Origin: a virus
Direction: 5' to 3' (one strand)
Length of the DNA stretch: 32,671 bases
Virus record (IMG/VR): IMGVR_UViG_3300036800_000262
Location: 1 to 32,671 of that record
Both the position numbers and the translations under genes were made by a program. This document shows, piece after piece, positions 1 to 32,671 of the stretch (position 1 is the first letter of the stretch; every line of letters begins with the position of its first letter). Below the pieces are notes generated by a model, which was not told the origin of the DNA, did no database searches, and saw nothing but the letters and a program-made list of their open reading frames with translations.

Positions 1-330
1 AACGCCCGTGCTTTCATTGACGGTCGGAACGGACGTGCCGTTCGACAGACCGACAATCCACGTGACGGTGATGTCGTTTTCGTCGAGATAGATCAGATCG
101 CGATGCGAGACTTTCGAATCGTCGAAGTCCAGGTTCACGGTGATCGCTTGCGGCGACGCCATGCCGGGACCGAATTCCATTTCCGTCGAGTCGAGACACG
201 TTTCGTCAATCTGACTCTTGTTGCCGCCCAAGCCCGAAAAGCCTTTCGGACATCCGAGCTTCACCAGTTCGAAACCGTGCGAATCAGGGAAGACAAACCA
301 AACCTCTGTGCCCTTCGTTTTGATAGACAT
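1..330 (-). CDS. Major tail tube protein, N-terminal part (cut by window edge)
   Basis: The first 110 codons of a gene that runs out of the window at position 1. The start is ATG at 330, preceded by a GAGG ribosome-binding site. The visible protein opens with MSIKTKGTEVWFVFPDSHGF, then a conserved-looking stretch GCPKGFSGLGGNKSQID and a beta-rich region. This resembles the tail tube proteins of lambda/HK97-like siphoviruses, which stack as hexamers around the tape measure to form the DNA conduit. Position supports this: it directly follows the tail completion protein, as in HK97-type gene order. The C-terminal half is not visible, so any added Ig-like domain cannot be judged. Confidence 0.7.
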   Translation of the reverse strand, partial: MSIKTKGTEVWFVFPDSHGFELVKLGCPKGFSGLGGNKSQIDETCLDSTEMEFGPGMASPQAITVNLDFDDSKVSHRDLIYLDENDITVTWIVGLSNGTSVPTVNESTGV

Positions 331-525
331 ACTCTTAACCTCGTTACGTGTTACAGGCCGGAAAGGGTCCGGTTGCCATCGCGAACGCCTCGCGAGTTAG
401 TCGCGCGTATCGTGCGCGAGCCGCCGGATTGAAACCCTACTGAATTGGGCATTGACCGGAGGCGTGACCGCTGCAGCAGTTCGGCCCCTAGATGCATGCA
501 CCCGCACTTCACCACGGTTGCAGCA

Positions 526-891
526 CTAACGATTGACGACGTATTCAACATCTACGACCCATTGATACAAGCGGGTTATCTCACGTCCGCTTTGCAATAA
601 GAGATCATTGCGAACCTCGCCTTGCGCGGCGTTGTCGATGGCATCTGTAACAGCGTCGCGGATCGCGCGCGCTTTCTTCTTCGTGCTCGCAAAAATGTCT
701 ATCTGAATTCGAACGGTCTTCGATTCGGCCGGCTGCGAGAGATTCGCGCTTCGAATCCCGTCAACAGACCAATGGCATACGTATGGCGCGATAGTTCCTT
801 GCGGCGCATCTTCCGAAAAAATCCTGTCAGCCACAAGCGCGACGAGCGTCGGCGATGCGGTGAGTTCTTTCTGCGGATCGGGATCGAACAT
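526..891 (-). CDS. Tail completion/terminator protein, DUF3168-like
   Basis: 121 aa. The protein starts MFDPDPQKELTASPTLVALV and carries the pattern 'short N-terminal helix, APYVCHWSVDG, then RIQIDIFASTKKKARAIRDA'. That is characteristic of the DUF3168 (HK97 gp10-like) tail completion proteins that cap the tail tube and join it to the head. Length is normal for the family. It starts three bases after the stop of the upstream MptE-like gene and is followed, after a 195-base spacer, by the tail tube gene. I saw no convincing gene in that spacer (331-525). Confidence 0.75.
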   Translation of the reverse strand: MFDPDPQKELTASPTLVALVADRIFSEDAPQGTIAPYVCHWSVDGIRSANLSQPAESKTVRIQIDIFASTKKKARAIRDAVTDAIDNAAQGEVRNDLLLQSGREITRLYQWVVDVEYVVNR

Positions 892-894
892 CGA

Positions 895-1395
895 TCAGCC
901 CCTTTCGAAACACGTCAACGCGCTGTTCGGCGTCATGTTGACGATTCTAACGCCTTTCCGCTTCGCCCATTTCCCGATCTCTTTCCATTGCTTCGCGAAG
1001 ACCGCGAAACGTTTTTCGTCCGGGTTGCGCAACGGCGGCGGGTGATCCGGATGGAAGTGTCCGCCCTGATTGTCGACGCCGTGCAATTCGATTTCGATCG
1101 CGCCGAAGAAATCGATCGCGACGACAGTCGCCAATACGGCAGAAGATGTCTGATCGTTGATCAGACCGTTCGCGCACCGTTCCGTGCCGGGGATGCGATT
1201 GGTCGAGAACTTGCGCCCAGCGAACGCCATCGCTTCGGGATAGCGGTTCCAGAACTTCACGTCGTTCGCAGCGAGCGCTAATGCCCACGGCGCTAGGCGA
1301 AAGGAGTTGTTGACCGCAATGCAACTAAGGCCGCGCAGAGAATCGACCAAACGCTGCGACATGCTCGGCCCAGTGGCCAGAATCCTAACCTTCAT
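895..1395 (-). CDS. MptE-like (DUF115-type) protein, copy 1
   Basis: 166 aa from ATG at 1395, which overlaps the end of the adaptor gene by 11 bases; an upstream in-frame GTG at 1422 is less likely. Visible blocks: MKVRILATGPSMSQ (nucleotide-binding-like GPS turn), AVNNSFRLAPWA, FWNRYPEA, HGVDNQGGHFHPDHP and VNMTPNSALTCFERG. The same blocks occur in the second copy at 5606-6220. The pattern resembles the MptE-like/DUF115 fold, which also occurs in Maf-type flagellin glycosyltransferases. A sugar- or nucleotide-transferring role is therefore plausible but unproven. It sits inside the head-tail joining genes, where no enzyme is needed for assembly. Family assignment is from motif recall only. 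Confidence 0.6.
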   Translation of the reverse strand: MKVRILATGPSMSQRLVDSLRGLSCIAVNNSFRLAPWALALAANDVKFWNRYPEAMAFAGRKFSTNRIPGTERCANGLINDQTSSAVLATVVAIDFFGAIEIELHGVDNQGGHFHPDHPPPLRNPDEKRFAVFAKQWKEIGKWAKRKGVRIVNMTPNSALTCFERG

Positions 1396-1750
1396 TGGCT
1401 TGCCGTTCCTGACAGACCACACGCCATTCGCGACGCGCGCTCGGATCGGTTTGCGGAATACCCATGATTCCGAAGATATGGCCGTCCCACAAAATGCGAT
1501 GCTGCGCGAGTAGTCCGGGAAACCAACGAAGCGTGATGCGTGCTGCGATGTCGCCGACGACCTGATCAGCCTGCAGGATTTCGCCGTATCGGCCTGGGCC
1601 GGTCAGCACCTTCGCCGGAACGTTATTCAGCATGATCCCGTCGACGATCAGCGTCTGCCAATCGTCTTCGTATTCGCCGCTTGAGTCAGCAACCTGTCCA
1701 GCCTTGAACTGGATTTCGACGCGATGGATCAGATCCTGCGGTACAGGCAC
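1385..1750 (-). CDS. Head-tail adaptor (head closure) protein
   Basis: 121 aa. The start is GTG at 1750, two bases after the stop of the connector gene. Sequence features: LIHRVEIQFKAGQVADSSGE near the N-terminus and an all-beta body ending HIFGIMGIPQTDPSARREW. This matches the phage head-tail joining family (PF05521, SPP1 gp16-like). These proteins form a ring below the connector that holds packaged DNA and gives the tail its docking site. Position between the gp6-like connector and the tail completion protein is the standard one, apart from the MptE-like gene that follows. Confidence 0.72.
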   Translation of the reverse strand: MPVPQDLIHRVEIQFKAGQVADSSGEYEDDWQTLIVDGIMLNNVPAKVLTGPGRYGEILQADQVVGDIAARITLRWFPGLLAQHRILWDGHIFGIMGIPQTDPSARREWRVVCQERQANEG

Positions 1751-1751
1751 G

Positions 1752-2084
1752 TCAGACCCCCATCTTTTGCCGGTATGGCATCAGCTTACTGAAGGCGATT
1801 TTCTTCGTGAGGATCGCATCGTTGCCGGTCTGATCGTAGTCAGCCTGCACGAGTAGACAGATGGCCGTCACAACGGACGGAGCGACCGCGTTACTGTCTG
1901 AAACCGGATTCGCCGAGCTTTCCGAACTTTGCGGATCGGAGCCTGAGCGCGGCAGCGTGTCGCGGTCCATGTAGCGCATCGCCTCGTCTTCCGCGCCATC
2001 GATCAGGCGCTGAATTTTCGGGTCGTCGCTGATCTGCGTCAGGACAAGGAATTCGCGAACTGTTTCGAGGGATACGACGGACAT
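1752..2084 (-). CDS. Head-tail connector, gp6-like
   Basis: 110 aa from ATG at 2084, whose A is shared with the TGA stop of the upstream gene (TGATG); GGAGA lies about 10 bases upstream. An in-frame ATG at 2120 would overlap the upstream gene and is rejected. The protein starts MSVVSLETVREFLVLTQISD and continues IQRLIDGAEDEAMRYMDR, the usual helical start of the HK97 gp6/phage connector family (PF05135). These proteins form the ring under the portal. The gene normally follows the capsid gene directly. Here it is displaced by 4.3 kb of enzyme genes. Confidence 0.75.
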   Translation of the reverse strand: MSVVSLETVREFLVLTQISDDPKIQRLIDGAEDEAMRYMDRDTLPRSGSDPQSSESSANPVSDSNAVAPSVVTAICLLVQADYDQTGNDAILTKKIAFSKLMPYRQKMGV

Positions 2085-2743
2085 CACATTGTCTCCATAT
2101 CGGTGCGTGCGCCGCGCCATAGGTCAGCGCCTGGTGTGTTCGAATAATGCTGAAAACAAGGAATTCCTGTCGTGAAGTGCAGAATCTTAGCGCATTCGAT
2201 CGGCTGGCCTTCGTCGGCGAGGACGTTCCATTCTTTCGGCAGTTCGCCGATGTCGTCGTCGTGAAGAAATCCGAACTGCAGAAACTGCATCGGTTGCGAT
2301 GCGTAAATGTCACTCGGTAGGATTTCCCAAGACGGATGCGCGCAGTTCACGATCATGACGGATGCCCAGTTCTTTCGAGCGTAATCGTAGTTACTGGTTT
2401 CCATCTTCGTGCCGATGTATTTGCGGGGATTCCGTGTTTGGTAATTGTGCTTTACGACCTGAACCGCATAGCGCCGCTCGGCAAGCGATTCGAGTTCCGC
2501 TACATCGCTCAGCATCAGCATGTCGGACGCATCGCAGAATATCGCAACGCCGCGAAAGCCTGAGAGGTAGGGGACGAGGAAACGCGACATCGTGAAAGCG
2601 TTAGATCCCTTGCCGAGTCCCATCGATGACAACGGGATTATCTGAACTGGCCGCGTGGCGCGCTCGATCACGCTGTGCACGAAGACATGAAATCCGATCG
2701 CCTCGCGGCTGTCGTAGCCGCAGAATAATCGGATCGGCGTCAT
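2084..2743 (-). CDS. GT8-like glycosyltransferase
   Basis: 219 aa from ATG at 2743 in an ATGA overlap with the upstream stop. N-terminus MTPIRLFCGYDSREAIGFHV. The block AIFCDASDMLMLSDVAEL (about residues 67-84) resembles the metal-binding acidic motif of GT-A enzymes such as family 8, although one residue longer than a plain DxD. A C-terminal KILHFTTGIPCFQHY resembles the 'I/V-H-F-T-G' end of GT8-like proteins. The likely role is transfer of a sugar from a nucleotide sugar in the cytoplasm; acceptor unknown. It is the last gene of the enzyme block and is coupled to the connector gene. Confidence 0.65.
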   Translation of the reverse strand: MTPIRLFCGYDSREAIGFHVFVHSVIERATRPVQIIPLSSMGLGKGSNAFTMSRFLVPYLSGFRGVAIFCDASDMLMLSDVAELESLAERRYAVQVVKHNYQTRNPRKYIGTKMETSNYDYARKNWASVMIVNCAHPSWEILPSDIYASQPMQFLQFGFLHDDDIGELPKEWNVLADEGQPIECAKILHFTTGIPCFQHYSNTPGADLWRGARTDMETM

Positions 2744-3531
2744 CCGATCATGAACTGTCTGAGAAATCCCCACGCGGCTTCACCCTCTTTCGGTCGATAT
2801 TGCCAGTGCGCCAGGCTGCGCAGAAATTCTAACCTTTGCGCGCGTGTCGGTGCGAGATTATCGCGATAAAGCGCGTAAGCCGCGCCATCTTCGCAGATGA
2901 CAGGAACGCCAGCGAGGCAAGCGTCGACGGCAGTATTCGAGTGCGCGCAGACGAGCAGCGATGCTCCGCGTAGTGCTTCCTCGATTGTTCCGCGCGAAAG
3001 TGAGCACCCAGGAAGAGTCGGCTCCGGACGTTTCGGACGAAAGACGATCTGTCTGTTTGGGAATTGCCGCCGAAGTCGCGCAAGGGTTTTATGCTCCCAT
3101 GATTGGCCGGGGATCGACATCGCGGCGCGCTGCTTTCGTCCCAAGCCGCAGAGAATGATGGGGCCATCGGGATCGTAGTCGTCGCGCAGTTCGATTCCGC
3201 GTTCGTCGAAACGTGCAGGGTCTTCCGGCTTGATTAGCCGCCACGGGTGAAAGTGATCGATCGTCACGCGCATGCCGCAGCGCAGTTCGCTGCGATCCCA
3301 ATAGCCCAAGTCCCAGCCGATCAGCCGGCCGCCATTTCTGACGTGCGCAGCGTTGTCCTTCATGCGCCGGATATGACCCAGCCCGTACGTCATGAGGTTT
3401 GGACACCAGCCTTCGTAATTGCGCGTCACCTTCGCGCGCACGCCACAATTAACAGCGGTTTCGAGCATGGCGCGGATGATGCGCTCGCCGCGCGCGATGT
3501 AATCCGACGCTAGAACGATCTCACAGCGCAT
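2740..3531 (-). CDS. Sugar-transferase-like protein (GT-B/KpsS-like), copy A
   Basis: 263 aa, start ATG at 3531, overlapping the upstream gene by 11 bases. N-terminal half has VNCGVRAKVTRNYEGWCPN and GGRLIGWDLGYWDRS. The C-terminal half has PIILCGLGRKQRAAM, QIVFRPKRP and LLVCAHSNTAVDACLAGVPV, followed by VICEDGAAYALY. The last block is the kind of nucleotide-sugar-site signature seen in capsule-type transferases with a GT-B fold. The ending RLEFLRSLAHWQYRPKEGEA is shared in outline with the protein at 4902-5609, so the two appear to be relatives. Substrate and acceptor cannot be read from the sequence. Confidence 0.6.
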   Translation of the reverse strand: MRCEIVLASDYIARGERIIRAMLETAVNCGVRAKVTRNYEGWCPNLMTYGLGHIRRMKDNAAHVRNGGRLIGWDLGYWDRSELRCGMRVTIDHFHPWRLIKPEDPARFDERGIELRDDYDPDGPIILCGLGRKQRAAMSIPGQSWEHKTLARLRRQFPNRQIVFRPKRPEPTLPGCSLSRGTIEEALRGASLLVCAHSNTAVDACLAGVPVICEDGAAYALYRDNLAPTRAQRLEFLRSLAHWQYRPKEGEAAWGFLRQFMIG

Positions 3532-4366
3532 TCAGGAATTTCGCGACGTCTGCCGCTGCGTCCGCGACTGAGTAGCGGGAGCGCACGAATCTATCGTGGA
3601 TGCGCTGGCGGATCGCTCGGTCCTCGAGCACGTCGAATCGCCTGGCGATGTCGCTATGGTGATTCACGAACAATTCTTCACCTGTAGCGCTTTCGAGGTA
3701 GCCGCTTTCGGTTTGCCCGACAAACGGTGTTCCGCTCCCGTGCGCGTTCGCAAGCTTGATGTTCGATTTCCAATTGCGCTGTGCGTAGCCTGCGTACCCC
3801 GTTCCGCGAACAGCGATCACAATGTCAGCAGCCGTGTAGGCGTGCGCGTTCGTGCTGAATGCCCACTTGCGCCGATCGCATTCGGCTTTGATCCAGTGCG
3901 CCCACTCGCCGAGATATTCCGCCGCGCCTTCGTAGTTCACTAGACGAACTTCGTCACGAATCGGGTTGTCGGCTATTCCCGGCCGGAAGTGATGGCGGAT
4001 CACTGTTTCCTTTCGCCCAACGGTGCAGTCGCAAAGCATGTGTTCATTCGGCCAGATCACGGCGTCTGGGCTGTAAAAACTCATGCGCTCTCGAACCCAC
4101 GCGACAGCAGCATTGCGCGGCCACGCGGTCACTTCTGGTTGCGGGTAGAAATCGACGCAATCGAAAACCCACGGCTTTTTCGAGGATCGGATATTCGCGA
4201 GCAGCAGATCCGGCACACGTTTGACGACGATGATCACGTCATGCGCGCGGCAGTCGTCGGAAGTGGCCATCGCTTTCACCGTCGCTCCGAGCGCTGCGCC
4301 GATCTGATTCGCTCGAATTTGCCAGCTGCCCGCATTGCCGCCGCGGCCGGTGATCAGGATTTTCAT
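3521..4366 (-). CDS. GT-B-like glycosyltransferase
   Basis: 281 aa from ATG at 4366, in an ATGA overlap with the methyltransferase gene; an upstream ATG at 4489 would overlap that gene by over 100 bases. It starts MKILITGRGGNAGSWQIRAN, a typical glycine-rich first strand-loop of GT-B enzymes (the GSWQIR...Q..ALGA pattern). Towards the C-terminus, ADIVIAVRGTGYAGYAQRNW and KLANAHGSGTPFVGQTESGY form the second Rossmann-like domain, where nucleotide sugars bind. It probably glycosylates a cytoplasmic acceptor. It belongs to the coupled enzyme block between capsid and connector genes. Confidence 0.6.
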   Translation of the reverse strand: MKILITGRGGNAGSWQIRANQIGAALGATVKAMATSDDCRAHDVIIVVKRVPDLLLANIRSSKKPWVFDCVDFYPQPEVTAWPRNAAVAWVRERMSFYSPDAVIWPNEHMLCDCTVGRKETVIRHHFRPGIADNPIRDEVRLVNYEGAAEYLGEWAHWIKAECDRRKWAFSTNAHAYTAADIVIAVRGTGYAGYAQRNWKSNIKLANAHGSGTPFVGQTESGYLESATGEELFVNHHSDIARRFDVLEDRAIRQRIHDRFVRSRYSVADAAADVAKFLNAL

Positions 4367-4905
4367 TTTCTGGTCCCGAATCCTACCGTTTCTGTTCTCG
4401 CCATATACGGATGATCGTCTAACTTCGTCGAACGAATCCGATGTGTATCTGCGCGCAGCTGATCGGATGCGAGCATCAGATGCTGCCATTCGATGTTCGG
4501 GAAGATCGATCTAACTCCGTGCGGCGTGAGCCTCCAATAATCGTCCGGGTACGCGTGAATTCGCCAGCAGAAGGGAACCGAAACGAAGATCGTCGCGTCC
4601 TTAGCCATCAGCAATTCGATGTTATAGGCGAGTAGCCACGGTTTGCGGGAATGCTCAAGCGTCGACATGCATTCGATGTGGTCGAATTTGTTCACGCGAT
4701 TGTCGATTTTGTCGCGAACGTCTTGAGCGTCTTCAAGGTTGCATACGATGTCGACGCCGTCGCCGGGCAGCATGTCGACTCCGACCGCATCGGGATATCG
4801 CTTGCGCCGGTCTTCCTTGTCGCGATAAATCTTCGAACCGACGATCAGCGTTCGACCGGGTTTCGGTTTGACGTAAAGGTCTTGGAAATCTTGAAGACTA
4901 CTCAT
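4363..4905 (-). CDS. SAM-dependent methyltransferase (class I-like)
   Basis: 180 aa, ATG at 4905 in an ATGA overlap with the upstream gene. Residues 18-26 (RTLIVGSKI) replace the usual glycine-rich SAM loop. Residues 41-60 (VGVDMLPGDGVDIVCNLEDA) give the acidic residue that binds the SAM ribose and the following acidic loop. Residues 79-85 (CMSTLEH) and 104-112 (ATIFVSVPF) match later strands of the Methyltransf_11 fold. PDDYWRLTPHG resembles small-molecule or sugar methyltransferases encoded in polysaccharide clusters. With glycosyltransferases on both sides, O-methylation of a sugar is the best guess. Confidence 0.68.
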   Translation of the reverse strand: MSSLQDFQDLYVKPKPGRTLIVGSKIYRDKEDRRKRYPDAVGVDMLPGDGVDIVCNLEDAQDVRDKIDNRVNKFDHIECMSTLEHSRKPWLLAYNIELLMAKDATIFVSVPFCWRIHAYPDDYWRLTPHGVRSIFPNIEWQHLMLASDQLRADTHRIRSTKLDDHPYMARTETVGFGTRK

Positions 4906-5609
4906 TGCAATATTCTCGCTAGGGATTCGCCTGATTCGATTTCAGCCATCGTAGTTTGCGCCCACGCCAGTTCGCGGAGCATGCGCAGCCTATCCGCGTC
5001 GGTGTTGTCTTGCGCGCCGATCCATTCGGGCATGTCCGAAAGCACCCTGATTCCCCACATGCACGCCAGCACGGCCGCGCCGCTGCCCCACGTACGGACC
5101 ACGCCGGCGCGCGCCAGATCGTCGCGCAGCGGAATGCAGGGGCCGATTCCGGGATGTCTGCGAAGACGTCCTCTATGCCGACGCTCCCAATCGATCGGCA
5201 TCGCGATTCCCGGCGGCCCGATACCGCGTTGCGGTAGCAGGACGGTCTCGCCATTCTCGCGCCACGGCTCCAATGCCACGCCGAGCGAATCCCAGCGCGC
5301 AGGCGAGCCGATCGGGAAGCGCCCGCGCTGGTTGTGGTAATTGCGCGTCAACGTCAGCCACGGGCCGCCTACGAAGCCGTTGCCCCATGTCGCATTCTCC
5401 GTGACGATCACTTTCGCGCCTGCGCGCTCGAACCGCTGGGCGATGCCGTGACCTTCACGAATGCGATTCCACGTTACCAACGTGTCGGTTTCGCGCGGTT
5501 CGGTCGTCGGTTTGTCGAAGACGCTGTACCCGATCGCTTCCAATCCGCAGCGAAACGCGCTGACCCGCGCCGGCATCGATAGGCGAAGCTGCAAAAAGGC
5601 GCGTTTCAC
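4902..5609 (-). CDS. Sugar-transferase-like protein (GT-B/KpsS-like), copy B
   Basis: 235 aa from GTG at 5609, which overlaps the upstream stop (GTGA); the frame is open further upstream but that part lies inside the preceding gene. Visible blocks: ETDTLVTWNRIREGHGIAQR, GAKVIVTENATWGNGFVGGP, ETVLLPQRGIGPPGIAM, VVRTWGSGAAVLACMWGIRV and the ending RMLRELAWAQTTMAEIESGE. The second half follows the same order as copy A (strand, 'S/G-x-A-V-x-A-C' block, LR-LA-x-x-Q tail). This suggests a diverged relative that lost or altered the acidic residues near the donor site. Possibly a transferase; possibly a non-catalytic partner. Confidence 0.5.
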   Translation of the reverse strand: MKRAFLQLRLSMPARVSAFRCGLEAIGYSVFDKPTTEPRETDTLVTWNRIREGHGIAQRFERAGAKVIVTENATWGNGFVGGPWLTLTRNYHNQRGRFPIGSPARWDSLGVALEPWRENGETVLLPQRGIGPPGIAMPIDWERRHRGRLRRHPGIGPCIPLRDDLARAGVVRTWGSGAAVLACMWGIRVLSDMPEWIGAQDNTDADRLRMLRELAWAQTTMAEIESGESLARILQ

Positions 5610-6040
5610 GCGAGCGCTTCCGCGAGGCTCATGCGCGAGAAGCATTCGAGCGCCGTCTGACGCGTGGCGTTGACGATCGGCACGTCGGTTTCTTTCGCCA
5701 TCTCGGCGAAGCATTTCCGCCACGCCTTGAAGCGCGATCGAATGGGGTTTCCGATGTGTTCCGGGTGATCGCGATGGAAGTGAATTCGGCCGTTTGTGTC
5801 CTGCATGTCGTAGCCGAGCATCGTCACGCGCGCCGCGCCGAAGTGCAGCGCCAGGCCAACGGCCATGAAGCCGCTGTTGCCGCCGCTGCGGATCGTGCCG
5901 GGCAGTTGTGAAATGCCACCGCCGGGTTCCGAACGGATGTGATGCAGATGGAAAACGCGCGCGGCTTCAGGACTGCACGTCCACGATTCGAAGTCTCCGC
6001 CAGCTTCCTCGCCGTACTGCTTCCAAAAATTCGAGTCCAT
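5606..6040 (-). CDS. MptE-like (DUF115-type) protein, copy 2; annotated start is probably too late
   Basis: 144 aa from ATG at 6040, the first usable start codon in this frame. The family homology clearly continues upstream to about 6205: the frame before the ATG reads VVCIASGPSLTIGD and VIAVNLAFRLAPFADAVFA. These match ILATGPSMSQ and CIAVNNSFRLAPWALALAA in copy 1. No ATG, GTG or TTG exists in this frame between 6041 and its upstream stop at 6386-6388. Downstream blocks are FWKQYGEE, MLGYDMQDTNGRIHFHRDHP and VNATRQTALECFSR. Either translation enters by a -1 shift from the 95-aa gene upstream, or the copy is broken, or the sequence has a one-base error. Confidence 0.6.
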   Translation of the reverse strand: MDSNFWKQYGEEAGGDFESWTCSPEAARVFHLHHIRSEPGGGISQLPGTIRSGGNSGFMAVGLALHFGAARVTMLGYDMQDTNGRIHFHRDHPEHIGNPIRSRFKAWRKCFAEMAKETDVPIVNATRQTALECFSRMSLAEALA

Positions 6041-6214
6041 CGCGAAAACTGCGTCGGCGAATGGCGCGAGGCGGAAGGCGAGGTTGACCGCGATTACTCG
6101 GCGGTTTTCCGGGTCGGCGGCCTTCCACGTCTCGACGGCTGCACAGTCGCCGATGGTGAGGCTGGGGCCGCTGGCGATGCAGACGACGTGCGCGCCCCGC
6201 CAACGGCCTGAATA
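6041..6214 (-). other. Start-less coding extension of the MptE-like gene
   Basis: This stretch has no start codon in the MptE frame yet encodes the conserved N-terminal part of the family (GPS turn, AVN..FRLAP block). From 6094 upwards it lies in the -1 frame under the 3' end of the 95-aa gene. A run of four G on the coding strand (around 6194-6198) is where one extra base would fuse the two reading frames. I saw no classical X-XXY-YYZ slippery heptamer. Confidence 0.55.
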
Positions 6215-6381
6215 GGGTTTGCCTTGTTCTCCGGCGGCTTGCGCATCTTGTTCGGATGAGCAGCTGCCATTTTCACAAGGCGACGTTCGACAAGTTCTGC
6301 GGCGCGCGGGGCTGATACATGAAATCGGTCGCCGGGTTTGTAGTTGTCGCAGGGTTCGATTGCGATTACTTCGACTTTCAC
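6094..6381 (-). CDS. Small capsid-linked protein of unknown function
   Basis: 95 aa, ATG at 6381. N-terminal domain MKVEVIAIEPCDNYKPGDRF, then VSAPRAAELVERRLVKMA. This is the pattern of small proteins often encoded just after HK97-type capsid genes ('MKV...Y.PGD.F...A..L...G.V'). The C-terminal 40 residues are a low-complexity Ala/Pro/Ser/Arg tail (SSASPAAPASPSATVQPS). Its 3' end overlaps the conserved part of the MptE-like frame by about 110 bases, so the tail is either genuinely dual-coded or is the product of a frameshift. Function is unknown. Confidence 0.55.
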   Translation of the reverse strand: MKVEVIAIEPCDNYKPGDRFHVSAPRAAELVERRLVKMAAAHPNKMRKPPENKANPIQAVGGARTSSASPAAPASPSATVQPSRRGRPPTRKTAE

Positions 6382-6429
6382 AGAGTCACCTTGCCATGAC
6401 TGATGGCGGAATGTACATCGGAATTCCCC

Positions 6430-6464
6430 AAAAGAAAACGGGGCCAGTTCGAAAACCGGCCCCG
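6430..6464 (-). terminator. Strong intrinsic terminator after the capsid gene
   Basis: Read on the minus strand: a CGGGGCC arm (6464-6458) and a GGCCCCG arm (6445-6439), extended by a G-U pair and GTT/AAC around a UUCG tetraloop, giving an 11-pair stem. It is followed directly by UUUUCUUUU (6438-6430). It lies 49 bases after the capsid stop codon and 49 bases before the next start. It should end or thin out transcription between the capsid gene and the enzyme block. Confidence 0.8.
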
Positions 6465-6512
6465 CTACCTACTGACGCCGAACCGCGACTACCGGCGCGG
6501 CGGCGTATTCGG

Positions 6513-7865
6513 TTACGCCGTGGAGCTATCTTCCATGACGCCCTTCACGAAGGCTTCCGGACGATATACAGCAAGCGCGAGACGTTCTTCCAAACGCATC
6601 GTCGCCATGTTGCGTTCGAAGTTGTCTTTGTTCTCGAACGAAATGGCGAGGTTCGCGTCCTGACGGTCGAAGATCTGCGCGTACTGCTGGAAATCGCCGA
6701 CGAGGAAGTGACCCGCCGTCATGGCCAACGTCGAAACGACCGGACGGCCCCAGATGGTGCCCGTCGTGGTCTGCTGCGGGTTCGCGATCAGGTAACGGCC
6801 CTGCGTATCCTTCAGCAGTTCGATGTTCGCCCAGCCGGTCGGATGCAGAACGATTCCCGTCACATCGGCGAATGCGAGTTCGACCTGAAGCATCGCAATG
6901 CGGAGCTTGTCCAGATCCTGTTCGTTGCCTTTGATATGCACGCCTGCGGGCGCAGCGTAAGCCGTCGCCAGCGTATAGACACCGTTCAAGTTCTGACCCG
7001 TGCCCGAACCGTTCAGCAACTGATTCTCTTCGACCAGCTTCAGACCGTAGCGCATGCGGTTTTCCACATACGACTGAATGAACGGGACGTCGGAAAGCAT
7101 CTGCAGAGAAATGTCCAACAGGTGCGCGATCGTCGTCACGTTACCGTGAACGATGTCGAACGTGATGTCGGATTTCGGTTTCAGCGTCCCTTCGGAGACC
7201 GGCGCGGCGTTGTTCGTGTAGCCGGTTTCGCGTTGGTAGTAGATCGCAAGGGAGTTCGTGCGACCTTGCGCGAGCAGATCACGCACCATAAGTTTGCGCT
7301 GCAACGGCATCAGCGGCGCGGCAAGAATCTGCTGACCGGGATACGTCAAAGCCGCGCCGGTCGCGCCCGATTCGACAAGCGCTTTGCGCGACATCTCGAT
7401 GCGGACGGAAACATTTTGGCCTGCCTGCATCTGGAGCAACGTGTCTTTCTTGCCTTCCAGCGCGACGGTCAGCGGATTTTCGATGTCGCCGCTGATGCTG
7501 CCCATGAACTTTTTGAGTTCCTTCGCGACCTGCTGCTGGATGTCCAGCATTTCGGTTTTGAGCAAACCTTGCGCCGTCAACGCTTCGTCGATCTTGGATT
7601 TCAGTTCTTTACTGGAATCCTGATTTTTCGTCGCGTCGTCGAGCAGCCTTTTGCCCTGTTCGCGCACTTCTTCGCTGGATTTTTCGAACTTCAGCGTCGC
7701 CGATTTCATCGCTTCAGTGAGCGTGACGAGTTGTTCCTCGGTGACTGCGGCGATCGGGCAGAGGAACATTGCCGCGGCCGGATGCATGAACATGACCGCG
7801 ATTGCGACAATCGAGAGAACGGTCAGCACGGCATACGTGCTGAAACCTAGGTTACGGAATTTCAT
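6513..7865 (-). CDS. Major capsid protein, HK97 gp5-like
   Basis: 450 aa, ATG at 7865 with AGGA about 10 bases upstream. Residues 1-40 are a basic start plus a hydrophobic run (YAVLTVLSIVAIAVMFM), unusual for a capsid protein. Residues 41-160 are a charged helical delta (scaffold) domain. The mature fold starts near 162: RKLMVRDLLAQGRTNSLAIY and LLNGSGTGQNLNGV match HK97 closely. By alignment the protease site would be K161/A162. K229, N419 and E426 align with the HK97 residues K169, N356 and E363, which form and catalyse the covalent cross-link, so a cross-linked 'chainmail' shell is likely. A terminator follows the gene. Confidence 0.93.
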   Translation of the reverse strand: MKFRNLGFSTYAVLTVLSIVAIAVMFMHPAAAMFLCPIAAVTEEQLVTLTEAMKSATLKFEKSSEEVREQGKRLLDDATKNQDSSKELKSKIDEALTAQGLLKTEMLDIQQQVAKELKKFMGSISGDIENPLTVALEGKKDTLLQMQAGQNVSVRIEMSRKALVESGATGAALTYPGQQILAAPLMPLQRKLMVRDLLAQGRTNSLAIYYQRETGYTNNAAPVSEGTLKPKSDITFDIVHGNVTTIAHLLDISLQMLSDVPFIQSYVENRMRYGLKLVEENQLLNGSGTGQNLNGVYTLATAYAAPAGVHIKGNEQDLDKLRIAMLQVELAFADVTGIVLHPTGWANIELLKDTQGRYLIANPQQTTTGTIWGRPVVSTLAMTAGHFLVGDFQQYAQIFDRQDANLAISFENKDNFERNMATMRLEERLALAVYRPEAFVKGVMEDSSTA

Positions 7866-7876
7866 TGGTGTGAGTC

Positions 7877-8533
7877 CTATCGTGAGAGGATTTCGAGCAG
7901 CTTGCGCCCCGTTTCGCCAGATTCGCTCGCGGACTCACTCCGTAGCAGTTTCGTCAAACCGCTGCCGGCGATGGCTGCGGATTGAGTTTTCGAAAATCCT
8001 GCCTCACGCAAGAGTGCTTCGAATTCTTTCAACGTCGGCAGTGTACCGCCAGCGAGTTTGCATTTCACCTGATCAATTTGCGCCAGCACGTTCATTGGGA
8101 ATGTGACGATGCTCGCTTCGACCAGATCGACCTTTTTCAACGTTCGGATACCCGTCTTTTCGTCCGTCGACGAATCTTCGATGTAGTAACCGATCGACAG
8201 GCCGCTGACGACTTTCGCCTTCATCAAGGCTTGCGCCTGCTTCGCCAGCGGAATTTCGTTCACCATCAGAAAGCCCGATACGCGCAGACCCTTCGCATCT
8301 TCGGCGAGATTCGTGTATCCGCCGATCGGCTGGTCTTGGTTGTGCTGCCATAGCGCCGGCATCGGACGACCTGACGTCGCGATGCGCGCGATACTGCCTG
8401 CGAACGCACCCGGCGCAACGATGTCGCCGCCAAGGTCCACATTGCCGAAAACGGACGCGTATCCGCTGAAAGTGCCGTCATCGTTGACGGTATCGGCTTT
8501 GAAAGCGACGTTTTTACGATGCAAACGGGTCAT
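7877..8533 (-). CDS. Prohead maturation protease, HK97 family (S78)
   Basis: 218 aa. It cuts the delta domain off the capsid protein inside the prohead. The N-terminal GTFSGYASVFGNVDLGGDIV is the family signature. H64 (in LWQHN, followed by PIGGY) and S113 (in VVSGLSIGYY) fit the catalytic His and Ser, and VDLVEASIVTFPMN is the conserved C-terminal strand. The C-terminal 60 residues are probably the removable tail. It overlaps the portal gene by 20 bases and ends 11 bases before the capsid start, the standard portal-protease-capsid order. Length is usual. Confidence 0.92.
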   Translation of the reverse strand: MTRLHRKNVAFKADTVNDDGTFSGYASVFGNVDLGGDIVAPGAFAGSIARIATSGRPMPALWQHNQDQPIGGYTNLAEDAKGLRVSGFLMVNEIPLAKQAQALMKAKVVSGLSIGYYIEDSSTDEKTGIRTLKKVDLVEASIVTFPMNVLAQIDQVKCKLAGGTLPTLKEFEALLREAGFSKTQSAAIAGSGLTKLLRSESASESGETGRKLLEILSR

Positions 8534-10259
8534 CTTCGGGAGCTCCGGTGTCGTCTACCGGCGCGGCCGGCGGCGTAGTTGGATCGAAATTTTCAAGAGG
8601 GTTGATCATCGCCGCGATCTGTTCGGTCGTCAGCAATGGGAATGCCGCGCTGATCATCGCGCTTGCGGTCTCAGGCGGCAGCGATGCGTTCGCGACAGCG
8701 GTCAAAAGCTGCTGCAACGCCATCAACTGCGGGCCATTCAGCGCAGTTAATTGCACATTCGTCTCGGCTTCCGGCGTCAGTGCGGGTTCTTCCTCGATTT
8801 CGTCGGTGGGCGCGATGATCGCGTCGACCTGCGCAGACGTGAGTATCGGGATCGCGGCTTCGATCGCTGCGCGCGCGCTATCCGGACTGATCTCGCCGTT
8901 GCCGACCGCTTCCAGAATGCCCTGAATCGCGATCAGCTGACGACCCGTAGGATCGGCCTGCCACTGGCCTACTTTGTCGATCGGAACGTTCTGCGACTGC
9001 ACAAGCAGCACGCCAGCGTTGCCACCTTTCGGGGGAAGGTTCTCCAAACCGCGGCAATAGTCTCGATCGAAGATTCCGGCGCGCGTCATCGTGTCGTAAA
9101 ACTTTGAGCGCGACTCCGAATCGGTGCGCAGCAGTCCTTCGACGATGAATTCGACGGTCAAAACCTTTCGCTCTAGCGGCTGCATCAGGTTTAATTTCAC
9201 CGAAGTTTCGGCTTTCTTGAGCCACGAACGCAGCGAATATTTCAGGAACGCCAAGTCCTGTTGCTCAAGTCCCGTTCCCCAATTCGACGTTTTGTCGCCG
9301 TGACCAACCAGCGTCGGCGGAACGCGGAACCATCGGCAGATTTCTTCGACGTTGAACGAACGCGTCGCCAACATCTGCGCATCTTCAGGACTCATCGTCA
9401 GCGGTGCGTACTTCGCGCCACCTTCCAATGTGAAGACGCCGCCCAGATTGCGAGAGCCGCGGAATCGATCAAGCGATTCGCGCATCGAGTCGCGCTGTTC
9501 TTCGTTGAGCCAAACGCCGTCCGGCATCGTCACGAAACCGGACGCCATCATTCCGGCTTCGAAGAAACGCGCGCTCGCTTGGTCAGCGGCCATCGCGCCG
9601 AGGAACATCCTGCCGCCGTACGCGATCGGCGACATATCGTCTCGGCCGCCGAGGGTGAACGCCGGCATGCGCCAGATATTTTGCGTCGGGATGATGCGCT
9701 GCCGGCCGTTCAGAGGGTCAGTGTAGCGATAGATTCGCTCGCCGTTGAGATACGTCCACGTCAATCCGGGTGCGAACAGCGGCGAAAGGCTGACGAGTTT
9801 TGTGCCGATATAGTCCTTTTCCGTGTACGCCGCGCCGCGAAGCAGCATCCACGCAAAGAGAATTTGCCAAAATTCGACCGACGTCATGTCCGGATTCGGT
9901 TGATCGCCGAGCAGCGTCGACAGTGGGTGATCCGTGTCGAGAACGCGTACACCGTCCGTCTGATTTCGGAATAATTTGCACGGCAGCGTAGACATCACTT
10001 CGGCAAGCAATCGCACGCACGCCCAAACCGTCGACGACTGCAGCACCATGCGATCATTCGGAACGTAGCTGTTCCATCCTTCGCGATTCCACGCAAACCC
10101 GTCGCCCGCGACGCTCGGCAGTCCGAAACGGTTCCAACTACGCGCAGGATCGGGGCAGTTCGGCGTGTTCGTAGGGACTTGGATATCTTTCCGATGAACG
10201 GGAGCGAGCCACTTTTCCCACGCCTGCATGCCTTCCGGATCTGTTAGAACTGCGCTCAT
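8514..10259 (-). CDS. Portal protein, HK97 gp3-like
   Basis: 581 aa from ATG at 10259, in an ATGA overlap with the large terminase stop; upstream in-frame starts lie inside that gene. Family features include VWACVRLLAEVMSTLPCKLF near residues 79-98, SVEFWQILFAWMLLRGAAY, and VEEICRWFRVPPTLVGHGDK in the stem/wing region. It forms the dodecameric channel at one capsid vertex through which the terminase pumps DNA. Residues 439-484 and 509-554 are two gap-free copies of a 46-residue helical unit (Q-L-x-A-x-Q ... P-I/L-L-T). After them comes an acidic, Pro-rich end. The duplicated tail is longer than in HK97. Confidence 0.92.
   Translation of the reverse strand: MSAVLTDPEGMQAWEKWLAPVHRKDIQVPTNTPNCPDPARSWNRFGLPSVAGDGFAWNREGWNSYVPNDRMVLQSSTVWACVRLLAEVMSTLPCKLFRNQTDGVRVLDTDHPLSTLLGDQPNPDMTSVEFWQILFAWMLLRGAAYTEKDYIGTKLVSLSPLFAPGLTWTYLNGERIYRYTDPLNGRQRIIPTQNIWRMPAFTLGGRDDMSPIAYGGRMFLGAMAADQASARFFEAGMMASGFVTMPDGVWLNEEQRDSMRESLDRFRGSRNLGGVFTLEGGAKYAPLTMSPEDAQMLATRSFNVEEICRWFRVPPTLVGHGDKTSNWGTGLEQQDLAFLKYSLRSWLKKAETSVKLNLMQPLERKVLTVEFIVEGLLRTDSESRSKFYDTMTRAGIFDRDYCRGLENLPPKGGNAGVLLVQSQNVPIDKVGQWQADPTGRQLIAIQGILEAVGNGEISPDSARAAIEAAIPILTSAQVDAIIAPTDEIEEEPALTPEAETNVQLTALNGPQLMALQQLLTAVANASLPPETASAMISAAFPLLTTEQIAAMINPLENFDPTTPPAAPVDDTGAPEDDPFAS
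8598..8945 (-). repeat. Tandem 46-residue duplication in the portal C-terminus
   Basis: Portal residues 439-484 start GRQLIAIQGILEAVGNGEIS and residues 509-554 start GPQLMALQQLLTAVANASLP. They align without gaps over 46 residues and are separated by a 24-residue acidic linker. The match is at the protein level; the DNA copies have diverged. Confidence 0.75.
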
Positions 10260-11956
10260 GCTGAAACCACCGGATTCTTGAAGAAACCGGCCATATTGTC
10301 GGTCGGTTCTGTCGTGAGAAAGCGACCCATCGCCATGATCAGGCCGATAGGACCGTCGATATTGCAGTTGGGATCGCTCTCGCGTTCCTTCCGGGGATAG
10401 ATGTTCTCTTTCGCGTCGACTCTTGCGGCCACGTTCCCCATCATCCAATTCATTACCGGATTGTCGTCGTGCCAGAGCGTCCGCGCGAGGATACGCGCTT
10501 CCACTTCTTTCATCGGGTCCGACATATTGCGAACCGTTTGATTGTAGTCGACGACCTTGATGGACCGCCCTGCCAGTCGCGTCATCAGGTAGTTAGCCTG
10601 CCAATCGTCGAAAATATATTCGGCTACGTCAAGGATTTTCGCTAATCCTTTGAGATGTTCTTCGATGAATGCGTAGTCGATCATCGATCCCGGCGTCAGA
10701 ATCATCGCTCCGGCAGTCTCGAATTCGCGATATTTCGGGTTGTCTTCGGCGGCTGATTCCGGCGCGAAGAACGTCGGTATCGCCATGATTTCAGACGACG
10801 ACATTTCGATCAGCGCGACGCTCGCTGCGATGCCTTTTTTGCTGGCCAGATCGTTCGCGATCCACGCGCGCCGCTTCTTGAAATCCTGAACCGTCACGCC
10901 TGGACGGCGTTGTCGCTGCCATGCAAGCACGTTCATCCACAATGCTTTCGCGCCGACCCACTGACAGAGATGCTTCGTACGATACGTGTTCTGTTTCGCC
11001 GCCGAGCGCTTCGCCGTCAGCAACTGCGCTTCGAGGTAATCGCGAAACACTGAAACGCCGAGATTCGGATTCGCTTTCTTGAGCGTGTCAGGATCGTCCC
11101 ATCTGTCTTCGGCATCGGCTGAGAAGATGATGCAGAAAATGGATTCGTCGACGACCGTTCCTTCCAGAATCTTGATCATGTCCGAGCGCATTTCGTAGCA
11201 CGGGCCACCAAGGTTCGTCCCCGCCGTCGTGATGATCGACAGCAGCGGTTGCTCGCGCGCGCCCATGCCGGTTTCCATCGCGTCGACCATGATGTCCGTT
11301 TCATGCTCGTGATATTCGTCAACCATCGCCGCGGAAGGACTCGCGCCGTCGCCCGGTTTGCCGATCATCGTTTCGAACTTCGACATATCGTCGGTTCGAT
11401 ACATCGGGCCGGGGTTTTTCAGGTTGCCGCCTTGCTCGATTTCGTACCGTTCGCGCAATCGCTGCAGCGCTCGCACCATCAACCATGCCGGTTTGAAGAT
11501 TTCGTGCGCCTGCTTTTCCGTCGTCGCGCCCGCGTAAACCTCAGCGCCGTGTTCGTTATCCGCAACAAACAGGAAGATCGCGCGCGCGGCGAGTCGAATC
11601 GACTTGCCGTTTTTACGGGCGATCTCTTCGTAAGCGCGACGGAATCGACGGTGACCCGATTCGCGATGGACCCATCCGAAGATGTTGCATTCGATGAAGC
11701 ATTGCCAGTCTTCGAAGTGCAGGGTTTCGTTCTTCGCCGCCCAGCGTCCTTTCGTGTGCGGCATCAACTGCATGAATTCGCACGCGCGTTCGGCGTGCGC
11801 TTCGTCGAAGATGAACGGAAAAGAATCGGTCCCGGCGCGAGCAATATCCCGTTCGAATCGCTCGCACGCCAAGCGCGCAAAACGGCCGGCGACGATTTTC
11901 CCCTCGATTACATCCCGCGCGTAGGCTCGCGCACGCTCAGAACTTGTCGAAGGCAT
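10256..11956 (-). CDS. Terminase large subunit (Terminase_1 family)
   Basis: 566 aa from ATG at 11956, overlapping the small subunit gene by 20 bases; an in-frame TTG at 11986 is less likely. It is the ATPase and nuclease that cuts concatemers and pumps DNA into proheads. The Walker A-like loop is ARKNGKS (about residues 113-119), Walker B is AMVDEYHEHET, and CYEMRSDMIKIL follows. The C-terminal nuclease half shows YIFDDWQANYLMTRLAG. This is the HK97/PF03354 type, usually linked to cohesive-end packaging. It is coupled to the portal gene. Confidence 0.93.
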   Translation of the reverse strand: MPSTSSERARAYARDVIEGKIVAGRFARLACERFERDIARAGTDSFPFIFDEAHAERACEFMQLMPHTKGRWAAKNETLHFEDWQCFIECNIFGWVHRESGHRRFRRAYEEIARKNGKSIRLAARAIFLFVADNEHGAEVYAGATTEKQAHEIFKPAWLMVRALQRLRERYEIEQGGNLKNPGPMYRTDDMSKFETMIGKPGDGASPSAAMVDEYHEHETDIMVDAMETGMGAREQPLLSIITTAGTNLGGPCYEMRSDMIKILEGTVVDESIFCIIFSADAEDRWDDPDTLKKANPNLGVSVFRDYLEAQLLTAKRSAAKQNTYRTKHLCQWVGAKALWMNVLAWQRQRRPGVTVQDFKKRRAWIANDLASKKGIAASVALIEMSSSEIMAIPTFFAPESAAEDNPKYREFETAGAMILTPGSMIDYAFIEEHLKGLAKILDVAEYIFDDWQANYLMTRLAGRSIKVVDYNQTVRNMSDPMKEVEARILARTLWHDDNPVMNWMMGNVAARVDAKENIYPRKERESDPNCNIDGPIGLIMAMGRFLTTEPTDNMAGFFKNPVVSA

Positions 11957-12338
11957 TTGCGCCCGCCGGCGGTTCGTTCGTGCCAAGGCTGCGGCGGTCG
12001 GATGGCGAGAGGCCGAAGCGCGCCAGGATGCTGATGGTCGCGTTTACGACGGCGATCGGGACACCGTTCTCACCGCCGATCCCGTATTTACGACGAGCCG
12101 AAACCAGTTCGCACGCGATCGTGAGCATTTCGCGATCGGCTCCTGTGAGAACGCCCTTCGGCGATGCCAAGACCGTATCCGCCCAGAACTTCGCGGCAAC
12201 CTCGTCTTTCTGAATGTGATCCGGGGGTTCGCCCAGCGGCTGTTCGGATTTCGGGACGTTCGTCGGGATTCTGGACGGGTTTGCTTTGTCCGCTCCCTTC
12301 AATCGCGCGAGTTCTGCTGGGTCTGCGTGTCTGGCCAT
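11937..12338 (-). CDS. Terminase small subunit (P27-like)
   Basis: 133 aa from ATG at 12338; a TTG at 12353 is possible. The protein has the Gly/Pro-rich start of the P27 family, then AAKFWADTVLASPKGVLTGA, DREMLTIACELVSARRKYG and the ending RFGLSPSDRRSLGT. That end is the near-universal signature of HK97-type small terminases. It binds the packaging start site and brings in the large subunit. It lies between the HNH gene and terL as usual. A promoter-like sequence ends right at its ATG, so its mRNA could be leaderless. Confidence 0.88.
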   Translation of the reverse strand: MARHADPAELARLKGADKANPSRIPTNVPKSEQPLGEPPDHIQKDEVAAKFWADTVLASPKGVLTGADREMLTIACELVSARRKYGIGGENGVPIAVVNATISILARFGLSPSDRRSLGTNEPPAGANAFDKF

Positions 12339-12344
12339 GGGGTC

Positions 12345-12373
12345 AAAATACAAGGGATTCCCGAAAACAGCAA
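12345..12373 (-). promoter_or_regulatory. Candidate promoter for the terminase/head operon
   Basis: Minus-strand TTGCTG (12373-12368), a 17-base spacer, then TATTTT (12350-12345). The predicted start falls about 7 bases later, at or next to the ATG at 12338. Each box deviates from consensus by two bases. Confidence 0.4.
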
Positions 12374-12389
12374 TTTCGTTGGAACGAAA
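12374..12389. promoter_or_regulatory. Perfect 7+2+7 inverted repeat upstream of terS promoter
   Basis: TTTCGTT-GG-AACGAAA abuts the candidate -35 box of the terminase promoter. Size and symmetry suit a dimeric repressor or activator site. The binding protein is unknown. Confidence 0.4.
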
Positions 12390-12449
12390 ATTCTGGTGCG
12401 CACCGGATTACAGGCCGCGCCGCCTCGACTTTCGCTGGCCCCCCGTGGC

Positions 12450-12758
12450 CTATATTTTTTGACTCTCCCGCTGTTTTGCACGATGGCACTCCGCCGCCGA
12501 TTTCTTTTCGTGGCAGGGGACGCAAAGCGATTGTTTGTTCTGATCGCTTTCGTTTCCGCCTTCGCTTAAGGGTTTGATGTGATCGACTTGAAGGTGAGCA
12601 GTGACCTTGCCGCATTGCTGACAAGTCCATTGATCTCTTCGTTTGATTCGATCGTTGATGCGCTGAAGCGTGCGACCAGTGATGCGTGCTGGTGACGATG
12701 CGTCTTTGTGCCACGGCTTACGTGGCCTTGGGTTGTGCTGTTCGGGTAGGTCAGGCAT
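12450..12758 (-). CDS. HNH endonuclease
   Basis: 102 aa. The core shows CQQCGK, then LQVDHIKPLSEGGNESDQ, then LCVPCHEKK: two CxxC zinc knuckles around the H-N-H motif. Small HNH proteins next to terminases are needed for DNA maturation in HK97-type cohesive-end phages, probably as part of the terminase complex that cuts the end site. The gene lies just upstream of terS. The C-terminus is short and charged. Confidence 0.88.
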   Translation of the reverse strand: MPDLPEQHNPRPRKPWHKDASSPARITGRTLQRINDRIKRRDQWTCQQCGKVTAHLQVDHIKPLSEGGNESDQNKQSLCVPCHEKKSAAECHRAKQRESQKI

Positions 12759-12781
12759 GCGACGACGATGCAGTCGGCTTT

Positions 12782-12982
12782 CTAATCGTCGATGTCGATG
12801 TCTATGGCGAACTTACCGGATGGGACTTCTTTGTCGAATTTAACCTTGAACGGCTCGAAATCTGCCCATCGAAACTTGAATCGCTCAGCGACTGGCAGAC
12901 GGATCTGACGTATCTTCATGTTCGACGCTTGCAACGATTTCACCTGTTCCAGAATGAACGCTGTCTTGTCTTTGTAGTTCAT
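12782..12982 (-). CDS. Small unknown protein
   Basis: 66 aa from ATG at 12982 (start MNYKDKTAFILEQVKSLQAS). A second ATG at 12919 or an upstream GTG/TTG-type start near 13006 cannot be excluded, as none has a clear ribosome-binding site. The middle RFKFRWADFEPFKVKFDKEV and the very acidic end (AIDIDIDD) look like a real folded protein. The 5' part overlaps the preceding gene by about 98 bases in another frame. Function unknown. Confidence 0.5.
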   Translation of the reverse strand: MNYKDKTAFILEQVKSLQASNMKIRQIRLPVAERFKFRWADFEPFKVKFDKEVPSGKFAIDIDIDD

Positions 12983-13160
12983 CGTCGAGTTCTCGTGCGC
13001 AGTCACGAAGCAGTTGCGCTTTGATCAGTAGTTGTACGCCTTTGACTTGAATGCAGCGGCGATTGTATGACGTCGCCGCCGATTCGAGTTCGTTGGCTTT
13101 GAGTCGCCAACGTGCGGATAACGCGTTCGTATCAGCCGGCTTGCTGCAGATAACCGGCAA
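12885..13160 (-). CDS. Small helical unknown protein
   Basis: 91 aa, apparently starting at TTG 13160 inside the end of the upstream gene. The middle, RWRLKANELESAATSYNRR followed by IQVKGVQLLIKAQLLRDCA and RELDDELQR, is a clear amphipathic helical pattern and looks genuine. The last 25 residues share their DNA with the next gene in another frame. Function unknown. Confidence 0.5.
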   Translation of the reverse strand: MPVICSKPADTNALSARWRLKANELESAATSYNRRCIQVKGVQLLIKAQLLRDCARELDDELQRQDSVHSGTGEIVASVEHEDTSDPSASR

Positions 13161-13419
13161 GCGCTGGACTTGGAACCGTCCTGCCAGCGTTCTGATCGAT
13201 CACACCAAGTGCATGAACGATACCGCTTTGGATACCGCGTTCGCCGTCAGATTGAGCGGCGTTCGTTCCAGGTCGCGGAGGAAAACCGTAAGCCGCGTCG
13301 ACAGACTCTACGTTCTGATGCTGAACCTTCAGGTCCGCCAAGAGTTGATCGCGGGTTAACGAAGACCATGAATTATTCTGTGCAGGAAACGGAAGCGCTT
13401 TGATCGTTGGATTACCCAT
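13132..13419 (-). CDS. Unknown protein
   Basis: 95 aa from ATG at 13419, chosen because AAAGGAAC sits 7-10 bases upstream; the frame is open earlier but runs through a long hairpin. It starts MGNPTIKALPFPAQNNSWSS, contains LLADLKVQHQNVESVDAAYG, and ends ALAGYLQQAG. No recognised domain. It lies between the coiled-coil/collagen-like gene and a small helical protein, in the stretch between lysis and packaging genes. Confidence 0.6.
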   Translation of the reverse strand: MGNPTIKALPFPAQNNSWSSLTRDQLLADLKVQHQNVESVDAAYGFPPRPGTNAAQSDGERGIQSGIVHALGVIDQNAGRTVPSPALAGYLQQAG

Positions 13420-13447
13420 TGCCGTAGTTCCTTTCGTTTGGGAAGTT

Positions 13448-13479
13448 GCCGATCGCAGCGAGTCGCATCTGCGATCGGC
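13448..13479 (-). other. Perfect 11-bp stem-loop in the gap between two genes
   Basis: GCCGATCGCAG and CTGCGATCGGC enclose a 10-base loop. It lies in the 73-base gap between the stop at 13493 and the start at 13419. There is no U-run after it on either strand, so it is not a standard terminator. It could protect or block mRNA, or bind a protein. Confidence 0.6.
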
Positions 13480-13492
13480 TATTCCGATGGTA

Positions 13493-13903
13493 TCAGGAAC
13501 CTGTCGCGCCGCTAGCACCCGATGCGCCGGTCGCACCAGTCGCACCTTGCGCGCCGGTAACGCCGTTCTGCAGCGATGTCGCGGCTGTGTCGATCGCGCT
13601 GGTGTTGTTCAGAATCTTCTGCGCCAACGCTTCGATCGAATTGTCGTCGTCGCCGCCGTCCAGAATCTGCTGCGCGAGCGATGCGATTTCAGCGTTCGAA
13701 TTCGAAACCTGTGTTGCGAGATTCGCGATGGATTTTTCTTGGGCCGCTTCGGCGGCTGTCAGATCGTCTTGCCCTTTCATGATGTTTTTCTCCAATTTGC
13801 CGATGCGGCGGGTTTCGCGAGAAAGCTCGCGGACTTGTGAACGCAGTTCCGAAACCTCGTTGATCAAACGCAGCAACGCGGCTTCGGTTCCATGATCTTT
13901 CAC
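13493..13903 (-). CDS. Coiled-coil protein with collagen-like tail
   Basis: 136 aa, GTG at 13903 overlapping the upstream stop (GTGA). Residues 8-60 are heptad-like (LLRLINEVSELRSQVRELSR, then RIGKLEKNIMK). A second helical stretch with IASLAQQILDGGDDDNSIEA and ALAQKILNN repeats the pattern A-L/I-A-Q-x-I-L. The last 23 residues are seven Gly-X-Y triplets (GVTGAQGATGATGASGASGA, then TGS). Such trimeric coiled coil plus collagen-like designs occur in phage fibres, but this one is very short and far from the tail genes. Role unknown. Confidence 0.7.
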   Translation of the reverse strand: MKDHGTEAALLRLINEVSELRSQVRELSRETRRIGKLEKNIMKGQDDLTAAEAAQEKSIANLATQVSNSNAEIASLAQQILDGGDDDNSIEALAQKILNNTSAIDTAATSLQNGVTGAQGATGATGASGASGATGS

Positions 13904-14157
13904 GAGTCTTGTACTTTCGTATGCTGCGAAGTAGCGAAGTCCACAGCGGCCTGATGCTCTTCAGCCGTAGGATCGCGATTCGCGTTGACGATCGTTTGGC
14001 AGAACGTCTGCCATTGCGCAATAAGCGCTTTGTCTTCAGCCGTGTCAGCCGTGAGATTCATCACGCCATTACCCACCATCGCGACCAAACCGCCGATTGC
14101 GGGATTTGCCGTGCCGAGCGCGCCGAGCGCGATCTGAAACCATGCTTGCCAGTTCAT
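13900..14157 (-). CDS. Small unknown protein with hydrophobic N-terminus
   Basis: 85 aa, ATG at 14157 in an ATGA overlap with the lipoprotein stop. The first 35 residues (MNWQAWFQIALGALGTANPA, then IGGLVAMVGNG) are hydrophobic and glycine-rich and could insert in a membrane. The rest is a soluble helical part (ALIAQWQTFCQTIVNANRD). Its place after the lipoprotein and holin-like genes suggests a lysis role, for example as an inner-membrane partner, but the topology is not clearly spanin-like. Confidence 0.6.
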   Translation of the reverse strand: MNWQAWFQIALGALGTANPAIGGLVAMVGNGVMNLTADTAEDKALIAQWQTFCQTIVNANRDPTAEEHQAAVDFATSQHTKVQDS

Positions 14158-14537
14158 TGCTTGCCTCCGTTTGCGGACGTATTGACGTTCTGCAGCGCCG
14201 TTAGCGCACTTGCGGCTGTCGTCTGAGCTACAGGATCGTTTGCGGCGGCGTCAGCAGCGACAGCGGCGTTGTATGCCACGAGATCAGCAGCTTTGATGCG
14301 CGCTTCGATGTCGGCTGTTTTGCACGGAACGGCTGTCAGCGGTTTGGTGCAAACAGGCAGCGCGAGATATTGCGCAGCTACGTGCGCGGCCAGACCGTAA
14401 GCGACAAGCGCTTCGACGCCGGCCGTTTTCTCGGTGTTAGGCTTGGGAAGTGTCGTTGTGCCGCATCCGCTGAAACCCAGCGTTGCGACGAAACAGATTG
14501 CGAATGCCACTGCAAAAAATAGGTTGCGGATTTTCAT
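14154..14537 (-). CDS. Putative lipoprotein of the lysis region
   Basis: 127 aa, ATG at 14537 in an ATGA overlap. Signal sequence MKIRNLFFAVAFAICFVATL is followed by a lipobox-like GFSGC, with Cys25 as the lipidated residue (Phe instead of Leu at -3). After it come a Thr/Pro linker, two more cysteines (PVCTKPLTAVPCKT) and an alanine-rich helical C-terminus. Placed after muramidase and holin-like genes it could be an outer-membrane lysis factor, but it is longer than typical Rz1 and not proline-rich. It could also be a surface moron. Confidence 0.7.
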   Translation of the reverse strand: MKIRNLFFAVAFAICFVATLGFSGCGTTTLPKPNTEKTAGVEALVAYGLAAHVAAQYLALPVCTKPLTAVPCKTADIEARIKAADLVAYNAAVAADAAANDPVAQTTAASALTALQNVNTSANGGKQ

Positions 14538-14935
14538 TTCGTTTTTTCCTTCGCAGTTACGGAAGCCGTTTGGCCGGGATCGAGTTTGACGTCCGCTTTC
14601 GGTTCCGGGGAAATGATCGCTTGAGCCTTCGAAACCGTATCGGTGAGCGTGCCGATATTATCGTCTTTCTTGCGACTTGCAACGCTTCCGCCGATGAAAA
14701 ATGCGACGACGGCGATAAACAAATTGTTAACGACGGCCTTTTGATTCGCGTCGTCGGTCGCAGGCTGCAAACCGAAGTACGGGCCAATCGTGACGATCAG
14801 AAACATCGCAGTCAGCGCAATGATGACGAATGCGCCAACGGTATCGAGCCACGCAGGACGCGAATCAGCAGCTGCCAATGGCGTCAGGCCCACTTGGGAA
14901 ACGGCTGCAGGAACTGCATCGAACGATTGATCCAT
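14534..14935 (-). CDS. Holin-like membrane protein
   Basis: 133 aa from ATG at 14935 (MDQSFDAVPAAVSQVG); a GTG near 14893 that overlaps the muramidase stop is an alternative. Two predicted membrane segments: residues 33-51 (VGAFVIIALTAMFLIVTI) and 70-85 (NNLFIAVVAFFIGGSVA), followed by SRKK and a long charged cytoplasmic tail. Position directly after the muramidase gene and the two-segment layout support a holin that forms inner-membrane lesions. The tail is longer than in small class II holins. Confidence 0.6.
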   Translation of the reverse strand: MDQSFDAVPAAVSQVGLTPLAAADSRPAWLDTVGAFVIIALTAMFLIVTIGPYFGLQPATDDANQKAVVNNLFIAVVAFFIGGSVASRKKDDNIGTLTDTVSKAQAIISPEPKADVKLDPGQTASVTAKEKTK

Positions 14936-15408
14936 CCCACGAGAAACCGGATTTCTTCCGGGTGTGAAACGACAATCTTTCCATAAAACTGAACGCGCTG
15001 GGCAAGGATATTGCCGAAGACTTGCGACCAATCGGTGACCGTCGCTATTTGCGCAATCGTTTTTGGACCGATATCGCCGTCGACAGACGCTTCAGGAATG
15101 CCGATCGCGCGCTGCAGCCATCGCGTCGCGTTAAGCGCGCCGTTGTTCGTGCAGGCGTCTGCGATCAGCAGGAACGTGTTCTTATCGGGTATCGCGCCAA
15201 TTCCCCATTCACTGATCAGCGTTCTGTACGCCTCGCGCGCTTGATCAATCGTTAGATTCCGGACGTCGCCATCGCCAAGCTGATCAGAGGTCGCTTGTGT
15301 AATTCCGAAATTCGTCGCGCCGCCGGGATCTTTCGGATCGTCGACGAACGCGCCTTCGTCGTCCAGGATCCGATCGATCGCGGTTTCGATGATGGATTGC
15401 GCGATCAC
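14884..15408 (-). CDS. Endolysin, GH108-type N-acetylmuramidase
   Basis: 174 aa, GTG at 15408 just after the upstream stop. Residues 14-37 carry ILDDEGAFVDDPKDPGGATN and FGIT, the signature of glycoside hydrolase family 108, with E18 as the catalytic acid. The C-terminal half (ACTNNGALNATRWLQRAIGI, then VDGDIGPKT) is the peptidoglycan-binding PG_binding_3 part. It cuts the glycan strands of peptidoglycan during lysis. There is no signal peptide, so release depends on a holin, and the gene is followed by a holin-like gene. Confidence 0.92.
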   Translation of the reverse strand: MIAQSIIETAIDRILDDEGAFVDDPKDPGGATNFGITQATSDQLGDGDVRNLTIDQAREAYRTLISEWGIGAIPDKNTFLLIADACTNNGALNATRWLQRAIGIPEASVDGDIGPKTIAQIATVTDWSQVFGNILAQRVQFYGKIVVSHPEEIRFLVGWINRSMQFLQPFPKWA

Positions 15409-15409
15409 G

Positions 15410-15739
15410 TCAGTTCGTGGGAATGTTTTTGAAGTGTGCGATCAAGTTCACCAATGCTCTTCGAAAGAATGGCGCTTTCCCAGGCGGCAGTTCGCTCGCC
15501 CATTTTAGTTCCCCGTTCGTCGCCTCGAAGGTCGCTTCTAGCAAGGTCTGCACCAGCGCGGAAGTCATCAATGTGTCTTGTCGATAACCCGCGTGGAAGG
15601 CCAAAAGGCGTTGCAAAGCTTCCGCTAATTCGTGGCTCAACTGTAGCCGGTGGCCAGCTTTCTGGGCTGCGTTCTCTGAGGTTGTCCCGATATGTAGCCA
15701 TCGCTCGATCACATCTTGAGCTTGTTCTGCTGGTGTCAT
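15410..15739 (-). CDS. Unknown helical protein
   Basis: 109 aa from ATG at 15739 (MTPAEQAQDVIERWLHIGTT), chosen because it starts like a complete protein and has GGGG about 8 bases upstream; a TTG at 15820 would add 27 residues. The body AGHRLQLSHELAEALQRLLA and LVQTLLEATFEATNGE is all-helical. It is the gene just before the endolysin. No function recognised. The 208 bases upstream (15740-15947) hold no convincing gene, only an AT-rich patch that might contain a promoter. Confidence 0.6.
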   Translation of the reverse strand: MTPAEQAQDVIERWLHIGTTSENAAQKAGHRLQLSHELAEALQRLLAFHAGYRQDTLMTSALVQTLLEATFEATNGELKWASELPPGKAPFFRRALVNLIAHFKNIPTN

Positions 15740-15947
15740 TCGGAAGCCCCATCTTATCGCTCCTGTCCTTGAATATTGAAGAAAATCTGCGGCGTGATCA
15801 CGTTCTATCTGTCTCAACAATTATTGGGAAAAAGTTGCGATTCGATTTAAGCGGATCGGATTCTCACGAACGCGATTTCTTGGATGCCGCCATTTGTGTG
15901 ACTTCTACCGCCGCAGATTGAACGCTGCGATTAAAGACCGTTGAAAA

Positions 15948-16421
15948 TCACTTGTCAAACTTCGGCAAGTTATCGGTCGCGTACACGGCTACCGCGAGCG
16001 CTGACCACGCATGCGATCTGACGCCATAGGTTGGTCCCGGTTCTTTCTTCGTGCCTTGCTCGCCGACGATATCAAGCAGGCGTTGACGAATGTTGCCGTC
16101 CTTCGCTTTGGACGTTCCGCACAGATGAATTTTGATGTCCTTGCGATAGCAGAGCATGAACGGGTTTATAGCGCCCCATGCCTCCTGCAATCGGCCAATC
16201 CAGCGAACGGTTTCGAAGACATCGGCGCCGACTGGCATTCCGTACGACGCGACCATTTCTATCGCGAGGAAATAGCCCTGCGCCCACAAGACGCTGTTTC
16301 GAATATCGGCTAAAAGAATCTCGTTTTGCACGATATCTGCTTTTTCCACGGTTCTCTTTTCCGGGTCGTATAAAACGAGGCCGCTTTCCCGTGTTCCCGG
16401 ATCGATCGCGAATACTTTCAC
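15948..16421 (-). CDS. RuvC-like Holliday junction resolvase
   Basis: 157 aa, GTG at 16421 sharing a base with the upstream stop. It starts MKVFAIDPGTRESG, the first strand of the RNase H-like RuvC fold with D7; E55 (LAIEMVASYG) is the second acidic residue. In the last helix RSHAWSALAVAVYA, H137 and S140 stand where E. coli RuvC has D138 and D141. It probably resolves branched DNA before packaging, with a modified active site. It follows the NinB and HNH genes, as in phage recombination blocks. Confidence 0.78.
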   Translation of the reverse strand: MKVFAIDPGTRESGLVLYDPEKRTVEKADIVQNEILLADIRNSVLWAQGYFLAIEMVASYGMPVGADVFETVRWIGRLQEAWGAINPFMLCYRKDIKIHLCGTSKAKDGNIRQRLLDIVGEQGTKKEPGPTYGVRSHAWSALAVAVYATDNLPKFDK

Positions 16422-16717
16422 TATTTTATTTCCCTTGCCAGTTCGTCGACGCGTTGCAGCGTCAGGTTGAGCGCGTCGTTCTCGTCGCGTTTGTAAATGC
16501 GCATGAGCGTCTTGTCACCGTGCCAGCCCATCGGGCCTTGATGGCAGTCGTAGCAGGTTCCGATCGTTGTCCAGTGATTTCCCTGTTTCGTGTGATGCGC
16601 GTAGCCGCCCGCGCCGTCGCACCAGCCGCATGCGACGCACTTTACGAGCGCCATGTGCGCGGATTCGTCGCGCGTGATGGCTCGGGCGTTTTTCGTTCTC
16701 ACTTTGGCGATGTCCAT
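16421..16717 (-). CDS. Ref/DUF968-like HNH nuclease
   Basis: 98 aa from ATG at 16717, overlapping the NinB gene by 19 bases. Core: CVACGWC, then YAHHTKQGNHWTT, then CYDCHQGPMGWHGDKT. This is a zinc-binding HH...CxxCH arrangement like phage P1 Ref or DUF968 recombination nucleases. It probably nicks or cuts DNA during recombination. It sits between NinB and the RuvC-like resolvase, a common trio in lambdoid-type genomes. The exact family is uncertain. Confidence 0.72.
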   Translation of the reverse strand: MDIAKVRTKNARAITRDESAHMALVKCVACGWCDGAGGYAHHTKQGNHWTTIGTCYDCHQGPMGWHGDKTLMRIYKRDENDALNLTLQRVDELAREIK

Positions 16718-17112
16718 TGAACGCCGCGTTCGTCGCCGAAGAACTGCGCGAATTCGGTCATTTCGTGAAAAATCTTTTTCCCCATGCGCTTTGTTGAACC
16801 GCCGAGCATGACGTGTCCACCGTTGATGCCGCGCGCGACGCGTAATTCTTTGTGGATTGCCGCCCAGAAAATGAGTTTCCATTCTGCCGGATCCAGCCAT
16901 TCCATTCGCCCGTCAACTTGCCATTGAACTTGCGCGGCGATGTCGTTCACCTTGCACCAGAACACGGAGTTTTGATCCAGTGTTCGGATTTCTTCAGCCT
17001 CTTCGACGGTGACGCGAACGCGCTTGCCGTGCTGGAGTAATCCTTCGGCGAATGCCCACGCGTCTTTCATTCGCGATCGAGCGTTTTCTACGGCGAGGAT
17101 AAAGATGCTCAC
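16699..17112 (-). CDS. ninB: NinB recombination mediator
   Basis: 137 aa from GTG at 17112, overlapping the methyltransferase stop (GTGA). The blocks RVRVTVEEAEEIRTLDQNSV, FWCKVNDIAAQV and EWKLIFWAAIHKE with the ending MTEFAQFFGDERGVQW are characteristic of NinB (lambda Orf), which binds SSB and ssDNA and helps load annealing proteins. It would serve the ERF protein encoded on the other strand. Length fits the family. Confidence 0.88.
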   Translation of the reverse strand: MSIFILAVENARSRMKDAWAFAEGLLQHGKRVRVTVEEAEEIRTLDQNSVFWCKVNDIAAQVQWQVDGRMEWLDPAEWKLIFWAAIHKELRVARGINGGHVMLGGSTKRMGKKIFHEMTEFAQFFGDERGVQWTSPK

Positions 17113-17801
17113 GGGAACAGCCTCACTTGTCGCTGCGCGTCTTCGATGCGACGGCACGCGATGTCGAATCGGTCGGCATCCGTCTCAATCCCAACGAACA
17201 AACGGCCCTGCTCCACCGCTGCGACGCCGGTTGTGCCGCTGCCCATAAACGGATCTAGAATCGACTGACCGTAGTTCGTGAAGTCGGATACGAAGGCGCG
17301 CAGGAGCGACAACGGTTTCTGCTTTGAAACTTCGGCGCTATCGACAACAGGAAATGTCCAGACGCCACTTCCACCGCCACGATTCCATGCTTTTTTGACG
17401 GTTCCGGAATGCAGGATAAGCACTGTTTCAAACCCCTGCCCCGGACGGTCTGCGCTTATCTGCGGCATCGGGTTTGGCTTCACCCATGCACCAAGGCGGA
17501 CAAACTCAGGCAGATCGAAGGCAAGTCGCGCGTGCCTGTAGTCGCAAGTGGCGACGCACCAGCCGCGAGCAACGGTAAGCCATTGCTGCATGCAAGCGGC
17601 GAAGTCCTCATCGCTCAGCGCGGCGAACGTTACAAGCGCCGTGCCGTGTCCCTTTCCTTTATTGGTCTTCGCCATTTTGTGCGTGCGGTCGGCGTAAGGC
17701 GGATCGGTGATGACCGCATCCACCTTGCCGAGCGTCGGCAGGATGTCGAGACAGTCGCCGAGGTATAGCGTGGCGTTGCCGATAATGGTGGGTGTCATCA
17801 T
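17109..17801 (-). CDS. DNA adenine/cytosine-N4 methyltransferase
   Basis: 230 aa from the first of two ATGs at 17801/17798, just after the helicase stop. TLYLGDCLDILPTLGKVDAV precedes the catalytic DPPY (residues 33-36). The SAM-binding DPFMGSGT is at residues 183-190, with VGIETDADRFDIACRRI after it. DPPY before FxGxG marks the beta class of amino-methyltransferases. No restriction enzyme is next to it, so it probably protects phage DNA from host restriction. The recognition sequence cannot be read. Confidence 0.9.
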   Translation of the reverse strand: MMTPTIIGNATLYLGDCLDILPTLGKVDAVITDPPYADRTHKMAKTNKGKGHGTALVTFAALSDEDFAACMQQWLTVARGWCVATCDYRHARLAFDLPEFVRLGAWVKPNPMPQISADRPGQGFETVLILHSGTVKKAWNRGGGSGVWTFPVVDSAEVSKQKPLSLLRAFVSDFTNYGQSILDPFMGSGTTGVAAVEQGRLFVGIETDADRFDIACRRIEDAQRQVRLFP

Positions 17802-17806
17802 CACGT

Positions 17807-19201
17807 TTAATCCACTTCCGTCGTATGCGTATTCAGCTTGCTTCGACGCCCTAAACCGCGCGGGCGCGACGCTGGCTCGTCTTCGGTCGGTTCTGCGCCT
17901 TCCCAATCGTCGAGTCGCATTTCGTGATAGCTATTCTGCATCGTGTAGACCGCGCCGGATTCAGCTTCCCGAGCTTTGCCGACGATCAGTTCGATGACGT
18001 CGCGTTTTCCGTGCGGCTTGTTCAGAAAAAGAATCGTGTCTCCGACTTCCTCAAGTGCGCCGGATCCGCGAAGTTCTTTCATCGTTGGCCGGCGCGATTC
18101 GTCGTCTGGGCGCTTCAGCTGCAGCAGCAGAATGACGGGTATTCCGAGATCCTTCGCCAGCTTTTTCAGCTTGCGGCATTCGTCGCCCATCTCGTCGACG
18201 CGCGCGGAGCCGTTCTGCTGAAACTTCATTTCGTGAAAGTGATCGATAACGATCAACGAAAGCGGTTCGCGCATGTGCTGCCGCGTGGCGCGCGCGACGA
18301 TCTGATCTGCAGTCAGTCTCGCCGTGTCGTCGATCGTGAGTTTCGATTGCGATATGCGCGCGATCGTCCCTGTGACGGATGGCCAGAACGCTTCCGGCAT
18401 CTGTGCGGGATTGCGCAAGTCCCTGTGCTGAATTTTGCCGTAGCACGAAACGATTCGGCCGATGATCTGACGCTTCGCCATTTCGAGCGAGAAGAACGCT
18501 GTCGCCTTTTCGAGAATCAGTGCGTTGAACGCCGCGGCCTGCACGCCAGCAAGCGTCTTGCCCGCGTTGGGACGTCCGGCGATGAAATAGAGTTCAGGCT
18601 GCCATCCGAACAGCAGTTCGTTGAGACATTTCCACGGCGTTTGCAGACCCGTCAATTCGGCGTGGAGTTCGTAGCGTTCGTGCATCAGGGCAAGGAATTC
18701 CTGCGCGGCTATCGAGGCTTTTGCTAAGCCGCCAGCGCGCACGTCGCCGACCATCGCGCCGATCCGCGATGCAGCGGTTGAAGCGATGGCCGATGATTCC
18801 CGGTTTTCGAACGCTTCGCCCGTAAGCGACGTTCCGAGATCGATCAGCTGGCGCAGTCGCGATTTCTCTTTCACGATCTCTGCGTACGCGACGATGTTAG
18901 CCGCGCTCGGCGTCGTGTCGGATAACTTCAAGATGTACGACGAGCCGCCCGCAAGTTCAGCGAGTCCATTCGTTTCAAACCAGACGCCCATCGTAACCGG
19001 ATCGCAGGGCTGACTCTGTGTGGCTAGTTCGGTGATCGCTCGGAAGATCAGGCGATGGCCTTTTCGGTAGAAATCCTCTTCTGAAATCCAGTCGGCGATT
19101 TTGATTCGAGCATCCGGGTCGAGCATCAAAGCGCCCAGCACGGATTGCTCGGCGTCGATCGAATGCGGAGGCGTCCGCAGAACGTCAATTCTCGGTGGCA
19201 T
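17807..19201 (-). CDS. DnaB-type replicative helicase
   Basis: 464 aa, ATG at 19201 sharing a base with the upstream stop (TGATG). The N-terminal domain starts with PPHSIDAEQSVLGALMLDPD, the DnaB signature. Walker A is GRPNAGKT (residues 209-216), ATAFFSLEMAKRQIIGRI follows, Walker B is LSLIVIDHFHEM, and RELRGSGALEEVGDTILFLN is the C-terminal motif. It unwinds DNA at the phage fork. The last 40 residues are charged and low in complexity. The loader is probably the preceding gene product. Confidence 0.93.
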   Translation of the reverse strand: MPPRIDVLRTPPHSIDAEQSVLGALMLDPDARIKIADWISEEDFYRKGHRLIFRAITELATQSQPCDPVTMGVWFETNGLAELAGGSSYILKLSDTTPSAANIVAYAEIVKEKSRLRQLIDLGTSLTGEAFENRESSAIASTAASRIGAMVGDVRAGGLAKASIAAQEFLALMHERYELHAELTGLQTPWKCLNELLFGWQPELYFIAGRPNAGKTLAGVQAAAFNALILEKATAFFSLEMAKRQIIGRIVSCYGKIQHRDLRNPAQMPEAFWPSVTGTIARISQSKLTIDDTARLTADQIVARATRQHMREPLSLIVIDHFHEMKFQQNGSARVDEMGDECRKLKKLAKDLGIPVILLLQLKRPDDESRRPTMKELRGSGALEEVGDTILFLNKPHGKRDVIELIVGKAREAESGAVYTMQNSYHEMRLDDWEGAEPTEDEPASRPRGLGRRSKLNTHTTEVD

Positions 19202-19614
19202 CAGAGACCTTTTTCCCTCGCGATCTTCGCTTGCTGTCCCTGCAAAGTGAGAAAAAATTCCTTCGTCTGCCTGTTCATAGCCCAGTATTTACACCAGCAT
19301 TGCTCGAGCGATTTCCGGAAGTGCGTTCCCCAATCTGCGTAAAGCTTTTTCGAGTTCGCGTACTCGCTTTCGAACCAATCCCAAGCGAGTTCGACGAATG
19401 GCTGCGGAAGTCCGATCGCTTGCGCATAGCGCAATGCATGATGATTCGCGGGTATCGCGTCTGCGTCGCCGTGAGATTCGCGCCATTGTGTGAACGTTAT
19501 TTTCCCGCGACGTTTCTTCGCCTTCAGATCCTGCGCGGCCAGAAGCGGGATTGGCTGGCCGCAATGCTCGCATATCTTCATTTTGCTGCCCGTATTTTCT
19601 GGCATATTCTGCAT
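19201..19614 (-). CDS. Primosome-like replication protein (DnaT/YdaU-type end)
   Basis: 137 aa, ATG at 19614 with GGGA about 10 bases upstream. The N-terminus has one CxxC knuckle (ICEHCGQPI). The C-terminal part, QPFVELAWDWFESEYA followed by KKLYADWGTHFRKSLEQCW, is the 'LAW..F...Y..DW...F...W' motif found at the end of many phage replication initiation or helicase-loading proteins. It overlaps the helicase gene directly, which supports a loader role. A full initiator domain is absent. Confidence 0.7.
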   Translation of the reverse strand: MQNMPENTGSKMKICEHCGQPIPLLAAQDLKAKKRRGKITFTQWRESHGDADAIPANHHALRYAQAIGLPQPFVELAWDWFESEYANSKKLYADWGTHFRKSLEQCWCKYWAMNRQTKEFFLTLQGQQAKIAREKGL

Positions 19615-19641
19615 ACCCGATTCCCAGTTTTTCTATCGGGC

Positions 19642-19743
19642 CTAAGGTAGCTTCGCAATAGCTTGTTCGCGTGTTTTGCTGGCGAGCCAGATACACGCTG
19701 TTCCTGCGGGTGTCGCTGGAACGAACCAAGTTTGTTTAGACAT
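19642..19743 (-). CDS. 33-aa protein with a strong ribosome-binding site
   Basis: ATG at 19743 preceded by GGAGAAGGAA; stop TAG at 19644-19642. It reads MSKQTWFVPATPAGTACIWL and ends ASKTREQAIAKLP. Similar tiny 'W.VPA....CIWLAS.T...A...L' proteins occur in many phages of Gram-negative bacteria. It overlaps the upstream gene by 8 bases. Function unknown; the ribosome-binding site and composition support it as real. Confidence 0.6.
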   Translation of the reverse strand: MSKQTWFVPATPAGTACIWLASKTREQAIAKLP

Positions 19744-20383
19744 TTCCTTCTCCAGCCAGCAGCGCGCGGACATGGTCCTTACCGTTTTCGAATCCCAAAA
19801 GGTAGGCCGCTAAATAGTTCACTGATTCGTGACTCGACGCCAGCTTCAGCGCGGGCTGCGGTCGTCCGTTTGTGCCGATCCAGTACGTCTGACGGTGCTG
19901 CTTTCGCGAACCGACTTCGCCGACAAATTCGCCTTTGATGAATCCCGCGGAAACCATCTCGCGCAGGACTCGGTGAAAGTCCGTGCGGTGCGTGATCGGC
20001 ACTTCCATCCGATTCGCCAGCGCGGTTCCGCCGGTTGCGCCGTTCTGCCGAAGCGAACAAAGGATCGCGTCTTTCAGTTTTGCGCGCGCTTCCGCCCTAT
20101 ATTTACCTGAAGACTTATCCGGTGATTTTCTCGCTTTCGTTTCCACGTCCTTAACTCCTGCCGTTGTTGGGTCGAAACTGTCCATATGTTTGAGCCAGCG
20201 TTTCACCTTTTCGGCAATCGCAGGGATGTCGTCTTCGCGCCAGTACGTCGCGTGCGACGATTCGATCAGAGGAATGGCGCCTAAACGTTTCAGGTTCACG
20301 ACGCTGGCCCCAGGTAGCCCGATCTTGTAACCGATCGCCGATGTCGAAATCGCGCGTTCGCCGTTTACAATTTTGTTGTCCAT
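19736..20383 (-). CDS. Putative DNA-binding replication/regulatory protein
   Basis: 215 aa from ATG at 20383 (GTG at 20395 possible; AGGA just upstream). N-terminal segment STSAIGYKIGLPGASVVNLK, then IPLIESSHATYWREDDIPAI, looks like a MerR/excisionase-type winged-helix region that ends by directing residues to DNA. The middle ILCSLRQNGATGGTALANRM with FHRVLREMVSAGFIKGEF is a second winged-helix-like unit. It heads the replication block, so an initiator or regulator role is plausible. Family not recognised. Confidence 0.6.
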   Translation of the reverse strand: MDNKIVNGERAISTSAIGYKIGLPGASVVNLKRLGAIPLIESSHATYWREDDIPAIAEKVKRWLKHMDSFDPTTAGVKDVETKARKSPDKSSGKYRAEARAKLKDAILCSLRQNGATGGTALANRMEVPITHRTDFHRVLREMVSAGFIKGEFVGEVGSRKQHRQTYWIGTNGRPQPALKLASSHESVNYLAAYLLGFENGKDHVRALLAGEGNV

Positions 20384-20703
20384 TGTCCTATCCACTTTTG
20401 TAAGGCCTAAAAGTCTTTTGCTTCTGGTGAACCGCTCTTATCCCCGAAGGGAAAGAAAACCAGAAGACCGATTCCGCTTGCGGAATTGGCGCCACGTTCC
20501 CCCCTACCCCCATCCGTGGAAGTAGCAGAAAACGCGACTTGTCGCGCCACGCTCAGGCGAGGTTTGCGCCTCTACGGTCAAAACTCTGACCGTCCCCGGC
20601 TCGCCCTGAACGTTAGTCCCGCGAGCGCACGCTACCGGCATTCTGCTGCGTGCAGAATCGGGGGAGACGTGCATTCTGGGGAACGGTTGCGGTATATTGC
20701 GAA

Positions 20704-20779
20704 TCGTTCGGAGCGAGCCTGCACGCTTCTCCGATATAAACCCCGCCTTTGCGTCGCAGCTAGGCGGGGTTTTCTTTTT
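20704..20779 (+). ncRNA. Possible small RNA ending in an intrinsic terminator
   Basis: A TATATT box (20693-20698) would start a transcript near 20704; no good -35 box was found. The RNA would fold TCGGAG/CTCCGA (20708-20734) and end at the terminator hairpin. No protein gene points this way here, so the plus-strand terminator otherwise has nothing to end. Weak evidence. Confidence 0.25.
20738..20779 (+). terminator. Intrinsic terminator, plus orientation
   Basis: AAACCCCGCCT (20738-20748) and AGGCGGGGTTT (20762-20772) form a perfect 11-bp stem with a 13-base loop, followed by TTTTCTTTTT. Read on the minus strand the trailing sequence is TTTATAT, so it may also stop the regulator transcript. 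Confidence 0.8.
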
Positions 20780-20858
20780 CATCTTGCTACTGGTGAACCT
20801 TTTTTGCAATACATTCGCGCCGACGTTGTTGCGCGCGCCGGGACGTGATCCTGCGCAC

Positions 20859-21041
20859 TCATGCCGCGCGCAGTCCCTTCGCAAGCTCAAGCCGCGCAAC
20901 CATCGCCGGCGTGCGCGCATTGATCAGGCACGTCATATGGTCGTACCAATACCGTTTGAGCGACGGCGTTGACTGCGCGCTGCAGAGCGCTTGCGCGTCG
21001 GCAATGGCGGTTTCGCGTTCTTCATCGGTGAGGCTATACAT
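20859..21041 (-). CDS. 60-aa unknown protein
   Basis: ATG at 21041 with AAAGGAG seven bases upstream, a strong ribosome-binding site that decides the start; the frame is open to 21227 but that part lies over the HTH gene. It begins MYSLTDEERETAIADAQALC, contains LKRYWYDHMTCLINARTPA and ends RLELAKGLRAA. It overlaps the C-terminal part of the HTH gene by about 110 bases. Function unknown; it is co-transcribed with the regulator. Confidence 0.65.
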   Translation of the reverse strand: MYSLTDEERETAIADAQALCSAQSTPSLKRYWYDHMTCLINARTPAMVARLELAKGLRAA

Positions 21042-21214
21042 GGCCGCTCCTTTGCTGCCAGGGTTATTAGGGCTTGTCCCGTCTTCCACGAGACTGAAGC
21101 CTTGCCGTTCAATATGTTTCCGATTGTGGGTGGGGAAACATCGCATGCAGCGGCTATCGCTGCCTGGGACATTCCCGACCGTTTCAATTTCTGGATCGCT
21201 TTCCTCGGGTTCAT
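20933..21214 (-). CDS. Cro/CI-like HTH regulator
   Basis: 93 aa from ATG at 21214; a GTG at 21250 would place the promoter inside the gene. Residues 1-54 form an XRE-type helix-turn-helix domain: MNPRKAIQKLKRSGMSQAAI, AAACDVSPPTIGNILNGKAS. QAAIAAACDVSPPTIGNIL is the HTH core. The C-terminal 35 residues are basic and Pro-rich and share DNA with the next gene. There is no cleavage or dimer domain, so it is closer to Cro than to a full CI. It probably binds the operator directly upstream. Confidence 0.78.
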   Translation of the reverse strand: MNPRKAIQKLKRSGMSQAAIAAACDVSPPTIGNILNGKASVSWKTGQALITLAAKERPCIASPMKNAKPPLPTRKRSAARSQRRRSNGIGTTI

Positions 21215-21222
21215 AGGGTCGC

Positions 21223-21250
21223 AGCATAAAGAATATTTTTCACCTGTCAA
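21223..21250 (-). promoter_or_regulatory. Promoter of the HTH regulator (leaderless)
   Basis: Minus-strand TTGACA (21250-21245), 16-base spacer, TATGCT (21228-21223). The predicted start lies about 7 bases on, two or three bases before the ATG at 21214. The mRNA would have almost no leader, as with lambda cI made from PRM. Confidence 0.6.
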
Positions 21251-21260
21251 GTTTTACAGG
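21243..21260. promoter_or_regulatory. Operator-like inverted repeat of the switch
   Basis: CCTGT-N8-ACAGG, centred between the two divergent -35 boxes and covering parts of both. A dimer of the HTH protein bound here could block both promoters. Confidence 0.55.
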
Positions 21261-21282
21261 TTGCATTTGCCGAAAATATATT
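21253..21282 (+). promoter_or_regulatory. Early operon promoter
   Basis: TTTACA (21253-21258), 18-base spacer, TATATT (21277-21282) in an AT-rich stretch; predicted start near 21289. The first gene starts at 21324. It drives the plus-strand early genes and faces away from the HTH promoter. Confidence 0.55.
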
Positions 21283-21323
21283 TTATTGTTCGCGTCGTCC
21301 ACAATTCACGGCAAGGTGAAAAA

Positions 21324-21683
21324 GTGCATCCGATCCTTCAAGAGAAGACGATCGCTCAGCCGCGCAGATACCGGCTTTTGTGCATCGACCAAACCATCGC
21401 TTATCGCGGCTGGGTTCCGGACAGCGTCCCGGCCAGCATGCAAGTGTTCGACTTTTGGGCTGTGTCAGACGACGCAGGTCCGCAGGGTGAGATCGGCCGC
21501 CAGGCTGTGTACGTAACAACGGCATGGGTGCAACTTGGCCGGCCGATTTCTTACAAGGCCAATTCGCTTTTCATTTACGACGACGAGGTGGCGAAAGATT
21601 GCCAGCTGAGCGCAGCCATGCTGCCGAGCGAAGTCGCAGCCACTTTCACGCGCGCGATGTCCGAAAGGAAATTCAGGCCGTGA
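21324..21683 (+). CDS. Early protein of unknown function
   Basis: 119 aa from GTG at 21324, preceded by AAGGTG; earlier in-frame starts lie upstream of the promoter. It begins MHPILQEKTIAQPRRYRLLC, then VPASMQVFDFWAVSDDAGPQ and GRPISYKANSLFIYDDEVAK. It is a soluble, probably alpha/beta protein without a recognised motif. It is first in the early operon, a place often used for host-takeover or anti-defence proteins, but nothing in the sequence proves that. Confidence 0.65.
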   Translation: MHPILQEKTIAQPRRYRLLCIDQTIAYRGWVPDSVPASMQVFDFWAVSDDAGPQGEIGRQAVYVTTAWVQLGRPISYKANSLFIYDDEVAKDCQLSAAMLPSEVAATFTRAMSERKFRP

Positions 21684-21805
21684 AGACTATCTATCCCTTC
21701 GGTGACGCACGCCCCGCGTTCGTCATCGCCCTTGTCTTCGCGGTCGGGCTTCTCTTCGCATCGGTCGCGCCGGAAATCATCCACACACTTTGGGGGCAAC
21801 AATGA
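21680..21805 (+). CDS. 41-aa single-pass membrane protein
   Basis: GTG at 21680 overlapping the previous stop (GTGA). Residues 13-32 (AFVIALVFAVGLLFASVAPE) form one membrane segment. It is coupled by ATGA to the following lipoprotein gene. Function unknown; small early membrane proteins with a lipoprotein next to them are often involved in exclusion of other phages. Confidence 0.6.
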   Translation: MKTIYPFGDARPAFVIALVFAVGLLFASVAPEIIHTLWGQQ

Positions 21806-22167
21806 AACTGAAACTTTGCAGCGTTCTTTTCCTCGCGGCCTTGACAGGTTGCACCGCGGGTCCGGGCTATCGGCCCATCGTCGACAACGGCACGCCGAAG
21901 GGCGATTACAACGTGGATTCGGACGAATGTCGCGCGGTCGCGAATAACGTTCAAATCACGGATTCGGCAGGTACTGGTGCCGTTGCGGGCGCGCTGTTCG
22001 GCGCATTGCTCGGCGCGGCTGTCGGCTTGCGTGGAAACAATCTCGCTCAGGTCGCGGCAGCTGGCGGCGTGTCCGGTGCCGCGCACGGTCTGGTTTACGG
22101 GTCGGCTCAGTGGACGCAGGTTTTCAACAACTGCCTTCGCGGCCGCGGATACAACGTTCTCAACTGA
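21802..22167 (+). CDS. Glycine-zipper outer-membrane lipoprotein
   Basis: 121 aa from ATG at 21802 in an ATGA overlap. Signal peptide MKLKLCSVLFLAALTGC ends in a perfect lipobox (LTGC). After a Tyr/Pro-containing segment, residues near 55-80 form a glycine zipper (GAVAGALFGALLGAAVGLRG), then GGVSGAAHGLVYG. Cysteines near residues 40 and 114 could form a disulphide. It resembles SlyB/RcnB-like lipoproteins in layout. Expressed early, it may alter the envelope or block superinfection (inference). Confidence 0.75.
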   Translation: MKLKLCSVLFLAALTGCTAGPGYRPIVDNGTPKGDYNVDSDECRAVANNVQITDSAGTGAVAGALFGALLGAAVGLRGNNLAQVAAAGGVSGAAHGLVYGSAQWTQVFNNCLRGRGYNVLN

Positions 22168-22178
22168 CAGGTGATCCC

Positions 22179-22376
22179 ATGAAAAATGCTGATCGCGTAC
22201 GGGCCGCGCAGAGTCCGCAAGATACGAGTTCACCCCAGGCGAAGGAAATGCGCTTCGTCTGCGCGATGATGGCAATGCACGCACGACTCGGCTGCGGCGG
22301 CGTCGTCTCAACGGATTTGCTTGTCGCGATGTCCTTTGAAATTGCCGACGCGATGATCGCGAAGGCGGCTCTGTGA
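22179..22376 (+). CDS. 65-aa unknown early protein
   Basis: ATG at 22179 with AGGTGA upstream. It starts MKNADRVRAAQSPQDTSSPQ, then a helical half with MRFVCAMMAMHARLGCGG and LLVAMSFEIADAMIAKAAL. It overlaps the next gene by 4 bases (GTGA). No domain recognised. Confidence 0.6.
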   Translation: MKNADRVRAAQSPQDTSSPQAKEMRFVCAMMAMHARLGCGGVVSTDLLVAMSFEIADAMIAKAAL

Positions 22377-22570
22377 CCATCGAATCCGAAGTTCGCACGT
22401 TCTGCGACACCCTTCCACTATCTGATATCCACAAGGGAATCGCTGTACAGGAAGCGTTGCGCGCCGGTGAGGCCGAATTTGGCAAGTCATGCGCGCTGCG
22501 CATCGCGGCGAAACTCCAAACGATCCGGGAGCGTTTCAAACCCCATTTTGATCGCGAAGGGGTTTGCTGA
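22373..22570 (+). CDS. 65-aa unknown early protein
   Basis: GTG at 22373 within the previous stop. Entirely helical in appearance: MTIESEVRTFCDTLPLSDIH, then AVQEALRAGEAEFGKSCALR and QTIRERFKPHFDREGVC. The next ATG follows the stop immediately. Function unknown. Confidence 0.6.
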   Translation: MTIESEVRTFCDTLPLSDIHKGIAVQEALRAGEAEFGKSCALRIAAKLQTIRERFKPHFDREGVC

Positions 22571-22753
22571 ATGTGCTGGGCGCTTGTTCGTGTCATCCAC
22601 AAAGACGGTGGAAAAACGATCGTCGAGGCTCAGGACGAGGCCGACGAGGTTCGCATCGTCAGCGAAAAACAATCGTTCCCTGAAACGGCGAAGGTGGAAA
22701 TCTTCCGTCTCACTTCCAAACTACGCCGCGTCGAGACGTGGCAAACCGACTGA
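22571..22753 (+). CDS. 60-aa unknown early protein
   Basis: ATG at 22571, directly after the previous stop codon. It reads MCWALVRVIHKDGGKTIVEA, then ADEVRIVSEKQSFPETAKVE and ends ETWQTD. Short beta-rich protein, no motif recognised. Confidence 0.6.
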   Translation: MCWALVRVIHKDGGKTIVEAQDEADEVRIVSEKQSFPETAKVEIFRLTSKLRRVETWQTD

Positions 22754-22764
22754 AGGAAAAACAA

Positions 22765-23889
22765 ATGCCCGAAGAGACCAAGAATTTACCGGCGCGCTTC
22801 GACGTTGGCGCCGCGATAGCGACCTTCACGCAGACGGAGGCCGATCTCACTGCGCTGGCCGCGAAACACATATCCGAAGTCTTCGATGTATCGACGACGA
22901 AGGGAATGGTCGTGGCGAAGGAAGTTCGCAAAACCTTTCGCGAATTGCGTCTGTCGATCGAGGACACACGCAAGACCGCGAAAGCCGATGCGCTGGCGTT
23001 CGGCAAGAAACTCGACGACCACGCTCGCAAGCTGCAATCGATCATCGCCGACGCCGAGAAGAACGCTGACGATCAGATCAAGGCCGAAGAAAACCGCAAG
23101 GCTGAGGAACGCGCCGCGTCTGAAAAGCTCGAACAGGAAGCCATCGCGCGCGAGAACGCGCTGCTTGACGCTATCCGCGATACGCCGGTCGACCTGATCG
23201 GCAAGGACTCCGCCACGATTCAGGCGGCGATCGCACGCCTCGACGCGATGACGCTGGACGAACTGACGGGCGCGGCGCGCGAGCGCGGCGTGATGCTCAA
23301 GGCCGCAGCCATCGCGAAGTCGCAATCGATCCTGGACGGTGTCAAGTCGGCTGAAGCGCTGAAAGCTGCCCAGGCCGAGCAGGACGCCGCCAGAGCGCGC
23401 GACGAGGAAGCGGCTAGGGTTGCCAAGGCTGAGGCTGAGAAAGCAGCGCAGGCGAAGGCGGAGGCTGACCGCAAGGCAGCTCAGGAAAAGGCGGACCAAG
23501 AACGCCGCGACCGGCAGGCGCAGGAAGATGCGGATCGTGCAGAACGCCAGAAACGTGAAGATGCCGAGCGCGCCGCACGTCAGAAAGCGACCGACACGGA
23601 AGCTGCCTTGCTGAAAGCACAGCGTGAAGAATTGGCTGCGGAGCAGAAGAAACTCGACGACGCGCGGCTCAAGGCCGAGTCGGACGAGCGCGAGCGCGCG
23701 CGCAAGGAAACCGAGGCGAAGGAACTGGCGCGCGTTCAGGGGCTGATTGATGGCGCGCCACCGCTGCGCCAGGCGGCGATCAATGCGCTGACGTTGCTGA
23801 CGACTTCCGGTTTTGCCGCGCGTGACGAGGCGATCCAGCTGAAGGCGGCGATCGAGGCCGATGCGAAACCAAAGGGTAAAAAATCATGA
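22765..23889 (+). CDS. Long charged coiled-coil protein of the recombination block
   Basis: 374 aa from ATG at 22765 (AAGGAAA upstream). The N-terminal 100 residues (DVGAAIATFTQTEADLTALA, GMVVAKEVRKTFRELRLSIE) resemble the start of phage DUF1351-like proteins that accompany annealing proteins. Residues 190-320 are an extremely charged, Ala-rich single helix with many repeats of the kind ARAAEKA/DRAERQKRED. The C-terminal 50 residues are a small globular end. It is coupled by ATGA to the ERF gene, so a role in DNA recombination or single-strand handling is likely. Confidence 0.7.
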   Translation: MPEETKNLPARFDVGAAIATFTQTEADLTALAAKHISEVFDVSTTKGMVVAKEVRKTFRELRLSIEDTRKTAKADALAFGKKLDDHARKLQSIIADAEKNADDQIKAEENRKAEERAASEKLEQEAIARENALLDAIRDTPVDLIGKDSATIQAAIARLDAMTLDELTGAARERGVMLKAAAIAKSQSILDGVKSAEALKAAQAEQDAARARDEEAARVAKAEAEKAAQAKAEADRKAAQEKADQERRDRQAQEDADRAERQKREDAERAARQKATDTEAALLKAQREELAAEQKKLDDARLKAESDERERARKETEAKELARVQGLIDGAPPLRQAAINALTLLTTSGFAARDEAIQLKAAIEADAKPKGKKS

Positions 23890-24638
23890 ACGACAAAACT
23901 GAACTTGCCACGACCGGCGCGGCGCATTTCGATCGCATGATCGAAAAGCTCGCTGCGCAGAAAGTCGACTTCGCGCAGATCGAGAAGATGTACGAACTGC
24001 GCGAGCGTTTCCAGCGCGAAGAAGCGCGCAAGGCGTTCGAAATGGCGATGGCCGATTTCAAAGCCGAACCCATCGTGGTCGAGAAACGTCGGCGCGTTGA
24101 TTACAAGACCAAGGCCGGCGGACACGTGAAATACGACTATGCGGAACTGGCGGACTTTACCGAAGTCGTCGGGCCGATCATGTCGAAGTACGGTCTGTCG
24201 TTTCGATGGACGTCAGAACAGACGGGATCGCTGGTGACGGTGACGTGCATCGTCACGCACGCGCAGGGGCATTCGATCAGCGTGACGAACTTCGGGCCGC
24301 TGGACGACAGCGGGATGAAGAATCAGATTCAGCAGCTGGGATCGACGCTTTCCTTCCTTCAGCGGTACACGCTCACACAAGCCGCTGGCGTGGCAGCGCG
24401 CGGAATCGATGACGATGGTCGCGGCGGTCCGGACGTTGACGACGTGGATCCACAGCAGGAAGCGATCGACGACATTTATTCGAAGATCGGCCTGTCCCTG
24501 ACGCTCGGCGAACTGCAAGCGCTTAAGCCCGACATCCTCGCGATCAAGAATGCGGATCGCCGTCGCGAATTGATGGGCGGCTATAACGGCAAGCTGCACG
24601 AGTTCACCGGACAGAAATCAGCGGAGACGCCAGAATGA
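23886..24638 (+). CDS. ERF-family single-strand annealing protein
   Basis: 250 aa, ATG at 23886 in an ATGA overlap. Conserved ERF features: VDYKTKAGGHVKYDYAELAD, then PIMSKYGLSFRWTSEQ, GHSISVTNFGPLDDSGMKN and GSTLSFLQRYTLTQAAGV. These match the ERF domain (PF04404), a ring-forming annealing protein that pairs complementary single strands, as P22 Erf does. It is encoded with a YqaJ-type nuclease two genes on, a Red-like pair. The C-terminal 60 residues are a separate helical part. Confidence 0.92.
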   Translation: MNDKTELATTGAAHFDRMIEKLAAQKVDFAQIEKMYELRERFQREEARKAFEMAMADFKAEPIVVEKRRRVDYKTKAGGHVKYDYAELADFTEVVGPIMSKYGLSFRWTSEQTGSLVTVTCIVTHAQGHSISVTNFGPLDDSGMKNQIQQLGSTLSFLQRYTLTQAAGVAARGIDDDGRGGPDVDDVDPQQEAIDDIYSKIGLSLTLGELQALKPDILAIKNADRRRELMGGYNGKLHEFTGQKSAETPE

Positions 24639-24817
24639 TCGCGGTCGGGTTCGTTCTCTTCATCCTCGCGGTGTTCCGCGTGTGGCTGTCGATCCCGCCG
24701 CACGCGGTGCACTTCGGTTCGCGCAGCGCAAGGTTGACGTATGGGTTCATGTTGCTCGCCGGCGCGGCTCTCATGCTCGCCGGCGTTGCGGTGTGGCTGT
24801 ATCGGGTGCTGCCCTAG
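24635..24817 (+). CDS. 60-aa membrane protein
   Basis: ATG at 24635 in an ATGA overlap with erf. Two membrane segments: IAVGFVLFILAVFRVWLSI and LTYGFMLLAGAALMLAGVAV, joined by a short polar loop. The next gene's GTG shares the last base of its stop. Function unknown. Confidence 0.65.
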   Translation: MIAVGFVLFILAVFRVWLSIPPHAVHFGSRSARLTYGFMLLAGAALMLAGVAVWLYRVLP

Positions 24818-25395
24818 TGGACGCAGAACTGCGCGCAAAACGTTTGGGCAAACTCGGCGCGAGTGAAGCGCCGATCATCATGGGCGGCGTGAATACCGAC
24901 TCGCTCGAATACCTCGTCAAGCGCAAAGCGTTCGAACGCGTCTTCGGCGATCCGGACGAAGACGGCTTTACATCTGCCGCTATGGATCGGGGGCAGCAAG
25001 TAGAGGAATCCGCGTTAGATTGGTATTCGTTCACGTTCGACGTTCCGCTGGAGCGCCAGTTCCACGTGGAACATCCGACGATCCCGAACGTATCGGCCAC
25101 GCCTGACGGATTCACCGGATCGCGCTGCGTCGAAGGGAAGTCTCCGCTGATTCAAGCGTGGATGCACACGGCGAAAACTGGCGAGATTCCTTCGCAGTAT
25201 CGATGGCAATGCGCGTGGCAAGCATGGTGCGCGGAAGTCGCGCAGACGGACTACGTTTCGTTTCATCCGCTCGCCGAGCGGCGCACGCGCTGCATCCCGT
25301 ACATTCTCACGCGCGACGATATTGAAGCGATGCGTGCGCGGGTTATTTTGGTGGAGACTCGCATCAGGGTTTGGATGCGTATTTTGGAGAACTGA
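24817..25395 (+). CDS. YqaJ-type viral recombinase exonuclease
   Basis: 192 aa from GTG at 24817 (TAGTG overlap). Starts with RAKRLGKLGASEAPIIMGG; DRGQQVEESALDWYS supplies E63; ATPDGFTGSRCVEGKSP supplies D97, E106 and K108, giving the E...D...ExK active site of lambda-exonuclease-like nucleases (PF09588). It resects dsDNA ends so the ERF protein can bind. Length is normal for the family. It belongs to the early plus-strand operon. Confidence 0.9.
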   Translation: MDAELRAKRLGKLGASEAPIIMGGVNTDSLEYLVKRKAFERVFGDPDEDGFTSAAMDRGQQVEESALDWYSFTFDVPLERQFHVEHPTIPNVSATPDGFTGSRCVEGKSPLIQAWMHTAKTGEIPSQYRWQCAWQAWCAEVAQTDYVSFHPLAERRTRCIPYILTRDDIEAMRARVILVETRIRVWMRILEN

Positions 25396-25411
25396 AAATG
25401 CGACATTCATC

Positions 25412-25600
25412 GTGAGTTTGCTGGATAGATGGCGTAGAGAAATACCGGGCGAAACTGATGCTGAATTCGACGCACGTCATGCTGCGTGGGAGCGGCGCGC
25501 TCAAATCGGGTATCCGCTGATTACGGGGCTACTGGCATTCGCTGCCCTTTGCCTAATCATTGGACTCATTTGCATGATTATCGGGCACTCCGTGAAATGA
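25412..25600 (+). CDS. 62-aa single-pass membrane protein
   Basis: GTG at 25412, inside the stop of a five-codon reading frame that starts at ATG 25398 with GGAGA upstream. The N-terminal half is charged (MSLLDRWRREIPGETDAEFD) and the C-terminal half is one hydrophobic segment (LITGLLAFAALCLIIGLICM). Function unknown. Confidence 0.6.
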   Translation: MSLLDRWRREIPGETDAEFDARHAAWERRAQIGYPLITGLLAFAALCLIIGLICMIIGHSVK

Positions 25601-25608
25601 GGAATCAA

Positions 25609-25737
25609 ATGCGCAAATTGAAATGGTGGCTTTTGGATCACGTGGACGAAATCAGTGTGGTTATGTTGATAATGTCGATCGTGGCCATGTGCCTTGCAGT
25701 TGCATCGATCACGTCAAGGGGAATCACATGCCCCTGA
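25609..25737 (+). CDS. 42-aa single-pass membrane protein
   Basis: ATG at 25609 with GAGGA six bases upstream; ATG at 25597 is possible. MRKLKWWLLDHVDEISVVML continues into one membrane segment ending in SITSRGITCP. It overlaps the next gene by 10 bases. Function unknown. Confidence 0.5.
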   Translation: MRKLKWWLLDHVDEISVVMLIMSIVAMCLAVASITSRGITCP

Positions 25738-25934
25738 TCGTTTTGCTTCTCACGCTAGGCGGCGCGGCGTCGACGCATCGGGTTTCCGCTTTCAGCTACG
25801 ACGACCGCGCGCGCATGCTGCAATACACCGAAGCGGGCAAGCCGCAAACGCTCGCTGGCATCGGGCCTGCCGTGTTGAGCGGTTCGCTGCTGACGATTCG
25901 AACTGATCTCATCTTCAGGGATACCGGAAAATGA
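25728..25934 (+). CDS. 68-aa protein with a signal-like start
   Basis: ATG at 25728, AGGGGA upstream. Short hydrophobic start (MPLIVLLLTLGGAASTH), then a soluble part with VSAFSYDDRARMLQYTEAGK and ILLTIRTD-like end. It overlaps the Cys-rich gene by 4 bases. Function unknown. Confidence 0.55.
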   Translation: MPLIVLLLTLGGAASTHRVSAFSYDDRARMLQYTEAGKPQTLAGIGPAVLSGSLLTIRTDLIFRDTGK

Positions 25935-26176
25935 ATACGTGCGGAAATTGTAAGTTTCGCGGCCCTCCTATTCACGAGGAAAGCTTCGGATCAATGTTCG
26001 CCGACGACGTGCCGCCCGGCTACTTCGGTTGCGAGCTGATAAAGCAGGCACCCAAATATCCTGACAATAGCGAAAGCGTCGCCGTCGGTGCGCCATGCGT
26101 TATTGATGGGTCCGGATACTTCGCCGCGATCTGCGTTCCTGAAGACTTCGGGTGCAATCGCTGGCAAGCGAAATAA
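25931..26176 (+). CDS. 81-aa cysteine-rich protein
   Basis: ATG at 25931 in an ATGA overlap. It begins MNTCGNCKFRG (CxxC), with further cysteines at GYFGCELIK, GAPCVIDG, AAICVPEDFGCNRW. The spacing suggests a small zinc-binding fold; similar 'C..C.F.....GC' proteins are common in phage early regions. Function unknown. Confidence 0.65.
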   Translation: MNTCGNCKFRGPPIHEESFGSMFADDVPPGYFGCELIKQAPKYPDNSESVAVGAPCVIDGSGYFAAICVPEDFGCNRWQAK

Positions 26177-26205
26177 TTCCACTTCACGCCCGGCAAGGGG
26201 GCTAA

Positions 26206-26835
26206 ATGACAATTCAAGCTTTTCCGTTGCAATGGCCGGTTGGTTGGCCGCGGCACAATGGCCCGCACAAAGACGCCGCATTTCGTACCGGCGCAGGTAA
26301 ATACCGCTCATCGCATTCGCGAAGCCTGAGCGTTTCGGATGGCGTCGATCGCGTGCGCGTGGCGCTGCAGCGAATGAACGTTTCTGACTATAACCTCATC
26401 ATCAGCACGAACGTTCCGCTTCGAATGGATGGGTTTCCGCGATCGAATCTGCCGGAACCGAGCGACAGCGGAGCGGCGGTTTACTGGAAGGATCGAAATA
26501 GCGACACGCGGCACTGTATGGCGATCGATCAGTATTTCCGCGTGGCTGACAATCTGGCCGCCATCGCGGCGACGCTGGAAGCTTTGCGTGCGGTCGAGCG
26601 CTACGGCGGCGCGAAGATAGTTGATCGTGCGTTCACTGGATTCACGGCGCTTCCGCCGGGTCGTTCGTGGCGCGAGTTCTTTGGATTCAAGGAAGGCCAA
26701 CCCGTCACGCGCGACCAACTGGAACTTGCATACCGAACTGCGCGCAGTGCTGCGCATCCTGATAAAGGAGGATCGTCGGAAGCCTTCCAAGCTGTCGAGG
26801 CTGCATACGCTGAGGCACAGAAACGTCTTTTTTGA
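26206..26835 (+). CDS. J-domain protein
   Basis: 209 aa, ATG at 26206. The N-terminal 145 residues (FPLQWPVGWPRHNGPHKDAA, AVYWKDRNSDTRHCMAIDQY) are a phage domain of unknown role. Residues 154-208 form a short J domain: WREFFGFKEGQPVTRDQLEL, the HPD motif at 184-186 (in AAHPDKGGSS), and a last helix with AFQAVEAAYAEAQKRL. J domains stimulate DnaK ATPase, so this protein may recruit host DnaK to a phage target, for example the replication complex. Confidence 0.85.
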   Translation: MTIQAFPLQWPVGWPRHNGPHKDAAFRTGAGKYRSSHSRSLSVSDGVDRVRVALQRMNVSDYNLIISTNVPLRMDGFPRSNLPEPSDSGAAVYWKDRNSDTRHCMAIDQYFRVADNLAAIAATLEALRAVERYGGAKIVDRAFTGFTALPPGRSWREFFGFKEGQPVTRDQLELAYRTARSAAHPDKGGSSEAFQAVEAAYAEAQKRLF

Positions 26836-26861
26836 TCCACACGGCAAAAGGAGAGTGAAGA

Positions 26862-27407
26862 GTGAACTTCGATTTACTACCGAAAGTGAAAGCCGTCGTC
26901 GTCAGCGCAGCCCCACGCGCGGCCGGCGAAGAGTCTGATCTTGTTATCTCGATTGGTCTGGACTGTACCGATGTCCCGATCGAAGGCGTCGCGGGTGCGT
27001 TGCGTTGCGATGTCGACGAGGCTAGAAACCTGTTCGACAAAGACGGCAACGGCTACTTGCCGAACCTGAAATATATCGCCGCGAAGGAAGGCTGGAAAAA
27101 GAAACACGACGTCAAGATCGGGACGACGAAGCGCGTTCGCGTCATGTCCGTGACCGGGATCAAGATCACGCCGCGCGCGAACTTCCTGTCGGACATGCAT
27201 CTTGTCGTCACTGTCGAAGCTCCGCCTGCAGGGTATGTCGAAGAGGTCGTCGACAAGCTGCAAAACTCGGCGTGGATCGAACTGCGTCAGGTCGAAGCGG
27301 AACTGGCGCTTGAAGGCGGCGGAAATGACGATTCGGCCGAAACGCAGGAAGAAATGGATCTGCCGAAAAAACCACGCGGCAGGCCGAAGAAAGACGCGAC
27401 GGATTGA
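26862..27407 (+). CDS. Unknown early protein with AT-hook-like tail
   Basis: 181 aa from GTG at 26862 with AAGGAG about 10 bases upstream. Starts MNFDLLPKVKAVVVSAAPRA; middle FDKDGNGYLPNLKYIAAKEG, then RVRVMSVTGIKITPRA and VEEVVDKLQNSAWIELRQVE. The end KKPRGRPKKD resembles an AT-hook that grips the minor groove. It is the last gene of the early operon, before the terminator. Function unknown; DNA binding is a guess from the tail. Confidence 0.65.
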   Translation: MNFDLLPKVKAVVVSAAPRAAGEESDLVISIGLDCTDVPIEGVAGALRCDVDEARNLFDKDGNGYLPNLKYIAAKEGWKKKHDVKIGTTKRVRVMSVTGIKITPRANFLSDMHLVVTVEAPPAGYVEEVVDKLQNSAWIELRQVEAELALEGGGNDDSAETQEEMDLPKKPRGRPKKDATD

Positions 27408-27424
27408 TATTGGTTCACAACACG

Positions 27425-27461
27425 ACCCGCGCCGGTTGCTGATTGCTGGCGCGGGTTTTTT
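27425..27461 (+). terminator. Intrinsic terminator of the early operon
   Basis: ACCCGCGCC (27425-27433) pairs with GGCGCGGGT (27448-27456), 14-base loop, followed by six T. It lies between the early operon and the end of the convergent tail-tip genes. Confidence 0.88.
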
Positions 27462-27467
27462 ATTGCC

Positions 27468-28361
27468 TCAGATCGACTGACGCCAGTTCGTTTGCCACGA
27501 CCACTTCGGCGGCTGATCCATCGTTATCGTTCCGCCGGAGTTTTGAATCCGCGCGAGCATCCAATTCTCTTGCATGAATTCCTGATCGATCCGGCCATTG
27601 CCGACGTGCACCACGCCAGCGCCGCGGCCAGCGCTCGCGATGTCGCAGATCGCCATGCCGCGCGACGACGAGAATATTTCCTGCAGACGTCGCAGGCTGA
27701 TGGCTCCGCCTTTGCCGTCCGAGAGTGTCGAATAGTTCGTGCTGTTGACGTCGGGCGTGCTGAACGGCCCCAGCGTCGCGGAGTTCGTTCGCGCGGGCTT
27801 GCGCATGGTGGCGAAGACCGAACCTGCGTCCTGCGTCGTGAGTGCCGTGGGATCAACCAGGGTGGCACTCGGTTGACGTGCGAGCATCGTCGGCAGGTAG
27901 AGCGCGTGCCCGACGATCAATTCGCCCGCCCCCCACGTCGCACTGGCCGCAATCGGTGCTTGCCCGTCGACGTTGTTGTGCAGTCGCAAACTTAGGTGAT
28001 ATTCGCCAGCGCCGAGCATCGGTAAATACCACACGCCAAGTTCGCCGTTCGGACCTTGTGTCAGATTCTGTGTCCCGAGCGATGTCGTTCCGCTGGAATC
28101 GGTGTAAAGCAGTTCCGTCAGCAGACCCTCCGGCAATCCTTGAACGTTGACAAGACCCACGCCGCCGATCCAGTCGTCCGAGGATTCGAATTTTAGGTCG
28201 ACGTATGAACCCGTATTCTGCACAGCGCTATTCCACGTCGCCGATGCGATCAGCCCCGAATGAAAGTCGTTCAGCGCAGACGCGTCCGTGAGGAAGCCTG
28301 CACCGGAATGGTCGCTGATCAGAGTGACGTCGAGCGTGATATTGCCGTAGATGAAGAACAT
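27468..28361 (-). CDS. Tail-tip or tail-fibre-associated protein
   Basis: 297 aa, ATG at 28361 with GAGG upstream, nine bases after the previous stop. Starts MFFIYGNITLDVTLISDHSG; glycine-, Ser- and Thr-rich beta-sheet composition (GLLTELLYTDSSGTTSLGTQ, LPMLGAGEYHLSLRLHNNVD) is typical for phage fibre or tip proteins. It is the last gene of the tail block. No enzyme motif seen. Role inferred from position and composition only. Confidence 0.55.
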   Translation of the reverse strand: MFFIYGNITLDVTLISDHSGAGFLTDASALNDFHSGLIASATWNSAVQNTGSYVDLKFESSDDWIGGVGLVNVQGLPEGLLTELLYTDSSGTTSLGTQNLTQGPNGELGVWYLPMLGAGEYHLSLRLHNNVDGQAPIAASATWGAGELIVGHALYLPTMLARQPSATLVDPTALTTQDAGSVFATMRKPARTNSATLGPFSTPDVNSTNYSTLSDGKGGAISLRRLQEIFSSSRGMAICDIASAGRGAGVVHVGNGRIDQEFMQENWMLARIQNSGGTITMDQPPKWSWQTNWRQSI

Positions 28362-28370
28362 GGGAAAGCC

Positions 28371-30572
28371 TCAGATTCGAACGACGAGGTTAATCGAGTT
28401 GCGGAAGTAAAAGGGTTCGGTGACGACGATCGACGCGAAGGCTTGAATCTTTCGCAGCACGCGGCCGTCTTCATCGATGTCCACGTAATCGATGTAGACG
28501 ATATCGCCATACAGCAGATCTGGGACTGCGCACGTCGTGTTGATGCCGAGTTCGTACGGGTCGTCGAACGTTGCGGTAAACGTCATTCGCTGGCGTTTCT
28601 GAGTGCTGACATCCGTGTTGCTGTAGCGACGCGGCGAGAACATCCCGACGACGCGATTCACTTCGGTTTGAGCATCGGCGAGTTCGTCGTACACCGTGTC
28701 GAAGATCGGCGCATTGACCGCGCCATCGAACTGAGAGAACGGAACGAAGTTCGATCTAGCCCAAAATTGCGAGGGTCTTTGAAAACGCGTCTTCGTGTCG
28801 AGCGAGACAAGCGCGGCGTCCGTGACGAAATCCGAATCCGAACTGTAGGGATTCTGGTTCGGGCGCGCGCCATACAGCGTGGTCAGCGAATCGGCGACGT
28901 CATCGGACAGGACCGGCCGCGACATATTGAACCGAGAGAAATCGCATTTAATCGTTCCCTGATTCGTCGGGTCGCGCGGATCAAGTTGCTTGCGAAATCG
29001 GATAATTCCCTGCGCATCCGTGACGACGACGGCGCCTTCCGACTTGATCGGCTTTGCGATGCAGTCCTGAATGATGTTCGGCGGATTGTCGAAACTGATC
29101 GCCCACGGCTTCAGCGATCCATCCGGGCGCGTGAACAGCGCATAGGCTTCGTCCGAATTGAAGATTGAAATATCTTCGCCTGCGTGGTCGACGATGATCT
29201 TGCGCACGTAATCGCCGAACGGCATCGGGGTCAGTTTCGGATCGACGAACTGCCCGATCAATTCGATGACGATATTCGACAGTTCGAGAGAGGTCGTTCC
29301 CTTCGCAACGTTGTCGGCATTGCCGGACGATGGAGCCACGATGAAATACAGCGTGCGCGCCGCGCCCTTCGGCACCGTGAATTCGAACGACATCTGCTGC
29401 GGCGTGAAACCGTTCGCCGTCAATGGCGTGAACTGGCCGGTAATGTAGTCGCTCGTAATGTTGCTCAGTGCGGTGGAAAGGATCAGACCGCCTTGCATGC
29501 CGCCGAGGAAATACGGCGCTTCCGATTGAACGTTGGCCAGCGCGAAGGAAACGCGATACGTCGATCCCGGCACCAGCTGATAGCTGTGATAGAACTGTTC
29601 GGAGAAGCTTCCGGCGTTCGGGTTCCAGACTTTCGCGGCAGCGAGATGAACGCCGTCTTTCGCGCCCAGATATCCGTACGGCGGATTCGTCAGCTTCAGG
29701 ATGTTGTTGCTGCGCGTCCACGTCCAATTCGGCGGCACGGCCGGTGAGCCTGTCCACGTTCCCAGAAATGCGCCGTCGTCGTTCAGAACGTCGGCGATGC
29801 CCGGCAATGTGGCTTGTGTTCCGTAACTCGCGCCGTCGAATCTGACTTCGCCGGTCGGCGGACTCTGCAACTGCACTCCGCATCCGTTCAGTGCTGGAAT
29901 GTACTGCGGCGGCGCGGCCAGTGGATCGAGCGGCGCGGCCATGTCCGAAACCTTGACGATGTTCGGGATCGGTTCGTCATGCAGCAAGTACAGCGAATGT
30001 TCGGCGTCGAGTAGCAGCCCTTTGCGATTTCGAAACGAACCGTACGTCAGCGGCACCATCACGCCAGCTGCGCCGGCATCGCGGAAGCCCGGAACGAAAC
30101 GAACCGGGAGTGCCTTGTCCAGCCGCGTGATCGTGTCGCGGATCGGAATCGAGATAATGCGTTGGTCGTTCTCTGTGATCGCACCCAGAATCCCCGTGAC
30201 AATCGTGAGCGAATCGCGCAGTTGCGTCCCTGTCGTCAACGCGCGGGCATCGGGAAGCTGAATGACGATCGGCGTGTCTTCCAAGTTGTAGCGCAGCAGG
30301 TCGTCCCAGTCGCCTTCCGCGTTGTAAATCTGAAGGGTTCCGTACGTCGCAGCCTGACCGCCATCGCTGTCGCCTTCGTACCACGCAGACGGCGCGCGGC
30401 GAATGCTGAATCCGGACGGGTCGAGAATGACGGGCTTGAACTGCACGTTAGCCGGCGCGTCGGTCGGACCCGTCGTCATACCCTCTTCGGCGAGCGCGAG
30501 GTACATCGTGGCGACGCCATCGGAGAGAGTCTGGATCCAGCCGGCCATCTGCACCGTTACGAACGCGCTCAT
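28371..30572 (-). CDS. Large tail-tip/baseplate protein with a carbohydrate-binding-like insert
   Basis: 733 aa, ATG at 30572 in an ATGA overlap. The first 200 residues (YEGDSDGGQAATYGTLQIYN, DSLTIVTGILGAITENDQRI) and the last 280 (FGDYVRKIIVDHAGEDISIF, KPWAISFDNPPNIIQDCIAK) resemble parts of a tail-tip hub that is split by an insert. The insert (about 240-440) has a jelly-roll look: FLGTWTGSPAVPPNWTWTRS, LVPGSTYRVSFALANVQSEA. It likely forms the tip that contacts the host and may bind surface sugars. No hydrolase site seen. Confidence 0.65.
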   Translation of the reverse strand: MSAFVTVQMAGWIQTLSDGVATMYLALAEEGMTTGPTDAPANVQFKPVILDPSGFSIRRAPSAWYEGDSDGGQAATYGTLQIYNAEGDWDDLLRYNLEDTPIVIQLPDARALTTGTQLRDSLTIVTGILGAITENDQRIISIPIRDTITRLDKALPVRFVPGFRDAGAAGVMVPLTYGSFRNRKGLLLDAEHSLYLLHDEPIPNIVKVSDMAAPLDPLAAPPQYIPALNGCGVQLQSPPTGEVRFDGASYGTQATLPGIADVLNDDGAFLGTWTGSPAVPPNWTWTRSNNILKLTNPPYGYLGAKDGVHLAAAKVWNPNAGSFSEQFYHSYQLVPGSTYRVSFALANVQSEAPYFLGGMQGGLILSTALSNITSDYITGQFTPLTANGFTPQQMSFEFTVPKGAARTLYFIVAPSSGNADNVAKGTTSLELSNIVIELIGQFVDPKLTPMPFGDYVRKIIVDHAGEDISIFNSDEAYALFTRPDGSLKPWAISFDNPPNIIQDCIAKPIKSEGAVVVTDAQGIIRFRKQLDPRDPTNQGTIKCDFSRFNMSRPVLSDDVADSLTTLYGARPNQNPYSSDSDFVTDAALVSLDTKTRFQRPSQFWARSNFVPFSQFDGAVNAPIFDTVYDELADAQTEVNRVVGMFSPRRYSNTDVSTQKRQRMTFTATFDDPYELGINTTCAVPDLLYGDIVYIDYVDIDEDGRVLRKIQAFASIVVTEPFYFRNSINLVVRI

Positions 30573-31153
30573 TTGTAAACCCTGAAGTAGGGGTAATCGA
30601 GCAGACGATTTCCGCCGAAGTTATTTTCGATCTGAATATCTCCCGGCGCTGTTGACCCTAGCGAGATCGCTGGCAACCAGAATAATCCTGAAGGGATGTC
30701 GCATTGAAAAACCGGATTGCCGTCGACGAACCACGCAACGATCGGCGTCGATGCGGTCAGGTCCAGATACGTTCCGATGCAACGACGTTCCGCAATGGTT
30801 GGAATAGCGCCGGACGAATCGGAGGAAACCTGAACGCCGTTGTTGTCAGCGCGCGCATCCGCTGGCCGAAGACCGAACGAATACAGTTCGCTGCCGACGT
30901 ATTTCTTCAGTGAACATTTTCCTTCGGCTGCGATTCCGATGCTCACCAGATTGAGCAATCCTGCTTGCGGCTGCGACTTACTCCAAATCCACGATTCGAA
31001 CGCCGCTGTTCCAGCACCAAAAGCGAGTGTTCCGAAGATCGCGCGATTGAAATCGCAAACGTCCGTCGTGGTTGCGGTCACGTTGTCAGCTGCGAGATCA
31101 AGCAGCGGCCCCATCCGGTTAAGGTCTAGCGTGGATACGATCTTCGTCGGCAT
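30569..31153 (-). CDS. SPRY/B30.2-like tail protein
   Basis: 194 aa, ATG at 31153, coupled to the gene downstream by ATGA and sharing a base with the gene upstream. The order 'FESWIWSKSQPQAGLLNLVS ... CIGTYLDLTASTPIVAWFVD ... LFWLPAISLGSTAPGDIQIE' is the pattern of SPRY domains (G-x-Y-L-D-L, then W-x-x-x-G-N, then L-P-A-I-S-L). SPRY-like folds occur in phage tips as binding modules. Probably contributes to receptor binding. Confidence 0.65.
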   Translation of the reverse strand: MPTKIVSTLDLNRMGPLLDLAADNVTATTTDVCDFNRAIFGTLAFGAGTAAFESWIWSKSQPQAGLLNLVSIGIAAEGKCSLKKYVGSELYSFGLRPADARADNNGVQVSSDSSGAIPTIAERRCIGTYLDLTASTPIVAWFVDGNPVFQCDIPSGLFWLPAISLGSTAPGDIQIENNFGGNRLLDYPYFRVYK

Positions 31154-32671
31154 CAGAAGGTTGGAAATGGCCCGGCCGGCGGCACGAAGCCAGCCGGCGT
31201 GTAACCGCGATCGGTTCCGGTTGTGCCGCGGAAATCGTCCAGCTTTCCGGTGTAGAAATCGCCACTGTTGCCGTCGCCCGCGATATACCAGACGGCGAAA
31301 TATTGAGCCGGTGCAGCGTGACTCGCGCCGAGAACGCCGTCGGCATAGATTTCGAAATTGCCGCGTGTTGGATCGTAGACGAGCGCGATATGGGTCTTCG
31401 TATTCGATGCGATTGCACCTGTCTGGATGACGAAGCCGTAGCCGTCGAACATGACGGTATTACTACGTTGAAATATACCGATCGATGTACTTGTCGCGGC
31501 GATTCCGGTATCCGATGCGCTTCCGGCCGTAGCGATGAAAAACTCGAAAACCCAAGGAACGGGCGAACCGCTCAGGTTGCCGATAACCACGCTACCTACC
31601 ACCGCTGGCGTTGCTTGGCCAGTTCCCACGCCCACGAGCGAGCAAGGCCCGCACAAAGGCGCAGAATTCGACGTGGCTAGCGTTCCGGTGCAAGTCCAAA
31701 CGACGGCAGTCTTTGCGTCGATAAGCGCTTGCGACCCGCTGGTTTCGTCGCAGGGCAAGCGCAGAACTACGTCTGACCAGAATGGATCAGCGTTGGAGTT
31801 CTGCACAACGATTTCTTGTCTTGAGAATGCCGTCGAGCCTGCGAAACTTCCGTCTTGCGGAGTCTGCGCCGTGTTGATATGGAACGTGCCCCCCCCACTC
31901 GCCATTGTTCCGGTGATTTCTCCCGTCGCGACATCAATCGATGCCCACGACGCGTCCGTATCCGAAGTAAGCTCACATCTGAAGCTTGTTGCGCCGCCGA
32001 TGTTGTTGCGAAACGGTGTCCAGCTGAATTCCTCGAGTCCGACGAAATCGCCATTCGAATCGCCAGTCGGCATACCGGTCAGGTAAAACGCGCCGCCCGT
32101 CGGACCGCCTGAATCGCCGCCTCCGCCCGAACGCAGGCGATACAGCATGCCGCCAGCCGAATCAGAATGCCCGAAGACGGCGACAGTGCCGTCGTCGTTA
32201 TACAGCTGGATTGATTGCGGGTTCGTGAGTTCGAAACCGTCGCCGTCCGAAGTGGTCAATTGCTGGTTGCTCAGCGATGCCGAGACGTGAACGCTGTTGC
32301 TATTGACCACCTGACCGAGCGCATCGCGGAACTGGAATTCGAATGCCACCGTCGCGAATGGTTCGCTCGCAAGAAACGTGACGCTGCCGTCGCTGGCATA
32401 AGTGAAAGTCAGTCCTTCCGGAATGATCGCGCCTACAGCGGGGCTAATCGCGTATGGTGCCAGGCCGCCGCCGATCGCCGGTTTAAGAACGATCTTCGCT
32501 TGCCCGACTATCAGGTCGACAGTCTGAAAAGAAATGTCTGGCTTGAGTTCGGAGTAAACGTGAATCGAACAAGCTGCATCGATGAAGTCGCCCGTCACGC
32601 TATCCGTTGCGCGTACGACGAAATTATAAGTTCCGCCGGCAGCAGCGCCGATTGCCCCGTCGTCGAGCAAG
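31153..32671 (-). CDS. Tail-fibre/receptor-binding protein, C-terminal 505 residues (cut by window edge)
   Basis: The start lies beyond 32671; the first visible residues are already inside an Ig/cadherin-like beta domain (YNFVVRATDSVTGDFIDAAC). A second such unit follows (VLKPAIGGGLAPYAISPAVG, the 'G-G-x-x-P-Y' putative Ig repeat), then a Gly-rich middle. The last 210 residues form a LamG/concanavalin-A-like domain: VVLRLPCDETSGSQALIDAK, HIALVYDPTRGNFEIYADGV, GKLDDFRGTTG. The design fits an adhesin-like tip protein that binds glycans on the host surface. Confidence 0.75.
   Translation of the reverse strand, partial: LLDDGAIGAAAGGTYNFVVRATDSVTGDFIDAACSIHVYSELKPDISFQTVDLIVGQAKIVLKPAIGGGLAPYAISPAVGAIIPEGLTFTYASDGSVTFLASEPFATVAFEFQFRDALGQVVNSNSVHVSASLSNQQLTTSDGDGFELTNPQSIQLYNDDGTVAVFGHSDSAGGMLYRLRSGGGGDSGGPTGGAFYLTGMPTGDSNGDFVGLEEFSWTPFRNNIGGATSFRCELTSDTDASWASIDVATGEITGTMASGGGTFHINTAQTPQDGSFAGSTAFSRQEIVVQNSNADPFWSDVVLRLPCDETSGSQALIDAKTAVVWTCTGTLATSNSAPLCGPCSLVGVGTGQATPAVVGSVVIGNLSGSPVPWVFEFFIATAGSASDTGIAATSTSIGIFQRSNTVMFDGYGFVIQTGAIASNTKTHIALVYDPTRGNFEIYADGVLGASHAAPAQYFAVWYIAGDGNSGDFYTGKLDDFRGTTGTDRGYTPAGFVPPAGPFPTF

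Follow-up and report, generated by a model that had tools for sequence, protein, structure and literature searches.

A putative glycan-assembly cassette in a phage head operon, with a first enzyme apparently made by programmed −1 ribosomal frameshifting

In mycobacteriophages, phage-encoded glycosyltransferases modify the capsid and the tail tube (Freeman 2023, as cited in PMC12619734). The late morphogenetic region of phage P1 contains the MptE-like gene pmgO (36% identical) and pmgQ, annotated as a glycosyltransferase gene, and pmgO, pmgP, and pmgQ are nonessential (PMC10695390), as expected of accessory surface modification. The head module of phage D3 (orf6.5, orf7, orf12, and orf13) consists of the major capsid protein (MCP) gene, a gene for a small protein, and an MptE-like gene in the −1 frame, with a GT9-like gene and a methyltransferase gene in the same operon; the annotation of orf7 begins in the middle of the domain and mentions no frameshift. 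The Caulobacter jumbo phages CcrSC and CcrColossus carry a single run of MptE-like, Kps1-like, Kps-like, GT8-like, methyltransferase, and GT9-like genes. We found no description of virion glycosylation by pmgO, by the CcrColossus glycosyl genes, or by the genes analyzed here in the openly searchable literature, and no measurement of a virion glycan in any phage carrying these genes in the searchable literature.

The DNA analyzed here (the window) is a stretch of 32,671 nucleotides, positions 1 to 32,671 of IMG/VR virus record IMGVR_UViG_3300036800_000262. As the original prediction had stated, six enzyme genes lie on the minus strand between the MCP gene (6513 to 7865, minus strand; 44% identical to D3 gp6) upstream and a gp6-like head-tail connector gene (1752 to 2081, minus strand; PF05135, E = 2e-6) downstream. 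In the order of transcription, they encode a GT42/MptE-like protein, a KpsC/WbbB-like GT-B protein (Kps1), a methyltransferase, a GT4-fold GT-B protein (GTB), a second Kps-like GT-B protein (Kps2), and a GT8-like protein. D3 lacks Kps1, GTB, Kps2, and GT8; P1 lacks Kps-like genes, and its MptE-like gene has its own ATG; in the Caulobacter phages, the run follows the tail genes and precedes the lysis genes, and the MptE-like gene again has its own start. The mycobacteriophage glycan was seen by experiment, whereas we infer one here; the systems also differ in their enzymes and in the frameshift described below.

The predicted stop-start overlaps were all found (5609/5606, 4905/4902, 4366/4363, 3531/3521, and 2743/2740, with the GT8 stop at 2084 next to the connector start). 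The MptE-like gene, however, appears not to start independently: its conserved N terminus lies upstream of the first in-frame ATG. The count of six genes was also right, but it had missed a seventh of the same family as the MptE-like gene (895 to 1395, minus strand), which has its own ATG, matches phrog_4603 (E = 2e-23) and the first copy (hhalign, 99.5%), and sits between the head closure and tail completion genes. The shared strand and the overlaps suggest that the block is coexpressed with the virion genes. No genes for sugar-nucleotide synthesis were recognized, and no clear membrane segments were found in the enzymes. A search for a gtrABC-type seroconversion cassette matched no gtr-type gene, and neither a flippase nor a membrane-bound transferase is present among the enzymes.

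The MptE-like domain (5606 to 6214, minus strand, −1 frame) matches phrog_4603 (E = 3e-47) and the profile of the GT42 sialyltransferase Cst-II (E = 2e-5). The latter alignment includes the GPSL, SG, and G-D motifs and ends before the catalytic region. By its N-terminal GPS motif and its homology, the domain can be placed among the GT42/MptE-like (DUF115) transferases. We did not adopt the phrog name "alpha-2,3-sialyltransferase," as support reaches only the level of the GT42 fold family. The predicted structure of Kps1 (4902 to 5609, minus strand; AlphaFold pLDDT, 90) resembles KpsC, WbbB, and KrkA (VIA Z, 9.3 to 11.5; next unrelated entry, 6.3), which suggests the fold of retaining beta-Kdo transferases, although identity to these bacterial capsule and O-antigen enzymes is only ∼10 to 14% and no invariant Asp that could serve as a candidate nucleophile is evident in our alignment. 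GTB (3521 to 4366, minus strand; pLDDT, 94) has a predicted GT4-type GT-B fold, with a VIA Z of ∼20 over 250 to 267 residues to PimA, HepE, Gtf3, GtfC, and SenB. Searches of PDB sequences with Kps1 and GTB returned no credible match. Kps2 (2740 to 3531, minus strand) aligns with the Kps1 family (hhalign, 99.3%; E = 1e-20), in agreement with the original claim that the two KpsS-like proteins are mutually related, and its relatives match the putative glycosyltransferase family DUF6716 (E = 6e-4). The GT8-like nucleotide-sugar transferase (2084 to 2743, minus strand) matches phrog_28018 (E = 2e-30) and a WbbM profile (E = 6e-5); PF01501 (GT8) does not match the window protein itself but does match 6 of 15 relatives (best E, 5e-9). 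The remaining gene (4363 to 4905, minus strand) encodes a putative SAM-dependent, Methyltransf_23-like methyltransferase (PF13489, E = 0.0035, subthreshold), with relatives 49 to 61% identical in the cassettes of three other loci. Glycosyltransferase-type folds had been predicted, with structure prediction proposed as a check, and they are borne out by the models of Kps1 and GTB, the GT42 profile match, and the GT8 matches in relatives.

Two statements about novelty did not survive comparison with other genomes. The slot behind the capsid gene, said to be normally empty in HK97-type phages, is not so in D3-type heads, as an MptE-like gene lies in or behind it in D3 (orf7), in Psp6, and in ∼69 of 80 retrieved loci, and the enzyme set, held to be undescribed, has a counterpart beside the tail genes of the Caulobacter jumbo phages. 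The proposed search for the same block elsewhere was fruitful: the MptE-Kps1-(MT)-GTB-Kps2-MT-GT8 cassette occurs in ∼33 IMG/VR contigs, beside terminase, portal, protease, connector, or tail genes, and directly before the tape measure gene in a prophage of Variovorax sp. JS1663, where the cassette is complete. (In single-protein IMG/VR scans, the MptE query retrieved two loci only and the GTB query one.) Because its genes remain 50 to 60% identical where the portals are only 23 to 28% identical, the cassette appears to travel as a unit. Judged from these comparisons, it is shared, in much the same order, inside the structural operons of many unrelated phages, and its persistence in virion operons is easier to reconcile with virion modification than with chance insertion.

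The enzymes with their folds or families, the tight linkage, and the recurrence as a unit can be read from sequence, and the evidence as a whole comes from sequence and structure prediction. On this basis, we consider it fairly probable that the phage carries an oligosaccharide-assembly cassette that most likely uses nucleotide sugars of the host to glycosylate a virion protein. As in phage virion glycosylation systems, the transferases are phage encoded and appear to be expressed with virion genes. The main rival is modification of lipopolysaccharide (LPS), whereby the cassette would remodel the host surface late in infection (LPS core, Kdo region, or capsule), for example, blocking binding by released virions or superinfecting phages. 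The Kps1 fold is that of enzymes of capsule and O-antigen assembly; the Kdo transferase fold, GT4, GT8, and, in relatives, GT9 are also classes that build LPS core and capsule; and a bacterial GTB relative adjoins MsbA-like and lipid-A acyltransferase genes. D3 also seroconverts its host, although by other genes. We nevertheless regard host surface remodeling as less likely, since the cassette has no flippase, polymerase, membrane-bound transferase, or clear membrane segments, since it sits in the late virion operon even among unrelated phages, and since its lead enzyme appears to arise when a frameshift extends a head-operon protein.

That extension starts from a small 95-amino-acid protein (6094 to 6381, minus strand, 0 frame, GTG start) with a YqbF/DUF7210-like N terminus (DUF7210, E = 7e-4, below the cutoff) and a basic C-terminal tail. 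A small protein with a similar layout is encoded at the same position in D3 (orf6.5, phrog_7993) and at >50 other loci. The MptE-like frame overlaps this open reading frame (ORF) and is −1 relative to it. The conserved N terminus of the MptE-like domain, VVCIASGPSLT, precedes the first in-frame ATG (6040); no ATG, GTG, or TTG is present farther upstream in this frame, and the phrog_4603 profile aligned from its position 1 only when the frame was read back to ∼6180. A slippery heptamer, A AAC CCT (6214 to 6220, minus strand), is in phase for a −1 slip (AAC CCT to AAA CCC). Five nucleotides past it begins the 5′ arm of a GC-rich hairpin (GGCCGTTGGCG, 6198 to 6208, minus strand), which pairs with the 3′ arm CGCCAGCGGCC (6166 to 6176, minus strand). 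Over 19 aligned loci, 87% of cells in the 12-bp helix of this hairpin are paired; these loci, all of the Pro-slip group, show no covariation above shuffles, and a permutation result across the whole set (6/2,000) mixes two subtypes and is not counted as proof. The predicted fusion, comprising the first 56 codons of the 95-amino-acid ORF and the MptE-like −1 frame, has 258 amino acids.

The same arrangement recurs in other phages. A start codon (ATG, GTG, or TTG) is absent from the MptE frame in 56 of 60 nonredundant loci, whereas nearly all MptE-like genes in other contexts have their own. Of 59 loci, 36 have an X XXY YYZ heptamer in phase, compared to 5 and 7 with one in the other two phases. 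Approximately 40% of the frameshift loci have no perfect in-phase heptamer of this form (four have no perfect heptamer), and the subgroup without the Pro slip has mainly G GGA AAA, 70 to 120 nucleotides upstream. In six loci, the MptE frame has a stop only 42 to 48 nucleotides (14 to 16 codons) ahead of the GPS motif, so that the shift has to occur within a few codons. For loci in which TAG is recoded, no amber suppressor tRNA was found in the locus stretches searched. Compact gene packing, with translation of the MptE-like frame from an unrecognized start in the overlap and no frameshift, would be the alternative: an in-frame GTG lies 20 to 24 codons upstream in D3 and at two other loci, and a near-cognate codon is within reach in 16 of the 56 start-less loci. 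The other 40 have none, six loci have the closely placed stop, and the heptamers are phase specific, which together make this explanation highly improbable.

There is thus strong sequence support for a programmed −1 ribosomal frameshift as the source of the first enzyme, which is apparently made only by slippage in the small head-operon gene. As in the tail-chaperone G/GT and phage A2 capsid frameshifts, the slip would yield one short product and, in smaller amounts, an extended one; unlike in those cases, the extension is a glycosyltransferase domain. The openly searchable literature contains no description of a frameshifted phage glycosyltransferase, and a frameshift into a glycosyltransferase domain is absent from the PRFect paper and from the searched part of the Atkins review. 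No such conserved −1 frameshift, in which a head-operon protein is extended by a glycosyltransferase domain, appears to have been described. Given the recurrent cassette and the apparently frameshift-dependent first enzyme, this is probably a dedicated system for sugar-coating virus particles.

Such a system could work as follows. Ribosomes translating the small head-operon gene would slip, in a minority of cases, at A AAC CCT before the GC-rich hairpin, appending the GT42-like domain and giving a short basic-tailed protein together with the rarer fusion. Through the fusion, the glycosyltransferase that primes the glycan or acts first may be linked to the assembling head or its client, after which Kps1, Kps2, GTB, and GT8 would extend the glycan and the methyltransferase would cap it. 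Donors could be CMP-ulosonic acids and UDP- or GDP-hexoses of the host; most Gram-negative cells contain CMP-Kdo. A virion protein exposed at the surface is the likely acceptor. Collagen-like Gly-X-Y ORFs (cutoff, eight repeats) occur near 10 of 25 cassette loci versus 4 of 58 MptE-only loci (P = 6e-4 by Fisher's test), an association that may be partly phylogenetic. The window's own speculative acceptor (13493 to 13903, minus strand; weak Collagen match, E = 0.006) has seven C-terminal Gly-X-Y repeats rich in Thr and Ser, one short of that cutoff.

Two further functions fare worse than virion glycosylation. The enzymes might serve as a counterdefense, either by producing a small glycosylated metabolite or by modifying an internal protein that is injected, in line with the accessory, nonessential P1 homologues and with a basic tail on the short product that could bind DNA; we found no positive evidence for this, a set of six glycan enzymes exceeds the needs of a small molecule, and we rate its chances as very slim. 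We give hardly any credence to glycosylation of phage DNA: some virus glycosyltransferases do modify DNA (cited in PMC12619734), but no base-hypermodification genes were recognized in the window, and the cassette lies in the late virion operon and not among replication genes.

Virion glycosylation thus remains our preferred reading. Its fullest form, which we advance only tentatively, is of an undescribed widespread system in which a frameshift of set ratio anchors a GT42-like enzyme to the particle, starting a methylated ulosonic-acid glycan on a surface (perhaps collagen-like) protein, while the rest of the enzymes are exchanged as a cassette. If this is true, D3, a classical laboratory phage, belongs to a large group of phages that decorate their particles with sugar, and the annotations of the system so far amount to no more than stray hypothetical proteins and truncated "sialyltransferases." The frameshift, being conserved, would correct the MptE-like gene model in dozens to hundreds of phages, and a glycosyltransferase-domain fusion would be a new kind of product for phage frameshifting. 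D3 would allow a direct test of the function. Virion glycans affect the immune recognition of phages and perhaps their host interactions, and such a system would therefore be relevant to phage therapy.

The window spans a 32,671-base IMG/VR virus record. Its minus strand carries the head genes in the conventional order (TerS, TerL, portal, protease, and major capsid protein [MCP]), with an MCP that shares 44% identity with its counterpart in Pseudomonas phage D3. Downstream of the MCP gene is a 95-aa open reading frame (ORF) (6381-6094), followed by six enzyme genes. Next come genes for a gp6-like connector (PF05135) and for head completion (PF05521), then a second MptE-like gene (1395-895) that precedes the tail genes; the enzyme genes, the connector gene, and the second MptE-like gene are on the minus strand too. 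The overlaps by which the original prediction joined the six enzyme genes proved correct when their positions were checked.

The first enzyme frame, MptE-like, is −1 relative to the overlapping 95-aa ORF, which stops at 6094. Upstream of its conserved core it has no ATG, GTG, or TTG, and its first ATG (6040) falls within the domain, as does the annotated start of D3 orf7. A scan with four sequences of this overlap returned 359 relatives, from which 80 loci were kept. The frame overlap is present in 69 of them (60 once near-duplicates were removed). Within a 60-codon reach, no start codon was found in the MptE frame of 56 of the 60 nonredundant loci, and 40 of those 56 also lacked a near-cognate codon. 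Outside this arrangement, nearly every MptE-like gene has a normal start, 5 to 26 codons upstream of the N-terminal GPS motif. A hidden start codon, which would make frameshifting unnecessary, is therefore unlikely, D3 itself being a case where it could still apply. In six loci (L070, L073, L077, L108, L121, and L122), an MptE-frame stop lies 42 to 48 nt upstream of the motif, which limits the shift to a few codons.

The window 0 frame (...GCA AAC CCT ATT...) contains A AAC CCT (6220-6214, minus strand), which after slipping to −1 would be read as AAA CCC, continuing as YSGRWRGAHVVCIASGPSL, and the predicted fusion has 56 + 202 = 258 aa. The D3 overlap contains C CCA AAG at an almost equal distance. 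Of 59 loci, 36 have an in-phase heptamer of the form X XXY YYZ (other two phases, 5 and 7), and 38 have an in-phase CCC codon 30 to 48 nt upstream of the motif (other phases, 12 and 11). A second subgroup (L054, L055, L069, L075, L085, L095, and L105) has G GGA AAA rather than the Pro slip, 70 to 120 nt upstream of the motif. Downstream of the slip site, a GC-rich hairpin (arms in the window, 6208-6198 and 6176-6166, minus strand) has a mean duplex energy of −19.6 kcal/mol (control segment, −12.1 kcal/mol), with pairing in 87% of cells in an alignment of 19 loci. Covariation in these loci does not exceed that of shuffles, and a role for the hairpin in frameshifting is no more than plausible. 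Many short products carry a Lys/Arg-rich C-terminal tail coded in the 0 frame, which suggests that both the short product and the fusion are used.

Profile searches matched the MptE-like protein to phrog_4603 (E = 3e-47) and to the GT42 sialyltransferase Cst-II (E = 2e-5). The AlphaFold model of Kps1 (4902-5609, minus strand; pLDDT, 90; 21 sequences) matches the retaining beta-Kdo transferases KpsC, WbbB, and KrkA (Z, 9.3 to 11.5; next entry, 6.3), and Kps2 is its distant kin (hhalign, 99.3%). The model of the other GT-B protein, GTB (pLDDT, 94), reaches a Z of ∼20 to GT4-type enzymes, and PF01501 matches were found in 6 of 15 relatives of the GT8-like protein. The methyltransferase assignment is based on a subthreshold PF13489 match (E = 0.0035) together with relatives in other cassettes (49 to 61% identical). 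A fold in common does not prove the donor or acceptor.

A scan with the Kps1 alignment matched 33 viral loci, most of which hold MptE, Kps1, GTB, Kps2, an extra methyltransferase, and GT8 in succession inside the virion operon. The site differs among phages: between MCP and connector (window, L017, and L020), with head-tail joining genes on one side and gp10-like or tail genes on the other (L014, L019, L022, and L046), or adjoining tail genes (Caulobacter jumbo phages). Even in loci whose portal identity to the window is as low as 23 to 28%, the cassette genes are 50 to 60% identical, so the cassette travels between unrelated phages. A Variovorax sp. JS1663 prophage has a complete copy upstream of the tape measure gene. 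Simpler relatives occur in D3, PAJU2, and Psp6 (MptE, GT9-like, and methyltransferase genes) and in phage P1 (pmgO/pmgQ), where the homologues are nonessential (PMC10695390). Between its MptE-like gene and Kps1, L020 encodes a 515-aa GDSL/SGNH hydrolase-like protein (5069-6616; PF13472, E = 2e-8), perhaps a glycan-modifying virion protein. L006 (5382-12619) has two MptE-like genes and, between head and tail genes, a large glycan block with GT2-like, GT8-like, and sulfotransferase-like ORFs, families judged by eye. In seven 55% GC phages (L024-L027 and L029-L031), TAG is the sole interruption of the cassette genes, and of TerL where checked, at positions that are largely Gln in homologues; these are likely TAG=Q recoded phages with the same cassette. 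A search of the stretches covered from these phages turned up no tRNA gene.

Modification of lipopolysaccharide (LPS) or capsule is the main rival to glycosylation of a virion protein, as the same enzyme classes also serve in assembling the LPS core and capsule, and a GTB relative in bacteria (L127, 4982-10948) has MsbA-like, lipid-A acyltransferase, and ELM1-family genes as neighbors, hinting that the phage GTB derived from an LPS locus. We favor a virion protein as the acceptor, given the virion-operon site, the predicted fusion to a head protein, the absence of membrane components (no clear membrane segment in the cassette enzymes), and an excess of collagen-like ORFs (10 of 25 full-cassette loci versus 4 of 58 MptE-only loci; P = 6e-4). 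Such Gly-X-Y proteins adjoin the cassette in L014, L019, L033, L035, L087, L126, and others, and lie close upstream of MptE in L035, L087, and L037; the window has a weak candidate with seven Gly-X-Y (13493-13903, minus strand). DNA glycosylation and counter-defense both have little support.

CMP-activated ulosonic acids (CMP-sialic acid and CMP-Kdo) are known for both the MptE-like and Kps1 fold families, and most Gram-negative hosts supply CMP-Kdo; such a sugar may be the donor in the window. Late in infection, most ribosomes would probably make the short protein and some the fusion, whose GT42-like domain, with the other transferases, would draw on nucleotide sugars of the host to assemble a short glycan, to be capped by the methyltransferase.

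The searchable literature yielded no description of a conserved frameshift by which a head-operon protein gains a glycosyltransferase domain, or of a KpsC-like cassette behind it. Phage-encoded virion glycosylation is already known from mycobacteriophages (work cited in PMC12619734), as are frameshifts in phage head and tail genes (reported in PMC5009743 and PMC10885494).
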